A DNA stretch of 64,000 nt from Echinicola rosea (GTDB taxonomy: Bacteria > Bacteroidota > Bacteroidia > Cytophagales > Cyclobacteriaceae). Location of the stretch: NCBI RefSeq assembly GCF_005281475.1, contig NZ_CP040106.1, forward strand, positions 1,059,501-1,123,500. Direction: 5' to 3'. The translations under genes and the position numbers were made by a program. Shown in pieces: positions 1 to 64,000 of the stretch (position 1 is the stretch's first letter; the number at the start of each line of letters is the position of its first letter). The notes beneath the pieces are model-generated. The model worked only from the letters and a program-made list of their open reading frames with translations, searched no databases and was not told the origin of the DNA.

Positions 1-429
1 TCCAGATTTAATGCTCAATTGGCCAAAAGAAAAGTCCTCTTTCAGGTCATGCTAAAAGCCCCGAAAACTTATCAAAAAATGAAAACCAGGGCCGTAAAGC
101 GTAAAAAAGAGAAGTTATTGCAGAAATTAGGGCTAGCACCGGCACCACCTCAAGATGGTCGGGCAGCAGTGATCAAAAAGATCAGGGAGATAAATCATCA
201 AGCAATGGTGAACTATGCTCCCCATTCCCTGGATGTACCGGTGATCGTGTTCAAGGCAAAAATCATCCCTTCACGATCTGAAAACCACTGGGCAAATGGC
301 TGGACGGACTACAGCAAAAACGTAGTGGTAGTTCCCGTGAAAGGTGACCATTTTACGCTATTCGAAGAACCTTTTGTGGATGATGTCGGAGAAAAGCTAA
401 AACACCTCCTCAACCGAAGCAACCATTAG
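1..429 (+). CDS. 3' end of a thioesterase-domain gene (NRPS/PKS-like), partial
   Basis: The frame is open from the first base of the window, so this is the C-terminal 142 codons of a longer gene. The end of the protein has a short VPVIVFKAKIIP strand, then a W-x2-G-W segment and a VPVKGDHFTLFEEPFV segment before a final helix. That order resembles the C-terminal part of alpha/beta-hydrolase thioesterase domains of nonribosomal peptide or polyketide enzymes, where the GDH histidine is the catalytic His. The catalytic Ser and Asp would lie upstream and are not visible, so the size of the parent enzyme is unknown. A stand-alone type II thioesterase or another alpha/beta hydrolase is also possible. 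A hairpin terminator follows 38 bases after the stop. Confidence 0.55.
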   Translation, partial: SRFNAQLAKRKVLFQVMLKAPKTYQKMKTRAVKRKKEKLLQKLGLAPAPPQDGRAAVIKKIREINHQAMVNYAPHSLDVPVIVFKAKIIPSRSENHWANGWTDYSKNVVVVPVKGDHFTLFEEPFVDDVGEKLKHLLNRSNH

Positions 430-466
430 TATTTTTGATCGCAAAAGTACTAAAGCCTGCCATATG

Positions 467-505
467 AAATCACGGAATTAGAACGCCTATTTCCGTGATT
501 TTATC
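467..505 (+). terminator. intrinsic terminator after thioesterase gene
   Basis: A perfect 11-bp stem (AAATCACGGAA at 467-477 with TTCCGTGATTT at 491-501), a 13-base loop and a short T-rich tail. It lies between convergent genes and could serve both, but the T-run is weak. Confidence 0.55.
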
Positions 506-514
506 TTTGGCAAA

Positions 515-610
515 ATGATGGAAACTCCTTATTCACTTGATCCCATTCAAGCGACAAATGACCAAGCTGCTTGGCCTCAAAAAATCATTCTTCACTCACG
601 ACCATCTTAA
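515..610 (+). CDS. possible 31-codon small ORF
   Basis: An ATG at 515 sits five bases after a TATCTTTG box (502-509), the same arrangement seen before several real genes here. It opens a 31-codon frame that ends inside the 3' end of the convergent response regulator gene. No recognisable protein results. The -7 box overlaps the tail of a terminator, so chance is a serious alternative. Confidence 0.15.
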   Translation: MMETPYSLDPIQATNDQAAWPQKIILHSRPS

Positions 611-1283
611 ATCCTTCGCCATGCAGTGTGATGATCTGTACTTTTGGGTCCACTTTGATAAGTTTACGGATTTTGCTGAGGTAAACGTCCATGCTGCGGG
701 CATTAAAATAGCTGTCATCGCCCCAGATCTGCTTGAGTGCATAACTTCTATTTACGGGCTTGTTCAGTTCGGCTGCCAACAGCCGGAGCAACTCGTTTTC
801 TTTGGAAGTAAGCTTGTGCTTTCCCTCATTACTCTCCAGCATCTGCTCGTCATAGTGCAGGATCAAGTCTCCAAAGGCGTAGTTTTTTAAAGCTTGGGCC
901 ACATCTTCTTCCTTCTGGGTGCGCCGGAGGATCGCCCCAATCCGAAGCAGGAGCTCTTCCATACTGAAGGGCTTCGTAATATAGTCATCCGCACCGATCT
1001 TAAGGCCTTCGATCACATCATCCTTCATGTTTTTGGCCGTCAAATAGATGATAGGGAGGTCTTCTTCTATTTTTTTAATGTCCTTTCCTAAGGTAAAACC
1101 ATCCTTTTTGGGCATCATAATATCCAATATGGCCAAGTCATATTTACCTTTTTTGAAATTGCTCCAGCCTTCTTCCCCATCCCTACAGAGCATGGTATCA
1201 TACCCTTTCATGGTCAGGTATTCTTGTAAAATGTCTCCCAAGTTGGGATCGTCTTCCACTACTAAAAGTCTTGCTTTGCTCAT
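585..1283 (-). CDS. OmpR-family response regulator (RprY-like)
   Basis: A 232-aa transcriptional regulator with an N-terminal receiver domain and a C-terminal winged helix. The receiver shows the acidic pair D11/D12, phospho-acceptor D54, switch T82 and K104 in a TKPF motif. The DNA-binding half (about 130-232) contains the LTSKENELLRLL and SMDVYLSKIRKL segments typical of the OmpR/PhoB effector domain. Its start overlaps the stop of the upstream kinase gene by four bases, so the two are cotranscribed and form a cognate pair. Resemblance to Bacteroides RprY is from memory of the family; the regulated genes cannot be read from the sequence. Confidence 0.93.
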   Translation of the reverse strand: MSKARLLVVEDDPNLGDILQEYLTMKGYDTMLCRDGEEGWSNFKKGKYDLAILDIMMPKKDGFTLGKDIKKIEEDLPIIYLTAKNMKDDVIEGLKIGADDYITKPFSMEELLLRIGAILRRTQKEEDVAQALKNYAFGDLILHYDEQMLESNEGKHKLTSKENELLRLLAAELNKPVNRSYALKQIWGDDSYFNARSMDVYLSKIRKLIKVDPKVQIITLHGEGFKMVVSEE

Positions 1284-2995
1284 TTTTTCCGGGGTAACGT
1301 GATCGTAAATGTACTTCCTTTATTAATTTCACTCTCTACAGTAATCTCTCCACAATGCTCCTCCACCATGGTTTTGACGTAGGCCAGTCCCAGGCCGAAG
1401 CCTTTTACATCATGGACATTTCCTGTAGGCACTCTATAAAACTTATCAAAGATCTTCTTTACGGATTCCTTGGACATGCCCATCCCATTGTCCTTGATGG
1501 TGATGGAAAAACCACCTGCCAGCTCCTTTACCTTTAACGCGATTTGTGGCTTTTCAGCTGAGTATTTATTGGCATTGTCCAACAAGTTATTGATGATATT
1601 GGAAAGATGAAAGGCATCTGCTTCGAGATAGGGGACATTGACATCAATCTCCAGCATAATACGCCCGCCTTTTTTCTCTACTTGGAGGTCGAAATGTTTC
1701 TTTGCATCCTTTATCAGATCTACAATGTTCACTTGCTCAAACTTCAGCTTGAAATCCTTCTTGTCCAGTGCAGCTGCCTGCAATACTTTCTCCACCTGAG
1801 AGCCTAAGCGTTTGTTTTCATCCTTAATGATACCTAGATAGCGGTTGCGGAAGGTGTCCTGATTGATCAACTCCGGATCTTGGAGGGCTTCCACTGCCAA
1901 GCTTACGGTAGCTATTGGTGTTTTAAACTCATGGGTCATATTGTTGATAAAATCATTTTTAGTCTCCGAAAGCTTCTTCTGGCGGATGATGACTTTTATC
2001 GCATAGACAAAACACAATATGATGATCAGTAAGAAAACAAGCGAACTGGACAGTGGTAACCAAATCTTCTTTAGGATGTGGAGTTGTTTAGAGGGAAAGT
2101 GGATAAGAATAAAGTTTTCTTGGCTGATCAGGTCACCCGGAAAAAGCTCTGCTTTAATACTGTTCTGGTGAAAGGATCCCTTATCATCAATGGAATTGAC
2201 CGGAATCAGTATATCCTTGCTGTCCAAAATGGCCAGTTCAAAATCCCCCGTAATACCTCTTTTCTTCAATTGAGAAGCAATATCCCGGTGAAGTCGTGTG
2301 GTATCCACCCTGAGGAATATGTTTTCCTGGGCATCTGCCAATAACTGCGACATGACCACATTCATCAACTCAATTTTCTTATTGGCCTTGACAATGTTCT
2401 CAGCAGCATTTTCGGAAATATTGTATTCGTCCGTAATGAGCGCCTCTCGGTTGACCATATAATCCTGCACCTGCACGAAACTGTCCCTTCGAGCTACAAA
2501 TTCAAGGTACTTTTCCTTTTCCTTCAAGTAAATGGCCATTTCATCCGGTGTAAATAGCTGTTTGGCCACAGAGGCGGGCAATTCGAAGTATTTCTGAAGC
2601 TCAAACTGGCTTTCGGGTTTTCCCCCTCTGGAAGCAATCATCCGCTGAAATGTCTGTGACACCTGTGGTACCTTCTGCCTAAAAATGGAATCCAACATCG
2701 ATGGCCTTCGCTCAATCGATATGGATCGCCGGACATTAAACTCAATAGGCTCTATTTTTTGAAAAAGCATCTGCTTGAAGGTGCTGTCCTTGGCCATGGC
2801 ATTCAAGATAATATCACTGGTCTCATTCTTCTCCAGTTTGGTAATGCTCGCTGCCAAGGACTGATATACATTCTGCTCGAATCGCTCCTGATTGATCTGG
2901 ATAGCGTTGGCCACCCAGTAATACTGGAAGCCCACCAAACCCAAGCAGGCCAGCGACATTAACAGAATGATAATTTTCATTTTTGTCTTAGACAT
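1280..2995 (-). CDS. Sensor histidine kinase (RprX-like), partner of the downstream regulator
   Basis: A 571-aa inner-membrane kinase. A membrane segment at about 7-27 and another at about 312-334 bracket a periplasmic sensor domain of roughly 280 residues with no domain I recognise. The cytoplasmic part has an H-box with H355 in MTHEFKTPI, an N-box (NNLLDNANKYS), a G1 box (DNGMGMS) and a G2 box (GFGLGLAYV), so the catalytic machinery is complete. It phosphorylates the OmpR-type regulator encoded four bases into its stop. A TAAATTTG box lies only four bases before the ATG, which suggests a leaderless transcript for the operon. Confidence 0.93.
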   Translation of the reverse strand: MSKTKMKIIILLMSLACLGLVGFQYYWVANAIQINQERFEQNVYQSLAASITKLEKNETSDIILNAMAKDSTFKQMLFQKIEPIEFNVRRSISIERRPSMLDSIFRQKVPQVSQTFQRMIASRGGKPESQFELQKYFELPASVAKQLFTPDEMAIYLKEKEKYLEFVARRDSFVQVQDYMVNREALITDEYNISENAAENIVKANKKIELMNVVMSQLLADAQENIFLRVDTTRLHRDIASQLKKRGITGDFELAILDSKDILIPVNSIDDKGSFHQNSIKAELFPGDLISQENFILIHFPSKQLHILKKIWLPLSSSLVFLLIIILCFVYAIKVIIRQKKLSETKNDFINNMTHEFKTPIATVSLAVEALQDPELINQDTFRNRYLGIIKDENKRLGSQVEKVLQAAALDKKDFKLKFEQVNIVDLIKDAKKHFDLQVEKKGGRIMLEIDVNVPYLEADAFHLSNIINNLLDNANKYSAEKPQIALKVKELAGGFSITIKDNGMGMSKESVKKIFDKFYRVPTGNVHDVKGFGLGLAYVKTMVEEHCGEITVESEINKGSTFTITLPRKK

Positions 2996-2999
2996 GATA

Positions 3000-3007
3000 C
3001 AAATTTA
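3000..3007 (-). promoter_or_regulatory. -7 box (TAAATTTG) of the kinase-regulator operon
   Basis: A match to the Bacteroidota -7 consensus TAnnTTTG, four bases upstream of the kinase ATG at 2995. Transcription would start at or next to the ATG. I see no clear TTTG at the -33 position. Confidence 0.45.
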
Positions 3008-3190
3008 TAGGTTCTTGCCAAGTAAGCCCGAAGCTTAACAATTTTTAACAAGGCTTAACCTTACGCATGTAGAATTTTATTTCGGAATCGGGTATATTTA
3101 TTATGTTCAATTTCATGACCCCATCACAAGCCAGTGGTGTTTTATGGGATCATGGTCCTAAACCTGTTTTTTCACTTAATCCATACCGCT

Positions 3191-3841
3191 ATGAAAACAG
3201 AATTAAGATGGATGTTGGTTGCATGTTGCTGCTTTATTATCTCTGGTGTATCATTCGGCCAAGAAAAAGAAGGCAACACTCCTATCAAATACTACCTGAA
3301 TGTCTCTTCAGAAAAAGACGGTGTCAAAGAAGAGGTGACGAAGACCTATAATAGCCGTCAGATCATGGAGAAGGATGCCTACTTTAAGGATTTGGGGATA
3401 GTGCTGCCAAAAGGAAAACACGAGAAGTTGGTTTTGGAAACTACCATCGACCAGAAAAAAGTAAGCCTCTCGACGATGCAGTTTGCCGCCATCAAAAGCA
3501 AGAATGTCGCGTGGGTGAACCGAGATGACAATGTGGATGTGGCGATCATCAAAGATGGCAAATTCTTAAAGACCTTTGAAAGCGCTGCTCCCAAGCCCAC
3601 CAAGAAAGTGGTCCTTGGCGTACCGATCCATCAAAGGGATTTCGATTTTGACCCTGTAGAATTAGAAAGAGGCAATACCATGGTGTACAGCAAAGATCGT
3701 CAAGTGGAGGTTTTTACCTTTGATAAAGATGAAAATGGTCAGATCGAAATGACTGAAGAAGAGGCTAACAAGACCATCGAACGGCTCGAAAGTCTAATTG
3801 AAGCACTAAAAGCGTCCAAAAAGGAGAATGACGGTTTTTAA
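3191..3841 (+). CDS. Secreted protein of unknown function
   Basis: The frame extends upstream to 3134, but the ATG at 3191 begins a good signal peptide (MKTELRWMLVACCCFIISG, cleavage after VSFGQ or nearby), so I choose it; this gives 216 aa. The mature protein is hydrophilic with alternating Lys and Asp/Glu. A PKPTKKVVLGVPIHQRDFDFDP segment lies in the middle and a charged coiled-coil-like helix forms the C-terminus (about 185-210). A DKDENGQIE stretch resembles an EF-hand calcium loop but stands alone. It is divergent from the kinase operon and could be linked to it, but I cannot assign a function. Confidence 0.7.
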   Translation: MKTELRWMLVACCCFIISGVSFGQEKEGNTPIKYYLNVSSEKDGVKEEVTKTYNSRQIMEKDAYFKDLGIVLPKGKHEKLVLETTIDQKKVSLSTMQFAAIKSKNVAWVNRDDNVDVAIIKDGKFLKTFESAAPKPTKKVVLGVPIHQRDFDFDPVELERGNTMVYSKDRQVEVFTFDKDENGQIEMTEEEANKTIERLESLIEALKASKKENDGF

Positions 3842-3948
3842 ACAGCGTTTGATATTTGACGCCGATAAAGCACCGGTAATTCATGATAAGTTCTATGAAA
3901 GCATAATAGGAAGGCATGACCTTCCTTTTTTTGTTGGTCTGCCTTTTC

Positions 3949-3956
3949 TATCTTTG
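3949..3956 (+). promoter_or_regulatory. -7 box (TATCTTTG) of lysA
   Basis: A TAnnTTTG match 29 bases before the lysA ATG. The nearest TTTG (3930-3933) leaves a 15-base spacer, shorter than the usual 19 or so. The implied leader of about 23 bases contains a five-codon frame (3975-3989) whose stop overlaps the lysA start as ATGA. Confidence 0.45.
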
Positions 3957-3985
3957 CCCTCTTCATTTATTATTATGGATGTATC

Positions 3986-5218
3986 ATGACTATTGACAAC
4001 CAACAATACCAGATCCAGGGTGTTCCGCTATTGGACATCGCCAAGGAATATGGCACACCAGTGTATGTCTATGACGGACAGAAAATACTGGATCAAGTGG
4101 CCACCTTACAAAAAGCCTTTTCTTCTGTAAACCTGAAGATAAAATATGCTACCAAGGCCCTCTCCAACATCAACATTCTCAAGCTAATGAAAAAAGCCGG
4201 AACTGGTGTGGATGCGGTGTCCATTGAGGAGGTGAAGCTTTGCCTGCACGTCGGATATGCTCCATCGGAAATCATGTTTACGCCAAACTGCGTTTCTTTT
4301 GAAGAAATTCAAGCAGCCGTGGACTTGGGTGTCATGATCAACATCGATAATATTCCTATGCTGGAACATTTTGGCACTTACTATGGCAATAGTGTGCCGC
4401 TTTGCATCCGCCTAAACCCGCATATCCTCGCTGGTGGAAACGCCAAAATTTCTGTTGGACACATCGATAGTAAATTTGGTATTTCCATCCTACAATTGAA
4501 GCATGTACTCAAAATCGTAGAAGTCCATAACCTAAAAGTCGAAGGACTCCATGTGCATACCGGCTCTGATATTCTGGATGCGGAGGTATTCTTAAAAGGA
4601 GCGGAAATCCTCTTTGACGCTGCCAAAGAATTCAAAGATCTCCAATTCCTCGATTTTGGTGGAGGATTTAAGGTAGGCTATAAAGAAGGTGACATCACCA
4701 CAGATATGGTGGAAGTAGGGAAAAAAGTCTCTGCAGCCTTTAAGGAATTCTGCCAAAACTACGGAAGGGAGCTCGAAATCTGGTTCGAACCAGGCAAGTT
4801 CTTGGTCAGCGAATGCGGCCACCTCCTTGTCAATGCCAATGTCGTTAAATCTACGCCAGCTTCTACATTCATTGGGGTCGATTCTGGCCTTAACCACCTG
4901 ATTCGTCCCATGATGTATGACGCTTACCATGGTGTCGAAAACATTTCCCGTACCACTGGTCCGGATCGGGTCTATACCATCGTAGGCTACATTTGTGAGA
5001 CAGACACCATCGCCGCTGACAGAAAACTCAAAGAAGTCAAAGAAGGCGATATCCTGGCGATCAAAAATGCCGGTGCCTATGGCTTTAGCATGGCGTCCAA
5101 CTATAACTCCAGGCTACGTCCTGCAGAAGTCTTAGTGCTGGATGGCAAAGCTCACCTCATCCGGCAACGTGAAAGCTTTGAGGATATCTTGCGCCATCAA
5201 GTGGATATAGGGCTATAA
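3986..5218 (+). CDS. lysA: Diaminopimelate decarboxylase
   Basis: A PLP-dependent fold-III decarboxylase of 410 aa that converts meso-diaminopimelate to L-lysine, the last step of lysine synthesis. The N-terminal alanine-racemase-type barrel has the PLP lysine K57 in a YATKALSN motif, the GLHVHTGSD motif and the glycine-rich FDFGGGFKVGY turn. The C-terminal part has the YICETD motif (equivalent to the CESGD loop) and the conserved NAGAYGFSMASNYN segment. Length is normal for the family. It is transcribed alone, from a TATCTTTG promoter to a strong terminator at 5345. A minimal upstream frame overlaps its start, which may couple translation. Confidence 0.96.
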   Translation: MTIDNQQYQIQGVPLLDIAKEYGTPVYVYDGQKILDQVATLQKAFSSVNLKIKYATKALSNINILKLMKKAGTGVDAVSIEEVKLCLHVGYAPSEIMFTPNCVSFEEIQAAVDLGVMINIDNIPMLEHFGTYYGNSVPLCIRLNPHILAGGNAKISVGHIDSKFGISILQLKHVLKIVEVHNLKVEGLHVHTGSDILDAEVFLKGAEILFDAAKEFKDLQFLDFGGGFKVGYKEGDITTDMVEVGKKVSAAFKEFCQNYGRELEIWFEPGKFLVSECGHLLVNANVVKSTPASTFIGVDSGLNHLIRPMMYDAYHGVENISRTTGPDRVYTIVGYICETDTIAADRKLKEVKEGDILAIKNAGAYGFSMASNYNSRLRPAEVLVLDGKAHLIRQRESFEDILRHQVDIGL

Positions 5219-5344
5219 CTGAAGGAACTACGTGATTTTTACCAATTTTATCACAGATAAAACTTTGAGCATTAGCAGTATATAATTAAATTAGCAATGT
5301 AGTAAAACCAAGCACAAGCCCTGGTAGTAATAATTTAATTCACC

Positions 5345-5379
5345 AAAGCCCGGAGCCAACTCTCCGGGCTTTATTTTTT
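5345..5379 (+). terminator. intrinsic terminator after lysA
   Basis: An 11-bp perfect GC-rich stem (AAAGCCCGGAG / CTCCGGGCTTT), a six-base loop and ATTTTTTC. It lies 127 bases beyond the lysA stop, leaving room for a long 3' UTR or a small RNA between 5219 and 5344; I see no specific RNA there. Confidence 0.85.
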
Positions 5380-5523
5380 CAAAAATTTTGGCCGCACCTA
5401 CGGTAATTGGGGATCAAGCGTAAAAGTTGGGGGCTGCCAGTTTTCTTAATGGAAAAACCACCGATACATAAAAATGCCACAATGTCCCAAAGTCACCAAG
5501 TGCATGTAGGGCCTGCATTGAAA

Positions 5524-5587
5524 GATTACACTCGAAAGCTAGCCCCAGAGGGGCGACACATTCTATAGCTGTTCGGGATGTGTAATC
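5524..5587. repeat. structured palindromic sequence in the lysA-gltX gap
   Basis: GATTACAC (5524-5531) pairs perfectly with GTGTAATC (5580-5587). Inside are a looser AGCT-centred stem and an apical CCCC-AGA-GGGG hairpin, so the whole can fold as a long cruciform. It sits in 5396-5672, a stretch with no gene that replaces the left half of the truncated terminal-repeat element beside it. Confidence 0.45.
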
Positions 5588-5674
5588 CCCTACGCCATTT
5601 ATGAAGAGCGCCAACATCAATAAGGATATAGATTATAGCAACTTACGTGCGTTAGCCTGACGGCTATGGGCAGC

Positions 5675-6066
5675 TAAACAGGCATACCAATGGCCGTCAT
5701 AAGGAAGCGATACCTTTTTGGAACTTATTAACTGAATCCGCCTTGCAGGTATTGGGCGTTAAGAAATTAAAAAGGGGCGGGAAAGAAGGCAGGCTTGTTT
5801 GACGAAATGCTGACCAAAAAGAATGTTGGCAGCTAAAAAGAGGGAGTTTGCCTGCATGAGGGAAGGTTTTAATTTTAGGCCAATAGATGTACACCTGTGC
5901 GCCGTGGCGTAGCGGAGGGGTTTTCGGGTTACTTTTTTGACCTGTAGCAAAAAAGTAACAAAGGTAAAGGGATGAAAAACCAACTTGGAATTTAGCTAGA
6001 ATAATAACTGCCCAAGGAAAAAAGATAGAACCCGTATTTTCCAGATACGCACTAACTAAACGGCAT
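5675..6066. mobile_element. truncated right part of the 683-bp terminal-inverted-repeat element (copy D)
   Basis: From about 5675 the sequence follows the right half of the full copies at 9062, 25632 and 26330. It includes the 12-bp inverted repeat GTTACTTTTTTG/CAAAAAAGTAAC and ends in the perfect terminal repeat TAACTAAACGGCAT (6053-6066). The left terminal repeat and left half are absent. After 6066, up to the gltX promoter, I see no gene. Confidence 0.8.
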
Positions 6067-6298
6067 TAAATGTGGGTTTAAGAAAAAAAATCCGCGCAAA
6101 TCATAATCATCTGCGTTATCAGCGTTCCATCAGTCCCCAGCTTTTCCGCTTGATCCATAACTGAGTCCTTGACCTAATCCGCAGGCCTCGCTGATGGTGT
6201 ATCTATAGGCGGTTCCTATTTCTGTCCTGAGCATGTCCAAGAAATGCCATTGCATTGGAAAACTCCTTATAGTTTACCTACCCTTTGCCATCTTTTTG

Positions 6299-6306
6299 TA
6301 TCTTTG
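6299..6306 (+). promoter_or_regulatory. -7 box (TATCTTTG) of gltX
   Basis: A TAnnTTTG match 65 bases before the chosen gltX ATG. It lies inside the longer open frame that starts at 6233, which supports the downstream start. Confidence 0.45.
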
Positions 6307-6370
6307 CCTTTTGAATTTGAGACCGGAAATTGCCGGCTTTATCACCTTACAAAAAAGGAAAATCAAAGCA

Positions 6371-7912
6371 ATGACTAAAGAAGTACGCGTTCGTTTTGCT
6401 CCATCTCCCACAGGAGCCCTCCATATCGGTGGTGTCCGCACTGCCCTTTACAATTATCTTTTTGCAAAGAAAAATCAGGGTAAATTCCTACTGAGAATAG
6501 AAGATACTGACCAGACGAGATTTGTCCCAGGCGCTGAAGAATACATCAGGGAAGCCTTGGAATGGATAGGCATCACGCCAGACGAAAGCCCATGGAAAGA
6601 AGGTCCTCACGGCCCGTACCGTCAGTCAGAACGAAAGCCGCTTTACATGCAATATGCCATGGACCTCGTAGAAAAAGGCCATGCGTATTATGCTTTTGAT
6701 ACTTCCGAAGAACTCGATGCCATGCGCGAGCGGCTTACCGCAGCAAGGGTAGTTTCTCCGCAGTACAATTCGATCACCAGGACCCAGATGAAGAATTCCC
6801 TGACCCTTCCGGAAGATGAGGTAAAAGCCCGATTGGAATCCGGTGATCCTTATGTGATCCGTCTGAAAGTCCCTAGAAAAGAAGAAATACGCCTGAATGA
6901 CATGATCCGTGGCTGGGTAATGGTGCATTCCAATACCTTGGACGACAAGGTACTGATGAAATCTGACGGCATGCCCACTTACCACCTTGCCAATATCGTA
7001 GATGACCACCTGATGGGCATCACGCATGTAATTCGTGGCGAGGAGTGGTTGCCTTCTGCGCCTATCCACGTTCTATTGTACAGATACTTGGGCTGGGAAG
7101 CGACCATGCCGCAGTTTGCCCACCTTCCGCTCCTGCTAAAACCTGACGGAAATGGCAAACTCTCCAAGAGGGATGCGGACAAGAATGGTTTCCCCATTTT
7201 CCCAATGGACTGGACAGATCCTCGTACGGGTGATTTCTCCCAAGGATTTAGACAAGCGGGATATTTTCCGGATGCATTTGTAAACTTCCTGGCCTTCTTG
7301 GGGTGGAATCCTGGCGATAACCAAGAGATCTTCAGCATGGAAGAGCTGATCAATGCCTTTTCTGTAGAACGCATCGGTAAATCGGGAACGAAATTTGATA
7401 TCAATAAGGCGAAATGGTTTAACGAACAATACCTCAAAGCTAAGTCAAACCATGATCTGGCCCATTACCTGACCGAAGACCTTAAGAAAGAGGACATCGA
7501 AATCCTTCAAGCCAAGGCCGAACAAATCGTGGCCATCATGAAAGAGAGGGCTACATTCCCCGGAGACCTGTGGAAAGAAGGACGGTTTATGCTGATCGCA
7601 CCTACGGAATTCGATGAAAAAGTAGCTTCCAAAAAATGGAATGAGGATGTCGTGGCCGTACTTACTGCCTTCAAGGATTCCCTTAGCAAGTTTGAAGGGG
7701 AATTTACGCCCCAAAGCGCTAAAGCCATGTTGGAGTCTGCTGCGGAAAGCCAAGAAATAAAGCTTGGAAAAGTAATGCAGGCGGTACGACTAGCAGTAAC
7801 GGGTGTAGGCGCAGGTCCTGATCTCATGGAGATTTTTACCATTATTGGTAAAGATGAGCTAATCAAAAGGATCGATTTTGCGTTAAATACCTTGGAGGTC
7901 AAAGCAAAATAA
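6371..7912 (+). CDS. gltX: Glutamyl-tRNA synthetase
   Basis: A class I aminoacyl-tRNA synthetase that charges tRNA-Glu (513 aa from the ATG at 6371). The Rossmann core carries the HIGH-type motif HIGG at residues 18-21 and the KMSKS-type motif KLSKR at 263-267. The C-terminal third is the anticodon-binding helical region. The frame stays open back to 6233, but the extra 46 residues are hydrophobic, unrelated to the family, and contain the likely promoter, so they are excluded. No Cys-rich zinc site is visible in the insertion domain. It is preceded by a truncated mobile repeat and followed by a small Lys-rich gene. Confidence 0.96.
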   Translation: MTKEVRVRFAPSPTGALHIGGVRTALYNYLFAKKNQGKFLLRIEDTDQTRFVPGAEEYIREALEWIGITPDESPWKEGPHGPYRQSERKPLYMQYAMDLVEKGHAYYAFDTSEELDAMRERLTAARVVSPQYNSITRTQMKNSLTLPEDEVKARLESGDPYVIRLKVPRKEEIRLNDMIRGWVMVHSNTLDDKVLMKSDGMPTYHLANIVDDHLMGITHVIRGEEWLPSAPIHVLLYRYLGWEATMPQFAHLPLLLKPDGNGKLSKRDADKNGFPIFPMDWTDPRTGDFSQGFRQAGYFPDAFVNFLAFLGWNPGDNQEIFSMEELINAFSVERIGKSGTKFDINKAKWFNEQYLKAKSNHDLAHYLTEDLKKEDIEILQAKAEQIVAIMKERATFPGDLWKEGRFMLIAPTEFDEKVASKKWNEDVVAVLTAFKDSLSKFEGEFTPQSAKAMLESAAESQEIKLGKVMQAVRLAVTGVGAGPDLMEIFTIIGKDELIKRIDFALNTLEVKAK

Positions 7913-7989
7913 TCTTACGTCACCGCCATTTGTGTAGCTTTTGATCTTTTGATACCAATAAATGGCTGTATAAACAGAAAGGAAGCGTC

Positions 7990-8193
7990 ATGGCTAAAAA
8001 AAAGAAAAAAGAGGAAACCCCTAAAGTTAATCCCGAGTTGGATGGCTTTAAAATGAACATCGACTCATTTGGGGAAATTTCAAGTTCTTTTCCCATTGAT
8101 AAAATCAATGAGTTTTTGAACAAAAATGTAGAAGATAAAAAGCTCAAAGACAGGGACGACCTGGACGAGATCAAAAAAGACAAGAAAAAATAG
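7990..8193 (+). CDS. Small Lys/Asp-rich protein of unknown function
   Basis: 67 aa beginning with a run of lysines and ending in a charged tail (DDLDEIKKDKKK). The middle holds a less charged segment, DGFKMNIDSFGEISSSFPIDKINEFLN. The ATG is well placed 77 bases after gltX, and the stop runs straight into a terminator, so it is probably cotranscribed with gltX and genuinely expressed. Basic tails and an amphipathic centre suggest nucleic-acid or ribosome binding, but this is only inference. Confidence 0.7.
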   Translation: MAKKKKKEETPKVNPELDGFKMNIDSFGEISSSFPIDKINEFLNKNVEDKKLKDRDDLDEIKKDKKK

Positions 8194-8226
8194 TCCGCTA
8201 CGGTGGGCTGTTTTTTTCCTTTTTTT
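8192..8226 (+). terminator. intrinsic terminator after gltX and the Lys-rich gene
   Basis: A seven-pair stem (AGTCCGC / GTGGGCT, two G-T pairs), loop TACG, followed by two T-runs. It overlaps the stop codon of the 67-aa gene. Confidence 0.65.
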
Positions 8227-8264
8227 AATTCACTTGGCCAAATTAGCAGTTTAATTACATCATA

Positions 8265-8945
8265 TTGAAATCCAGTATCACACCTGTATATAAATTTATC
8301 GTTCTCTGCTTGCTGCTGACAGGAACTGCTACATTGGCACATGCTCAACTTAGTGTTGGCTTTCGTGGGGGAGTTTCATACTCTGGCATGTCTTATCGAC
8401 CCACAGTGGCCATTCCAAAGACAAAAGCTCATGGCGTAAAAAGCAAGCCCATTTACGGCATAGCCATCGAGCATTATTTTAAAAACCATGCGGGAGTGGA
8501 GCTGGATATCCAGTATTTGACGACTGGCTATGTCGAGTACAATGAAGATGAAACCCTCTCTAACGAAACGGAGCTGGATTACCTGAAAATCCCCTTTCTA
8601 TCCAATTTTTATTTTGGACGATCGGGGAGATTCCACATCAAGATGGGACCCCACTTTGGCTATTTGCTTAACGCTACCGATGTCCGGAGAGAATTTGAAT
8701 CAAAGAATCCTGACTTGCCTATTTTACCTACCTATGGCCAGCCGGGAGATGATCCCAAGAAATTTATGTATGGACTGACTGCTGGCGCCGGTATTTCCAA
8801 AGTTTTTGGAAAAAGTACCATTGTCGCTGAAGTAAGGGCTTCTTATGAACTTGGCAGGCCGGAAAGCCAAGACCGGATTTTTGACATGGAAATCACCAAC
8901 CTGGAGTTTACCGTCTCCTATCTTTTCCAAGTGATGGAGAAATAA
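8265..8945 (+). CDS. Outer-membrane beta-barrel protein (PorT-like fold)
   Basis: 226 aa with a signal peptide (KFIVLCLLLTGTATLAHAQ, cleavage after HAQ near residue 28). Alternating-hydrophobicity strands follow, starting LSVGFRGGVSYSGMSY and ending with an aromatic C-terminal strand (LEFTVSYLFQVMEK). This is the pattern of the small barrels called outer-membrane beta-barrel (PorT-like) in Bacteroidota. The only start that keeps the signal peptide is a TTG at 8265; no in-frame ATG precedes it within reach. Substrate and role are unknown. It stands alone after a terminator. Confidence 0.75.
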   Translation: MKSSITPVYKFIVLCLLLTGTATLAHAQLSVGFRGGVSYSGMSYRPTVAIPKTKAHGVKSKPIYGIAIEHYFKNHAGVELDIQYLTTGYVEYNEDETLSNETELDYLKIPFLSNFYFGRSGRFHIKMGPHFGYLLNATDVRREFESKNPDLPILPTYGQPGDDPKKFMYGLTAGAGISKVFGKSTIVAEVRASYELGRPESQDRIFDMEITNLEFTVSYLFQVMEK

Positions 8946-9061
8946 TAAAGCAGCAGAAAGATTCAACCCAGTTTATGCATTTGGGATCGTCATAGCCTGT
9001 CCCGATGGCGGTCGCAATACTTGGCCATGGCGTAGATAGCTGAGTGCATATTCCCAGTTCG

Positions 9062-9744
9062 ATGCCGTTTAGTTAAGGGGATTTCCTTCTTTTCATATAC
9101 CTAAAAGTCCTTTTTTTGATTGACTTTGGCTGGGGAAACCTGATCATCCTGGTAGATTTTATCCTTTTCCTTTTTTCCATTGATGAAAAAAGAAAGAAAA
9201 AAATCTAGGCCGATGGTCTGCCTTTTAAAATGGAACATGGATTTCCCCTGCGACGTGGATCCGTTACCCATTTTAATTTCCACCCGATGGCTACGGCCTA
9301 AAACCGAGTGGGTCTCGCTGTTCCACGACGCGAGCCAACTCCCCTTCTTAACGGCCTCCACCATTGGCTGGAAAACAGGCATACCAAGGGCCGTCATAAG
9401 GAAGCGATACATCCTTGGGACTTATTAACTGAATCCGCCTTGCAGGTATTGGGCGTTAAGAAATTAAATAGCGGGCGGGCAAAAAGACTGGCTTGTTTGA
9501 CGAAATGCTGACCAAAAAGAATGTCGGCAGCTAAAAAGAAGGAGTTTGCCTGCATGAGGGAAGGTTTTAATTTTAGGCCAATAGATGCACACCTGTGCGC
9601 CGTGGCGTAGCGGCGGGGTTTTTGGGGTTACTTTTTTGACCTGAAGCAAAAAAGTAACAAAGGTAAAGAGATGAAAACCATCTTGGAATTTAGCAGAAAA
9701 ACAATAGAACCAATATTTCCAGGTACATACTAACTAAACGGCAT
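9062..9744. mobile_element. 683-bp element with 14-bp terminal inverted repeats (copy A)
   Basis: The element starts with ATGCCGTTTAGTTA and ends with its exact reverse complement TAACTAAACGGCAT. It is nearly the same length and sequence as copies B (25632-26315) and C (26330-27012), and its right half matches truncated copy D. Inside lie a conserved 103-codon frame on the minus strand (9101-9412), an overlapping 82-codon frame on the plus strand, and a 12-bp inverted repeat at 9627-9658 (GTTACTTTTTTG/CAAAAAAGTAAC). No transposase is encoded, so it looks like a non-autonomous, MITE-like element. I see no clear target-site duplication. Confidence 0.8.
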
Positions 9745-9820
9745 TGATTCCCGGTTCAAAGACAATTCCTTCATGCCACCGTGAGGATGATTAATTCGGC
9801 AGCTCCTATGGTAAAAACTG

Positions 9821-10939
9821 CTACTCCATTCCAGGTAAAATAATCTTGGCATAGCCTATTTTGTCATCACTTTCCTGCTGGGCAAGTTTCAGGTAAAAGC
9901 CATCAGGCATAAAAAATCCCAAAGAAGAAAATTCCCGAGATGTAAATTTCAACTCTGCAGTTTTGGTTAAGCTTTTATCCAATAGAATGAAGCTTTGATG
10001 TTCTACTTTACGCTCCGTATCCACTGATAATTTTGCTGCTCTAACCAACAGCTCATGCCAAGGACTGTACTGCAAGGTTCCATACTGACTGGACTCAGGA
10101 TTTGGATTAAAAACGATGTATTCACCACTTTTGTCTGTTGTGCCACGCAAAAATTCCATGGGTTCACTACTTCCCGCATCCACCCACGAATGCTTTTCAT
10201 CTCTAATGCAGAGTAGCCTATCATCCGCCGCAAATGAAATATAATGTTCCTTTTTACGGTCCGAATATGCGTGGGAATAGTGACAAAACTCCGAATCATC
10301 CAGAAAGTCCTCGTACTTCTCCGGAAAAGTAAAGGGCACATATTTCTCCTCGTCAGTTTGCAAATCATATTGCATTAGCCAGTTTTCATATGCCAACATG
10401 GGTGCTTTCAGCACAAATGGGACATCAGTAAGGATGACCTTATTCCCTATGAGGTAAATCGGATTGTGGACAAAAGTGGCATAATGGCTGCTTCCCCTTA
10501 CAGTGTTTTCGTGGGCAGGGAGATCATGCCTACTGAGTACCTTGGCCCGATGATCTGCCACGATCAGCTGCTTTCCACCGGACAGAAACAGCACGCTGTC
10601 TTCACTGATCAAGCTACCAGAAATAAAACTGCCTATGCCATTGGGGCCTTCCTCTTCAAAAGGCTGGGCAGATAAAAGGCTACCCGATTGGGCATCATAC
10701 AGCAAAAGCCTGCGACCATTAACCTGGCCAAGCAGTACTTTTCCTTCTTTTTCCAGATAGGTAAAATCATTTCCCAGCGACTGTGTATTAATATCTTTTT
10801 CAAGCCATAAAGTATCCTTTACCAAATCCCTAAGGTTACCAGATTCTAATGTATTGTTATGAGCTGATTTACTATGGCAACTGAATAGAATTCCGGCCCA
10901 AAAGAAGGGTATGATATATCGGGGAAATAGATATTGCAT
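9821..10939 (-). CDS. DUF4221-like lipoprotein (predicted beta-propeller)
   Basis: A 372-aa lipoprotein: the N-terminus ends in a lipobox with C21 (GILFSC). The rest is rich in repeated beta strands and has the layout I associate with DUF4221 / six-bladed propeller proteins of Cyclobacteriaceae. Examples are LLYDAQSG, LIVADHRAKVLSRHDLPAHENTVRG and the closing IGYAKIILPG. Such proteins are usually anchored at the outer membrane; their ligands are unknown to me. It is a single-gene unit next to element copy A. A truncated relative lies at 60381-61028. Confidence 0.7.
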   Translation of the reverse strand: MQYLFPRYIIPFFWAGILFSCHSKSAHNNTLESGNLRDLVKDTLWLEKDINTQSLGNDFTYLEKEGKVLLGQVNGRRLLLYDAQSGSLLSAQPFEEEGPNGIGSFISGSLISEDSVLFLSGGKQLIVADHRAKVLSRHDLPAHENTVRGSSHYATFVHNPIYLIGNKVILTDVPFVLKAPMLAYENWLMQYDLQTDEEKYVPFTFPEKYEDFLDDSEFCHYSHAYSDRKKEHYISFAADDRLLCIRDEKHSWVDAGSSEPMEFLRGTTDKSGEYIVFNPNPESSQYGTLQYSPWHELLVRAAKLSVDTERKVEHQSFILLDKSLTKTAELKFTSREFSSLGFFMPDGFYLKLAQQESDDKIGYAKIILPGME

Positions 10940-11004
10940 AACTAAAGTTTTTAAAATCTACTAAAAATATAGTCGTCTCGCAAACCTAAATAACTTTTAG
11001 GGCA

Positions 11005-11038
11005 ACAAAAGAAAAAGCCATCCGCCGCAGCGGATGGC
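11005..11038 (-). terminator. intrinsic terminator after pruA
   Basis: Read on the minus strand, a 9-bp perfect stem (GCCATCCGC / GCGGATGGC, loop of four) is followed by TTTTTCTTTTG. It lies 37 bases past the pruA stop. Confidence 0.85.
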
Positions 11039-11074
11039 CATACCAAATGATTACACGTCAATTATCCAATCACT

Positions 11075-12706
11075 TCACTCTTCACCGAGGAATGGATATC
11101 GATAATCGGTTGGCGTGACGAAGGTTTCCTTGATGGTCCTTGGTGATACCCAACGTAGCATATTGATCATTGCTCCTGCCTTATCGTTGGTACCTGATTT
11201 TCTCGCACCGCCAAACGGCTGCTGACCAACCACCGCTCCAGTTGGCTTGTCATTGATATAGAAGTTGCCCGCAGCATTTCTGAGCTTTTGCGTGGCCAGC
11301 TGCGCAGCGTAACGATCATGGGAGAAGATCGCACCGGTCAATCCATACGGAGAAGTCTTGTCCACTAGCTCGAGTGCCTCCTCAAAATGATCTTCCTGAT
11401 AGACATAAATGGTCAGCACTGGGCCAAAGATCTCTTCATACATCGTAGTGTACATCGGGTCTTTGGTAAGGAGCACCGTCGGCTCTACAAAGTAGCCCTT
11501 AGACTTGTCGTAGTTGCCACCGGCCACGACTTCCAGACCATCTGCTTTTGCCTTGTCGATGTATTTGGCGATTTTGTCAAAGGACTTTTCATCGATTACC
11601 GCATTGACGAAGTTGCTGAAATCTTCCGGCCCACCCATTTTGATGGTGGCCAAGTCTTCTTTCATGTATTTTTTCACATCTTCCCAAAGATTGGAAGGGA
11701 TGTAGGCCCTGGATGCGGCTGAGCATTTTTGGCCTTGGAATTCGAATGCGCCACGAACCAAGCCAGTGGCCAATTGCTTGGCATCAGCAGACTTGTGTGC
11801 GATGACAAAGTCCTTACCACCCGTCTCCCCAACGATTCTAGGATATGATTTATATTTCTCGATATTGTTACCGATAGTTTTCCAAATGGTCTGGAATACG
11901 GCTGTGGATCCTGTAAAATGAATCCCGGCAAATTCCGGGTGTTCGAAAATCACCTCACCGGCAGAAGGGCCATCCACATAGACCAAATTGATGACACCAT
12001 CAGGAACGCCCGCTTCCCTGAACACCTGCATCAAGAGATTGGCGGCGTAAATCTGCGTATAGGCTGGCTTCCACACGACGGTATTGCCCATCATGGCAGG
12101 TGCTGTAGGCAGGTTTCCCGCGATGGCCGTGAAGTTAAACGGGGTCAAAGCAAAGACAAATCCTTCCAACGGCCGCTGTTCCAACCTATTCCAAACTCCG
12201 TCTCCAGAGATAGGAGGCTGCTGCTTGTAGATTTCGGTCATATATTTGACATTGAACCGCAGGAAATCCACGATTTCACAGGCAGAATCAATCTCGGCTT
12301 GGAAAGCATTTTTTGATTGTCCCAGCATGGTCGCTGCGTTCATTTTATATCGATAAGGGCCTGCTATTAGATCGGCGGCTTTCAGAAAAATAGCGGCGCG
12401 CTGCTCCCATTCCATGGTTTCCCAAGCTTCCTTGGCACCCAAAGCGGCATTGATCGCCTGCTCTACATGGGACTTGTCGCCCTCATGAAAGTGTCCAAGA
12501 AGATGCTGATGGTCATGAGGAGGAGACAGCGGAACCTTGTTCCCTGTTCTTACTTCTTCACTTCCAATATACATCGGAACATCTACCTCCTTGGAACGTG
12601 CCTCCTGCAGGGCTGCCTGCAGGCTAGCACGGGCGGGTGTCCCTGGTGCATAATCAAAAACCGGTTCATTTTTTGGTTCCGGAACATTAAAAAAACCTTT
12701 TAGCAT
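11075..12706 (-). CDS. pruA: 1-pyrroline-5-carboxylate dehydrogenase
   Basis: A 543-aa aldehyde dehydrogenase that oxidises glutamate semialdehyde (from P5C) to glutamate with NAD+, the second step of proline breakdown. The catalytic cysteine is C328 in GQKCSAASR and the general-base glutamate is E294 in GETGGKD; the FTGSTAVF nucleotide-binding turn and the C-terminal oligomerisation segment (PFGGARKSGTNDK) are present. It is the stand-alone enzyme type rather than the bifunctional PutA; no proline dehydrogenase gene is in the window. It has its own promoter and terminator. Confidence 0.93.
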   Translation of the reverse strand: MLKGFFNVPEPKNEPVFDYAPGTPARASLQAALQEARSKEVDVPMYIGSEEVRTGNKVPLSPPHDHQHLLGHFHEGDKSHVEQAINAALGAKEAWETMEWEQRAAIFLKAADLIAGPYRYKMNAATMLGQSKNAFQAEIDSACEIVDFLRFNVKYMTEIYKQQPPISGDGVWNRLEQRPLEGFVFALTPFNFTAIAGNLPTAPAMMGNTVVWKPAYTQIYAANLLMQVFREAGVPDGVINLVYVDGPSAGEVIFEHPEFAGIHFTGSTAVFQTIWKTIGNNIEKYKSYPRIVGETGGKDFVIAHKSADAKQLATGLVRGAFEFQGQKCSAASRAYIPSNLWEDVKKYMKEDLATIKMGGPEDFSNFVNAVIDEKSFDKIAKYIDKAKADGLEVVAGGNYDKSKGYFVEPTVLLTKDPMYTTMYEEIFGPVLTIYVYQEDHFEEALELVDKTSPYGLTGAIFSHDRYAAQLATQKLRNAAGNFYINDKPTGAVVGQQPFGGARKSGTNDKAGAMINMLRWVSPRTIKETFVTPTDYRYPFLGEE

Positions 12707-12738
12707 AATGATTTGAGTTTTATATATTCTGTATGAAA

Positions 12739-12746
12739 CAAATATA
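12739..12746 (-). promoter_or_regulatory. -7 box (TATATTTG) of pruA
   Basis: A TAnnTTTG match on the minus strand about 33 bases before the pruA ATG. A TTTG lies upstream (12771-12774) with a long 24-base spacer. Confidence 0.5.
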
Positions 12747-12791
12747 GGAATATACCCTAAAATACCATGCCAAAGTTAGCTTTTGGAGGGA

Positions 12792-13487
12792 TCACAGTAT
12801 TTTTTTCAATTCCTCTAAATCACTAATAGTAAACGTCGCCAATAGCTCATTGTTTAGCTTGGAAGGATTAAAAAACACCTGATCAATGGAAGCATTTCTG
12901 GCACCCTCAATATCCGAAATGGGATTATCCCCGATCATAAGGCATTCATCCGGTGAAGCCCCCAGTTGGTTCATGGCATATTCAAAAATCCGCTTATCAG
13001 GTTTTTTATGCCCCGTGGTTTCTGAGGTGACTACCAGCTGAAAGAAGGACTGGATGCCAGAAGAGGTCATTTTCAGTGCCTGGCTTTCATTAAAGCCATT
13101 GGTGATGATGTGAAGCTCGTACTTGGGGTGAAGATATTGCAGGATTTCTATTGAATAGGGAAACAGATGGCGCTTAGACGAGGTACGTTTCATAAAATCC
13201 TCTTCCATGGCATGGGGTACGGGGACATTATGCGCGCCAAATTCATCAAATATTCTCCTGAAACGCTCTTTTCTCAGGGTGACCTTATCCAATGCCCCTA
13301 CATTATAATCCTCCCAAAGCCCATTGTTTACCTGAAGGAAGGTGTGGTAGAAATCATGGTTGGTGGGTACCCCAAGTCCCTCTAGGGCATAAATTTCATA
13401 TAACTCCGATAAGGATTCCTGCACGTTACGATCGTAATCCCATAACGTGTGGTCCAGATCAAAAAAAAGGTGCTTATACTTTTTCAA
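12792..13487 (-). CDS. YjjG-type HAD nucleotidase
   Basis: 231 aa of the haloacid-dehalogenase superfamily. Motif I is FDLDHT with nucleophile D10 and general acid D12; motif II is the ITN of HIITNGF; motif III/IV are KKPDKRIF and MIGDNPISDIEGA. Length, the WDYDRN segment after motif I, and the helical cap match the YjjG noncanonical-pyrimidine 5'-nucleotidase group, which dephosphorylates damaged nucleotides such as 5-substituted dUMP. Substrate assignment within HAD families is uncertain. It is 14 bases downstream of an ArsR-type regulator gene and probably cotranscribed with it. Confidence 0.8.
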   Translation of the reverse strand: MKKYKHLFFDLDHTLWDYDRNVQESLSELYEIYALEGLGVPTNHDFYHTFLQVNNGLWEDYNVGALDKVTLRKERFRRIFDEFGAHNVPVPHAMEEDFMKRTSSKRHLFPYSIEILQYLHPKYELHIITNGFNESQALKMTSSGIQSFFQLVVTSETTGHKKPDKRIFEYAMNQLGASPDECLMIGDNPISDIEGARNASIDQVFFNPSKLNNELLATFTISDLEELKKIL

Positions 13488-13501
13488 AACGATACGTTGG
13501 T

Positions 13502-13882
13502 TTACCGGTACGGATGATTTTCAATTTTATTAATGGCCAGTTCCCTATTGGAACGCAGTATTTCATAAATCTCCTGATCACGTAAAAGATTTACATCTTT
13601 TTCAATAAACTTAAAAATCTGGTTGATGATCTCGACCGCTTCATCCAAAATATAATAAAATGTCCATTGGTCGATCCTTTTACTTCCCACCAAGCCTGCG
13701 TTTTTCAAGTAGGCGAGGTGTCGGCTTGTTTTGGTTTGGGTAAAGTCCAGAATATGTTCCAGATCGGAAATACACATTTCCTTATTTTGGATCAGGAGGT
13801 GGATAATCCTTACCCTGGACTCTTCGGAAAGTGCCTTAAAAACCCGCATCCCGTAATTCAAACTGATATTCTTGAGTCGCAT
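13502..13882 (-). CDS. ArsR-family transcriptional regulator
   Basis: A 126-aa winged-helix repressor-type protein. The recognition region reads CISDLEHILDFTQTKTSRHLAYLKNAGLV, a textbook ArsR/SmtB helix-turn-helix, followed by a wing (IDQWTFYYIL). No Cys- or His-rich metal site is evident, so it may respond to something other than a metal. It lies 14 bases before the HAD nucleotidase gene and is likely in the same transcript; it probably regulates its own operon, but no operator was identified. Confidence 0.88.
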   Translation of the reverse strand: MRLKNISLNYGMRVFKALSEESRVRIIHLLIQNKEMCISDLEHILDFTQTKTSRHLAYLKNAGLVGSKRIDQWTFYYILDEAVEIINQIFKFIEKDVNLLRDQEIYEILRSNRELAINKIENHPYR

Positions 13883-14016
13883 TTAATAACTTTTAACGAA
13901 GAAACCTGCCTGAAATTAAGAAAATACGGGGAAAATAACCTATAATAGCAGTTGAATTCAGGGGTGTAGGGCGAACTATTTTAATGTCCTATCGTTTCTT
14001 TTAATAAAGGGCTATT

Positions 14017-14664
14017 TTGAAAATATCATTTACATATCTTGGTTTCTTTTTTTGCTTTGTACTGGTCTTTTTGCTAACGGCAAATGCACATGCCCAGGAC
14101 ACACAGGAAAAAAAAGTAGTACAGCTGTCAGGAATTATCCTTAACGCCGACAGTACCAGCGCTGTTTCCGGTGTGAACGTCTATGTACCTCGCAAAGGCC
14201 GTGGGACCAGTTCCAACCAATTCGGTTATTTCTCACTGCCCGTGGCAGAAGGTGATAGTGTGGTTTTTAGCTTTGTAGGTCTCAAAAACCAGGCATTCAA
14301 AGTACCTGCAAAGGTAGCGAAAGATAAGCTCAGCCTTATCCTCACCATGGCTCAGGATGAAATTGCGCTTGGAGAAGTCGAGGTGATGCCTTACCCTACC
14401 GAAGAGGAATTCAAGCAAGCGGTATTGGCTATGAATGTCGAAGAGATCCCGCTTGACCGTGGCAATCTTAGCCCTCAAATGCTCCTTCGATGGGCTGAAC
14501 AGATGCCTGCTTCTGCCAATGAAAACTTCAGGACCTTCCAAAGTGGCCAAATGCAACAGCTTCAGGACCGTTATGGACCAAGATCTTTCCCACTGCTCAA
14601 TCCATTTGCTTGGGCTGAATTTATCAAATCCATCAAGCGAGGCGACCTGAAAAATAACGACTAA
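14017..14664 (+). CDS. Secreted carboxypeptidase-regulatory-like domain protein
   Basis: 215 aa with a signal peptide (cleavage near AHAQ, residue 27). It then has one CarboxypepD_reg-like beta-sandwich: VVQLSGIILNADSTSAVSGVNVYVP, GTSSNQFGYFSLPVAEGDSVVFSFVG. This is the domain that starts SusC-type receptors, but here no barrel follows; residues 120-215 are a helical tail with LLNPFAWAEFIKSIKR. The start is TTG at 14017 with AAAGG seven bases earlier; no ATG gives the signal peptide. It is likely periplasmic or surface-associated; function unknown. Confidence 0.75.
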   Translation: MKISFTYLGFFFCFVLVFLLTANAHAQDTQEKKVVQLSGIILNADSTSAVSGVNVYVPRKGRGTSSNQFGYFSLPVAEGDSVVFSFVGLKNQAFKVPAKVAKDKLSLILTMAQDEIALGEVEVMPYPTEEEFKQAVLAMNVEEIPLDRGNLSPQMLLRWAEQMPASANENFRTFQSGQMQQLQDRYGPRSFPLLNPFAWAEFIKSIKRGDLKNND

Positions 14665-14751
14665 TATCTTCCAAACCCTATTTTATCGTTCTGACGACAG
14701 CGAAGCACATAACATTTTTTCTCAAAAAATGCTTTTGTTTCAAAAATTAGC

Positions 14752-14759
14752 TACATTTG
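14752..14759 (+). promoter_or_regulatory. -7 box (TACATTTG), leaderless arrangement
   Basis: A TAnnTTTG match with its G at 14759, exactly seven bases before the ATG at 14766. A TTTG lies upstream at 14734-14737 with a 14-base spacer. Confidence 0.45.
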
Positions 14760-14765
14760 CTGTCT

Positions 14766-15143
14766 ATGAGCGGCAATAAAGGCACAAATCGAAATATAAT
14801 TCACGAAAGGATGACCGTCCTTTTGGTGGCTATTTGCTGCTTTATTATTTCCAATTCACAGTATTTTTTGAGTTCGACCGAAAAGTCATCAGATGGTGAC
14901 AACATCGAATACTCCCAGCATTCTGGGGATGATGATCAGGACAATCAAACATTTTTGGATGTTGCTACTGACGCCGTGATGGTTCCATTTGCGAGTTTGG
15001 TGGCAGAAAGCACAATGAAACTGATCTATGAAATCATCGGCTTCGAAGAGCAACGCGCCATACCTCAAGCGACGATGGCACGATATCCAAGTCATTTTTT
15101 GGAAGTACTGTTGGAGCAGATCGTGGCTCCCAATGCACCGTAA
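14766..15143 (+). CDS. Hypothetical protein with one N-terminal hydrophobic segment
   Basis: 125 aa starting at the ATG at 14766; an in-frame TTG nine bases earlier is part of the promoter box and is rejected. After a short polar N-terminus comes MTVLLVAICCFIISNSQYFL, a signal peptide or membrane anchor. An acidic, Asp-rich linker (about 45-65) and an amphipathic C-terminal part follow. I recognise no family. It precedes secDF by 105 bases, in a gap that holds a CAGCAGCG/CGCTGCTG hairpin (15166-15187) without a T-run. Confidence 0.55.
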   Translation: MSGNKGTNRNIIHERMTVLLVAICCFIISNSQYFLSSTEKSSDGDNIEYSQHSGDDDQDNQTFLDVATDAVMVPFASLVAESTMKLIYEIIGFEEQRAIPQATMARYPSHFLEVLLEQIVAPNAP

Positions 15144-15248
15144 AGCTACTTTTTCATTCCGCTAGCAGCAGCGCCACACCGCTGCTGATCATTCTCTATT
15201 GAATTTCAATCAACATTATTAATTATAGTTATTTCATTTAATTAGATC

Positions 15249-18215
15249 ATGCAAAACAAAGGGATCATTGTGTTTTTGACAGTGATTGTTACAGCCTTGT
15301 GCTTGTACTATCTGTCATTTACCTACGTTTCGAGTAACGTCCAAAAGGACGCGATCGCCTATGCCACAGACGCAGAGGGCAATCTTGATTTCGCCAAAAA
15401 ACAATCTTACCTGGATTCGATCTGGCGAGAGCCGGTTTACAACTTTCTGGGTATCGAATACACCTTTAAAGAGGTAAAGGAAACCGAGCTTGGGCTTGGA
15501 TTGGACCTTCAAGGCGGTATGCACGTGACCTTGGCGGTTTCGCCAGTGGAGATTGTAAAAGGCCTTGCCGGTAACAGCAAGAACGAAGCATTCAATGCCG
15601 CCGTGGACGAAGCGGAAGAATTGTCAAGAACTTCCAATGAGAAGTTTGTGGACTTATTCTATACTGCTTGGAAAGAAAAGTCCGGCAACAAGCAATTGAA
15701 CACCATCTATGCTACTGCTGCCAACCGTGGCAGGATTTCTTTGGAATCTTCCGATAGTGAAATCCTCAGCATCATTGATGAAGAAGTAGAAAATGCCATT
15801 GACCGTTCTTTCAATATCCTGAGAACGCGTATTGACCGATTTGGTACTTCCCAGCCAAACATCCAACGGATCCAAGGTACAGGCCGAATCCAGATCGAGC
15901 TGCCAGGCGTGGACAATCAAGAGCGGGTAAGAAACCTGCTGCAAGGAGTGGCAAAGCTGCAATTCTGGCGAGTGGCCGAGATCAACGAATATGGCGATGC
16001 GCTTCAGCGGATCAATGCCGCATTGATCGCCGAGGCCAAAGCTAACAAGTCCACTTCTGCTTCATCAGAAACCGACACCACCGGTGCGGCATCGGACACG
16101 ACCATGACCGACTTGGAGCGACAGCTTGCTGAAGGTGGTGACGAGACGGACTCGCTCTCCTCGGAAGTTTCTCCGCTTTTCTCACTGTTAAAAGCCAACT
16201 ATGGGCTAGTTTATGATGTAAAAGACACTGTTACCATCAATAGAATCCTTAACAGGGAAGACATCAAACCACTGCTTCCTCGTGGACTGACCTTCATGTG
16301 GTCGGTGAAGCCGCGTGAAGTAGAGGGTGAAGAGCTACTAGAACTCCACGCAATGGAAACGCCAAGAGGCACAGAACAAGCTCCTCTGGAAGGTGATGTG
16401 ATCACAGACGCCAAGCAGGTGCTGGACCAAAGCTCCAATCCTGCGGTAAGCATGAGCATGAATGCTGATGGTGCTAGAAAATGGAGAAAAATGACTGCCG
16501 AAAACATCGGTAGAAGAATTGCGGTGGTACTGGACAACTATGTCTATACCGCACCTAATATCCTTGGTGAAATTCCAGGTGGCCAATCAGAAATCACCGG
16601 TAACTTCACCATCGAAGAGGCCAAGGATTTGGCCAATATCTTGAAGTCAGGTACGCTACCTGCACCAACCAAGATCGTAGAAGAAGCGATCATCGGCCCC
16701 ACATTGGGCAAAGAAGCACAGGCACAAGGGATCAACTCCATGGTAGCCGGCTTGGTGATCGTGGTATTGTTTATGATCGCCTATTATGCTAAAGGTGGTT
16801 TTGTGGCCATCGCAGCATTGGTGTTCAATATCTTCTTTATCCTGGGAATTCTTGCCCAGCTAGGTACTGCCCTTACGCTACCGGGCATTGCAGGTATTGT
16901 ACTGACCATCGGGATGTCCATTGATGCCAACGTATTGATCTTCGAAAGGATCAAGGAGGAACTGGCTGCTGGTGCGGGCTTATTACAGGCTATTACGAGT
17001 GGTTATAACAAGGCTTTCAGCGCCATCCTTGACTCTAACGTCACGACATTCCTGACCGGCGCTATCCTATATGCCCTTGGCCAAGGCCCTGTGAAAGGCT
17101 TTGCGATCGTATTGATGATCGGTATTGCTTCTTCCTTCTTCTCTGCGGTATTTATCACCCGAGTGATCGTGTACTGGATGAGCAAGAAAGGTGAGCAGAG
17201 CAAAATCTCCTTTGCCTCGCCATTTGCCAAAAACCTGTTCAGCAACCTGAACATCGACTTCTTGGGCAAGCGAAAAGTAGCCTACTTGATATCTACAGGA
17301 ATCATCATCATTGGTCTTGCCTTTGCTGTGATCAACGGACTGAAGTTTGGTGTGGATTTCACAGGTGGGCGATCTTACATTGTGGAATTTGCCGAGCCAG
17401 TAGCTGCATCTGAGCTAAAAACCGGTTTGGACAAATCCTTTGATGGATCTGTAGAAGCCAAAACATACGGCTCCAATAATGTCGTCAAGATCACCACTTC
17501 TTACCTTATCAATGATGATTCTGATGAAGCCAATAGCGAAGTAGCGACCAAAGTCCGTGAAGGCATCGCTGACGTGACAGGTTTTAGCTTCGTTGATGAT
17601 ATCGCCCAAATGGATGATACTTCATTTACCATCACCGGTTCATCCAAGGTAGGAGCTACCGTGGCCGATGATATCAAGAACTCTTCCATGGAGGCCATGT
17701 TCTTTGCACTGGTAGCGATCTTCCTGTACATCCTCTTGAGGTTCCGTAAATGGCAGTATTCATTGGCCTCTATCATTGCCCTGGCACACGATACATTGTT
17801 TGTGGTCGCCGCTTTTGCGATTGCCAGTGCTTTCGGAGCGACCTTTGAGATCGACCAAGTATTCATCGCCGCGATGCTGACCGTGATCGGTTATTCCATA
17901 AACGATACGGTGATCGTATTTGACCGTATTCGGGAAAACATCTCTAACCGCGGCACTTCCAAACTGGTAAGGATGTTTAATGATGCCATCAACCAAACCA
18001 TGGCCAGAACACTGATCACTTCTTTCACTACCATGATCGTGGTGATTGTATTGTTGGTATTTGGGGGTGAGGTGCTGAGAGGATTCTCTTTCGCCTTGTT
18101 TGTGGGAGTATTGGTCGGAACTTACTCTTCCATTTACATCGCCACACCGATTGTCGTGGACCTGATGAAGAGAGAGATCGAACAAGAAAAAGAAGAGAGC
18201 CAAAAAGTAGCATAA
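15249..18215 (+). CDS. secDF: Protein translocase SecDF, single-chain
   Basis: 988 aa with SecD and SecF fused, the usual Bacteroidota form. SecD: membrane segment at about 7-27, the LGLDLQGGMHV motif, a large periplasmic P1 domain with a low-complexity Ser/Thr/Asp insertion near 270-310, then five membrane helices with GMSIDANVLIFERIKEE. SecF: starts at about residue 675, with the KFGVDFTGGRSYIVEF motif and GYSINDTVIVFDRIREN. It uses the proton-motive force to pull secreted proteins through SecYEG. It is transcribed alone, with a strong terminator 26 bases after the stop. Confidence 0.97.
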   Translation: MQNKGIIVFLTVIVTALCLYYLSFTYVSSNVQKDAIAYATDAEGNLDFAKKQSYLDSIWREPVYNFLGIEYTFKEVKETELGLGLDLQGGMHVTLAVSPVEIVKGLAGNSKNEAFNAAVDEAEELSRTSNEKFVDLFYTAWKEKSGNKQLNTIYATAANRGRISLESSDSEILSIIDEEVENAIDRSFNILRTRIDRFGTSQPNIQRIQGTGRIQIELPGVDNQERVRNLLQGVAKLQFWRVAEINEYGDALQRINAALIAEAKANKSTSASSETDTTGAASDTTMTDLERQLAEGGDETDSLSSEVSPLFSLLKANYGLVYDVKDTVTINRILNREDIKPLLPRGLTFMWSVKPREVEGEELLELHAMETPRGTEQAPLEGDVITDAKQVLDQSSNPAVSMSMNADGARKWRKMTAENIGRRIAVVLDNYVYTAPNILGEIPGGQSEITGNFTIEEAKDLANILKSGTLPAPTKIVEEAIIGPTLGKEAQAQGINSMVAGLVIVVLFMIAYYAKGGFVAIAALVFNIFFILGILAQLGTALTLPGIAGIVLTIGMSIDANVLIFERIKEELAAGAGLLQAITSGYNKAFSAILDSNVTTFLTGAILYALGQGPVKGFAIVLMIGIASSFFSAVFITRVIVYWMSKKGEQSKISFASPFAKNLFSNLNIDFLGKRKVAYLISTGIIIIGLAFAVINGLKFGVDFTGGRSYIVEFAEPVAASELKTGLDKSFDGSVEAKTYGSNNVVKITTSYLINDDSDEANSEVATKVREGIADVTGFSFVDDIAQMDDTSFTITGSSKVGATVADDIKNSSMEAMFFALVAIFLYILLRFRKWQYSLASIIALAHDTLFVVAAFAIASAFGATFEIDQVFIAAMLTVIGYSINDTVIVFDRIRENISNRGTSKLVRMFNDAINQTMARTLITSFTTMIVVIVLLVFGGEVLRGFSFALFVGVLVGTYSSIYIATPIVVDLMKREIEQEKEESQKVA

Positions 18216-18240
18216 TCGAGCCATAGGCTTTATAATATCA

Positions 18241-18275
18241 AAAGCACCCTGCCGAAAATGCAGGGTGCTTTTTTA
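18241..18275 (+). terminator. intrinsic terminator after secDF
   Basis: A 13-pair stem (AAAAGCACCCTGC with GCAGGGTGCTTTT), a seven-base loop and a T-run. Confidence 0.92.
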
Positions 18276-18491
18276 TTATCCCGGGACTTTCCCAAATCAC
18301 ACAAAAATCTTCATCATTTTTACAGTTGTCTTGATGACCTCATTCACTTTATACCCTACAGTGATGGGCAAAAATACCATGATCACGGTATTTACCCCTA
18401 ATTATTAAGCAATTACCTTAGCATATTGGAAAAAATCACATATTAATCTGTTCTCAATTCTTTGGTATAGGTTTAATGTAGGGAAAATTTT

Positions 18492-19157
18492 ATGAGTCAA
18501 ACCGCATATTTGGGAGTCATTCTTTGTAGTTTAGTGGGAGGAGTGATTTGCTATTTCTATAACAAACCAACGTACAAATCTACCCACAAACTACTATTGA
18601 TTACTCTCTTGTTCGTGTTTTTGTTGGAAGCAGTAGGGGAATATACCGCCAGCAAGCAAATCAATAACCTCTTGCTTTACAATGTCTGTTGGATATATAT
18701 AGAGTCTTATCTTATCGTTTATTACTTCACCTTATTGGAGCACCGAAAAAAGCTTAAGCGGCTGTATTTTGTACTCTTTGGTGTCGCTCTGATGTGGGGA
18801 TTATATAATTCAATGGTCATTCAGCCCATTCAGGCTGTATTCCAATATTATAGTTTGCTTCCCATGGGTTTGCTTATTATTGGATTGTGTGCCAGGTTTT
18901 TCTATAGTGTCATTCGCCTGGAAAAATACCCGCAAGCTGACTTGCTGAGCATCCCTCATTTATGGATCGTGGCATTTATTACGTTCTTTTATACAGAAGC
19001 ACTTACCTTGTTTGGGTTCATGGAGTTTTATGCTGCCGCCAACATAGAGATTATCGTGGCCTGGACCAAACTGAACAGGATAATAGCAGGGGTGATGTAC
19101 CTTTCATTTGGGCTGGCCTTTTATACGCCGCACCTTTTTGAAGAGAAATACGCATAA
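18492..19157 (+). CDS. Multi-pass membrane protein of unknown function (paralog 1)
   Basis: 221 aa, almost entirely hydrophobic, with about seven membrane helices beginning at residues 5-20. It shares sequence and layout with the 220-aa protein at 19854: both have L-x-YNV-x3-Y-x-E near residue 60, a Lys/Arg-rich loop near 80-90, LS(I/V)P-x-x-WI near 155, and a final helix NR-x2-AG-x-MYL-x-FG-x-AFY-x-P. Conservation of polar and proline positions in the membrane core suggests a ligand-binding or signalling role rather than a simple anchor. It lies at the head of the small-protein/kinase locus. I know of no assigned function. Confidence 0.75.
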   Translation: MSQTAYLGVILCSLVGGVICYFYNKPTYKSTHKLLLITLLFVFLLEAVGEYTASKQINNLLLYNVCWIYIESYLIVYYFTLLEHRKKLKRLYFVLFGVALMWGLYNSMVIQPIQAVFQYYSLLPMGLLIIGLCARFFYSVIRLEKYPQADLLSIPHLWIVAFITFFYTEALTLFGFMEFYAAANIEIIVAWTKLNRIIAGVMYLSFGLAFYTPHLFEEKYA

Positions 19158-19362
19158 TCAGAAGCATTATCACTCTAGGTAAACGGATGTCTGCCGCAGG
19201 CATAAGAAGTACCAGCTATTTATATGAGGTCATTTAAGTAAGATAATTCATGGATCATCCGTGCCATGACAGATCACCGGACCAGGCTTTATAGTGAAGA
19301 TCTAACAGAAAAGGTATAATTTTCAGGAATCATTAATTTATCACCTATAAACAAATACTAAA

Positions 19363-19770
19363 ATGAAGGATAAGAACAAGCTAACCAAAAAACAGTTTAA
19401 AGCTGTTACGAACAAATACAGGAGTGAAATCGGCAGCGGCAAGCCTGGTTTGGGCGTAAAAGGTGAGATCACCGACCAAACCCGATGGATATGGTTTGAT
19501 AGAGAACTGATTGAAAAAGTGCTGAAGCAAACCGATGAGACCACGGGAGGTATCAAGTTTTATTTTGGTGAGTACGACGAGAGTTTTACAGAATCGCTTG
19601 GGAAGGATTATGTCGGCAGAATGATGCTGGCAATGGTACCCTGCAACGAAGGAGACCTGGATAAAAAGTCCGCAAACGACAGGGGGCTGGAGGCATTTGC
19701 ATTTAAGGAAGGTGATGATGAAGAGGAAGATGCTGAAAATGGAGGAAGAATCTGCCCGCCAAATTGCTAA
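19363..19770 (+). CDS. Small soluble protein with C-terminal CPPNC motif
   Basis: 135 aa without signal peptide or membrane segment. A basic N-terminus (MKDKNKLTKKQFKAVTNKYRSE) is followed by a globular centre with WIWFDRELIEKVL, GIKFYFGEY and VGRMMLAMVP. An acidic tail (about 115-128) ends in GGRICPPNC, with cysteines three from the end of the chain pattern C-P-P-x-C. From memory, small proteins with this architecture and C-terminal motif recur in Bacteroidota, with no known function. It lies between the two paralogous membrane proteins and has its own terminator, so it may be made in different amounts from its neighbours. Confidence 0.7.
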   Translation: MKDKNKLTKKQFKAVTNKYRSEIGSGKPGLGVKGEITDQTRWIWFDRELIEKVLKQTDETTGGIKFYFGEYDESFTESLGKDYVGRMMLAMVPCNEGDLDKKSANDRGLEAFAFKEGDDEEEDAENGGRICPPNC

Positions 19771-19794
19771 TCTGATCAAAATTTCTATACCATT

Positions 19795-19828
19795 GAATTG
19801 CCTGTATTTCGGGCAATTCTTTGTTTTC
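19795..19828 (+). terminator. intrinsic terminator after the CPPNC gene
   Basis: An 8-bp perfect stem (GAATTGCC / GGCAATTC), a nine-base loop and TTTGTTTTC. It separates the CPPNC gene from the membrane-protein/kinase genes. Confidence 0.65.
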
Positions 19829-19853
19829 ATGAAGGTATTAATACTATTTTTTT

Positions 19854-20516
19854 ATGGGATTTAGTGTCTATTTAATTTGTATTCTCTTAGGGTCAATCAC
19901 CTGCGCGGGAGTTTTTTTCCTTCGTGACCTCCAATCAAAAAGCTCTTCCTATAAATTGCTTTTTGCGTTACTGCTTACCGTATTGGTATTTGAGTATGTG
20001 GCTAACTATTTGGTAGAAAGCCACCACCTGCCCAATTTGGTCGTGTACAATGTCTTCTTTGTCTATCTGGAGACCATCTTTATTGTCCTGTATTTCTATC
20101 GCCTGATGACGCGAAAGGGCAAGCGACGGATCAGAATTGGCTTGATCGGTTTTATAGTCGTCGGCCTGATCAACAGTTTGTACTTTCAGGATATTATGGA
20201 CAAATTCCAAAACATCAGCTTTGCAGTGGCCGTGCTGCTCATCTTGTCTTGCTGCATCTGGTTTTTTTTCGATATTTTCCGCCTGAAGCGGTACCAAAAT
20301 GTGAACATCCTCTCCGTGCCTGAGTTTTGGATCACCACGTCCATTCTATTTTTTTATAGTTCGGGTTTTGTATATTTTATGCCCATCCCGTATTTTGACA
20401 CCATGGAGATGCAGTTGCTTGAATTGCTGGGAAATGTAAACCGTTTTTTGGCTGGTTTGATGTACCTTATATTTGGGTTTGCCTTTTATGCCCCCTTGAT
20501 ATTTAAAAATGAGTAG
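19854..20516 (+). CDS. Multi-pass membrane protein of unknown function (paralog 2)
   Basis: 220 aa with about seven predicted membrane helices, clearly related to the protein at 18492 (same YNV-x3-Y-x-E, LSVP-x-FWI and NRFLAG-x-MYL-x-FGFAFY motifs). Its stop overlaps the start of the following kinase gene by eight bases, so the two are translationally coupled. The partner kinase has only one membrane helix and no sensor domain. This multi-helix protein is therefore a plausible signal-sensing subunit for it; that is inference from gene order. Confidence 0.78.
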   Translation: MGFSVYLICILLGSITCAGVFFLRDLQSKSSSYKLLFALLLTVLVFEYVANYLVESHHLPNLVVYNVFFVYLETIFIVLYFYRLMTRKGKRRIRIGLIGFIVVGLINSLYFQDIMDKFQNISFAVAVLLILSCCIWFFFDIFRLKRYQNVNILSVPEFWITTSILFFYSSGFVYFMPIPYFDTMEMQLLELLGNVNRFLAGLMYLIFGFAFYAPLIFKNE

Positions 20517-21276
20517 TATGAGTTACGAGCCTACCCAGATATTCTTCATCGTACTCAGTGGGATTATCCTGATGCTCCTGATGAGTGGGTTTATTATCGT
20601 AATGGTATTGCTCCACCGGCAGCAGCAACTGCGCAACCACCAGAAAATGGACAGCCTTAGGGCGGAGTATGAAAAGACTATGCTAAAGGTAGAAAAAGAA
20701 ATCCAAGACCAAACGCTTTCCTTTATAGGCCAGGAACTTCACGATAATCTCGGCCAGATTTTGTCTCTTACCAAACTAACCCTGAACAGTCCGGACGAAG
20801 AGAGCTTCTCAGAAGGAAAGCGCTTGATCAATCACGCCATCAAAGAAGTACGCTCTCTGTCCAAACGGCTCAACCTCGACTGGGTAAAAGAAGTAAAGCT
20901 ACAGGATTTTATCAGCAATGAACTGCAAAAAATAGAAGCCTCGGGCTTTTGCAAAACGCAATTTGAGACAAATGTAGAAGCCTTAACACTAGATCAGGAT
21001 AAAAAACTCGTACTGATCCGAATCATCCAAGAATGCCTGAATAACATCATAAAACATGCAGAGCCTTCCGTGATCTACATTTCGCTAATGGAGAAAAATG
21101 ATGCCTTAAGCGTAACGGTGAAAGATAATGGAAAAGGCTTTGACGCAGAGGACAAGTCCAAAGGAATGGGACTGCACAACCTAAAATCCCGTATCGAAAC
21201 GATTGGCGGAACATTAAATCTCTCGTCCATCATTGGAATCGGAACAGAAATCAAACTTTTATTGCCGTTTGAATAG
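20509..21276 (+). CDS. HisKA_3 sensor histidine kinase
   Basis: 255 aa with a single membrane helix at about 11-35 and a coiled-coil linker (40-70). The dimerisation domain has phospho-acceptor H78 in QELHDNLGQIL, and the HATPase domain has ECLNNIIKHA, VKDNGKGF and GMGLHNLKSRI. This is the NarX/LiaS/DesK class, which works with NarL-type regulators such as the one encoded at 21430. It has no periplasmic domain, so detection probably depends on a membrane partner; the overlapping upstream gene is the obvious candidate. Confidence 0.92.
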   Translation: MSSMSYEPTQIFFIVLSGIILMLLMSGFIIVMVLLHRQQQLRNHQKMDSLRAEYEKTMLKVEKEIQDQTLSFIGQELHDNLGQILSLTKLTLNSPDEESFSEGKRLINHAIKEVRSLSKRLNLDWVKEVKLQDFISNELQKIEASGFCKTQFETNVEALTLDQDKKLVLIRIIQECLNNIIKHAEPSVIYISLMEKNDALSVTVKDNGKGFDAEDKSKGMGLHNLKSRIETIGGTLNLSSIIGIGTEIKLLLPFE

Positions 21277-21429
21277 ATAAAAGTTAAATTAGAATCGCAA
21301 ACACCCTTAATTCGCTTGAACTGATCCCAACCAATGGTATTTTCCAGATTTTAAAGGAAGATGGTGGTATTATTCTTTTAAGCGGGCAAGTTTGTAAAAC
21401 CGAATTCAATAGACCTCACCAACTGAAAA

Positions 21430-22056
21430 ATGATTCGCGTAGTTTTAGCTGATGACCATAAGATGTTTGCCAAAGGCATTGCCAACCTCCTCCAAAAAGA
21501 AGAGGACATCGAGGTAACAGGTGTTTTTAGTAATGGCAAGGAGCTAGTCGAGTTTTTGAAAAACAAGGAAGTGGACTTGATCCTCACCGATATGAACATG
21601 CCAGGAATGGATGGTCTGGCAGCCATCCAACAGATCAGGAAGAATAAAGTCAAATCCAAAGTAGTGGTGCTGTCCATGTACGATGACGAAGACATTTTTA
21701 AAAAATGCCAAAAGCAGGGAATCGATGGCTATGTGCTAAAAGACGCGGACCCGGATGAATTGGTCTATACCATCAGAGAAGTCATCAACGGCCATCATGT
21801 GATGCATTTTCAGCGCGTGCTAAAACAAGTGGATGAGGACCAATATTATGATTCATTCAAGCAGAAATTCAAACTTTCCCGCAGGGAACTGCAAATACTA
21901 TCCTTGATAAAAGATGGACACAGTAACCAGTCCATCGCCGATGAACTCTTTCTGAGCATCTACACCGTCGAGACCCATAGAAAAAATATCCATCATAAAC
22001 TTGGCGTAAACACAGTCGTGGAACTGATGAAAAAGGCCTTGGAAATGAATCTGTAA
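21430..22056 (+). CDS. NarL/LuxR-family response regulator
   Basis: 208 aa. The receiver domain has the acidic pair D8/D9, phospho-acceptor D54 and the switch residues S and K in VVLSMYD and VLKDADP. The C-terminal GerE helix-turn-helix reads LSRRELQILSLIKDGHSNQSIADELFLS then TVETHRKNIHHKLGV. It is the natural partner of the HisKA_3 kinase 153 bases upstream. Its stop is followed directly by the ATG of an oxidoreductase gene, so that gene is probably in the same transcript. Confidence 0.93.
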   Translation: MIRVVLADDHKMFAKGIANLLQKEEDIEVTGVFSNGKELVEFLKNKEVDLILTDMNMPGMDGLAAIQQIRKNKVKSKVVVLSMYDDEDIFKKCQKQGIDGYVLKDADPDELVYTIREVINGHHVMHFQRVLKQVDEDQYYDSFKQKFKLSRRELQILSLIKDGHSNQSIADELFLSIYTVETHRKNIHHKLGVNTVVELMKKALEMNL

Positions 22057-23088
22057 ATGACAAAACCTCTCAAAACAGGACTTGTAGGATTTGGGAAAGT
22101 CGCCCAGACCATGCATGCTCCTTTGATCCACCAAGAACCTTTGCTGGACCTGACCGCAGTAGTGGAGCGGCACCACCACAAGTCAAAAGAAAAATATCCC
22201 AACGTCACGGTTTACAAAAGCCTAGAAGCGCTACTCGCAGAAGCGGAGATAGACCTGATCGTCATCTGCACGCCAAACGAGCACCATTTTCCCCAAGCCA
22301 AAATGGCCTTGGAAGCTGGCAAGCATGTGGTGGTGGACAAACCTATCACCGTATCCTCAAGCGAAGCTGAAGCCCTTGTGGCCTTGGCCAAAGCCCAAGG
22401 AAAGCTGCTTTCTGCTTTCCAAAACCGACGATGGGACGGAGATTTTCAGACCATTGTCAACCTCCTCGAAGAAGGCACCTTGGGGAGGATCGTTCATTTC
22501 GAATCGCACTTTGACCGCTTCCGACCTGAGCCAAATCACAACTGGCGAGAAAAGCAAGTCCCTGGAAGTGGCATCCTCTATGATCTGGGAGCACACCTGA
22601 TCGATCAGGCATTACTGCTTTTTGGACAGCCTACTTGGGTGTATGCAGAAATATTAAAACAACGCAAAGGTGTCGAAGCAGATGATTTCTTTGACCTTAC
22701 GCTGATGTATCCCGAGACCAAGGTCAGGCTAAGTGCCAGCATCCTGATGAATGCCCCGTTACCAAAATTCTTGGTGCTCGGCGAAAAGGGTAGCTTTAGC
22801 AAATACGGCTTGGATGTCCAAGAAGCGGCCTTCAAGGCCGGCGTGCTTCCAGGTAGTGACCAATGGGGAGTGGAAAGTCCCTCTAGCTATGGAAACGTTT
22901 ACCTCGCCGAAGAACAGTATCCCATCCCCACCATAAATGGCAACTATTTGGCCTATTATGAGAACATTGCTGAAGCCATCCAAGGAAAAGCGGCCCTGAA
23001 AGTAAAACCTGAAGAAGCCATCCAAGTCCTAAAGATCATCGAAGCCGCCCAACAGAGCCACGCTGAAGGAAAACGGATTTATCTCTAA
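22057..23088 (+). CDS. Gfo/Idh/MocA-family oxidoreductase
   Basis: 343 aa NAD(P)-dependent dehydrogenase. The N-terminal Rossmann fold shows GLVGFGKVAQTMHAP and EAGKHVVVDKPIT (the EKP motif is DKP here). The C-terminal domain has GSGILYDLGAHLIDQALLLFG, which carries the conserved D-x-G-x-H catalytic region. It resembles the YhhX-like branch, usually acting on sugars or inositol-type alcohols; the substrate cannot be told. Its ATG directly abuts the stop codon of the response regulator, so it is probably a cotranscribed passenger of that operon. Confidence 0.88.
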   Translation: MTKPLKTGLVGFGKVAQTMHAPLIHQEPLLDLTAVVERHHHKSKEKYPNVTVYKSLEALLAEAEIDLIVICTPNEHHFPQAKMALEAGKHVVVDKPITVSSSEAEALVALAKAQGKLLSAFQNRRWDGDFQTIVNLLEEGTLGRIVHFESHFDRFRPEPNHNWREKQVPGSGILYDLGAHLIDQALLLFGQPTWVYAEILKQRKGVEADDFFDLTLMYPETKVRLSASILMNAPLPKFLVLGEKGSFSKYGLDVQEAAFKAGVLPGSDQWGVESPSSYGNVYLAEEQYPIPTINGNYLAYYENIAEAIQGKAALKVKPEEAIQVLKIIEAAQQSHAEGKRIYL

Positions 23089-23224
23089 TCAAGATTTCGA
23101 AACAGGAACGCAAAACAGCCAATTGTTGGGAATGGCATATCCAAGACTTTAAAGGCTGCTTTCGCTTCTGTAAAAAAAGGAATATGGATTGGAATAGCAG
23201 CATTGGCATGAAACTGGCCTAATA

Positions 23225-23650
23225 TTACCGTCCAAACCTGCTTTCCACTCGCTCTTTAAGGGCGTTGTTCATCGCTTCAAAGCCGTCTTTAGTCGTGGTC
23301 CGGAGCTGTTTTTTGAATAACGGAACCAAGAGTCCGCTGAAGGTTTCGGCGTGGACAAATAAGGTAGTGTCATTATTGTAAGGATGAAGCTCAAAGCTGT
23401 GCTCACCATCAAAAAGCCCGTTTAATAGCAACTTTCCTTTCCAGCGGAATTCACTGAAAGGCCTTATCGTCAGGATTTTAGGAGCAAAGGTCATTCCGGG
23501 TAGTTTTACCTTGATCCTATTACCTTCAGCCATCTCACCGGACAGGGACGTTACAAAAGGATTCCACTCAGGATATTTATTGGTCTCCATTAATACTTCC
23601 CAGACCTCCTCGGGTCTGGCGTGAATGTGAATGCGGGTAGTTATTTTCAT
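23225..23650 (-). CDS. SRPBCC-family (START-like) protein
   Basis: 141 aa, a single helix-grip domain: the first strand and helix HIHARPEEVWEVLMETNKYPEWNPFV are diagnostic, and a long C-terminal helix (KDGFEAMNNALKERVES) closes the pocket. Such proteins bind hydrophobic ligands or act as cyclase/hydrolase helpers; no catalytic residue can be assigned. It lies 61 bases downstream of a Crp-type regulator gene on the same strand and may be cotranscribed with it. Confidence 0.85.
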   Translation of the reverse strand: MKITTRIHIHARPEEVWEVLMETNKYPEWNPFVTSLSGEMAEGNRIKVKLPGMTFAPKILTIRPFSEFRWKGKLLLNGLFDGEHSFELHPYNNDTTLFVHAETFSGLLVPLFKKQLRTTTKDGFEAMNNALKERVESRFGR

Positions 23651-23711
23651 GATGCGTTCTTATTATCATCACAAATATCAGGAGTAACCCGCAAGATCAT
23701 CTTGATCTAGA

Positions 23712-24302
23712 TCAAGAAGTGTGATTTCTACGAATTCGGCTGAATGTTTCAGGGGTCATTCCGATCATTGAAGCCAAGAAGTGTAAGGGCACTTCATTGA
23801 ACAAGGCTTGTTTGTATTGAAAAAGCTGATGGTAGCGTTCCTCAGCGGTCAAGGACAAAAAGCCAAAAATGCGGTCCTCCAACGTGATAAAGCACTTGGA
23901 AATAAACAGCTTCTCAATTTCCGGCCACTGCGGAATCGTCTCGGAAAGCGAACGGTATGCTTGTTTTTTGATGGTATAGAGCTCACATGCTGATATGGCC
24001 TGGATGTGGCGACGGGCGGCTTTGCCAAAAACCAGACTACCCAGATCGGCGGTAAATTCCCCTTTGGAACTGATCCACTGGGTGACTTCCTTACCATTTT
24101 CCGCCGTTTCGAAGATCCTCAGGTAGCCGCCTTTAATAAAGCTGAGTTTTTCACATGGCATTCCAGTTTGTGCATAAAAATCCCCTTTCTCCAGTGTCTC
24201 CAGCTGAAACAGATCCGCCAACTTTTCAAGTTGGACGGATGTCAGTGAAAAGTAGTTGCTGAGGTAATTTTTTAGCTCAATCTTGGCTTCATGTGCTGGC
24301 AT
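23712..24302 (-). CDS. Crp/Fnr-family transcriptional regulator
   Basis: 196 aa from the ATG at 24302. The frame extends to 24431, but the added 43 residues are not typical and run into the divergent gene. Residues about 20-130 form the cyclic-nucleotide-binding-like barrel (LEKGDFYAQTGMPCEKLSFIKGGYLRIFETAENGKEVTQWI). The C-terminal winged helix has PLHFLASMIGMTPETFSRIRR. Conserved cAMP-contact residues are not obvious, so the effector may differ. It is divergent from the NlpE/META lipoprotein gene and could control it. Confidence 0.88.
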   Translation of the reverse strand: MPAHEAKIELKNYLSNYFSLTSVQLEKLADLFQLETLEKGDFYAQTGMPCEKLSFIKGGYLRIFETAENGKEVTQWISSKGEFTADLGSLVFGKAARRHIQAISACELYTIKKQAYRSLSETIPQWPEIEKLFISKCFITLEDRIFGFLSLTAEERYHQLFQYKQALFNEVPLHFLASMIGMTPETFSRIRRNHTS

Positions 24303-24422
24303 ATCTGTTGGCGATTTATGGATGAAATATACGGTTTTTATAGTTTTTCTTAAAAAGGGCGTGATCGGAGTAGCATATGGTCTGCCTTTTGCGTAGAAGT
24401 AGAAACGACAAACAAATTTGTT

Positions 24423-25484
24423 ATGAAGCATTTACTTTATGGAAGTTTTTTAAGCCTTGTGCTATTGAGCTCATGTACCAAAGAAAAGCCTGAATTGCCT
24501 TTGGGCACTTTTTATACCGTTTTGCCTTGTGCTGACTGTCCGGGGATCAGCTATGAACTACATTTGAAAGGCGATTCGAGCTATACCGAGAAGATGGTGT
24601 ATCAAGAAAGGAGTGAGGAGGTCTCTGAACATAGCGGCCGTATTTCCTTCCAAGACGACCAAATTTTGGCATTGGACAAAGAAGAAAAGGAAGGGATGCG
24701 TCTATTTAAAATCCATGGCGATAGCCTGCAAATGCTGGATATAGCGGGCAAGGTCATCGAAAGTCCATTTGCAGACCGCTATTTCTTGACAAAGGAAAAA
24801 CCTGAAGAATTCAACATGAAACTTAAGGAGAAGTCCTTTGTGGGCTTTAAAGCTCGGGGAAATGAACCCTTCTGGTCTTTGGAGATGGATTTTAACAAAC
24901 AAATGGTATTCACCCCTATGGATGGTGAGCCGCTCATCGCACCCATTCCAAAACCGGTAAGGCCGCAGGATGTAAATGCGGTCAGTTATCGGGCAAAGAC
25001 AGAAAAAGGAACCCTTCACGTGACAATTTTTCGTAGAAAATGCCAAGATACGATGGCTGGAGAGGAATTTGGTTATGAAGTAAAGGTAAGCGTCAAGCAT
25101 GGCAATGACGGTGAATTTCGCGATTATACAGGCTGTGGGGATTATCAAGGAGATTATCGCCTAAATGACATTTGGGCGCTAGAAACCCTTAATGGTGAAA
25201 AACTTATCAAAGACGGAAAGAATCCCAACTTGGAGTTTAACCTAATGGAAAACCGCTTTTTTGGATTTGGAGGATGCAACAGGATAAATGGTGAAATTTC
25301 CATTAAAAAGCAACAAATCAAGTTCTCTAAAGTAGCTACGACCGAAATGGCTTGTCCAAATTTAAAGGCAGAAGGAATCTTCATGCAGCACATCACCGAC
25401 CAATCTTACAATTTTAAGATCGACGGACTAGAACTGACCCTTAGAAATGATCAAAATGTCTTGGTCTTCCGAAAAATTGATTGA
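24423..25484 (+). CDS. NlpE/META multi-domain envelope lipoprotein
   Basis: 353 aa. A lipoprotein signal ends at C18 (VLLSSC). Residues about 25-115 match the NlpE N-terminal domain, including the CADCPG motif (C36, C39) seen in copper-homeostasis and envelope-stress lipoproteins. A middle domain (about 140-245) begins FVGFKARGNEPFW and carries a Cys pair, like the COG3650-type domain. The C-terminus (about 250-353) is a META/HslJ domain with FFGFGGCNRINGE and TTEMACPN. This three-part fusion suggests a sensor or scaffold in the periplasm; metal or stress responsiveness is inferred from the domains. The divergent Crp-type gene is a candidate regulator. Confidence 0.82.
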   Translation: MKHLLYGSFLSLVLLSSCTKEKPELPLGTFYTVLPCADCPGISYELHLKGDSSYTEKMVYQERSEEVSEHSGRISFQDDQILALDKEEKEGMRLFKIHGDSLQMLDIAGKVIESPFADRYFLTKEKPEEFNMKLKEKSFVGFKARGNEPFWSLEMDFNKQMVFTPMDGEPLIAPIPKPVRPQDVNAVSYRAKTEKGTLHVTIFRRKCQDTMAGEEFGYEVKVSVKHGNDGEFRDYTGCGDYQGDYRLNDIWALETLNGEKLIKDGKNPNLEFNLMENRFFGFGGCNRINGEISIKKQQIKFSKVATTEMACPNLKAEGIFMQHITDQSYNFKIDGLELTLRNDQNVLVFRKID

Positions 25485-25533
25485 GTTTCCAAACTAGCCG
25501 TACAATACGCCAGGACAAATCCTTTTCCTTCCT

Positions 25534-25554
25534 GCCCTTAAACTTTTTAAGGGC
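25534..25554. terminator. hairpin after the NlpE/META gene
   Basis: A 9-bp perfect stem (GCCCTTAAA / TTTAAGGGC) with a three-base loop, 50 bases after the stop. There is no T-run on the plus strand, so termination is uncertain. Confidence 0.35.
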
Positions 25555-25631
25555 CTGGTGGTTGCTAGCGGACAAACCCATAATTGGTTTTGGTAGGGTG
25601 ATTCGGATTTCAGGTTAAACCCGTTTTATCA

Positions 25632-26315
25632 ATGTTGTTTAGTTAAGGGGATTTCCTTCTTTTTATATACCTAAAAGTCCTTTTTTTGATTGACTTTGGC
25701 TGGGGAAACCTGATCATCCTGGTGGATTTTATCCTTTTCCTTTTTTCCATTGATGAAAAAAGAAAGAAAAAAATCTAGGCCGGTGGTCTGCCTTTTAAAA
25801 TGGAACATGGATTTACCCTGCGACGTGGATCCTTCACCCATTTTAATTTCCACCCGATGGCTACGACCTAAAAGCGAGTGGGTCTCGCTGTTCCACGACG
25901 CGAGCCAACTCACTTTCTTAACGGCCTCCACCATCGGCTGGAAAACAGGCATACCAAGGGCCGTAATAAGGAAGCGATACATTTTTGGGACTTATTAACT
26001 GAATCCGCCTTGCAGGTATTGGGCGTTAAGAAATTAAATAGCGGGTGGGCAAAAAGGCAGGCTTGTTTGACGAAAGGCTGCCCAAAAAGAATGTTGGCGG
26101 CTAGAAAAGGAGGAGTTTGCCTGCATGAGGGGAGGTTTTAATTTTAGGCCAATAGCTGCACACCTGTGCGCCGTGGCGTAGCGGCGGGGTTTTTTGGTTA
26201 CTTTTTTGACCTGAAGCAAAAAAGTGACAAAGGTAAAGAGGTGAAGACCATCTTGGAATTTAGCAAGAAAAACAATAGAACCAATATTTCCAGATACACA
26301 CTAACTAAACGACAT
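25632..26315. mobile_element. 684-bp element with terminal inverted repeats (copy B)
   Basis: Left end ATGTTGTTTAGTTA, right end TAACTAAACGACAT: the 14-bp terminal repeats with mismatches relative to copy A. The interior is collinear with copies A and C, including the 103-codon minus-strand frame (25671-25982) and the GTTACTTTTTTG inverted repeat. Copy C begins only 14 bases after its end. Confidence 0.8.
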
Positions 26316-26329
26316 TAAATGCGGGTTCA

Positions 26330-27012
26330 ATGCCGTTTAGTTAAGGGGATTTCCTTCTTTTCATATACCTAAAAGTTCTTTTTTTGATTGACTTTGGCTG
26401 GGGAAACCTGATCATCCTGGTGGACTTTATCCTTTTCCTTTTTTCCATTGATGAAAAAAGAAAGAAAAAAATCTAGGCCGGTGGTATGCCCTTTAAAATG
26501 GAACATGGATTTACCCTGCGACGTGGATCCTTCACCCATTTTAATTTCCACCCGATGGCTACGACCTAAAAGCGAGTGGGTCTCGCTGTTCCACGACGCG
26601 AGCCAACTCACTTTCTTAACGGCCTCCACCATCGGCTGGAAAACAGGCATACCAAGGGCCGTAATAAGGAAGCGATACATTTTTGGGACTTATTAACTGA
26701 ATCCGCCTTGCAGGTATTGGGCGTTAAGAAATTAAAATGCGGGCGGGCAAAAAGGCAGGCTTGTTTGCCGAAATACTACCCAAAAAGAATATTGGCAGCT
26801 AGGAAAGGAGGAGTTTGCCTGCATGAGGGGAGGTTTTAATTTTAGGCCAATAGCTGCACACCTGTGCGCCGTGGCGTAGCGGCGGGGTTTTTTGGTTACT
26901 TTTTTGACCTGAAGCAAAAAAGTGACAAAGGTAAAGAGGTGAAGACCATCTTGGAATTTAGCAGAAAAATAATAGAACCAATATTTCCAGATACACACTA
27001 ACTAATCGGCAT
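26330..27012. mobile_element. 683-bp element with terminal inverted repeats (copy C)
   Basis: Left end ATGCCGTTTAGTTA, right end TAACTAATCGGCAT (one mismatch). It is in the same orientation as copy B and closer to it than to A. The 103-codon frame is at 26369-26680. The right end is 11 bases from the stop codon of the convergent barrel gene, so the insertion sits as close to that gene as possible without touching it. Confidence 0.8.
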
Positions 27013-27022
27013 TAAATGCGGG

Positions 27023-27562
27023 TTAAAAACGCTTACAAAAACCCACCGCCAAGTTATAGGTATTAAAACCTTTTTTGATATCAAGGGCAAAGGTAGGGAT
27101 CAGCTCCCACTGCTGTCCAATATCCACGGAATATTCGGTTCCTATTCTAAAAATGGGCAAGTTTTCATGCTTCTCTAGCTCAATGCCTCCACCTCCAAAA
27201 ACCGCCCAATGCTCCATCAGTTCATAATTCGCGATCAATGCAAAAAGCATGGATCGCTCACGCTCTAAGTTTTCTTCCCTAACGATGTAATGCTCCAATT
27301 CCCAGTCCCACATCACACCAATTTCCCAGCGATCATGTACTTTTCTGAAATAATCAAACCCAATGGCGGGCACAAAAAAACCTCCTTCAGATTCCTTATC
27401 ATCTAAATCATCACCTTGCGGAATCCACGTATAACCTAACGAAAATACTACCCTGTTAAGTGTAGTGGTTTCTTCCTCTGGTTGAGTATCCTCTTGTGCC
27501 ATAGCATGGCCGGCAAAAAACATAAAAAGCAAAATGAGAGAAATGGGGAGCTTTTGTATCAT
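27023..27562 (-). CDS. Outer-membrane beta-barrel protein, 179 aa
   Basis: Signal peptide MIQKLPISLILLFMFFAG with cleavage after AMAQ (about residue 22). An acidic Thr/Glu-rich linker follows, then eight or so amphipathic strands (VVFSLGYTWIP, FFVPAIGFDYFRKV, WEIGVMWDWELEHYIV, WAVFGGGGIELE) and a C-terminal phenylalanine, the usual barrel assembly signal. It is probably a small outer-membrane protein; role unknown. A mobile element ends 11 bases past its stop. Confidence 0.72.
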   Translation of the reverse strand: MIQKLPISLILLFMFFAGHAMAQEDTQPEEETTTLNRVVFSLGYTWIPQGDDLDDKESEGGFFVPAIGFDYFRKVHDRWEIGVMWDWELEHYIVREENLERERSMLFALIANYELMEHWAVFGGGGIELEKHENLPIFRIGTEYSVDIGQQWELIPTFALDIKKGFNTYNLAVGFCKRF

Positions 27563-27680
27563 AATGGCGGATGTTAGGTAACACGTGAGATTGTTCGATG
27601 ATCTCTAAATTAGCTATTTACCCGCTAAAATTCAGTCAAAATATCTATTTGACTACGCTATTGGATAATTCTTTGCAAAC

Positions 27681-28367
27681 TTATAATGGAAGGCCTTCCC
27701 TGATCAAGCGGGCGATTTCCATCATGCCAGTATCACCGGGATGACGCGCCACACCTTCATTTTCATATTCTCCCAAGGCCATGTTTACATCATCTTCACT
27801 TAAATAAGTAATATCGATTAGGAACCAGTTTTCCTTATTGGCAGCCCATCTTAATTGCTCGTTCATGACGGGATTGGGCCAGAAGGTAGTAGAAACCACC
27901 ACCTTGCTTTCTTGATCTTTCTTCAGGTAATTCACAAAGCTGATCAATGCCTCTCCAAAATTATGATCTTTTACTTGATCAGTGTTGACATTTTCGCCAA
28001 GGCGTACGATGACCATGTCTGCTCCAAACCCCTTGAGATCGGCATATTCCGCATAATCCAATGAAGAAAAGTAAACCTCAAAAGGATAGACATTTTCTCG
28101 GATAACCTGAACATTGGGATTATGATTTTCCAGGGATTTTTTAAGGATACTGAAATAGTCCTTTTCTGGACTACTGGCTGCCATTCCCCAACTATTGTTC
28201 CAACCAATATCTGGAGCAGGTGGATGGTAAGTGATGCTATTTCCTATGACAAGTACCTTGTTAATGCGCTTTTGGGGCGGTGTCTCTTCATCACAAGATG
28301 CACTAATCAATAGCAATAAAAAGGTAATAAAATTTAATACCGAGCGAGATGTAAAGGAGAGTTTCAT
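27681..28367 (-). CDS. SGNH/GDSL-type hydrolase lipoprotein
   Basis: 228 aa with a lipoprotein signal ending at C25 (ISASC). The SGNH blocks are visible: VLVIGNSIT with nucleophile S44 (block I), IVRLGENV (block III) and ARHPGDTGMMEIA, which holds the block V Asp/His. It should act as an esterase or acetyl-hydrolase on carbohydrate or lipid esters outside the cytoplasmic membrane; the substrate is unknown. It ends 119 bases upstream, on the same strand, of the barrel gene at 27023 and may share its transcript. Confidence 0.8.
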   Translation of the reverse strand: MKLSFTSRSVLNFITFLLLLISASCDEETPPQKRINKVLVIGNSITYHPPAPDIGWNNSWGMAASSPEKDYFSILKKSLENHNPNVQVIRENVYPFEVYFSSLDYAEYADLKGFGADMVIVRLGENVNTDQVKDHNFGEALISFVNYLKKDQESKVVVSTTFWPNPVMNEQLRWAANKENWFLIDITYLSEDDVNMALGEYENEGVARHPGDTGMMEIARLIREGLPL

Positions 28368-28401
28368 TATTTGGATGAACCCATTTAAGCTTCAAAATAA
28401 A

Positions 28402-29991
28402 CTAATTTCTACAATAAAATCGATCTTCCAGTGCTTCTTTTAACCTGAGGAATTGTTGCCATTTTTGGTAGCGCGTCACATCGTGAATGTTCATGACTTC
28501 ATCAAACATCTGCTGGGCGACTTCATATTGCCCTTTTCGGAAAGCCCGAAATGCGTGCTTAAGGAGCTGCATAGCACGTGCAAGCTCCAGCTCCTGTTCG
28601 ATCTGGTCGCTACCAAGTCGCTGACGGCTAAACTCAAGGCTTTCGGGACTTACTTTGACACTAAATTCCCTAATGGGAGATTTGAGTACCACGCCATTCA
28701 GGGTCGTGCACCTACTGAGCGCTACATACGCCTGCCCGGCCTCAAAAGACCTGCTGATGTCCAATATTGCCCGGTCAAAGGTAAGCCCCTGACTCTTGTG
28801 CACTGTAATCGCCCAAGCGAGTTTTAGGGGAAACTGGATGAATGTGCCGATTACCTTGGCGTCCAGGTGTTCTTCCTCTTCATTATAGACGAATTCCACG
28901 TTCTCCCACACTTCCCGATGAACTTCATAGATAAAACCACGGCGGTCTTCCACTTCTATCATCTCATCCTTCATTTTGGTGACTTTTCCGATCATGCCAT
29001 TATAGTACCTGGCATCAGGATTATTACGCATGAAGATCACCTGTGCCCCGATCTTAAGCGTAAGGTCAATTGGGTCGAAGGGTGCCATGTTTAGCGGGAA
29101 ATCATCTTTGATTTCCGCTTTGTACGTTCGGGGCTCCTTTTTGAGCTCACCCAATTTCCGTTGGTTGATCTCAGCAATGGTGGCATTGTGCGTACCGATC
29201 AGGATATATTCTTCGTCCAACAGGTCAAAGCGGTATTTTTTGGCGGTTTCATTCAAAGTCCTGATGTCCTCAGGCGTATGGTCACTTCCCCTGATACGAT
29301 TGAGAATGGCTTTAAATTGCTCGTCCTTCTGACGATAGATTTTCTGTAGCTCAATGTGCAAGGGCTGCAAGGCCTGAAAAGCATGGGAGCTAAAGAAAAA
29401 CCTAGAGCTATAATGCGGAGAGAGGTGTTCCCAGTCCGTATGCCTGACCACGGGTGGTAGCTGGAATGGATCACCGATAAAAATCATCTGAACCCCTCCA
29501 AAGGGCAAGTGCATCTTTTTGCGGTACACACGTAGCAACTGATCTATGACATCCAGCAGCTCCACACGCACCATGGACACCTCATCAATGACCAGCATAT
29601 CCAGCCGGTTGACCAGATCACGGTGCTTTTTGCGGTACTGGAACTGCTCAAATATATTGAGTCCTTTTTCTTTCTTCTTTGGCTGTAACCTTGGATCTCC
29701 CGGCAAAAATAGCTGGCGGGGATCGATCTTAAAAAAAGAATGAATGGTCTTGCCTTTGGCATTGATGGCCGCCACTCCCGTAGGAGCCACCACGGCCATG
29801 TTTTTGTCTTGGTTGAGCTTGCGGAGGGTATGTAGAAAGGTGGTCTTTCCAGTCCCGGCTTTTCCGGTAAGAAACAAGGATTTATCCGAAAAAAGCGCTA
29901 CTTCCAGTGCATGGATAAAAGCTTCGTTATCGGTGTCCAGTCCTCGAGCAGAAAACTCTTGGTAAAGATATCCTTTGATCGAAAAAGCCAT
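28402..29991 (-). CDS. PIF1/RecD-like superfamily I DNA helicase
   Basis: 529 aa from the ATG at 29991; the frame is open 54 bases further but a TAACTTTG promoter box lies in that extension. Walker A GKAGTGKTT is at about 43-51, and motif II VIDEVSM and motif III FIGDPFQLPPVV follow. The C-terminal UvrD_C2-like domain has AWAITVHKSQGLTFD and AYVALSRCTTL. This is the layout of PIF1/RecD2-type 5'-3' helicases. A short helical tail (about 455-529) follows. It is likely active in genome maintenance; no RecB or RecC genes are nearby. Confidence 0.88.
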   Translation of the reverse strand: MAFSIKGYLYQEFSARGLDTDNEAFIHALEVALFSDKSLFLTGKAGTGKTTFLHTLRKLNQDKNMAVVAPTGVAAINAKGKTIHSFFKIDPRQLFLPGDPRLQPKKKEKGLNIFEQFQYRKKHRDLVNRLDMLVIDEVSMVRVELLDVIDQLLRVYRKKMHLPFGGVQMIFIGDPFQLPPVVRHTDWEHLSPHYSSRFFFSSHAFQALQPLHIELQKIYRQKDEQFKAILNRIRGSDHTPEDIRTLNETAKKYRFDLLDEEYILIGTHNATIAEINQRKLGELKKEPRTYKAEIKDDFPLNMAPFDPIDLTLKIGAQVIFMRNNPDARYYNGMIGKVTKMKDEMIEVEDRRGFIYEVHREVWENVEFVYNEEEEHLDAKVIGTFIQFPLKLAWAITVHKSQGLTFDRAILDISRSFEAGQAYVALSRCTTLNGVVLKSPIREFSVKVSPESLEFSRQRLGSDQIEQELELARAMQLLKHAFRAFRKGQYEVAQQMFDEVMNIHDVTRYQKWQQFLRLKEALEDRFYCRN

Positions 29992-29994
29992 AAC

Positions 29995-30002
29995 CAAAGT
30001 TA
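29995..30002 (-). promoter_or_regulatory. -7 box (TAACTTTG) of the helicase gene
   Basis: A TAnnTTTG match three bases before the helicase ATG on the minus strand. This implies a leaderless mRNA; no good -33 TTTG is present. Confidence 0.4.
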
Positions 30003-30051
30003 AGGAATGAAATCCGAAAAATACCCAACAGTCACTTTCTATCACTGAATG

Positions 30052-30095
30052 GCCACAAAAAACAAAAGGGAGGAACTGGCTTAGTCCTCCCTTTT
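30052..30095 (-). terminator. intrinsic terminator after the Gfo/Idh gene
   Basis: An 11-bp stem (AAAAGGGAGGA / TCCTCCCTTTT) with a 10-base loop; on the minus strand TTTTGTTTTTTG follows. Confidence 0.85.
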
Positions 30096-30124
30096 ATCGA
30101 CATGGCAATTATCTTACTTTGATT

Positions 30125-31456
30125 TTAAAACTCCCTGTATGGAGCATCCAGCAATTCGTTCACTTCATCTTCCTTAAACCGGGCTTTTTCTGCATCCCAG
30201 TGGAGGGTCTTGTTCGGGAAGCGCCCCGCCAAGGTGCCCAAAAGGATCGTCTCTGTTAACCTGGCAGCATAGGAAAAAGGAGCACTACACTCATCTTTAC
30301 CCAGACAAGCATCCACAAACTGATGGTAATGCTTCTTGCCTTCGCTGGCATAATCCCTTACTGGCTCACCCAAATGCTCTGTTCCGCTTAAATCCAACTC
30401 TTGGTATTCATTGTCCACGATGAGCTTGGGCAGCTGCATAAAATGGGGAAGGAGTAATCTGCGTCCATCTTCGCCGATAAACATGGCTCCTTGGGAAGGC
30501 AGTTTGTCTCCATTGGGGAGCTTCAGGTCCTTGTGCTTGGCAGGAGCGCCCGGGCCATCAGACCAAATCCATTTTAGCGTGTCAGTGGTATGTGCAGTTC
30601 CGGGAAAGACATAGGTCACCTCGTTGTTTTCTGGAAACCCAAAACCGGTCGGCTTTCGGCAATTGTTCTTGATCGTCATGGGGACATCCAGCTCTAGGGC
30701 ATTATAAGGGGTGTCAAAGATGTGTACGCCCATGTCCCCTAAAGTGCCACAGCCAAAATCCAGTACTTTTCTCCAATTGCCTGGATGGTAATAACCTTCC
30801 TTATAGTCCCTTTCTGAAGAAGTCCCCAGCCAAAGGTTCCAGTCCAGATTAGACGGAACAGGATCCGATCCCTCTGGAGCGGGACCATCAAAACCCCAGT
30901 TTTTTGGTGACCAAGCACGCACGGTTTTTACTTTTCCGATAATGCCGCTTCTGATCAAATGGGTGGCCAATTGATAGTCATAAAATGAATGGACCTGAAT
31001 GCCCATTTGGGTCGTGATATTATTTTCAGCAGCAAATTTGTTCATCGCCCTGGCCTCGGAGACATGGTGGGTCAATGGCTTCTGGCAATAGACAGATTTA
31101 CCATTTTCCATGGCCATCATGGAAGCCGGCGCATGCGTATGATCGGGAGTAGAAACCACTACCGCGTCGATAGCATCGGACATTTCTTTAAACATCTCTC
31201 GGTAGTCTGCATACACCTTGGCTTTTGGATGCATGGCTTTGGCGGCAGCAAGGGCATTCTTATCCACATCGCAAAGCGCCACTACATCTACCAGTTCATG
31301 ACTGGAAATGGCCTTCAGGTCTTCCATGCCCATATTGGATACGCCGATGTGTGCTGTCCGGAGACGCTGGCCTTTGGCGAGGGACCAAACTGACCCTGGA
31401 AGCATGGAAACGGCGGCCAAAGCTGCCGTATTTTTGAGAAATGTTCGTTTTTTCAT
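30125..31456 (-). CDS. Exported Gfo/Idh/MocA-family oxidoreductase
   Basis: 443 aa. The N-terminus (KKRTFLKNTAALAAVSMLPG) is a Tat-like export signal with KR in place of the RR pair. The Rossmann fold follows: TAHIGVSNMGMEDL, then VVVSTPDHTHAPASMMAMENGKSVYCQKPLTH with the conserved KP. The C-terminal domain includes VLDFGCGTLGDMGVHIFDTPYNAL and a ligand-binding insertion. Exported members of this family are common in Bacteroidota and work on sugars or sugar derivatives in the periplasm. The substrate is unknown. It is transcribed alone. Confidence 0.88.
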   Translation of the reverse strand: MKKRTFLKNTAALAAVSMLPGSVWSLAKGQRLRTAHIGVSNMGMEDLKAISSHELVDVVALCDVDKNALAAAKAMHPKAKVYADYREMFKEMSDAIDAVVVSTPDHTHAPASMMAMENGKSVYCQKPLTHHVSEARAMNKFAAENNITTQMGIQVHSFYDYQLATHLIRSGIIGKVKTVRAWSPKNWGFDGPAPEGSDPVPSNLDWNLWLGTSSERDYKEGYYHPGNWRKVLDFGCGTLGDMGVHIFDTPYNALELDVPMTIKNNCRKPTGFGFPENNEVTYVFPGTAHTTDTLKWIWSDGPGAPAKHKDLKLPNGDKLPSQGAMFIGEDGRRLLLPHFMQLPKLIVDNEYQELDLSGTEHLGEPVRDYASEGKKHYHQFVDACLGKDECSAPFSYAARLTETILLGTLAGRFPNKTLHWDAEKARFKEDEVNELLDAPYREF

Positions 31457-31821
31457 GAAACAATGAATTTATGTGTAAGCTGTATTATTATCTAATTATT
31501 TAACTTTTATACTATCAAACCCAAGATACAAAAAAAAATAACTTAACTGACTTCTATTAGTATAAGTATTTGATTTTTCAGGGTCAGATGGTTTTTAACT
31601 TCTTCAAGCATCGGTATTAACGAATGTATTCATCAAATATTCAACGAAAGTAATACGGCTTTTATCAACCCATCCCCTAATCTAATTGGTGAAACTTGGC
31701 TAAAATTCCTGAAAAGGCAACAACCGAACCCTTCATTTATGATTAGGAACTACAGAAATTATCCCATGCCCCACTGCCCTTCGTGCAAAGGCATTTAAAA
31801 GGACCAAGTCATCTCTAGGTT

Positions 31822-32508
31822 CTATTTTCCAAACCCCACAGGCTTTAGGTTGTTCATGTTTCTGAGTATCCAAGCCTGACGCTTGTAATTGTAGGCAGTA
31901 GGGCGGGCTGGTGACCAGCGCAGGGGATTGGGAAGTACTGCTGCGATCATCGCGGCCTCCTGACGGCTGAGCTTGTCCGCCGATTTATGGTAAAATGCTT
32001 GGGATGCCGCCTCCACACCATAAATCCCGTCTCCCATCTCGATGACATTGAGGTAAACTTCCATGATGCGCTCCTTGGACCATAATAGTTCTATGAGCAG
32101 GGTAAAGTATGCTTCTAATCCCTTCCGGACATAATTTCTTCCCGGCCAGAGAAATACATTTTTTGCTGTTTGATTAGAAATGGTACTGCCACCACGGATG
32201 CGCTTGCCAGACTTATTCTCTTCCATTGCTTTGTTTATGGCTTCCATGTCAAAGCCAAAATGATCCAAAAACTTTTGGTCTTCGGAAGCCACCACTGCTT
32301 GTGCCATATGCTTGGAAATTCGTTCCATCGACACCCAATCCTTCTCCAGGTTCACATTCCGTTTTTCATCTGAAGCCTGTTCTACTATTCTGATGACCAT
32401 AAGTGGCGTGATGTACACAGGAACAAACTTGTAGATCAAAGTCATCCCGATGGAAATAATAAAAAACCAGAGAACAAGTTTCCCGATAAACCGCCCAATT
32501 TTTTTCAT
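31822..32508 (-). CDS. mtgA: Monofunctional peptidoglycan glycosyltransferase
   Basis: 228 aa of glycosyltransferase family 51 that polymerises lipid II into glycan strands at the cytoplasmic membrane. An N-terminal membrane anchor (about 10-32) is followed by the catalytic motif ASEDQKFLDHFGFD, with the essential Glu, then RGGSTISNQTAKNVFLW, RKGLEAYFTLLIE and the KERIMEVYLNVIEMG motif. No transpeptidase domain is present. The 365-base gap upstream of it to the Gfo/Idh gene (31457-31821) is AT-rich and shows nothing I can name. Confidence 0.94.
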   Translation of the reverse strand: MKKIGRFIGKLVLWFFIISIGMTLIYKFVPVYITPLMVIRIVEQASDEKRNVNLEKDWVSMERISKHMAQAVVASEDQKFLDHFGFDMEAINKAMEENKSGKRIRGGSTISNQTAKNVFLWPGRNYVRKGLEAYFTLLIELLWSKERIMEVYLNVIEMGDGIYGVEAASQAFYHKSADKLSRQEAAMIAAVLPNPLRWSPARPTAYNYKRQAWILRNMNNLKPVGFGK

Positions 32509-32621
32509 AGAAGTAAACTGAAAATTGACCTACAAATTACGGTTATTTCTTGAGGTATCAAGGAGGGAATTATCCGGGTTTCAATACGACCGCTCCTAAG
32601 GTGCAAAAAAACCAAAATTCC

Positions 32622-32629
32622 TATATTTG
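32622..32629 (+). promoter_or_regulatory. -7 box (TATATTTG) of the rsmF-like gene
   Basis: A TAnnTTTG match 21 bases before the ATG at 32651. An in-frame TTG inside this box is not the start. Confidence 0.45.
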
Positions 32630-32650
32630 CATTCGCCAAAACACCTAGCT

Positions 32651-34099
32651 ATGACCAATCAAGAAACACCCAAACTTCCAGAAACTTTCGAGCAGCAGAT
32701 GGCTTCCCTCTTGGAAGCCAACGAATTTGCGCGTTTTAAAGCTGCATTATTTACACCCTGCAAGTCATCCATCCGGATCAACCCCAGAAAAAAAGCCCCC
32801 TTACCCCATAACACTTCTCCAGTACCGTGGAACCCACACGGCCACTTTTTGCCCCAACGGCCAAAATTCACCTTTGATCCGCTATTCCATGCAGGTGCAT
32901 ATTATGTACAAGAAGCCTCTTCCATGTTTATCGGACATATTCTAAATCATATCAAGCCCCCGAAGGATGGGGTTTATCTGGACTTGTGTGCTGCTCCAGG
33001 AGGTAAGAGTTCCCTTCTAGCAGATTATATTGGGGACGAAGGCTTGCTGGTGGCTAATGAGGTCATTAAGACCCGCGCCAGCATCCTGCGGGAAAATATG
33101 ATCAAATGGGGCCTCGGCAATACGGTCGTGACCAACAATGATCCTTCTCATTTTGGGGAACTGGAAGGGCTTTTTGATGTCGTACTGGTGGATGCCCCTT
33201 GCTCTGGAGAAGGGATGTTTCGAAAAGATGCCCAAGCCAGGGAAGAATGGTCGCCCGAAAACGTCAAATACTGCGCGGCTCGCCAGCAACGCATTCTAGA
33301 CCAAGCCGGAGCCCTTCCCGGCTCCGGCGGCTACCTGATCTACAGTACCTGTACCTTTAACGAACAGGAAAATGAGAATATGATCCGGTTCATCACTGAT
33401 GAATTTGCCTATGAGTCGGTACGTATCCCGCTGGATCCGGCGTGGGGAATCGTGGAAACAGAAGCAGACACGGAATGGGGGACTTTTTATGGATATCGCT
33501 TCTTCCCTCATTTGGTTTCAGGGGAAGGTTTCTTTATCACTGTCTTGAAAAGACCCTCTGATGCCCCATTCCAGCAACCAAAAAAAATGAAAGACCTCAA
33601 ACATGTCCTGCTACAGCGTACTAACAAAGCAGAAAAAATGCTCCTCAGGCAGGAACTTACGCTGGATGACGCTTTTGATTTTTATAAATTAAAAAAGAGC
33701 TTTTTCGCAATCAAAACCACTTGGACCAAGCATTTTGAAGTCCTTGCTTCCACGCTAAACATCAAATATTTTGGCACGGAACTGGGAAAATTCAACAAAG
33801 ACCAGTTTATTCCCACTCATGCTTTGGCTATAAGCATTTTGCCAAAAACCTTCCCTCGCCATGAAATTAGTTTAGAGGAAGCACATATATTTTTGAAAAA
33901 GGAAGATCTTACCCTCGATATCAGTCATGAGGGCTGGGTCATGCTTACTTACCAAAACCTTCCCTTGGGCTGGATAAAAAACATCGGCAACCGCATCAAC
34001 AACTATTACCCCAAAGAATGGCGTATCCGTATGAAGATCATGGATAAAGAGGGTAATAATCGGGAAAATACAAATTGTAAAATTGTCCAATCTCCTTAA
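32651..34099 (+). CDS. RsmF-like rRNA (cytosine-5) methyltransferase
   Basis: 482 aa of the NOL1/NOP2/Sun family. The SAM-binding motif is DLCAAPGGKSS (112-121). The two active-site cysteines are C184 in DAPCSGEGMF and C234 in YSTCTF. The C-terminal third (about 300-470) is an RNA-binding extension as in RsmF/YebU, which methylates C1407 of 16S rRNA. I start the protein at the ATG at 32651, not at the TTG within the promoter. It is divergent from mtgA and convergent with hflX. Confidence 0.9.
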   Translation: MTNQETPKLPETFEQQMASLLEANEFARFKAALFTPCKSSIRINPRKKAPLPHNTSPVPWNPHGHFLPQRPKFTFDPLFHAGAYYVQEASSMFIGHILNHIKPPKDGVYLDLCAAPGGKSSLLADYIGDEGLLVANEVIKTRASILRENMIKWGLGNTVVTNNDPSHFGELEGLFDVVLVDAPCSGEGMFRKDAQAREEWSPENVKYCAARQQRILDQAGALPGSGGYLIYSTCTFNEQENENMIRFITDEFAYESVRIPLDPAWGIVETEADTEWGTFYGYRFFPHLVSGEGFFITVLKRPSDAPFQQPKKMKDLKHVLLQRTNKAEKMLLRQELTLDDAFDFYKLKKSFFAIKTTWTKHFEVLASTLNIKYFGTELGKFNKDQFIPTHALAISILPKTFPRHEISLEEAHIFLKKEDLTLDISHEGWVMLTYQNLPLGWIKNIGNRINNYYPKEWRIRMKIMDKEGNNRENTNCKIVQSP

Positions 34100-34160
34100 A
34101 GGTGTCAGGATCTGTCATCTTACCGACGCCAATTTTACAAAAATGTAATTTCCCAATCCC

Positions 34161-35426
34161 TTACTCCATATCATCAAACTGGGAAAGGTCATAGGTCTCC
34201 GACTCCAGATAATGAGGATAAATTTTCTTGTGCTGCTTTTTTACTTCACGTACAAGGGATTTTCTGAACACCTCGATGTTGGTGGCATCCTGTGCGGCCA
34301 TAAATACCGGTTCGATGCCCATTTTCTTAGTGTACACCTCTTTAAGCTTGTTAAAATCCAAGTAATTGGCTTCTTCCACCTCCAGTTCGGACATGTTCAT
34401 AAGCTCCTCTTCAGAAGGCATTTTAGGCACCAAATCGATTTTGTTAAAAACCAACAAGATCGGCTTATCTCCGGCTCCCAATTCATTTAGTGTTTGGGTC
34501 ACTACTGAAATGTGATCTTCAAATCCGGGATGGGAAATATCCACCACATGCACCAAAAGATCCGCCTCCTTGATCTCCATCAAAGTGGACTTAAAGGACT
34601 CTATCAAGTGCGTAGGCAGCTTTCTAATAAACCCTACAGTATCGGAAAGTAAAAACGGAATATTTTCCAGCACCACTTTCCTCACTGTAGCATCCACCGT
34701 GGCAAAAAGCTTGTTCTCCGCCAGTACATCAGACTTGGTCACCAGGTTCATCAATGTGCTTTTGCCTACATTGGTATAGCCGACCAATGCCACGCGGACG
34801 ATTCCTTTTCTACCTTTACGCTGTGTCTCTCCCTGCTTCTCGATCTTCCGCAGTTTTTCTTTGAGCAGGGTAATTTGATTGCGGATGATCCGCTTATCTG
34901 TCTCGATCTCTTTCTCTCCGGCACCGCCCCTAGTGGCCGTCCCACCACGCTGCCGCTCCAAGTGTGTCCACATCCTGGTCAATCGCGGCAAAAGGTACTG
35001 AAACCTGGCCAGCTCCACCTGTGTCTTGGCTTGGGCCGTTTGTGCCCGGTTCAGGAAAATATCCAGTATGAGCAATGAACGATCGTACACTTGCACCTTC
35101 AGTTCATTTTCGAGGTTACGCATCTGGGAAGGGGATAGGTCATCGTCAAAAATCACCATGTCCACTTCAAAGTGTTTCACATAGGCCTGAATTTCCTCAA
35201 GCTTTCCTGACCCCACAAAACTCCTGACGTCAGGCTTCTCCAATCGCTGGGTGAAGCGATAGACTTCTTTGGCACCGAGGGTTTCTGTCAAAAAAGCCAA
35301 CTCATCCAAATGCTCCTCGACCTCTTGTTCGGATTGATTTTGTTTGATTAAGGCTACCAGCACCGCAGTTTCCTCCACAGGAGCGGTATCAATCAGTTTT
35401 TTTAATTTTCTTGTATATTTACTCAT
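34161..35426 (-). CDS. hflX: GTPase HflX
   Basis: 421 aa ribosome-associated GTPase that splits stalled ribosomes. The N-terminal HflX domain carries RPDVRSFVGSGKLEEIQ-type sequence and DDDLSPSQMRNLE. A Gly/Arg linker (RQRGGTATRGGAGEKEIETDKR) follows. The G domain shows G1 GYTNVGKST, G3 DTVGF and G4 NKID. A C-terminal charged tail ends the chain. The 240-base gap upstream contains no gene and must hold the promoters of hflX and of the divergent rfbC. Confidence 0.95.
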   Translation of the reverse strand: MSKYTRKLKKLIDTAPVEETAVLVALIKQNQSEQEVEEHLDELAFLTETLGAKEVYRFTQRLEKPDVRSFVGSGKLEEIQAYVKHFEVDMVIFDDDLSPSQMRNLENELKVQVYDRSLLILDIFLNRAQTAQAKTQVELARFQYLLPRLTRMWTHLERQRGGTATRGGAGEKEIETDKRIIRNQITLLKEKLRKIEKQGETQRKGRKGIVRVALVGYTNVGKSTLMNLVTKSDVLAENKLFATVDATVRKVVLENIPFLLSDTVGFIRKLPTHLIESFKSTLMEIKEADLLVHVVDISHPGFEDHISVVTQTLNELGAGDKPILLVFNKIDLVPKMPSEEELMNMSELEVEEANYLDFNKLKEVYTKKMGIEPVFMAAQDATNIEVFRKSLVREVKKQHKKIYPHYLESETYDLSQFDDME

Positions 35427-35666
35427 TCAGTTTGTTTCTGATCAGAAATTGTATTTTGATTCGATAATCTTACATTTATCGTAATTAGTTGATCATAATA
35501 GCGTTTATAATTGTTCAACGTAGATTACATTTAAGAAGTTATGAACACAAATGAAGTCATTTCCATTCGGCAAATTTCAAAATTATTTTGATGAAAATTA
35601 GTCTGCTAAGGAGAAAGAATGGAAATTTATGGCTTGTTTTTGAAAATCGACAGCAAATAAAAATAA

Positions 35667-36218
35667 ATGGAAATACGAAATACACCCATCGAAGATGTTT
35701 TTGAACTCTACCCGAGGGTCTTTAACGATGCCAGGGGATATTTTCTGGAAACCTATCGTGAAGACCTTTTGGCAGAGAAGGGCATCAATACGCGCTGGGT
35801 ACAGGACAATCAATCTTACTCTATAGCAGGAACGGTAAGAGGGCTACACTTTCAGCACGCTCCCCATGCGCAGGCAAAGCTCGTAAGGGTCATCACTGGT
35901 AAAGTTTATGATGTTTGTGTTGATCTGAGAAAGGATTCTCCTACCTTTGGCCTTTCCCATGGGGTGATCTTGGACAGCGCCCAACATAACATGCTTTATG
36001 TGCCTGAAGGTTTTGCCCATGGATTTTCTGTATTGGAAGATGCGGTATTTTCATACAAATGTTCCAATTTTTATAACAAACCCAGTGAAGGCGGCATCAT
36101 CTGGAATGATAAGCAGCTGGACATTGACTGGAAAGTAGGGGCTCCGATTATCTCCGATAAGGATTTGGAGCTACCTTCATTGGAAGAATTTAAGCAGCAA
36201 ACAGGAGGAGGACTGTAA
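35667..36218 (+). CDS. rfbC: dTDP-4-dehydrorhamnose 3,5-epimerase
   Basis: 183 aa cupin-fold epimerase of the dTDP-L-rhamnose pathway. The catalytic His is H61 in the VRGLHFQ motif, preceded by QDNQSYS; VCVDLRKDSPTFG and YVPEGFAHGFSVL are also diagnostic. The other rhamnose genes (rfbA, rfbB, rfbD) are not in the window. It is followed after one base by a CpsB-like phosphatase gene, so the product probably feeds surface polysaccharide synthesis. Confidence 0.95.
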   Translation: MEIRNTPIEDVFELYPRVFNDARGYFLETYREDLLAEKGINTRWVQDNQSYSIAGTVRGLHFQHAPHAQAKLVRVITGKVYDVCVDLRKDSPTFGLSHGVILDSAQHNMLYVPEGFAHGFSVLEDAVFSYKCSNFYNKPSEGGIIWNDKQLDIDWKVGAPIISDKDLELPSLEEFKQQTGGGL

Positions 36219-36219
36219 G

Positions 36220-36963
36220 ATGGGATTAATGGATTTGTTCAAAAGTTCGAAAAAGGCTGAACCCCTGTGCCTTGGGTGGATGGAAGTGGATATGCATTCC
36301 CACCTCATTCCAGGTATCGATGATGGTGCTGAAACTTTAGAAGAATCCGTGGCCCTGATCAAGCGACTCCAGGCCTTTGGGCTACGTAAGCTCATCACTA
36401 CACCGCACGTGATGACGGAATTTTACAAAAACACACCTGAAATCATCTCTGAGGGGCTTTCTAAGCTACAGAAAGCACTCAAGGAAGAAAATATCCAGAT
36501 CGATATAGAAGCAGCCGCGGAGTATTATCTGGATGAAATATTCGTAGAAAAAATCGAAAAGGACGAACCGCTCCTCACTTTTGGAGACAATTATATCTTG
36601 GTGGAAACGGGGTTTATGAACAGGCCGCATATGCTGCAAGAGACCTTCTTTGCACTGGAGACCAAAGGTTATAAGCCCATATTGGCCCATCCGGAGCGGT
36701 ATCTTTATCTCCAGCAAGACCCGTCCATGCTGGAAACGCTCATCGAAAAGGGCATTTATTTCCAAATAAACCTGCTTTCTTTTACCGGTTACTATTCCAA
36801 GCCGGTAAAGGCCCTCGCCGAAAAGCTACTGGAAAGGAGATTGGTGCGCTTTGTAGGCACGGACTGTCATAATCACCGGTATCTAGATGCACTTGAGCGA
36901 CTTACCGCCACCAAAAGCTACGCCACCCTGAAGGATTCCAAGTTTATGAATTCCCTCTTATGA
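36220..36963 (+). CDS. CpsB/YwqE-type tyrosine-protein phosphatase
   Basis: 247 aa PHP-fold metal-dependent phosphatase that dephosphorylates the tyrosine kinases of capsule and exopolysaccharide export. Metal-ligand motifs: D-x-H26-x-H28 followed by IPGIDDGA, a TTPHV motif, ILAHPERY and VGTDCHNH. It starts one base after rfbC and overlaps the next gene by four bases, so the three form one operon. No Wzc-type kinase is present locally. Confidence 0.92.
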   Translation: MGLMDLFKSSKKAEPLCLGWMEVDMHSHLIPGIDDGAETLEESVALIKRLQAFGLRKLITTPHVMTEFYKNTPEIISEGLSKLQKALKEENIQIDIEAAAEYYLDEIFVEKIEKDEPLLTFGDNYILVETGFMNRPHMLQETFFALETKGYKPILAHPERYLYLQQDPSMLETLIEKGIYFQINLLSFTGYYSKPVKALAEKLLERRLVRFVGTDCHNHRYLDALERLTATKSYATLKDSKFMNSLL

Positions 36964-37919
36964 AAATATTGATTACAGGTATCACGGGACTATTTGGCAG
37001 CTATCTGGCTCGGGAATTCAATGCAATAGGAGAAATCCATGGGCTCAAACGCCCAAGCAGCAGCACCAAGATCCTAAAGGATATCGAAGAGCAAATCACC
37101 TGGCACGAAGGAGATATCAACGACTATCAGTCGCTGCAAAATGCCTTTAAAGGCATGGACCTTATCATCCATGCAGCTGGACTGGTTTCCTTTTCCAAAA
37201 AAGATAAAAACCAACTGCTAAAGGTAAACTATGAAGGCACCACCAATGTGGTAAACGTCATGCTAGCACTCGGCATTAAGCGACTGGTGCATGTCAGTTC
37301 CGTGGCCGCACTGGGCAGAACTCCTGACCAGCGCATTGTCGACGAAAATCACAAATGGGTAGATTCCCCGTGGAACACACCCTATGCCATCTCCAAATAC
37401 CTCGGCGAACTGGAGGTGTGGCGTGGAGTCCAAGAGGGACTGGAAGCCTTGGTCGTTAATCCTGCCGTATTGCTTGCCCGCCAATCAGAAACGCGCAGTA
37501 GTGCCGAAATCTATCGGTATGTGGCAGAAGGCAACCGGTTTTACCCAAAGGGAGACATTAACTTCATCGACATCAGGGATGCTGCCAGCATCACCTACCA
37601 ACTCTATCGGGACAATCAGTGGCAGGAGCGTTTTATCCTCAGCAAGGGGAGTATGTCCTTTCAGGAATTTTTTGCCACCATGGCAGCCACCATGGACAGA
37701 CAGCCTCCCAAAATTGCCGTCAATAGTTTTATGATCACCTTGGCCACCACTTGGGGTCAGATCAAGCAGCTTTTAGGTCGCAAACCGCTCCTGAACAAAC
37801 AAACGGCCATGGTCGCCCAGTTACCCATAACCTTTGACAATCAAAAGGTTAATGAAACCACCGGGTACCATTACCGTCCGCTGAAGGAAACCTTCCGGTG
37901 GGCAGTGAACAAAAAATGA
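36960..37919 (+). CDS. NAD-dependent epimerase/dehydratase (extended SDR)
   Basis: 319 aa. The Rossmann motif TGITGLFG is at residues 6-13 and the active-site Y142-x3-K146 in PYAISKYLG, with upstream SS in HVSSVAALG. It resembles sugar-nucleotide epimerases or 4-reductases and fits the rhamnose/polysaccharide operon, but the substrate cannot be assigned; anthocyanidin-reductase-like and lipid-sugar enzymes share the fold. Its ATG overlaps the phosphatase stop (ATGA). Confidence 0.88.
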   Translation: MKILITGITGLFGSYLAREFNAIGEIHGLKRPSSSTKILKDIEEQITWHEGDINDYQSLQNAFKGMDLIIHAAGLVSFSKKDKNQLLKVNYEGTTNVVNVMLALGIKRLVHVSSVAALGRTPDQRIVDENHKWVDSPWNTPYAISKYLGELEVWRGVQEGLEALVVNPAVLLARQSETRSSAEIYRYVAEGNRFYPKGDINFIDIRDAASITYQLYRDNQWQERFILSKGSMSFQEFFATMAATMDRQPPKIAVNSFMITLATTWGQIKQLLGRKPLLNKQTAMVAQLPITFDNQKVNETTGYHYRPLKETFRWAVNKK

Positions 37920-38041
37920 AAGGTTTTCGTTAACCCCAAAACAATTACAGGAATTCCAAAAGGTCCTAAAAATAATTTGATGTAGGCATTTGAGCTACCG
38001 ATTAATTTGGTATCTTAAAATATAAATTCAACCCGACACAC

Positions 38042-39448
38042 ATGACTGGAGATTTTGATCACAACAGGGAAGAAGAGCGGGCATTGATAGAGCGGTTTGA
38101 AAACTCCCTAAAAGCCAACTTAGATCTTTTCTTTGATGAAGAAGAGTTGGAGGATATTATCCGGTACTATTTTGACACGCAGAAATTTAAAAAATCCCTC
38201 AAGGCAAGTAAAATTGCCTTGGAGCGTTTCCCTTTTTCCATAGAAATCAAATTGATGTACGGCCAGTGCCTGATCTTCAATGATGAACTGGAAGAAGGCT
38301 TGGAAGTGCTGGAAAACATTAACAACCTCTCACCAAATAACGAAGAGATCATCCTCGCCCTGTCCAATGGACTTCTCCTCAATGGCAGCGTAAGAGAAGC
38401 CATCCAGATACTCGAAGACTTCCTTCCGATGGCAGAGGATAAGGCGGAGATCTACTATTCATTAGGTAATTTTTACCGTGCGGAGAACAACACTGAAAAG
38501 GCCATTTTCCACTATAAAAATGCGGTAAAACTAAAAATCAACCATGAAGATGCCTTGTTTCAACTGGCGATGATCACGGAAGAGGAAGGTTCTTTTGATG
38601 AAATCCTGGAATTTTATCAGGAATTTATCGACCAAGACCCTTACAGCGCAGAAGCATGGTATAACCTTGGTGTGGTGTACAATCGTCTTGGGCGCTATGA
38701 TGAGGCCATCAATGCCTACGATTATGCCCTCATCATCGATGACAGCTTTGCGTCGGCCTATTTCAATATGGGCAATGCACTGATGAATACCCAGCAGTAC
38801 GAAAAAGCCACAGAAGCATACCTGAATACCATCAACAGTGAAGGGGCCAATTCTGAGAACTGCTGTTACCTGGCAGCGGCCTTTGAGAAGCTGGACCAGA
38901 TGGACAAGGCCTTTACGTATTTCAAAAAATCGGCAAAACTTGACCCTGAATACGATGATGCATGGTTTGGGCTGGGCATGTGTATGTTAAAAAAGGATAA
39001 ATTTTTCGAAGCGATCCACTACTTCAAAAAAGCCCTGAAACTGTCCAGCGTCAATGCCAACTACTGGGTAGGGCTGGCCGATGCAGAGTACCACCTTGGC
39101 AATCTCCAGGCCAGTTCGGAAGCGTATGAAGAAGCCATCAACCTAGAGCCCGGCCTGATGGAGACCTATGTAAACCTTTCCATAATTTATTTTGACCAAA
39201 ACCGTTTTGAGGAAGCCATCGATGTTTTGAAAGAGGGAATCGATGAGCTCCCTGAGGACGCAGAGCTATATTATCGACTCGTAGTTTATCTTATAAAGAC
39301 AGGTAAATACAAGGAAGCCTTTTCATATTTAGAAAATGCATTAACTTTGGATTTTGAACGACACGAAATTCTATATGAGCTGATGCCCGAAGTAAAGCAT
39401 CAAAAGGCCATATACAAGATCATCGCTCAATACAAAGAAGGATTATAA
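38042..39448 (+). CDS. Tetratricopeptide-repeat protein
   Basis: 468 aa consisting almost wholly of TPR units after an acidic first 45 residues. Units with the W/Y-x2-LG-x2-Y-x8-A-x2-Y-x4 pattern are clear, for example AEAWYNLGVVYNRLGRYDEAINAYDYAL and DDAWFGLGMCMLKKDKFFEAIHYFKKAL; I count about a dozen. There is no signal peptide, so it is a cytoplasmic scaffold. It ends 31 bases before comA and may share its transcript; partners are unknown. Confidence 0.9.
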   Translation: MTGDFDHNREEERALIERFENSLKANLDLFFDEEELEDIIRYYFDTQKFKKSLKASKIALERFPFSIEIKLMYGQCLIFNDELEEGLEVLENINNLSPNNEEIILALSNGLLLNGSVREAIQILEDFLPMAEDKAEIYYSLGNFYRAENNTEKAIFHYKNAVKLKINHEDALFQLAMITEEEGSFDEILEFYQEFIDQDPYSAEAWYNLGVVYNRLGRYDEAINAYDYALIIDDSFASAYFNMGNALMNTQQYEKATEAYLNTINSEGANSENCCYLAAAFEKLDQMDKAFTYFKKSAKLDPEYDDAWFGLGMCMLKKDKFFEAIHYFKKALKLSSVNANYWVGLADAEYHLGNLQASSEAYEEAINLEPGLMETYVNLSIIYFDQNRFEEAIDVLKEGIDELPEDAELYYRLVVYLIKTGKYKEAFSYLENALTLDFERHEILYELMPEVKHQKAIYKIIAQYKEGL

Positions 39449-39479
39449 GCCGAGTACTATTTACCTAAAATTTTAGAGA

Positions 39480-40250
39480 ATGAATTACGTGCTGAAGAAC
39501 GTACCCGTACGTACTGAGAAACCACGAACTACCGGATACACCATGGCTATGGACAAAGGTCTTAGCCTCAGAGAAGTAGATGATTTCATCGATTCCTGCG
39601 GAGATTTTGTAGATATTGTGAAACTGGGATGGGCTACTTCGTATGTCACCAAAAACCTTAGCCAGAAACTTCAGATTTACAAAGATGCTGGGATACCTGT
39701 CTATTTTGGCGGTACGCTATTTGAAGCATTTGTGATCAGGGGGCAGTTTGACGATTATAGAAAAGTATTGGACAAGTATGACCTTGCCTATGCGGAAGTT
39801 TCTGATGGATCCATTACACTCGACCACGATAAGAAATGTGAATATATCAACACCCTCGCCAACGATGTGACGGTACTTTCTGAGGTGGGCTCCAAAGATG
39901 CCGCCAAAATCATCCCGCCCTACAAGTGGATAGAGCAGATGCAGCAAGAATTGGATGCCGGTGCCTGGAAGGTCATCGGAGAATCCCGGGAAGCTGGGAA
40001 TGTGGGGCTTTTCCGAGACTCCGGCGAAGTGAGGCAAGGACTTGTAGAAGAAATCCTGACCAAAATACCAGAAGAAAAAATCCTTTGGGAAGCTCCCCAA
40101 AAGGCACAGCAAGTGTGGTTTATCAAACTACTCGGCGCCAATGTAAATCTTGGAAATATCGCTCCAAATGAGGTTATTCCATTGGAAACAATAAGGCTGG
40201 GACTTCGGGGAGATACTTTTGATCACTTCCTCGATATGGCCAACGTATAG
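39480..40250 (+). CDS. comA: Phosphosulfolactate synthase
   Basis: 256 aa TIM-barrel enzyme of the ComA family that adds sulfite to phosphoenolpyruvate to give (R)-phosphosulfolactate. Diagnostic stretches are GDFVDIVKLGWATSYV, GIPVYFGGTLFEAFV, YAEVSDGSITL and GAWKVIGESREAGNVGLFRDSGEVR. In methanogens this begins coenzyme M synthesis. In Bacteroidota there is no coenzyme M pathway known to me, and a role in making sulfolactate or cysteate for sulfonolipids is a reasonable inference. No ComB or ComC homolog is adjacent. A strong terminator follows. Confidence 0.9.
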   Translation: MNYVLKNVPVRTEKPRTTGYTMAMDKGLSLREVDDFIDSCGDFVDIVKLGWATSYVTKNLSQKLQIYKDAGIPVYFGGTLFEAFVIRGQFDDYRKVLDKYDLAYAEVSDGSITLDHDKKCEYINTLANDVTVLSEVGSKDAAKIIPPYKWIEQMQQELDAGAWKVIGESREAGNVGLFRDSGEVRQGLVEEILTKIPEEKILWEAPQKAQQVWFIKLLGANVNLGNIAPNEVIPLETIRLGLRGDTFDHFLDMANV

Positions 40251-40261
40251 AATTAATCTTG

Positions 40262-40294
40262 GCGACTGCAGCGTACTGCAGTCGCTTTCTTTTA
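40262..40294 (+). terminator. intrinsic terminator after comA
   Basis: A perfect 10-bp stem (GCGACTGCAG / CTGCAGTCGC), loop CGTA, then TTTCTTTTAATT. The next gene begins at 40303, so its promoter must lie within or before this hairpin, or it is expressed by read-through. Confidence 0.9.
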
Positions 40295-40302
40295 ATTGCT
40301 AC

Positions 40303-41238
40303 ATGAGACACACCAAACATTACCTTCTGACTTTCCTGAAAGGGATGGGCATGGGGGCAGCGGATATTGTACCGGGCGTTTCCGGTGGTACCATCGCCCT
40401 GATTACCGGCATTTATGAAACATTGCTGGACAGCATCAAGTCGATCGACTTAGAAGCACTAAAATTGTTGGCACGCTTTAAGCTCAACGCCCTGTGGAAG
40501 CATATCAACGGGAGTTTTTTGGCCGCCTTGTTCGTCGGAATATTTACCAGTATCTTTACCCTTTCCAAGCTGATCACTTACTTGATGGATGTACATCCGA
40601 TCCCGCTGTGGTCGTTCTTTTGTGGATTGATCATCATTAGCTCGGTGCTGATTTTGCGGGATATCAAGCGATGGAATGTCATGGTCATTATGGCCATCCC
40701 AGTAGGGGCTTTGGTGGCTTATTGGGTGACCGGGCTGAATCCCGTAGAATCTCCCAATGCCATGTATTTTACCTTTATCTCGGGAGCCATTGCCATATGT
40801 GCGATGATCCTTCCGGGAATTTCTGGCAGCTTTTTGTTGTTGATCTTGGGTAAATACGAAGCCATCCTTACGGCAGTGACCGAAAAGGATTTCCTTACCT
40901 TGGGGGTATTTGCAGTGGGATGCCTGGTGGGACTGCTGTCGTTTTCGAGGCTCATCAGTTGGCTGCTAAAAAACCACCATGCGGTGACCATTGCGGTGCT
41001 GTCTGGTTTTATGTTGGGATCGATCAATAAAATCTGGCCATGGAAAAAAGTAGTGAGCTATAGGATTTCCAGTAGCGGAGAGCAAAAGCCCTTCATTACG
41101 GAAAACCTTTTGCCAAACCACTACTTGGCAGAGACCGGCAGTGAGCCGGAATTCTTTATTGGTCTGTTGGCTTTTCTGTTTGGAATATTGCTAGTCATAG
41201 GATTGGAGAGAATGGCATTTTATTTAAAAAAGAAATGA
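40303..41238 (+). CDS. DUF368 membrane protein (undecaprenyl-phosphate transporter family)
   Basis: 311 aa with about nine membrane helices. The hallmark GMGMGAADIVPGVSGGTIALITGIYE is at 13-38 and its internal repeat ICAMILPGISGSFLLLILGKYE is at 166-187. The inverted-repeat design is that of the DUF368 family, members of which (PopT) were recently shown to return undecaprenyl phosphate across the membrane for cell-wall precursor synthesis. I start at the ATG at 40303; the longer frame begins inside comA. It overlaps aroE by four bases. Confidence 0.9.
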   Translation: MRHTKHYLLTFLKGMGMGAADIVPGVSGGTIALITGIYETLLDSIKSIDLEALKLLARFKLNALWKHINGSFLAALFVGIFTSIFTLSKLITYLMDVHPIPLWSFFCGLIIISSVLILRDIKRWNVMVIMAIPVGALVAYWVTGLNPVESPNAMYFTFISGAIAICAMILPGISGSFLLLILGKYEAILTAVTEKDFLTLGVFAVGCLVGLLSFSRLISWLLKNHHAVTIAVLSGFMLGSINKIWPWKKVVSYRISSSGEQKPFITENLLPNHYLAETGSEPEFFIGLLAFLFGILLVIGLERMAFYLKKK

Positions 41239-41975
41239 GAAAATTCGGACTTATCGGTTATCCTTTAAAGCACTCCTTTTCCGGGAAATACTTCGCGGAG
41301 AAATTTGAGCGTGAAGGCATTCATGACTGCCAGTACGATTTATATGAAATTGACACCATTGGCAAATTCCCGGAATTGATCAAAAACAATCCGAGCCTGG
41401 AAGGCGTCAATGTCACCATTCCTTACAAAGAACAGGTGATCCCCTATCTGGATGAACTGGAGCCAGGCTGCAAGGCTATCGGTGCCGTAAATTGCATCAA
41501 AGCCCAAGAAGGCAAGCTCATCGGTTACAATACCGACTATATTGGTTTTAAAGAATCACTGGATGCTTGGCTGGATGGCCAGCGTCCAAAAACCCTTATA
41601 TTGGGCACAGGAGGGGCGTCCAAGGCTGTAAAACAAGCCCTTGAATCCCTCGATATGCCCTATCTCATGGTGTCCCGAAATGCCAATGGCCAAAATGGAC
41701 GGATCACTTATGATGACCTTATCAAAAACGAACAATACCTTCAAGAATACTTTTTGATCGTCAACACCACCCCGCTGGGGACTTTCCCCAATACCGAGGA
41801 AATGCCCGCTATCCCAGTGGACCAGATCGGCAGGGAACACAAGGTGTATGACTTGGTTTACAATCCAGAAAAAACCTTCCTAATGCGGTCTCTTGAAGCC
41901 CGTGGTGCAGTAGTAAAAAATGGTTTGGAAATGCTCCAACTTCAGGCAGAAGCTGCCTGGAAGATTTGGAACTAG
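41235..41975 (+). CDS. aroE: Shikimate dehydrogenase
   Basis: 246 aa NADP-dependent enzyme that reduces 3-dehydroshikimate to shikimate. Substrate-site motifs GYPLKHSFS (8-16) and GVNVTIPYKE (with the catalytic Lys), NTDYIGF (with the Asp), and the nucleotide-binding GTGGASKAV are all present. The chain is short for the family (usually about 270) because the C-terminus is trimmed, but nothing essential is missing. It is translationally coupled to the DUF368 gene through ATGA. Confidence 0.94.
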   Translation: MRKFGLIGYPLKHSFSGKYFAEKFEREGIHDCQYDLYEIDTIGKFPELIKNNPSLEGVNVTIPYKEQVIPYLDELEPGCKAIGAVNCIKAQEGKLIGYNTDYIGFKESLDAWLDGQRPKTLILGTGGASKAVKQALESLDMPYLMVSRNANGQNGRITYDDLIKNEQYLQEYFLIVNTTPLGTFPNTEEMPAIPVDQIGREHKVYDLVYNPEKTFLMRSLEARGAVVKNGLEMLQLQAEAAWKIWN

Positions 41976-42081
41976 TGTCACCGTTGATTGATGCTTGCTT
42001 TCGCTCATTTCTCTGTACTTCAGTATGTAAAAGAGTCGGCGAACGGTGGAAATGCGTCAATGTAAACGTGCATGACACTAG
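41972..42081. repeat. nested inverted repeats downstream of aroE
   Basis: CTAGTGTCA (41972-41980, overlapping the aroE stop) pairs perfectly with TGACACTAG (42073-42081); inside, CACCGTT pairs with AACGGTG. The enclosed 110 bp has no gene. The rest of the gap to 42486 holds a 14-bp palindrome TCCGCCGCGGCGGA (42251-42264) and a small CGTAGC-ggt-GCTACG hairpin (42301-42315), and no coding signal. Confidence 0.55.
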
Positions 42082-42486
42082 ATAGAAGCCCGGGGATTGG
42101 GGTCCATTGCAAATGGAATCCAGTATTGGTGCCAAGCTGCTGATGCCCATACACTCGTCTATGAGGTCTGTGCTGTGGCTGTCATGGATACGATCCCCGC
42201 GACTTTCTATTAAACCCGGAATATGCATTAGCCTATCTGTTGCGACCTGATCCGCCGCGGCGGACAAAATCAGTCGTTTCACTTTGGTTTTCGGCATAAC
42301 CGTAGCGGTGCTACGCTAATGCCTCCAAACTAACTGATTTTCTTGCACTTTCAGCTCTCACTACGATTCCCAACGCATAATCCGGGTTAAAAAGGGAGGT
42401 TTGGAGACCGTATCTCTTGGGGCGATCTTTCCTCTAAAAACCACCTTGAAACCTCCTAAACTTTCAAACATTACAACACCAAAACC

Positions 42487-43737
42487 ATGTATTGGAAAAA
42501 ATTATCACACGAAGAAGTAAAGAAAGCCGTATTTGAGGCATTAAATAAAAATCATAATTACAGAGGAGAAAATCCGGCACTTGGTGTACCGGGTACGTAT
42601 TTGGACACGACAGAATTCTATCATGATGCGCCATTTCTGAAAGATGCACCTTTCATGTCGGTCATGGTCCAAAACCCCAACCATATCGGAATCCACACGT
42701 TGAGTGAGGAATCCGTCCTTGACCTCTTTCAGGGCACCCAAAAAATCGAACGAGACCTGATCAACTTGGTGGCCGAGGAGGTCTTTGCCGGAGAAAAAGG
42801 CCAGCAGGACGGCTATGTGGCCACAGGAGGTACCGAAGCCAATATACAGGCCATGTGGGTGTACCGGAATTTCTTCCAAGCCGAATTTGGTGCCAAGACC
42901 AAAGAAATCGCTGTGGTCTATTCCAGTGATTCCCACTATTCCATGCCCAAAGGCGCCAATCTGCTCAACCTCCACACCATCACCCTGGAAGTGGATGAGG
43001 AAACCCGCCAGATTACGCAGGAATCCTTGGAAAGCAACATCACCAAGGCAAAGGAAAATGGCATCAAGTACTTTATAGTCATCGCCAACCTCTCCACGAC
43101 CATGTTTGGCTCGGTGGACGATGTGGACCGCTTGGGAGATTACTTCACCACGGCCAATGTCACCTTTAGAATCCACGTGGATGCAGCCTACGGTGGCTTT
43201 ATCTATCCCTTTACTGATGAGGAAAGTGCCTATACCTTTAAGAATCCCTATATCACTTCCTTTACAAGTGATGGCCACAAAATGCTCCAAACACCTTATG
43301 GCACAGGGCTTTTTTTGATCAGAAAGGGCTATATCCACCATGTATGTACCGAAGAAGCCCAGTACATTCCCGGGAAGGACTATACGCTGTGCGGATCCAG
43401 GTCAGGAGCCAATGCCGTGTCCATGTGGATGATCCTAAAAATCCACGGTTCTGAAGGCTGGAAATACAAAATGGCCTCCCTCTGTGACCGTACCGAAAGG
43501 ATCTGCACCCGACTGGACCGGATGGGCGTAAAATACTTCCGAAACCCGCACTTGAACATCATTACCATCAAGTCGGAATTCGTCTCACCAAGAATTGCCA
43601 AGAAGTATAATCTCGTGGCAGACAGCTATGAGCACACGCCAAAATGGTACAAAATCGTAGTCATGCACCACGTAAGACAAGGAGCCCTGGACAGCTTCCT
43701 GATGGATCTGGAAGGGGAATTGGTCAGTAAGAGCTAA
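42487..43737 (+). CDS. PLP-dependent group II amino-acid decarboxylase
   Basis: 416 aa, fold-type I. The PLP-binding lysine is K265 in TSDGHKML, the stacking His is H150 in SSDSHYSMPK, the Asp that contacts the pyridine nitrogen is D232 in HVDAAYGG, and the phosphate-binding loop is GGTEANI (114-120). It belongs with the glutamate/tyrosine/histidine decarboxylase group; the HVDAAYGG and SFTSDGHK motifs resemble the archaeal tyrosine/aspartate type. The amino acid used cannot be decided. It is transcribed alone. Confidence 0.88.
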   Translation: MYWKKLSHEEVKKAVFEALNKNHNYRGENPALGVPGTYLDTTEFYHDAPFLKDAPFMSVMVQNPNHIGIHTLSEESVLDLFQGTQKIERDLINLVAEEVFAGEKGQQDGYVATGGTEANIQAMWVYRNFFQAEFGAKTKEIAVVYSSDSHYSMPKGANLLNLHTITLEVDEETRQITQESLESNITKAKENGIKYFIVIANLSTTMFGSVDDVDRLGDYFTTANVTFRIHVDAAYGGFIYPFTDEESAYTFKNPYITSFTSDGHKMLQTPYGTGLFLIRKGYIHHVCTEEAQYIPGKDYTLCGSRSGANAVSMWMILKIHGSEGWKYKMASLCDRTERICTRLDRMGVKYFRNPHLNIITIKSEFVSPRIAKKYNLVADSYEHTPKWYKIVVMHHVRQGALDSFLMDLEGELVSKS

Positions 43738-43755
43738 CCAAATAGGGCTGTCAAA

Positions 43756-43825
43756 AACCGTCATTGTCATAAGCAGGAAAAAAGCTAACATTTGGATTCT
43801 CTCCACTGCTTAGGCAATGACGGTT
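43756..43825. repeat. long hairpin after the decarboxylase gene
   Basis: AACCGTCATTG (43756-43766) pairs perfectly with CAATGACGGTT (43815-43825), with an inner AAGCAG/CTGCTT stem. No T-run follows. It may act as an mRNA 3' end or be a dispersed palindromic repeat; a similar GTGACGGTTTT occurs near 61950. The remaining gap to 44075 shows nothing else. Confidence 0.5.
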
Positions 43826-44075
43826 TCCCCTTCATGTACCATTGAAAGCAACCATATCGATGGAAAAGTGAAGCAAACTTTTTTTGAATTTTGCATTGAG
43901 CAATGCCATCGGTTGGCAGAAATACCCAAAAGGACAGGGCAGTAGGTGTTGATCAGTAAAGCTGGACGTGAAAGATCACTATATCAGGCATCGAAAAGTC
44001 GAAAGAAACGTATCTATAGAAACAGTCCAAAACTGGCCAAGGCCCTGAATATGGATATAATGGATTTCGCCTGAA

Positions 44076-44546
44076 ATGAAAAAGCCCTACCCCGTGCAAA
44101 AGATCAGCGTACCTCGCTTCAATGAGGAAAACGGCTTCTACACGACGAAGCAGCGGTCTTTTATGATGTCTCGGATCAAGGGAAAAAACACCAAACCGGA
44201 AAGGCTCCTCAAAAAAGCCCTCTGGCACACCGGTCTCCATCACCGCTCAAACAAGAAAAAATTCCCCGGTAAACCGGACATTACATTTATCAAGTACAAA
44301 CTGGTCATCTTTATCGACGGCTCTTTCTGGCACGGTCACAACTGGCCCGAACGCAAACATGCCATCAAATCCAACCGCGACTTCTGGATCCCCAAAATTG
44401 AGCGCAACATGCAGCGCGACCAAGAAATCAATGCCCATTACCGACAAAAAGGCTGGACAGTCCTAAGGTTTTGGGATTTTGAGGTAAAGAAGGAATTGGG
44501 GGTTTGTGTGAGGAGGGTAATTGATCATGTAGCTGGTTTTAATTAG
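44076..44546 (+). CDS. vsr: Very short patch repair endonuclease (Vsr)
   Basis: 156 aa mismatch-specific endonuclease. The family motifs are clear: MMSRIKGKNTKPERLLKKAL, FPGKPDITFIKYKLVIFIDGSFWHGH with the metal-binding Asp and the W/H pair, and WTVLRFWDFEV at the end. It nicks at T-G mismatches created when 5-methylcytosine deaminates in the sequence methylated by the neighbouring cytosine methyltransferase. It lies 94 bases before that gene. Its base composition is like the host genome, unlike the AT-rich pair that follows. Confidence 0.92.
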   Translation: MKKPYPVQKISVPRFNEENGFYTTKQRSFMMSRIKGKNTKPERLLKKALWHTGLHHRSNKKKFPGKPDITFIKYKLVIFIDGSFWHGHNWPERKHAIKSNRDFWIPKIERNMQRDQEINAHYRQKGWTVLRFWDFEVKKELGVCVRRVIDHVAGFN

Positions 44547-44606
44547 TGAGACAGTAGTTGTCGCATTTTGAAAATTCGTTATACCCTTATTTTGGCAAAT
44601 TTATGA

Positions 44607-44614
44607 TATATTTG
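44607..44614 (+). promoter_or_regulatory. -7 box (TATATTTG) of the methyltransferase-endonuclease operon
   Basis: A TAnnTTTG match 26 bases before the methyltransferase ATG. TTTG occurs at 44591-44594 (12-base spacer, too short) so only the -7 box is convincing. Confidence 0.45.
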
Positions 44615-44640
44615 AAAATCAAATCCAAGCTCTATAGTTC

Positions 44641-45840
44641 ATGCCAAATTACTCAGATATTAGGAAAAAGCTTAAAGTTAATGTAAGCAAACCAGAACAA
44701 ACCGAGTTAGCTCACCTTACACACTTTTTACAAACTATAGATAACGGAGCTAAAAGATATTTTGAAAAAGAAGCACAAAACTATGTATTATCACTTCAGG
44801 GAAGTGAAAGTATAGTTGAAGAGCCATGGTATCAAGGATACTTACCTCTTAAATGGGATGTTCCATTTCCCCCTCCTGAAAATCCTACATTTAAATTTAT
44901 TGACTTATTTGCAGGTATTGGTGGATTTCGACTAGCATTCCAAAACCTGGGGGGCAAATGTGTTTTTTCCAGTGAGTGGAATCATTTTGCTCAACAAACT
45001 TATGAAGCTAATTTTGGTGAAGTTCCGTTTGGAGATATTACCAAAATAGATGAAAAAGAAATACCTAGTCACGATATTTTAGTTGCAGGATTCCCTTGCC
45101 AACCATTTTCCATTGCAGGAGTATCAAAAAAAAATGCATTAGGTAAAAAACATGGTTTTTTAGACGAAACACAAGGGACATTATTTTTTGATGTCGCAAG
45201 AATTCTAAAGTTGAAAAGACCCAAATCATTCCTACTTGAAAATGTAAAAAACTTGGTTTCCCATGATAAGGGAAATACGTTCAAAGTAATCTTGGGAACT
45301 CTAAAGGAACTTGGTTACAATGTTCATTTCAAAGTTTTGGATGGAAAATACTATGTCCCGCAACACAGAGAGAGAATTGTTATAGTTGGGTTCGATAAAG
45401 ATGTCTATAATGGAGAAGAGTCTTTTGAATTTCCTAAAATGCCCGAAAATCCACCTTTAGTTGTTGAAGATATTCTAGAAAGAAATGTTTCAGAAAAATA
45501 TACATTATCTGAAAAGCTTTGGAATTATCTACAAACCTATGCCAAAAAGCATAAAGCTAAGGGAAACGGTTTTGGATTTGGATTAGTTGAGATGGATAGC
45601 ATTACGAGAACACTCAGTGCTAGATATTATAAAGACGGGTCTGAAATATTGATACCACAGGAAGGAAAAAACCCACGTCGATTAATCCCAAAAGAATGTG
45701 CAAGACTACAAGGATATCCGGATGATTTCCAAATACCTGTTTCTGACACACAAGCTTATAAGCAATTTGGAAATTCAGTAGTGACCTCTTTAATGCAAGA
45801 CGTGGGAAAACAAATTTTAAAAGTTATTCAAACTAAATGA
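44641..45840 (+). CDS. DNA (cytosine-5) methyltransferase of a type II system
   Basis: 399 aa. After an 80-residue N-terminal extension, the C5 motifs follow in order: [16 protein letters not shown] (86-100), [10 protein letters not shown] with catalytic C153, [30 protein letters not shown], then a target-recognition region (about 265-345), [19 protein letters not shown] and QFGNSVV. The neighbouring Vsr and MvaI/BcnI-type endonuclease suggest a CCWGG or CCSGG target. The gene is AT-rich compared with its flanks, which points to horizontal acquisition. Its stop overlaps the endonuclease start by four bases. Confidence 0.94.
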
Positions 45841-47138
45841 ATCTTGAAACCCTATTAGATATTTTTGACAATAATGGCTGTAGTAGAGTATATGTCAAAA
45901 ATCTTTCTCCGAACGACAACTCTAAAAATCAAGTGTATCTCGCAGGAAGTTTTGATATACTTAATGTTTTCCCAATCAATGAAATTATCGCAGATTCATC
46001 AGGTAAATGGAAAAAAGATAGATTCAAAGCTAGTGTCTCATTTTCATGGATTCAGGAGGATAGTTCTATTTATCCAGCACCAAATGCACAGTTGATTTTA
46101 TATCCAAAATATCCTGAAGTTAGGTTTTCAGGATTTTTAGCAAGATGCCACAATCCACCTTCTTCATTAATGACTCAAAGGCTTGAAGGAAGATTACTTT
46201 TTTTAGCTGCAAATAAGCTTGGAAAAATTTTCGGCCATGTTTCTGATCCAAACTGTACTATTACAAAAGAATTTAATAACCTTAGTGAATTATCACAACA
46301 TGGAGTATTTAAAGTAATAGATGTACCATCTAGCCAAAATTCGAAACTTTTATTACTTAAAGAACTCACAAGAATCCATGATTTAGGATGGATAACATCA
46401 AAAAGGTTAAGTACGGAAGGTTTAGTTATTCCTTGTAAATCTTCCAACTGTGGAGGATATACTTTAGAAGCTGAACTAGGCATTACTCCAAATGGATATT
46501 CAGAACCTGACTATTTAGGTTGGGAATTAAAACAATTTGGGGTACAAAATTTTCAAAAAATATACCGCTCAGTGATTACTTTGATGACTCCTGAACCCAA
46601 TGGGGGAATATATAAAGAAGAAGGTGTTGAAGCGTTTATTAGAAAGTTTGGCTATCCAGACTTAAGAGGGAGAAAAGACAGGATTAATTTTGGAGGAATC
46701 CATAAAGTAGGGATCAGACATCCTAGAACTAAACTCAGGATGGAACTTATCGGATTCGATAATTCAATTAATAAAATTAAACAAACTGATGGGAGAATAG
46801 CTTTGATTGATGATTACGGTACTGAAGCTGCAAGCTGGTCCTTTACTTCCTTAATTAAGCATTGGAATCGAAAACACAATCAAGCTTGTTTTATCCCATC
46901 CATTTCATTAACAGTACCAGAGCGAAAATACCATTTTGGCAGCAATATTATCTTGGGAGAGGGGACGGATTTTATATTTGTTTTAAACGAGCTATTTAAG
47001 GGAAATATTTACTATGATCCTGGTATAAAATTAGAGAATGCATCAACAAAGCCTAAATCAAAAAGAAGGAGTCAATTTAGAACAAAATCCAGCAGTCTTA
47101 TAAATTTATATCAAAATCATGAACTTATTCAACTATAA
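45837..47138 (+). CDS. MvaI/BcnI-family type II restriction endonuclease
   Basis: 433 aa. The PD-(D/E)xK core reads [11 protein letters not shown] then [11 protein letters not shown], giving E211, D225 and E230-x-K232 as likely metal ligands. Near residue 340 [19 protein letters not shown] is the other conserved stretch of MvaI/BcnI enzymes, which cut CCWGG or CCSGG as monomers. It is longer than MvaI or BcnI themselves, with about 200 extra N-terminal residues of unknown role. It is coupled to the methyltransferase gene by ATGA, so protection is made first. AT-rich, probably acquired. Confidence 0.88.
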
Positions 47139-47233
47139 AAAGATAGAATTTATTTCATTAAAACCTACCGTATCTTCCTCCCCTTTTAACAAACCAATAA
47201 CTTCCATTTCCTTCCCAATCCCACAAAAAGCCC

Positions 47234-47241
47234 TAATTTTG
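47234..47241 (+). promoter_or_regulatory. -7 box (TAATTTTG), leaderless arrangement
   Basis: A TAnnTTTG match four bases before the ATG at 47246. No -33 TTTG is evident. Confidence 0.4.
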
Positions 47242-47245
47242 CGGC

Positions 47246-47902
47246 ATGGAAAATTTTGCAGTGATATTTGATATGGACGGGGTGATCTGTCATACCAATC
47301 CGTTCCATTCCCAAGCCTTTGATCGGTTTTTTGAAAAGCGCGGCATGAAGGCCAGCAAGGAGGAATATGCCGACCATATGTACGGGAAACCCAATAGCTA
47401 TATTTTCAGCTATTTTCTGAAACGAGAGGTGACGCCGGAAGAGCTGGTCGAACTGGAGAATGAGAAGGAGGGGCTTTTCCGCGAAATCTACAGTTCACAG
47501 GTAACCCCCGTGCCGGGCTATATGGCGTTCTTGGCGAGCCTGAAGGAACAAGGCTTCCGAACGGGCGTGGGCACTTCCGCTCCCCGTGCCAATATGGACT
47601 TGATCATCGATACCCTTGGCATACGCGCCAACATGGAATCCCTCATGGCCAGCGAAGATGTCACCACCCACAAGCCAGAGCCGGAAGTCTATCTCAAATC
47701 AGCCGATAACTTATCCACAAAACCAGCCAATTGCGTGGTTTTCGAGGATTCCTACTCTGGCGTTTCCGCGGGGATCAATGCGGGAATGAAGGTAGTCGGC
47801 GTGCTTACTTCCCACACTAAGGAGGAACTACCGCCATGCGATATTTACATCAAAGACTACAACGAAATTACCGTAGAAAAAGTACAGGAACTGCTGCAAT
47901 AA
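47246..47902 (+). CDS. HAD-superfamily phosphatase (beta-phosphoglucomutase-like)
   Basis: 218 aa. Motif I is IFDMDGVI with D9 and D11, motif II GVGTSAPRAN, motif III THKPEPEVYLKSA and motif IV VVFEDSYSGVSAG, with a helical cap between 20 and 85. The D-x-D plus GV and the FEDS motif place it in the subfamily that contains beta-phosphoglucomutase and several sugar-phosphate phosphatases; the substrate is not determined. It appears to be leaderless and ends at a bidirectional terminator. Confidence 0.85.
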   Translation: MENFAVIFDMDGVICHTNPFHSQAFDRFFEKRGMKASKEEYADHMYGKPNSYIFSYFLKREVTPEELVELENEKEGLFREIYSSQVTPVPGYMAFLASLKEQGFRTGVGTSAPRANMDLIIDTLGIRANMESLMASEDVTTHKPEPEVYLKSADNLSTKPANCVVFEDSYSGVSAGINAGMKVVGVLTSHTKEELPPCDIYIKDYNEITVEKVQELLQ

Positions 47903-47934
47903 TTTTTAAAAGCAATTTCCTGTATATAAAAAAT

Positions 47935-47981
47935 AAAACCGTGTGGAAAAGTCTGTGGATTACAGCTTTTTACACGGTTTT
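47935..47981. terminator. bidirectional terminator between convergent genes
   Basis: A 10-bp stem AAAACCGTGT / ACACGGTTTT with a 27-base loop; T-runs on both sides. It ends at the base before the stop codon of the convergent YjbQ-like gene. Confidence 0.75.
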
Positions 47982-48404
47982 TTATTTTCCCATGGCAGTG
48001 ATCACCAACTTCCTTGAGCCACCATGGTCTCGAAATTCACCAAGATAAATGCCCTGCCAAGTCCCTAGGGCCAGTTTTCCTCCAGAAATAGGAATAGAAA
48101 CGGAGCAGCCAAACAAGCTGCTTTTGATATGGGCGGGCATATCATCTGGCCCTTCATAAGTGTGGATAAACCGTGGATAACTTTCAGGAATCATGTCATT
48201 AATGAACGTTTCGAAGTCTTTTCGGACGGTTGGGTCGGCATTTTCATTGATGGTGAGACCGGCAGAGGTATGCTGGATAAACACCTGCAAAGTACCCGTT
48301 TGAATTTCCCTGATTTCCGGGATTGAAGACTCCACCTCCCCGGTGATCAAATGGAACCCTCTAGCATAAGGCCTTAACGTCGTTTGTTTCTGAAAGAATT
48401 TCAT
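47982..48404 (-). CDS. YjbQ-family protein (UPF0047)
   Basis: 140 aa, a single compact domain. The signature LQVFIQHTSAGLTINENADPTVRKDFETF and the closing GTWQGIYLGEFRDHGG are those of the YjbQ family, sometimes annotated as secondary thiamine-phosphate synthase from weak in vivo activity. The conserved His residues (H49, H118 region) could bind a metal. The physiological role is unsettled. Length is normal for the family. Confidence 0.92.
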   Translation of the reverse strand: MKFFQKQTTLRPYARGFHLITGEVESSIPEIREIQTGTLQVFIQHTSAGLTINENADPTVRKDFETFINDMIPESYPRFIHTYEGPDDMPAHIKSSLFGCSVSIPISGGKLALGTWQGIYLGEFRDHGGSRKLVITAMGK

Positions 48405-48434
48405 ATGTGGTATCGTTATAATATTATTAAATGT

Positions 48435-48520
48435 TTTATGGAACGCAGATGACGCTGATTTCTTAAGATCATCACTGATTTACCTTTTTTCACCTCCCCT
48501 TTTAGGGGACTGAGGGGTAA
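48435..48520. repeat. direct repeat, copy 1 (upstream of yjbQ-like gene)
   Basis: TTTATGGAACGCAGATGACG at the left edge, followed by TTCTTAAGAT, ATCACTGAT and AGGGGAC-x-GAGGGGTAAT. Copy 2 is at 48765-48850. Both lie between the yjbQ-like and radA genes. The sequence between them (48530-48765) contains no convincing gene. Confidence 0.7.
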
Positions 48521-48764
48521 TCGCTGGTCATTTTTTTAATAATACGTTTTCCTGCCAGCAGGTTTCATTTCTCACTGAACACACAAAATACCCAGAATGA
48601 AATATAGCTCTGCTGGGATTTCAGTGGCTTCTGCGCGAACATATTAATTATATCTGGAATACTAGTGTCATTGCAGCTAAACACATCTACTTTTTTCACC
48701 CATTCCACTTCCCTTTTGGTGAAACATTCATCAGTGCAAATCTCAACCATCTGCGTACTATAAA

Positions 48765-48850
48765 TTTATGGAACGCAGATGACGCTGATTTCTTAAGATT
48801 ATCACTGATCTAACTTTTTTTCCTAACCTGTTAGGGGACCGAGGGGTAAT
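48765..48850. repeat. direct repeat, copy 2 (downstream of radA)
   Basis: The same order of blocks as copy 1, with a handful of substitutions. It ends 10 bases before the radA stop codon. Confidence 0.7.
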
Positions 48851-48859
48851 ATCCACAGT

Positions 48860-50236
48860 TCAGTTGAACAATCGCTGGTACATCTCCTCCAGTTTGGAAA
48901 CGGGGATGACTTGGATTCCAAATGTGGATAAGTCCACTCCCTTGACAGCATATTTGGAGACAATGATCTTCTTGAAACCGAGTTTATCTGCTTCGGCAAT
49001 GCGGTTTTCGATGCGGTTTACGGCGCGGATTTCACCGCCCAATCCCACTTCACCTGCAAAGCACAAGTCTGGCGATACCGGTGTGTCTTCGTACGAAGAA
49101 AGTAATGCCGCACACACGGCCAAATCCAAGCCTGGATCGTCCACACGCATACCGCCGGCCACATTCAAGAATACATCCTGCTGTCCCAAGCGCATTCCCC
49201 CGCGCTTCTCCAAAACAGCCAAAAGCATATTTAACCGCTTGGCATCATGGCCAGTGCTGCTTCGCTGTGGAGTGCCATAGGTGGCTGGACTGATCAGCGA
49301 TTGGATTTCTATCAACAGCGGGCGATTTCCTTCCAGCATGGCACCGATGGCCACGCCATTGAGCACTTCCTCCCGTTGGCTGAGCAGAATCTCGGAGGGA
49401 TTGGCCACACCTCGGAGGCCTTCTGCGCGCATTTCATAGATGCCGAGCTCATTGGTAGAGCCAAAACGGTTTTTGGAAGTACGCAAAATCCGATAGGAGA
49501 GATGCCGATCACCTTCAAACTGCAACACGGTATCCACCATGTGTTCCAAGATCTTTGGCCCGGCGATGGAGCCGTCTTTGGTGATATGGCCAATTAAAAA
49601 AACCGGAGTGCCTGTTTCCTTGGCAAATTTCATCAGCTCCGCCGTACACTCTCGTACTTGGGAGACCGATCCAGCGGCAGATTCCACATGCTTGCTGTGC
49701 AAGGTCTGGATGGAATCGATCACCAATACTTCTGGCTTCAGCGTCTCTATCTGCTGAAAGATCACCTGTGTGTTGGTTTCAGAAAGCACAAAACAGTTTT
49801 CACTGTGATATTGCATCCGATCAGCACGCATCTTGATCTGGCTCTCACTTTCCTCGCCAGAGACATACAGCACACTGGTTTGGTTCAGGATCAGGGCTAT
49901 CTGGAGCATCAAGGTGGACTTGCCAATGCCCGGCTCGCCACCAATAAGGGTCAGTGAACCCGTGACGATCCCACCTCCCAAAACACGGTCCAATTCTGCA
50001 TCTTTGGTAACCAAACGAGGGTGCTCCTCATAATTGATATCCTGTAATTTTCTGGGCGAATTACTCCGTTTCTTTTTTTCAGAACCCTGTTTCCAGCTTC
50101 CGCGGGCATTTTCTTCCTTGTGGATAACCTCTTCTACAAAAGTATTCCACTCCCCACAGGCCGGACATTTGCCGACCCACTTGGGACTTTGGGCACCACA
50201 GTTTTGGCAGAAGTAAGCGGTCTTTATTTTTGGCAT
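48860..50236 (-). CDS. radA: DNA repair protein RadA
   Basis: 458 aa. The N-terminal zinc finger is C-x2-C...C-x2-C (CQNCGAQSPKWVGKCPACGEW), followed by the RecA-like ATPase with Walker A GGEPGIGKST, the RadA-specific KNRFGSTNELGIYEM and a C-terminal Lon-protease-like domain (LAVCAALLSS, FAGEVGLGGEIRAV). It promotes branch migration during recombination. Length and order are standard. The gap to polA (50237-50414) shows no feature. Confidence 0.96.
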   Translation of the reverse strand: MPKIKTAYFCQNCGAQSPKWVGKCPACGEWNTFVEEVIHKEENARGSWKQGSEKKKRSNSPRKLQDINYEEHPRLVTKDAELDRVLGGGIVTGSLTLIGGEPGIGKSTLMLQIALILNQTSVLYVSGEESESQIKMRADRMQYHSENCFVLSETNTQVIFQQIETLKPEVLVIDSIQTLHSKHVESAAGSVSQVRECTAELMKFAKETGTPVFLIGHITKDGSIAGPKILEHMVDTVLQFEGDRHLSYRILRTSKNRFGSTNELGIYEMRAEGLRGVANPSEILLSQREEVLNGVAIGAMLEGNRPLLIEIQSLISPATYGTPQRSSTGHDAKRLNMLLAVLEKRGGMRLGQQDVFLNVAGGMRVDDPGLDLAVCAALLSSYEDTPVSPDLCFAGEVGLGGEIRAVNRIENRIAEADKLGFKKIIVSKYAVKGVDLSTFGIQVIPVSKLEEMYQRLFN

Positions 50237-50414
50237 TTGTTTAGGATATTAACATGTGTCCTTCCTAGAGATCCGGCAGAAAATGAAGTCCACTAATTTC
50301 ACGAATTAACACAAAATAAATGATGACAAGATAGGCTGGCAATCGTATATCAAAGCATTGAATCCTTCGGATCACATATTTTTCAATATTCCAATTTTAT
50401 AATCTTCCAATTCC

Positions 50415-53231
50415 CTAATGCGCTTCCAACCAATCCTTGCCGACACCGACTTCCACCTGCATGGGGACTTCGATCTCTAAGGCCTTGGTCATGATGGACG
50501 GAATTTCCTTTTTCAACAAATCCACCTCATCCTTATGCGCATCAAAAACCAGTTCATCGTGTACCTGAAGGATCATTTTGGATTTCAGCTGTTGTTCCTG
50601 CATCCACTTATGCACATGGATCATGGCCACTTTGATCATGTCTGCAGCGCTTCCCTGGATAGGAGCATTGATGGCGTTTCGCTCGGAATAGCCGCGCATG
50701 GTGGCATTACGGCTGTTGATGTCCCGGAGGTAGCGGCGGCGACCAAGGATGGTCTCGACATATTCGTTTTTGCGGGCCTTTTCGATGCAGTCGTTCATGT
50801 ACTGGCTCACGGCAGGGAATTCCTTGAAATAAGCATCGATAATTTCCTTAGCTTCACCTCGCGGAATATTGAGCCGCTGTGACAATCCGAAGGCAGAAAT
50901 CCCATAGATAATGCCAAAATTGGCCGTTTTGGCCTTTCGGCGCATATCGCTGGTCACGTCGTCCAATTCCACCTGGAAGATCTTGGCAGCTGTGGTGCTG
51001 TGGATATCTCGTCCTTCCCTAAATGCCTCGATCATGGATTCATCCTGCGAAAAAGCCGCCATGATGCGCAGTTCGATCTGACTGTAATCTGCCGCCAAGA
51101 TTACGTGATCGTCATCCCTAGGCACAAAGGCCTTTCGGATCTCCCTGCCGCGTTCTGTTCGAATGGGAATATTCTGTAAATTTGGGTTGATAGAGGAAAG
51201 CCTCCCTGTAGCTGCAACTACCTGATTATAAGTCGTATGTATGCGTCCAGTTTTAGAATTGATCAAAGTGGGCAAAGTATCCACATAGGTATTTTTCAAC
51301 TTCACCAATTCCCGGTAATCCAGGATGGCTTGGGCAATCTCATGCTTTGGCGCCAGCTTGGAAAGCACCTCCTCACCTGTGGCAAATTGGCCCGTTTTGG
51401 TTTTCTTGGCCTTCGGGTCGAGCTCCATCTTCACGAAAAGTACTTCACCCAGTTGCTTCGGAGAAGCCAGGTTAAACTTGACACCTGCCAACTCATACAC
51501 TTTCTTCTCAATCTGGACAATGTCTTTCTCCAAAGCTGTGGATAACTCGGCCAAACTGTCCTTGTCAATTCTTACACCCTCATATTCCATGGCCGTCAGC
51601 ACGGGGATGAGTGGTGTTTCCACTTCATAAAAAAGCTTCTCCAATCCGCGCTCCTTTAGGTCTGGATTCAGTTTTTGTGCCAGCTGCAAGGTAATGTCGG
51701 CATCCTCAGAAGCGTATTCTACCACTTTATCCACATCGGCATCCCGCATATTTCCTTGCGATTTTCCTTTCTTGCCAATAAGCGTTTCGATGGATACGGG
51801 CCGGTAATTCAAATAATGCTCCGCCAGCCAATCCATATTGTGCTTCCCTTCCGGTTCGATCAGGTAATGCGCCAGCATGGTATCGTAGAGTTTGCCCTTC
51901 AGCCCAATATCATAGTTCTTAAGCACCAGCGCATCATATTTTAAGTTTTGGCCGATTTTTGTGACCGCCTCATTTTCAAAAACGCCTCTTAGTGGCTCCA
52001 GAAGCTTTTTGGTTTCTTCTTGGTCCGCGGGAACGGGAATATAAAAAGCCTCACCCGCCACGTAGGCAAAGGACAAGCCCACCAATTCTGCTTTATTGGG
52101 ATCCAGATCCGTGGTTTCGGTATCAAAACAAAGTTCCTCCTGTAACTTCAAATATTCTACCAACTCCTCAATGGCCTCCAGTCCATCCACCTTGTGATAG
52201 GCATGTACCATTGAAGCCACCGAAGCCAACTGCTCCGGTTGCGGTATGGGGTTGATTTCTTCTATTTCCTCTTCCTCCTGCGCTTGATCCTCTGGTCCAG
52301 TAAACAGCCCCAATTGCTCATTGACTTTTACAGCCGGTTTTTTCATCTTCTCCCCAAACACACGTTGGGTCAAGGTCCGAAATTCCATTTCTGCAAAAAG
52401 GGCCTTCAGCTTTTCTTCATCTGGCCCATCATATTCCAAGGCCTTGGGATCAAACTCGATGGGGACGTCCTGTTTGATGGTGGCCAGTTCCTTTGATAGC
52501 AGGCCTTGCTGACCAAAGTTTTCCACATTTTCCTTTTGCTTGCCCTTCAGGTCACCGACATGCTCCAATAGGCCCTCGATGGTACCATAGGCTTTTAACA
52601 GCTTCTTGGCCGTTTTTTCGCCTATTCCCGGGATGCCCGGAATGTTATCCACAGCATCTCCCATCAGGCCAAGGATATCCCGCACCTGGTCTGGATCTTC
52701 AATTTCCCATTTTGCACAGACTTCCTTTGGCCCCATTACATCCACCGCATTGCCCATAAAGGCGGGCTTGTACAGAAAGATGTGCTCTTCCACAAGCTGT
52801 CCATAATCCTTGTCAGGCGTCATCATGTAAACCTCAAAATCCTTGTATTCGGCCTTCTTGGCTATCGTCCCGATAATGTCATCGGCCTCATAGCCATCCA
52901 GCTCCAAAATAGGGATGTTAAAACCCTCCACAATCTGCTTTACCCAAGGAATGCCTACGGTGATGTCTTCTGGCTGCTCTTGCCGATTGGCCTTATAAGC
53001 CTCAAACTGCTCATGGCGAAATGTCGGTGCCGCCGTATCGAAGGCCACCGCAATATGACTGGGGGATTGCTTCTCGATCACCTCCAAAAGGGTATTGGTA
53101 AACCCTAACATAATTCCGGTGTTCAACCCTTTGGAATTGATCCTTGGGTTTTTACTAAAAGCAAAATGGGCCCGATAAATCAGGGCCATGGCGTCTAAAA
53201 GAAAGAGTTTTTTCTTGTCGGAACTGGGCAT
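50415..53231 (-). CDS. polA: DNA polymerase I
   Basis: 938 aa. Residues 1-300 are the 5'-3' exonuclease (FLLDAMALIYRAHFAF, YEADDIIGT, GIPGIGEKTAKKLL). Residues about 360-540 are the 3'-5' exonuclease; the DxE pair is intact in CFDTETTDLDP, so proofreading is probably active. The polymerase domain has motif A ILAADYSQIELRIMA, motif B RRKAKTANFGIIYG and motif C LQVHDELVFDA. An acidic Glu-rich linker (about 310-335) separates the first two domains. It is transcribed alone. Confidence 0.97.
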   Translation of the reverse strand: MPSSDKKKLFLLDAMALIYRAHFAFSKNPRINSKGLNTGIMLGFTNTLLEVIEKQSPSHIAVAFDTAAPTFRHEQFEAYKANRQEQPEDITVGIPWVKQIVEGFNIPILELDGYEADDIIGTIAKKAEYKDFEVYMMTPDKDYGQLVEEHIFLYKPAFMGNAVDVMGPKEVCAKWEIEDPDQVRDILGLMGDAVDNIPGIPGIGEKTAKKLLKAYGTIEGLLEHVGDLKGKQKENVENFGQQGLLSKELATIKQDVPIEFDPKALEYDGPDEEKLKALFAEMEFRTLTQRVFGEKMKKPAVKVNEQLGLFTGPEDQAQEEEEIEEINPIPQPEQLASVASMVHAYHKVDGLEAIEELVEYLKLQEELCFDTETTDLDPNKAELVGLSFAYVAGEAFYIPVPADQEETKKLLEPLRGVFENEAVTKIGQNLKYDALVLKNYDIGLKGKLYDTMLAHYLIEPEGKHNMDWLAEHYLNYRPVSIETLIGKKGKSQGNMRDADVDKVVEYASEDADITLQLAQKLNPDLKERGLEKLFYEVETPLIPVLTAMEYEGVRIDKDSLAELSTALEKDIVQIEKKVYELAGVKFNLASPKQLGEVLFVKMELDPKAKKTKTGQFATGEEVLSKLAPKHEIAQAILDYRELVKLKNTYVDTLPTLINSKTGRIHTTYNQVVAATGRLSSINPNLQNIPIRTERGREIRKAFVPRDDDHVILAADYSQIELRIMAAFSQDESMIEAFREGRDIHSTTAAKIFQVELDDVTSDMRRKAKTANFGIIYGISAFGLSQRLNIPRGEAKEIIDAYFKEFPAVSQYMNDCIEKARKNEYVETILGRRRYLRDINSRNATMRGYSERNAINAPIQGSAADMIKVAMIHVHKWMQEQQLKSKMILQVHDELVFDAHKDEVDLLKKEIPSIMTKALEIEVPMQVEVGVGKDWLEAH

Positions 53232-53561
53232 GGATATAATCTGCTTAGAATGTACGAATTAGCCTGCCGGCCAATCTTGGCACCAGCACAGGGAAGGCTA
53301 AATTACAAATTATAATGGAAAGGAAACGCAGTCTTCACCCAGTTATTGGTAATCTCATCTGCTACACCCTTCCAGTTGTTCCACCAGCACAACTGATGTT
53401 CCAACAGCCCTGCTGTAGGATCACTTAAAATTGGGTTTTTAACTCAATATGGATCAAGTCATATTTTTGGGGGCTTTACTACAAGGACGCATTACAAATG
53501 CCTTGCTCAACAGTTCGCGCTTCTAATCCGTAACTAGAGCGTAATTAGCCCCTGCCTTATG

Positions 53562-54437
53562 CTGGAACAGTAAGAAGCCACGAAGGCACCAAGGCGCTAA
53601 GTGTTTTTTGAAAATTATAGATCAAGCACACGACAATCGGTTAGTCCGACTAAATTTTAAATACTCAAAAGAAGTACGCTTAGGGGAAAACACATAAGGC
53701 TTTTTTAAATTAACTCGTCCTCATGAGGATGATCAGAAAGTCCCCTTTAGGGGATTAAGGGGCAGGTTTTGGCAGATTTTCTTCGATCGCAAAATCTTTT
53801 CGGATCAAGCCGGTTGTTCCGACAGCTGTGCTGCGGAACCAAGTAAAATTGAGTTTTTAACTCAATACCACATACAGGAGTTATGCTTTGGAGTATGATT
53901 ATGGGTAACAACATAGGAACATAGGCTACAATAGGATGATATGCATTTAGTCAGCGGCTGACTAATACTGGAACAGTAAGAAGCCACGAAGGCACCATGT
54001 CACTAAGTATTTTTTGAAAGTAATAGACCAAGCACACGACAATCGGTTGGTCCGTCTAAATTTTACATTCTCAGAAGAAGTATGCTTAAGGGAAAACACA
54101 TAAGGCTTTTTTAAAATTAACTCGTCCTCATGAGGATGATCAGAAAGTCCCCTTTAGGGGATTTAGGGGCAGGTTTCGGCAGATTTTTTTCGAAAGCAGA
54201 ACCCCGGTTGTTCCGACAGCTGTGCTGCGGAACCAAGTAAAATTGAGTTTTTAACTCAATACCACATACAGGAGTTATGCTTTGGAGTATGATTATGGGT
54301 AACAACATAGGAACATAGGCTACAATAGGATGATATGCATTTAGTCAGCCGCTGACTAATACTGGAACAGTAAGAAGCCACTAAGGCACCATGTCACTAA
54401 GTATTTTTGAAAGTAATAGACCAAGTACTCTACAACC
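53562..54437. repeat. tandem repeat of about 400 bp, two and a partial copy
   Basis: Units start with CTGGAACAGTAAGAAGCCAC at 53562, 53968 and 54362 (periods 406 and 394). The right half of unit 1 and that of unit 2, running on into the start of the next unit, match over about 220 bases with three differences, so duplication is recent. A degenerate fragment also precedes unit 1 (about 53390-53450). Each unit has a 12-bp palindrome TCCTCATGAGGA (53718, 54125), a CCCC/GGGG hairpin and an ATTGAGTT/AACTCAAT hairpin. No coding potential is visible. Unit 3 breaks off at about 54437. Confidence 0.8.
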
Positions 54438-54639
54438 CCCAATTCATCCCCCTTTGTGACTTCTATGTTGAAAAACAAGAGAATCAGCCAAAATCCTTTC
54501 ATATAGGGTGTTTTTTTACAGTTTTCTCCCATAGTTTGTCAAAACAATCGACTAACTTGAAAGTGTTGGGCCGAAACGGAATCAAGCTCTGCCGGGGGGC
54601 AACTTGCCAGGGATAGGTCCTTCCGATGAATTATATTCA

Positions 54640-54934
54640 TTTTAACTGCGGGCTTGGGAATCCCTGTCCGCAGTTTTCAGTATAATTCAGAAGCGGTATG
54701 CCTAAGAAAACCCCACCGGTGAAACCTGATCTTCACGGCCCGGCTTTTTTATACCGTCAAACTTACCTCTTTAATCAATCTTCTATCAGCGGTCTGTATC
54801 TCGCCGCATCGTATTTTCATTTCAAAGAGGAGGGGGATGCAACCTTTGTGTAGCGGTCCTCCCTGTTCAGGGTGCTGCAATCCCAAAATTTCATTTCTTC
54901 CCCCATCCTGATTTTCAAGGTATATTTTTCCTTA
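54640..54934 (-). other. structured non-coding flank of the IS110 transposase gene
   Basis: Some 295 bases downstream of the transposase stop hold a CTGCGG/CCGCAG hairpin with an inner GGGA/TCCC pair (54646-54673) and a GGTGAA/TTCACG pairing (54719-54737). They have no reading frame. IS110-type elements carry a bridge RNA in a non-coding flank, so this is a candidate site; the element's exact ends could not be found. Confidence 0.3.
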
Positions 54935-56017
54935 TTATGATACTACTCCGGTCACATATTCTTTCCGGTGGACGATCACATACCTGATCCTGTTCAGCAG
55001 TTTCCTGGCAATCCTTATGATGGCCTTGTTCTTTGGCATTTTTTTGATAAGTTCATTGAACTTGGCCATTAATGCCGGATCCTGCCTTATGGCTACCCAG
55101 GAGGCTTCGATCAGCATGATCTTCAGCTCCTTTCTTCCTCTGTTGATCAGTTTGCCCACAACCATTTTATCGCCAGACCCATACATTCTTGGCACCAATC
55201 CCACATAATTACAGAGTTCATCAAGTCGCTTAAACCTTGTAAAATCTCCCAGCTGGGTCAGAAAGGCCATCGCCGACATTAAGCCTATTCCCGGAACGGT
55301 TACCAAAAGATTATAACTGTCCTTATAGCGGGATGTCCGGGAAAGCTCACGGACTTGCCTGTTGATGCCCAACAGCTCCTTTCTTAGGTTATTGACAATT
55401 CGCACATAGTTGTCAATGTGTGGACCTACCATCGGATCTGCACCGGAGAGGCTTAACAGCCAATCTGTGTAGGGCCTGGACCAATACCTTGTTTGTGCTG
55501 TTGTAAAACGTTCAGCCATGCTTATTCCAAATTGAAACAACAACGACTTGACCCTGTTCTTGTTTCTCGCAATATCTTTTACTATCCGGAACCTCTGACG
55601 GACTAACCCCCGGTCAGCTTCCAATTGCCTGTCCGGTATGTGGATGCCCGACAACGCGCCGCTTCTCAGGGACCGCGCCAGTTTTCTGCTGTCGGCCTTA
55701 TCGGTCTTCTGCAACTTCTCTTTCTGGCTGGTGGGAACATCTGCCGGATTTATCACCATGCAGTTTACACCTAGGTCCCGTAATCGCCGGCAGGACCCAA
55801 AACCACTGAACCCCGCCTCATAAACGGCGTGATAGGCAGCTCCAGGGAAGTTCTTTTAAAGATAACGCACCAGTTGCTCCGCATCCGGGTCACGGCTCAT
55901 CGTCTTGTGTTCGTATTGCTCGCCATAGATGCTGACCTTCCAGCTTTTCTTGTGGTAGTCAATACCTACATAAACAGATTGCCCCTCAAATATCTTTTGA
56001 CTATCTTTCCTTTGCAT
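54935..56017 (-). pseudogene. IS110-family transposase, interrupted by a nonsense codon
   Basis: The intact frame would run from the ATG at 56017 for 360 residues, but codon 54 is TAA (55856-55858); the flanking codons read RYL-stop-KNFPGA, so one substitution (probably AAA to TAA) explains it. The rest is complete: the DEDD residues D20 (YVGIDYHKK), E67 (VYEAGFSG), D106 and D109 (KTDKADSRKLAR), and the C-terminal Transposase_20 region with TVPGIGLMSAMAFL and YGSGDK. An ATG at 55759 opens a 274-residue frame that lacks the first catalytic residues. The element is probably no longer able to move itself. Confidence 0.88.
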
Positions 56018-56202
56018 AAGCTTGGTTCTTAACGTTTACATGATTTAATACTCTTGTTAAGTTAAGAATTTTGGCTTATGCACTTTTCAAACATAATACC
56101 TTTGTAGCCAACCAAAAAAATCAGTGAAAATCTGCCCAATCAGCGTCATCAGCGTGCCATTCAAAACGATTCCGCTTGACCCGAAATATAATCAAGAAAT
56201 TA

Positions 56203-56381
56203 AAAAAAGTGACCCTAAACACAAAAAGCCGCGATTAAGCGGCTTTTCTGTACCAGGAGCGGGACTTGAATCTACCTGGCTCTCCAATCCAATGCGTATA
56301 GTGTAGGTGTCAGCAAAGGTGTTACAGGCGGCAATCCTATTTAATTTTGGCCATCTAGACAGGCCCGCACGTCCTAATGGA
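56203..56381. repeat. duplicated 3' half of tRNA-Leu with terminator, split by a 93-bp insertion
   Basis: Bases 56203-56270 are identical to 56628-56695 (68 of 68): 20 bases of the tRNA-Leu 3' end, the tRNA terminator and adjoining sequence. Bases 56364-56381 are identical to 56696-56713, the next 18 bases of the tRNA. Between them lie 93 bases (56271-56363) not present in the real tRNA, inserted at the start of the T-loop. The two copies flank the GIY-YIG gene as direct repeats, like att sites. Confidence 0.85.
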
Positions 56382-56613
56382 AGCTGTCTCTCAAATACCG
56401 CTTGCCATTTCGGGATTTGAGGTATTTCTCATGCTCCCTTGCCTGCAACCGTGTATCAAACTCTTTGGTATATATCAACTTGAACGGCCTATAGGGTTTA
56501 GTGGTTCGTTCATACCCTGCATTGTGTCGATTGATTCGTTTTGGGAGGTTTGACGTCATTCCGACGTAGATGTAATTGCGGTTTTCACTGGAAATGGCAT
56601 AAACAGTAAACAT
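56374..56613 (-). CDS. Small GIY-YIG nuclease
   Basis: 79 aa from the ATG at 56613. The longer open frame (to 56718) reads through tRNA-Leu and is excluded. The GIY-YIG core is VYAISSENRNYIYVGMT, followed by NLPKRINRHNAG with the catalytic Arg, and FDTRLQAREHEKYLKS with the metal-binding Glu. It is a single-domain protein of the URI/UPF0213 type. The last codons lie within the duplicated tRNA fragment, so the gene and the duplication arose together. No DNA-binding domain is attached. It may be a homing or repair nuclease. Confidence 0.85.
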   Translation of the reverse strand: MFTVYAISSENRNYIYVGMTSNLPKRINRHNAGYERTTKPYRPFKLIYTKEFDTRLQAREHEKYLKSRNGKRYLRDSFH

Positions 56614-56647
56614 ATTTGATAAACTATAAAAAAGTGACCCTAAACAC

Positions 56648-56672
56648 AAAAAGCCGCGATTAAGCGGCTTTT
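56648..56672 (-). terminator. terminator of tRNA-Leu
   Basis: A 9-bp stem AAAAGCCGC / GCGGCTTTT, directly after the tRNA 3' end on the minus strand. An identical copy is at 56224-56247 in the duplicated segment. Confidence 0.8.
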
Positions 56673-56675
56673 CTG

Positions 56676-56759
56676 TACCAGGAGCGGGACTTGAACCCGC
56701 ACGTCCTAATGGACACAAGATTTTAAGTCTTGCGTGTCTACCAATTCCACCATCCCGGC
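56676..56759 (-). tRNA. tRNA-Leu (anticodon UAA)
   Basis: 84 nt. The acceptor stem GCCGGGA pairs with TCCTGGT (two G-T pairs) and the discriminator is A; CCA is not encoded. The D-arm has AATTGGTAGAC, the anticodon loop is CTTAAAA (TAA), there is a long variable arm as in class II tRNAs, and the T-loop is TTCAAGT. It is cotranscribed with tRNA-Gly upstream. There is no group I intron in the anticodon loop. Confidence 0.96.
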
Positions 56760-56823
56760 TTCTTCTATGGGTATAGAAGTAATATGGTGAGTTGTTTGGG
56801 CGTAAAATAAACCCAGAAACAAG

Positions 56824-56848
56824 AAAGCCCTTTTTTTCAAGGGCTCTT
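56824..56848 (-). terminator. hairpin after tRNA-Gly
   Basis: GAGCCC pairs with GGGCTT around a T/A-rich loop on the minus strand, followed by TTCTTG. It is weak and may allow read-through to tRNA-Leu. Confidence 0.4.
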
Positions 56849-56851
56849 GAG

Positions 56852-56924
<73 letters not shown>

Positions 56925-56974
56925 TTGTGATGAAAATCGTGACGTTGACCGTTTTATCTCCGTCATTGTGAGTG

Positions 56975-57005
56975 CAAATGTACGCAGCTTTTTGAAAACC
57001 ACAAA
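56975..57005 (-). promoter_or_regulatory. promoter of the tRNA-Gly/tRNA-Leu unit
   Basis: On the minus strand TTTG, a 19-base spacer, then TACATTTG: an exact match to the Bacteroidota -33/-7 consensus. Transcription would begin about 44 bases before tRNA-Gly. Confidence 0.8.
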
Positions 57006-57075
57006 TATCACACTCAATATTTTTTAAGATTTCTCACCATACAATGCTACCATGCTGATTTTCAAGGAGATTTTT

Positions 57076-59685
57076 TTAATCCAGTTTTTTCTTGATTTCA
57101 TTGAGTTTTAGCAAGGCTTCCACGGGGGAAATGGTGTTGATGTCTATGCTGTCCAATAATTCCTGAGCCTCCTTGAACTTCGGGTCGATCTCAAAAAGAC
57201 TCAGCTGGAAGTTGTTTTTAGGCACATCATTCATCTTTTCCTTTTGTTGGTTCATGTCCTTGTCCTTTTCCAGATGCCCCATGATCTCCGAAGCACGTAA
57301 GACTACCGGGTTAGGCATCCCGGCCATTTGTGCCACATGGATCCCAAAGCTATGCTCACTGCCGCCTTCTTTTAGTTTTCGCATAAAGATGACTTTGTCG
57401 GCCACCTCTTTCACGGATACATTGAAGTTTTTCACCTTTGGAAAATCCTCCGCCAACTGATTGAGCTCGTGGTAATGTGTCGCAAACAGTGTTTTGGCAT
57501 TGAACTTCGGATGGTTGTGAAGGAATTCCACGATGGACCAAGCGATGGAAATCCCATCATAGGTGGACGTACCACGGCCGATTTCATCCATCAGCACCAA
57601 GCTGCGATCAGAGAGGTTGTTCAGGATGCTGGCCGTTTCGGTCATTTCTACCATAAAAGTGGATTCCCCTTTGGAAAGATTATCCGATGCTCCTACCCGT
57701 GTAAACACCTTGTCGATAATGCCTATTCGCGCATACGAGGCGGGCACAAAACTTCCCATTTGCGCCATCAGTACAATCAGTGCGGTCTGGCGAAGCAGTG
57801 CCGACTTACCGGCCATATTGGGGCCTGTGATGATGATGATCTGCTGGGTGCTGTTATCGAGGTAGATGTCATTGGGCACGTAATCTTCCCCGATGGGCAG
57901 TTGCTTTTCGATCACGGGATGACGGCCATCTCTAATTTCCAGGCTGTCCGTATCGGCGACTTTTGGCCGGCAATAGCCATTTTGGCTGGCGACGATGGCA
58001 AAAGACAGCAAACAGTCCACGGTGGCCAAAATCCGGGCATTTTCTTGGATTTGGGTGACGTATTCCACGGCACTTTGCACCAGCAAATTGAAATATTTAT
58101 GCTCCAGCACCACGAGCTTTTCTTCGGCATGGAGGATTTTATCTTCGTATTCCTTCAGCTCTTCCGTGATGTACCGCTCAGCATTGACCAAGGTTTGCTT
58201 TCTGATCCATTCGGGTGGTACTTTGTCCTTATGGGTATTGGACACTTCCAGGTAATAGCCGAAGACTTTATTGTAAGCGATTTTCAGGGAGCTGATGCCC
58301 GTGCGCTGAATTTCCCGCTGCTGGATCTGTACCAGGTAATCCTTCCCAGAAGTAGATAGCTTGCGGTATTCGTCCAGCTCGGCGTCCACACCATCACAGA
58401 TGATATTCCCCTGATGGGTCAGCATGGGCGCATCTTCCTTGAGCTCCTTGTCGATTTTTTCCAGCAAGAATTCACAGGCGTTGATCTGGTCGCCCAGCTT
58501 TTTGAGGGAAGGGTTCTTTTGCTTTTTGAGCAATTCCTTAATGGGAAGGCTGTTTTTCAGGGCTTTTTTCAGCTGGTTCATCTCACGGGGATTGATCCGT
58601 GCCACGGCGACTTTGGAAATCAGCCTTTCCAAGTCACCAATGTGTTTCAGGTGACTGAGGATTTCTTCGGCCAGGTCCTGCTCTGCATGGAAATGGTCCA
58701 CGACTTTCAGCCGCTCTTCGATGGGTGCCTTTTCCTTAAGGGGCAATACCATCCATTTTTTCATCATGCGGGAGCCCATCGGCGTTACCGTCTGGTCGAG
58801 GATTTGGATCAGCGGCACCCCTCCATCCTGCTGTGGATAAACCAACTCCAGGTTTCGAATGGTGAACTTGTCCAGCCAGACAAATTTCTCCTCGGCAATC
58901 CGGGAAATCGCTGCAATATGCTTGACTTCCTTGTGCTCGGTCTCTTCCAGATAGTAAAGGATGGCACCTGCAGCGATGATGCCCTGCTCCAGGTTTTCGA
59001 TGCCAAAGCCCTTAAGATTAGCGGTTTGGAAATGTTCGGTCAGCTTTTCGTAAGTGTAATCATACTGAAACACCCAGTCCTCGCAGTGGAAGGTCGTAAA
59101 ATCATCTTTGAGCAACTCGGCTGCTTTGGTCTTGTCCGCTTTGGAATAAATGATCTCGGATGGGCTAAAGCTCTGCAGGAGTTTCTCGATATAGGAAGCC
59201 TTACCCTCGGCACACATAAATTCCCCTGTGGATAAGTCCAAAAAGGCAATGCCCAAATTTTCCTTATTAAAATATACCGATGCCAAGTAATTGTTTCGGC
59301 GTTTGTCGAGGACATTGTCATTAAAAGAAAGACCTGGCGTGACCAACTCGGTGACGCCCCGCTTGACGATGCCCTTGACATCCTTGGGGTCTTCCAGCTG
59401 GTCGCAGATGGCCACGCGATTGCCGGCACGGACGAGCTTTGGCAGGTAGCTGTCCAGCGAATGGTGTGGAAAACCGGCCAGTTCGATATGGCTGGCGGCA
59501 CCATTGGCACGCTTGGTGAGGACGATGTCCAAGACCTTGCTAGCTTTGACGGCATCTTCACCGAATGTCTCGTAAAAGTCCCCCACTCTAAAAAGCAACA
59601 ATGCCCCTGGATGTTTGGCCTTGATGCTGTTATATTGCTTCATCAGGGGCGTTTCTTTCGCTGCTTTTGCCTTTGCTTTGGCCAT
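57076..59685 (-). CDS. mutS: DNA mismatch repair protein MutS
   Basis: 869 aa. The mismatch-binding domain I includes [14 protein letters not shown] with the Phe-x-Glu wedge. The core and clamp domains follow, then the ABC ATPase with Walker [14 protein letters not shown] (about 625), the signature motif [13 protein letters not shown] and Walker [16 protein letters not shown]-terminal helix-turn-helix dimerisation segment is present. It is a MutS1-type, full-length protein. The adjacent TrmH-type gene is divergent. Confidence 0.97.
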
Positions 59686-59712
59686 CTTTTACCGGATTTA
59701 AATCTTTCGTGT

Positions 59713-59720
59713 TACTTTTG
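59713..59720 (+). promoter_or_regulatory. -7 box (TACTTTTG) upstream of the TrmH-type gene
   Basis: A TAnnTTTG match 54 bases before the ATG at 59774; the -33 region has only TTTA. The divergent mutS promoter must lie in the same 88-base gap but was not identified. Confidence 0.35.
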
Positions 59721-59773
59721 GTAATTATTCAAAGGCTGAAATTAATCGATTCAAGAAGGTAAACAAAAACCGA

Positions 59774-60319
59774 ATGAAAAAATTAAGCATGGACGAGCTT
59801 AACCGACTGTCCGTCGAGGAATTTAAATCATCCGATAAAATTCCATTGGTCATCGTACTGGACAATATCCGTAGTCTGAACAATGTGGGCTCGGCATTTC
59901 GGACTTCCGATGCATTCCGTATCCAGAAAATATACCTCTGTGGCATTACCGGCACGCCGCCCCACCGCGATATCCAAAAAACCGCACTGGGTGCTACCGA
60001 ATCAGTAGAATGGGAACACGTAGCGAATACTGTGGAAGCTATCGACAGGCTGAAAGAACTGGATTTTACCATCTGTTCCTTGGAGCAAGTGGAAGGCAGT
60101 ACAATGCTGAACACATTTCATCCCGAAGCAGAAAAAAAATATGCGTTGGTTTTTGGCAATGAAGTCTTTGGCGTCGAGGAAGAAGTCATCCACGCCAGTG
60201 ACCATATCCTCGAAATCCCCCAAATGGGCACCAAACATTCCCTGAACATTTCCGTGAGCATGGGCATTGCCATCTGGGATTTTGTCTCTAAGCTCGGAGT
60301 GCTGAATGGGGATACGTAG
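59774..60319 (+). CDS. TrmH/SpoU-family RNA 2'-O-methyltransferase
   Basis: 181 aa SPOUT-fold enzyme. Motif 1 is VLDNIRSLNNVGSAFRTSDAF with the catalytic Arg in NVGSAFR, motif 2 ALVFGNEVFGVEEEV, and motif 3 IPQMGTKHSLNISVSMGIAIWDF, the trefoil-knot SAM pocket. It methylates ribose in tRNA or rRNA; the site cannot be predicted. It is short because it lacks an N-terminal RNA-binding extension. Confidence 0.92.
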   Translation: MKKLSMDELNRLSVEEFKSSDKIPLVIVLDNIRSLNNVGSAFRTSDAFRIQKIYLCGITGTPPHRDIQKTALGATESVEWEHVANTVEAIDRLKELDFTICSLEQVEGSTMLNTFHPEAEKKYALVFGNEVFGVEEEVIHASDHILEIPQMGTKHSLNISVSMGIAIWDFVSKLGVLNGDT

Positions 60320-60380
60320 CATGATAGAGGAAAGAGCTAAGAACAAAGAGGAATGAAAGAGATAGCATGATTGGAGATTT

Positions 60381-61028
60381 TTGATGGCCTTACAACACGG
60401 GCTCCTGAGCGGAGCCGAAAGAAGCCCATGTAGGAATACATGTATTGATATAAGCTATTCACTGGATTTAGGCCAAGATAATACAACATGGTTTTGCCAA
60501 GCCTCTGCCCCGACATTATTAAGCATTGAGATACCAGGAGGTAGATCAAAGCGATCGGCCAGTTTTTTCTTTCAATATACCGCTGGGCTTGTACTTATTT
60601 CCAATTCTGCGATCAATGAACTATTTGTTTATGATACCCAAAAGGACTCACTTCACCACCATAAGTATGAGAGCCAAATCACACCAAACCAACAGGAAAG
60701 AGTAGGTAAAGCAATTGTAGATTCGCAAGAGGAGTTTCAAGAAATTGCTAAAGGAATTGGGAGTAAGTTGAATTTTTTCCGACCCCTCTATGATCCTGAA
60801 AAACACCTTTATTACCGTCTCACCTCTCACAGAGATAATGTAAACAAATCCACATGGGATTATGTATTGACAGTTTTTGACAATAATCTGAATATGATCT
60901 CAGAAAATGAAATAGAGGAGTTTCCTCGTATTTGGGGGCCTTCTTTCGTAAAAAACAACATGATATATTACGCTGCCAATATAGAGGACGAACTGGCCTT
61001 TGTCCGAGCAGCAATATCGGAAGAATAA
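60381..61028 (+). pseudogene. N-terminally truncated DUF4221-like gene
   Basis: The frame encodes 215 residues. From about residue 90 it aligns by eye with the C-terminal half of the DUF4221-like lipoprotein at 9821, for example FFRPLYDPEKHLYYRL and WDYVLTVFDNNLNMI and a closing IEDELAFVRAAI. The first 30 or so residues are low-quality and no lipoprotein signal exists. The normal N-terminal half is absent, so this looks like a remnant. It could still be expressed; I see no promoter. Confidence 0.6.
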
Positions 61029-61079
61029 GATAGGCACTTTTATTGCGATCACTTTTAAAGCACCAGACCAAGAAAACTT

Positions 61080-61613
61080 ATGATACTCAGATCGATCGTG
61101 TTTTTTTATTTGGCCATGCTGCCATTGGTAGCTGCCGCCCAGGAACAGATAGTGGTAAACGACCCCAGCATCCAGTTCAGCTATGAAAAACCTGCTGGAT
61201 GGGAGGTGAAAGATAATGGGTACACCTATCAAGTGCATGCGCCCGAAGTGGAGGGTGCATTTATTTCCTTCACCTACCTTCAGCGACCTCAGGGCGATGA
61301 ATATGTTGAGTCACTGGGCGATAAGCCGGCCTTTAAAGAAGATTTTGAATTTGAGCTGCTGTACAATGTAGCCGATGGCGTGGAAGGGTTTGAGGCAACA
61401 GAAAGAGGAAAGATAAAGATAGACGGCACCACTGCGCTTTGGGCAAAGTTTTCTTCCCTCGTCAATGGAGAAGAAATGACCAATTACTTTTTTATGTTTC
61501 CCAAACTGGGTCAAAACTTCAAAATCACTACAACGGCCCCAAAGGAAGATGCGGAAACCATCCAAGGAGATTTTGAAGAAATCATCTCCACTTTTCATGC
61601 AGAAAAGCGGTAG
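61080..61613 (+). CDS. Secreted protein, PsbP/DUF1795-like
   Basis: 177 aa with a signal peptide (cleavage after VAAAQ, about residue 21). The mature part begins IQFSYEKPAGWEVKD and has alternating strands, with ALWAKFSSLVNGEEMTNYFFMFP and a final helix ETIQGDFEEIISTFH. This is the layout of DUF1795/PsbP-like small exported proteins, whose role is unknown. The start follows the truncated gene by 51 bases. Confidence 0.7.
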   Translation: MILRSIVFFYLAMLPLVAAAQEQIVVNDPSIQFSYEKPAGWEVKDNGYTYQVHAPEVEGAFISFTYLQRPQGDEYVESLGDKPAFKEDFEFELLYNVADGVEGFEATERGKIKIDGTTALWAKFSSLVNGEEMTNYFFMFPKLGQNFKITTTAPKEDAETIQGDFEEIISTFHAEKR

Positions 61614-61653
61614 TTCGGTGTGATTCAAGGTAAACCTTCACTGTATTGTTTTA

Positions 61654-61680
61654 TGCCGGGTCTCCGCCCCGGCACTTTTA
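61654..61680 (+). terminator. weak terminator after the secreted protein gene
   Basis: TGCCGGG pairs with CCCGGCA, followed by CTTTTA. Further on, 61883-61910 is a 28-base palindrome (GTGGCA-a-CTCGCCGCGGCGAG-c-TGCCAC). Nothing else is seen between 61681 and the next promoter. Confidence 0.5.
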
Positions 61681-62068
61681 AACCCTGAATCTCTGACTCA
61701 ATAATCCAAAATTGAGACGCAATTTTTGCAATCCTACGCCTGTATCGGCAAAGACAGTTCCGCGACAGCAGTCCAACAGGCTGTCTGGAGTTACCAACTT
61801 TATAACCTGAGCTCGACTTATTTTTAGTATAAAAAGCGTCATACGCGAACCCTTTTTAGGAAGATGTGGGTTGGAAAAGGGCGTGGCAACTCGCCGCGGC
61901 GAGCTGCCACGGCTTCCACCCGCTCAGGCCTACCTCTAAGCCTCGCAGTGACGGTTTTATAATCGAACTGAGATTTATAAATCCAGCCCCTTAGGAAAAT
62001 CCATAGCACCTAAATTTTAGCCACTGCTTTATCGCAAGGTTGATCCCGCCAAATTGCCACTTTTTTAA

Positions 62069-62076
62069 TACATTTG
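62069..62076 (+). promoter_or_regulatory. -7 box (TACATTTG), leaderless arrangement
   Basis: A TAnnTTTG match with its G exactly seven bases before the ATG at 62083. The same box provides an in-frame TTG that is not the start. Confidence 0.45.
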
Positions 62077-62082
62077 AGGGCA

Positions 62083-63102
62083 ATGACAGCAGCGACGGTA
62101 AAAAGTAAGTTTATTTTGGCCAAGGCATTTCTGCGCTACCTGACGTGGAAAAAAATCATGAACGTATTTTGGTTGTACGGTTCTTTTTATTGGTCCAGGC
62201 TAGTGAAAGCCCCCCATATGCGTGGACTACCCACGGCCCTGTCCGTGGAGCCTACCACTGGCTGTAACCTTCGATGTCCGGAGTGTCCTTCAGGGTTGAG
62301 GAGTTTTACCAGGCCCACTGGAATGCTGGACAAGTCGCTGTACCAAAAAATCATTCGTGAGAGTGCCGGTCACCTGTCGTACCTTCATCTTTATTTTCAG
62401 GGGGAACCTTTTTTGCACCCTGCACTATTGGATTTGGTAAAGTATGCGGATGATCGGAAGATTTTTACGGCTACCTCCACCAATGCCCACTTTCTCAATG
62501 AAAAGACAGTTCCAAAAATCCTTGCCTCCGGACTCAAACAGCTGATCGTATCGGTGGACGGCGCATCACAAGGCGTCTATCAGCAATACCGTATTGGCGG
62601 AAACCTGGAGCGGGTAAAAGCGGGAATAAAATTGCTTATATCAGAGCGGAAAGCAGCAGGTAAGCAGTTTCCCCAAGTGATTTTCCAATTTCTCGTCACA
62701 GGAAAAAACGAGCACGAGCTGCCTGCTATTAGGGAACTGTCCACTAGCCTCCAGGTGGACGAACTCCAACTGAAGACCGCCCAAATCTACGGATTCGAAG
62801 ACGGTTCCGAACTCATTCCTTCAGACCTCCGGTATTCCAGGTACCTCCCACAGCAAAATGGCAAATGGAAACTCAAAAAGCCCATTCAGAACAAGTGCTG
62901 GAGAATGTGGCAAGGGGCAGTTGTCACCTGGGATGGTGAGATGGTGCCATGCTGCTTCGATAAAGATGCCAGCCACAAAATGGGAAATCTCGCTGTACAG
63001 GATATCGGTCAAATTTGGCAGACAGGAAGGTACCATGCTTTTAGAAAGCAGCTCTTAAGAGACAGGAGCCAAATCGCCATTTGTAAAAACTGTTCCGAAT
63101 AA
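62083..63102 (+). CDS. Radical SAM/SPASM-domain protein
   Basis: 339 aa. The radical SAM cluster motif is C61-x3-C65-x2-C68 (GCNLRCPECPSG), with the GEP motif in YLHLYFQGEPFLHP and ISVDGAS-type strand (LIVSVDGASQGVYQQYR). The C-terminal SPASM region has CWRMW, MVPCCFDKDA and CKNCSE, which should bind an auxiliary Fe-S cluster. A short N-terminal hydrophobic stretch (about 25-38) could associate with the membrane. Relatives mature peptides or enzymes or act in envelope glycan modification; no precursor peptide lies next to it. The chain ends straight after the last cysteines. Confidence 0.9.
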   Translation: MTAATVKSKFILAKAFLRYLTWKKIMNVFWLYGSFYWSRLVKAPHMRGLPTALSVEPTTGCNLRCPECPSGLRSFTRPTGMLDKSLYQKIIRESAGHLSYLHLYFQGEPFLHPALLDLVKYADDRKIFTATSTNAHFLNEKTVPKILASGLKQLIVSVDGASQGVYQQYRIGGNLERVKAGIKLLISERKAAGKQFPQVIFQFLVTGKNEHELPAIRELSTSLQVDELQLKTAQIYGFEDGSELIPSDLRYSRYLPQQNGKWKLKKPIQNKCWRMWQGAVVTWDGEMVPCCFDKDASHKMGNLAVQDIGQIWQTGRYHAFRKQLLRDRSQIAICKNCSE

Positions 63103-63185
63103 TCGATCACTTAAATTGTGGTGGTCAGACCACATTTCACATCACCAGAAGAGCGAAAAGGTTTTTGTCTATTTCTTATTACCAT

Positions 63186-63265
63186 CACCGTCCTAATCGC
63201 GATGATCATAAACCCATTATAGGAGATTTAGGGGGGTAGATTTTGACAAATTTACTTCGAAAACA
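63186..63265. repeat. degenerate copy of part of the 53.6-54.4 kb repeat unit
   Basis: The order of blocks GTCCT, GATGATCA, AGGGGATT-type/AGGGG and a TTT-GACAAATTTACTTCGA segment follows 53715-53790. The gap 63103-63582 otherwise holds a short AAAT/GTGGT hairpin at 63113-63137 without a T-run and a long AT-rich leader before the SusC-like gene. Confidence 0.45.
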
Positions 63266-63582
63266 CAGGCTGTACTCAGATGCCGATCATTTTTTTAATA
63301 AATCATAAAATGGACTATCGGTAAAATATTCATATCAATACTTACAAAAACACAAGATAAAAAACACGTCAATTTTATTTCCACAGCAAATTTAAAGTGT
63401 GGTTTTCTGATATTCATAGGTCATATTCACACATTAGGGCAGTACCGCTGGTAATAAATGTTAATTTTTCATAAAAAATCTACAAAAACTACCTTATCTT
63501 TCCGAAGGAAATATTCATAACTAAACAAATAGTCTATTGAATAATTCTACCAAAAAAACATTAAATATTTAAAATCAATCGT

Positions 63583-64000
63583 ATGAGGAAAAGTTTACTA
63601 AGTCTCATCTTAGCCCTCTTTACCATTTCCTCGGTCTGGGCACAAAGCCGGACCGTGACGGGAAAAGTAACTTCTGAAGAGGAGCCAAATGGAATGCCAG
63701 GCGTAAACGTACTGGTAAAAGGAACCACTGTGGGTGCCATCACCGATTTGGATGGTATGTACACTTTGGAGGTGCCAGCGAACAATAACACGCTGGTATT
63801 TAGTTTTATTGGCTATAGCAGCCAAGAAATCAACATTGGCAATCAAAGTACGGTGAATGTCACCTTGATGCCCGACACCCAAAACCTGGAAGAGGTGATC
63901 GTGGTGGCTTATGGATCAGCCGAAAAAGGAAACTTTGCGGGTTCTGCAGTAGCGATCAAAGAGGCACAAATTGCCAATCGGCCCATCAACAGTGTGACCA
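63583..64000 (+). CDS. SusC/RagA-type TonB-dependent receptor, 5' part
   Basis: The frame begins at the ATG at 63583 and runs off the window after 139 codons. A signal peptide (SLLSLILALFTISSVWAQ, cleavage after WAQ) precedes a CarboxypepD_reg-like domain (VTGKVTSEEEPNGMPGVNVLVKGTTVGAITDLDGMYTLEV... VFSFIGYSS). The TonB plug begins with EEVIVVAYGSAEKGNFAGSAVAI, near-identical to the usual SusC consensus. Such receptors import glycans or peptides with a SusD partner, which would lie beyond the window. Confidence 0.93.
   Translation, partial: MRKSLLSLILALFTISSVWAQSRTVTGKVTSEEEPNGMPGVNVLVKGTTVGAITDLDGMYTLEVPANNNTLVFSFIGYSSQEINIGNQSTVNVTLMPDTQNLEEVIVVAYGSAEKGNFAGSAVAIKEAQIANRPINSVT

Follow-up and report, generated by a model that had tools for sequence, protein, structure and literature searches.

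Small GIY-YIG nuclease genes between intact and damaged tRNA copies in Echinicola rosea and other Bacteroidota: candidate tRNA-specific homing cassettes

SegB, a free-standing GIY-YIG homing endonuclease encoded beside tRNA genes in the phages T4 and T6, has been implicated in breaks within tRNA-containing sequences, and the tandem amplification of a segment comprising tRNA-Tyr and segB requires the enzyme; for phage T6 the authors attribute this amplification to microhomology through which the 5' region of the tRNA recombines with the 3' region of segB (PMC13096335). SegB is the closest precedent for the units described here: in both a GIY-YIG gene lies at tRNA genes, and the arrays that we propose to arise from the cassettes would parallel the segB amplification model. 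SegB is phage-borne and is described there without a damaged, hairpin-tagged tRNA copy, whereas the Bacteroidota cassettes are chromosomal and isotype-matched across families, and their Leu-linked nuclease has no match in phage records. Stand-alone GIY-YIG proteins of the UPF0213 type are represented by the PDB entries 1zg2 and 1ywl (E 1.9e-15 and 4.3e-14), which are labelled hypothetical and are of similar size to the cassette nuclease (107 and 96 aa); a non-tRNA clade of the GIY-YIG domain that we sampled has no tRNA link. SegB is larger than the cassette nucleases. The Ssn proteins of Neisseria, small GIY-YIG nucleases specific for single strands, act on repeats in the genome, and we know of no tRNA targeting by them. 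Islands, ICEs and prophages that integrate at the 3' ends of tRNA genes are integrase-driven and kilobases long; they likewise rebuild the 3' half of the tRNA gene and leave the displaced copy as a direct repeat, whereas the cassettes are short (425 bp here), lack an integrase, have 5' forms and carry palindromes in the displaced copies. The group I introns found in tRNA-Leu(UAA) and in further tRNA genes likewise combine a tRNA target with a homing-type nuclease, whereas the cassette lies beside an uninterrupted tRNA.

The window that we analysed is a stretch of 64,000 nucleotides from the 6.06-Mb single-contig genome of Echinicola rosea (G000). On its minus strand follow one another: tRNA-Gly(GCC) (56851..56924; ARAGORN), the upstream neighbour, outside the cassette; an intact tRNA-Leu(UAA), the presumed target (56675..56759; ARAGORN, Rfam RF00005 58.1 bits); a terminator-like hairpin (AAAAGCCGC..GCGGCTTTT, 56649..56672, with an identical copy at 56224-56247); a GIY-YIG nuclease gene (56374..56613; G000:C1:1115877-1116113); an 18-nt tRNA fragment (56364..56381); a 93-nt insert (56271..56363); and a 68-nt fragment (56203..56270). 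A preliminary description of this DNA had noted that 68 + 18 bp of the tRNA-Leu 3' half, its terminator and the adjoining tail occur twice, 425 bp apart, around a 79-residue GIY-YIG gene that ends in the duplicated fragment, and a repeat search and a Pfam scan bear this out. The 68-nt repeat (56203-56270 and 56628-56695, spacing 425) and the 18-nt repeat (56364-56381 and 56696-56713, spacing 332) are both 100% identical; they are contiguous in the tRNA-proximal copy (56628..56713, 86 nt: tRNA-Leu nt 47-85, terminator and tail) and are split by the 93-nt insert in the distal copy, the first part of which is tRNA-Leu nt 47-64 and the last part, also aligned to the empty site of G010 (see below), nt 65-85 with terminator and tail. 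In our judgement a perfect repeat of 68 nt is not a chance match. The gene matches PF01541 (E 5.5e-18; 65.5 bits, curated cut-off 22.6), encodes 79 aa when counted from the ATG at 56613 and has its stop (56374) inside the distal 18-nt repeat.

In the distal copy the T-arm is broken, with GTGCGGG on one side and TTCAAG on the other side of the insert, whose outermost bases (CCTGTCTA...GCCAGGTAGA) match a 20-nt hairpin, CCTGTCTACCGCCAGGTAGA, that is uninterrupted in the Echinicola genome G007. The 93-nt insert folds no better than its shuffles in G000, and the hairpin at the window locus is degraded. The complete unit measures 425 bp, its longest frame (114 aa) is that of the GIY-YIG gene, and neither a tyrosine or serine integrase nor an HUH transposase was found in it, no frame exceeding 114 aa (the Pfam scan of the unit covered the 114-aa frame; on the opposite strand the unit has two short frames of 58-60 aa). 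The earlier phrase of a nuclease instead of an integrase holds as far as the missing integrase goes; that the nuclease itself moves the cassette is something we infer. A reading of the unit as a group I intron is ruled out, since no Rfam intron family was matched in positions 53200-57600 and the tRNA-Leu is uninterrupted.

The pair of tRNA-Gly and tRNA-Leu is kept beside mutS in 11 of 11 Echinicola genomes, and the nuclease is present at tRNA-Leu in five of them (G000, G003 with two tandem copies, G006, G007 and G008) and absent in six (G010, G004, G009, G001, G005 and G002), which is a presence/absence difference at one site among close relatives. G010, the closest relative, has 95% identical flanks and an empty site: BLAST aligns positions 56100-56270 and 56627-57200 of the window to 1385-1555 and 1487-2065 of the G010 locus (L009), and because the two pieces overlap there by 69 bp the filled and the empty site differ by one 425-bp unit. 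The comparison with empty sites had been proposed beforehand, a duplication ancestral in gene-free relatives being named as the outcome that would speak against an insertion; in the stretches fetched the 6/11 tRNA-Leu loci without the gene have one T-arm and acceptor copy each and a second one in 0/6 cases. In these stretches the duplication was found in none of the six, and an ancestral duplication without the gene is rejected on that ground. With direct repeats and an empty site, the insertion footprint at a tRNA 3' end stands for this locus.

On a tree of ~2 kb of upstream (mutS) DNA, where G000, G010 and G003 form an unresolved fork, the filled/empty state changed at least 4 times. The long T-arm insert is homologous between G000 and G003, the insert of G007 is the short form (the 20-nt hairpin), a distal copy is not recognisable in G006 and only its start is recognisable in G008. 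A terminator variant, GTGGTTA, occurs in all three G003 copies and was not seen in G000, G010 or G004; its being common to the G003 copies suggests that these are kept alike by recombination. Presence and absence differ among Echinicola genomes, no difference being seen between strains of one species, and a relative 81% identical to the window nuclease occurs in Echinicola soli. Genus-wide, among the fetched matches (a part of those listed), the 11 genomes have differing sets of cassettes, the targets being tRNA-Leu, Met, Arg, Val, Ala, Asn and Thr (Leu and Met in G000; Leu, Ala, Val and Asn in G003; Thr and Ala in G010), and the Echinicola genes without a tRNA match comprise ten loci of the other kinds and, at L286, the second copy of a tandem. 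At the tRNA-Met locus of G000 (L003; G000:C1:4322205-4323300) two nuclease genes, 99% alike and with a unit length of 445 bp, each have a tRNA-Met 3' fragment behind them, in which a 14-nt palindrome, TCCGCCGCGGCGGA, replaces part of the anticodon arm. The tRNA-fMet locus of the same genome (L270; G000:C1:840272 on) has such a tagged 3' fragment ~70 nt downstream of the intact tRNA and no nuclease gene, and is a cassette scar.

Three samples describe the spread of these genes. In the order sample a protein query found a match at E 1e-3 in 36 of 98 genomes, and the resulting loci (L038-L107, omitting the weak rows G045:C1:1490821, G120:C41, G066, G127:C123 and G051:C12) have a same-strand tRNA sequence nearby in 34/70 cases. 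A tree of the order, own and genus loci (91 members) splits into two clades, with all linked loci in one; near the 28 members of the other (27 from the order sample) no T-arm was found. Within the tRNA clade 34/43 order-sample loci are tRNA-linked, one more (L085) lies behind tmRNA, and eight have no same-strand tRNA or tmRNA match (L053, L060, L066, L072, L075, L076, L090 and L097), opposite-strand tRNAs being present at L060, L066 and L090. The phylum sample, searched with an alignment query, comprised 296 genomes, 193 of which matched at 1e-6, an upper figure, as members of the clade with no tRNA link may be counted in it. Among the matches listed we took 89 high-scoring loci, 88 of them usable, and 79/88 are tRNA-linked (58 genomes, 55 with a linked locus), a link being a blastn match at E 1e-4 on the same strand, at most 350 nt before or at most 320 nt after the gene; for random genes ~0.3% would be expected, assuming ~45 tRNAs per genome. 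Nine loci have no tRNA match (L165, L170, L174, L175, L177, L178, L194, L207 and L212); among the eight other than L165, L207 lies at tmRNA and L177 and L178 abut RNase P RNA. The third sample consists of 33 loci from named genomes, obtained with the Leu nuclease as query. In all 30 relatives of at least 56% identity the gene has tRNA-Leu sequence next to it; they include Cyclobacteriaceae, Prolixibacteraceae, Paludibacteraceae, Flavobacteriaceae and Saprospiraceae and, provided that the binning of the MAGs is right, Melioribacteraceae, Neomarinimicrobiota and Saccharibacteria; the weaker matches are two Cloacimonadota at tRNA-Met, and one other named locus lies at a contig end.

The suspicion of a recurring cassette, put forward from the single window together with the remark that GIY-YIG genes elsewhere might lack a tRNA association, is thus answered by the 79/88 phylum-sample loci and by all 30 named relatives: the cassette family is real and recurrent. 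To the earlier description we add the palindrome that is common in the damaged copy and the second GIY-YIG clade without a tRNA link. The annotation of the relatives goes no further than 'GIY-YIG nuclease family protein' or 'putative endonuclease', and in open-licence literature (titles and starts of abstracts) we found no description of chromosomal tRNA-GIY-YIG cassettes in Bacteroidota; as far as that literature shows, the family is undescribed in this form. A tblastn search at E 1e-5 with the Leu nuclease matched none of 50,697 phage and 72,556 plasmid records, and a pattern search for close relatives of the Leu and Met nucleases found none in viral contigs; a phage or plasmid origin is rejected within the limits of these searches.

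The cassette is a minimal free-standing GIY-YIG gene between an intact target tRNA and a damaged second copy of it. A full tRNA stands beside the gene in 135 cases, upstream in 94 (3' form, as in the window) and downstream in 41 (5' form); the earlier restriction of the footprint to tRNA 3' ends does not extend to the family. A second alignment method recovered the second tRNA copy across the gene in 103/134 cases, while in 31/134 cassettes with an intact tRNA no damaged copy was found at the score used; by a lenient criterion, the tRNA matches of both sides have at least one isotype in common in 77/112 linked hits. The intact tRNA is unaltered and the damaged copy altered, often by a hairpin: 76/103 second copies have an insert of at least 8 nt and 27/103 none that long, and in some of the latter, Met and Asp cases among them, part of the tRNA sequence has given way to a palindrome. 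In the short inserts (up to 40 nt, n = 66) a perfect stem of at least 6 occurs in 40, compared with 7.7% of 1320 control segments drawn at random from these loci, and one of at least 5 in 51, compared with 20.9% of the control segments; in 15 it is absent. By eye, the palindrome class mostly tracks the tRNA type, with CCTGCC...GGCAGG at Leu and Arg and TCC...GGA at Met, Asp, Asn and others (L222 and L217 are among the exceptions); G000 and G052 each have one of both classes, at different tRNAs.

For several kinds of target the insert position is characteristic. The 3' forms at tRNA-Leu(UAA) have it at nt 62-65 in 12/13 cases, the 13th (L234) at 64 by the other alignment method, and those at other Leu isoacceptors are spread from nt 56 to 71, with one at 25; in 5' forms it lies at nt 23/24 in 9/10 Leu and at nt 21-23 in 6/6 Arg cases, and the two-piece Met cases have it after the anticodon in 6/7, the Cloacimonadota case at 52. 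The recurring unit of ~300-470 bp, with the same gene at many tRNA types, often begins 10-70 nt from the tRNA. Runs of 2 to 5 genes at 250-620-nt spacing were found in 29 genome records of the combined samples, where one genome may be present twice, as a named record and under a G handle, and the run in G027 consists of two different cassettes around one tRNA-Ser; examples are two Leu cassettes in G003, two Met in G000, five Leu in G359 and five Met in G296. Two loci, L042 and L044, had looked like tRNA-Arg genes split by the nuclease, which is rejected by an Rfam search of G045 and G052 that shows a full downstream tRNA; as its 5' end overlaps or abuts the gene, these are 5'-form cassettes.

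A few loci lie at RNA genes other than tRNA. At L207 (736-1437) a second tmRNA 3' end, with TGCACAGCATCCCTTTGGGA within its T-loop, stands downstream of the gene, the same design as in the tRNA cassettes, and at L085 (1561-2300) a GIY-YIG gene of the same clade lies behind tmRNA. In L177 and L178 (two genomes, genus code g137) the gene ends where the RNase P RNA match starts; direct repeats of RNase P were looked for in L177 and none was found. By eye, the sequence before the gene in these two loci resembles the RNase P 5' region in inverted orientation. A separate observation concerns L045 (G038), where short tRNA-Pro 5' copies with hairpins stand head to tail upstream of the gene, before an intact tRNA-Pro.

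The catalytic domain makes up 70 of the 79 aa of the window protein. Invariant in 30 aligned relatives are Y4, Y15, G17, R25, H29, N30 and E61 (alignment numbering; +1 with Met), and these residues would fit an active GIY-YIG site, in which we take the conserved Tyr, Tyr, Gly, Arg and Glu positions to be catalytic. The closest solved sequences are UPF0213 proteins, followed by SLX1, a structure-specific nuclease; in NCBIfam and PHROGs the Leu protein has weak matches only, to intron, homing and other endonucleases, and the Met protein has none. dN/dS was 0.04-0.11 in the 4/21 pairs with computable dS (dS 0.6-1.9), with 0.10 for the window gene versus G003, and the nuclease gene is under purifying selection.

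On a FastTree phylogeny of 198 nucleases (146 linked tips, 17 isotypes) the tRNA isotype changes 38 times, compared with a mean of 94.9 and a minimum of 87 in 1000 label shuffles; the label is that of the nearest tRNA sequence and may be wrong in tRNA clusters (e.g. L241). Because the named-genome sample came from a Leu query, the isotype test was repeated without those loci, and 76/117 nucleases share the isotype of their nearest relative outside their own family (shuffles: mean 11.3, maximum 28); the phylum sample alone gives 41/79 (mean 7.6, maximum 20). The isoacceptors Leu UAA, CAA, CAG and GAG fall within one nuclease clade. Vertical inheritance at one locus can contribute to this match, as an alternative to repeated homing, and a nuclease lineage appears tied to one target tRNA by a signal that includes vertical descent.

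We put the probability at roughly 60% that the window unit belongs to a large family of tRNA-gene-specific selfish cassettes with a homing-type nuclease. This reading builds on the anatomy, the empty sites, the recurrence, the match to tRNA identity, the tandem arrays, the presence and absence within a genus and the purifying selection described above, to which it adds a cut, a cut position, a repair route and a role for the hairpin that we infer from sequence. The nuclease would cut its cognate tRNA gene in a loop region (the D-loop, the anticodon arm or the T-loop, depending on the lineage), and repair of the break from a cassette-bearing copy would insert the missing tRNA half, the nuclease gene and the hairpin at the cut. 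A working tRNA would thereby be rebuilt on one side, the old half remaining on the opposite side, tagged by the palindrome at the cut site. In the 3' form the rebuilt half would be the 3' half and the inserted piece would consist of tRNA nt 65-85, the terminator, the gene, the tRNA part up to nt 64 and the hairpin, placed between nt 64 and 65, so that a working tRNA is restored on the left, while on the right the end of the broken target finds its homology in the displaced 3' half; the 5' form would be the mirror image, with the 5' half rebuilt and the cut at the D-loop or the anticodon. The anatomy agrees with an insertion where the hairpin stands.

The presumed target site is still present in the intact tRNA, and the logic of a cassette that makes itself immune therefore fails there; a carrier would not be fully protected. 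A cut of the intact tRNA in a carrier followed by out-of-register repair would give rise to the tandem arrays, repair from the displaced copy on the sister chromosome would add one unit, and recombination between the repeats would lead to clean loss of the cassette. A wider version, to which we give somewhat less than even odds, extends this to a tRNA-parasitic class throughout the phylum, in which minimal GIY-YIG nucleases, each lineage specialised to one isotype (in some cases to tmRNA), would split their target gene at a loop, rebuild it, mark the displaced half with the hairpin as a recognition or protection signal and amplify themselves into arrays. The hairpin-tag mechanism stands a chance of being new.

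The palindromes are not confined to the cassettes. Counts of the motif TCCGCC(0-8)GGCGGA, with those of its reversed control in brackets, are 79 (2) in G000, 52 (6) in G010, 12 (1) in G003, 0 (2) in G071 and 0 (3) in G045, and CCTGTCTACCGCCAGGTAGA also occurs inside dispersed repeats (L262). A copy of TCCGCCGCGGCGGA was noted in the window itself at 42251-42264 (0.04 expected in the window); it adjoins a likeness of a ~200-bp dispersed repeat with outer ends AACCCGCATTATGCA.., which was seen at six other fetched places of G000. Either the nucleases have spread the palindromes, or an independent repeat is tolerated in dead tRNA copies, and this question of their origin is the basis of the alternative that survives best, unlikely as we consider it to be: a single-strand hairpin transposon, in which the GIY-YIG protein recognises a hairpin (the palindrome or the folded tRNA gene) and moves both cassette and hairpin in the manner of IS200/IS605 or RAYT/REP, tRNA genes being its targets. 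Such an element would be in keeping with the palindromes at typical places in many damaged copies, with their genome-wide dispersal, with a protein that has little beyond the catalytic domain and whose nearest relatives are UPF0213 and then SLX1, and with linked targets that are strongly folding RNA genes, tmRNA included. However, the unit has neither an HUH nor another transposase, 11 of the 12 G000 palindromes fetched are not tRNA fragments (the twelfth is the tRNA-fMet scar, and six of the 12 belong to a single family of dispersed repeats) and, by eye, the hairpin class follows mostly the tRNA type rather than the genome and the insert ends seem too variable for a defined transposon end.

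The other explanations are considerably less probable than the hairpin transposon. If the protein acted on the tRNA itself, as RNA, the damaged hairpin-bearing copy could be transcribed as a decoy or antidote of a toxin; the protein lineage would then also match the tRNA isotype, the match spans the isoacceptors of the Leu clade, and many cassettes start 10-70 nt from the tRNA. We nevertheless regard this as improbable: GIY-YIG domains are DNA nucleases, the damaged copy was not found in 31/134, in 5' forms with an insert it stops at nt 68 or before and is without a full 3' half, and at the window locus a terminator-like hairpin lies between tRNA and gene. Equally improbable is domestication for the benefit of the host, for example in the control of tRNA gene copy number or in shielding tRNA sites from incoming islands. 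Purifying selection and presence in many families would agree with it, but the gene is patchy within one genus, broken copies occur, a nuclease-free scar is present at tRNA-fMet in the same genome and the tRNA copies are mostly damaged instead of extra working ones. A remnant of an island, ICE or prophage that lost its integrase and kept the GIY-YIG gene as a passenger would explain the classical footprint of 3'-half direct repeats and an empty site in relatives, but is very improbable with a 425-bp unit without a frame above 114 aa, 5' forms that duplicate the tRNA 5' half and the negative phage, plasmid and viral-contig searches, and is largely ruled out by the recurrence of the ~300-470 bp unit with the same gene at many tRNA types and in arrays.

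If the homing-type reading is true, tRNA loci in a large part of Bacteroidota genomes would harbour unrecognised selfish elements of ~300-470 bp, the homing logic of the phage enzyme SegB would extend to bacterial chromosomes, and broken tRNA copies beside intact ones would be explained. The family would also be a natural source of minimal nucleases, dozens of them, for each of which a target can be predicted, and the hairpin tag raises the question how so small a domain finds its target.

Some further repeats and mobile elements were seen next to the subjects treated above. In the window, 54935-56017 holds an IS110-family transposase frame (PF02371 and PF01548) without a start, a separate frame at 55856-56017 looks like an IS110 N-terminal piece and has no Pfam match, and between polA and the IS110 element two near-identical stretches lie ~390 bases apart (53747-54381), with repeated small frames at 53747-53987 and 54117-54381. 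Elsewhere in the same genome a GIY-YIG gene of the non-tRNA clade (L002; G000:C1:2248975) stands between copies of a repeat, CGTCATTGCGAAC...GAAGCAATCTC (1337-1391 and 1835-1924), and may represent a second repeat-linked GIY-YIG type.
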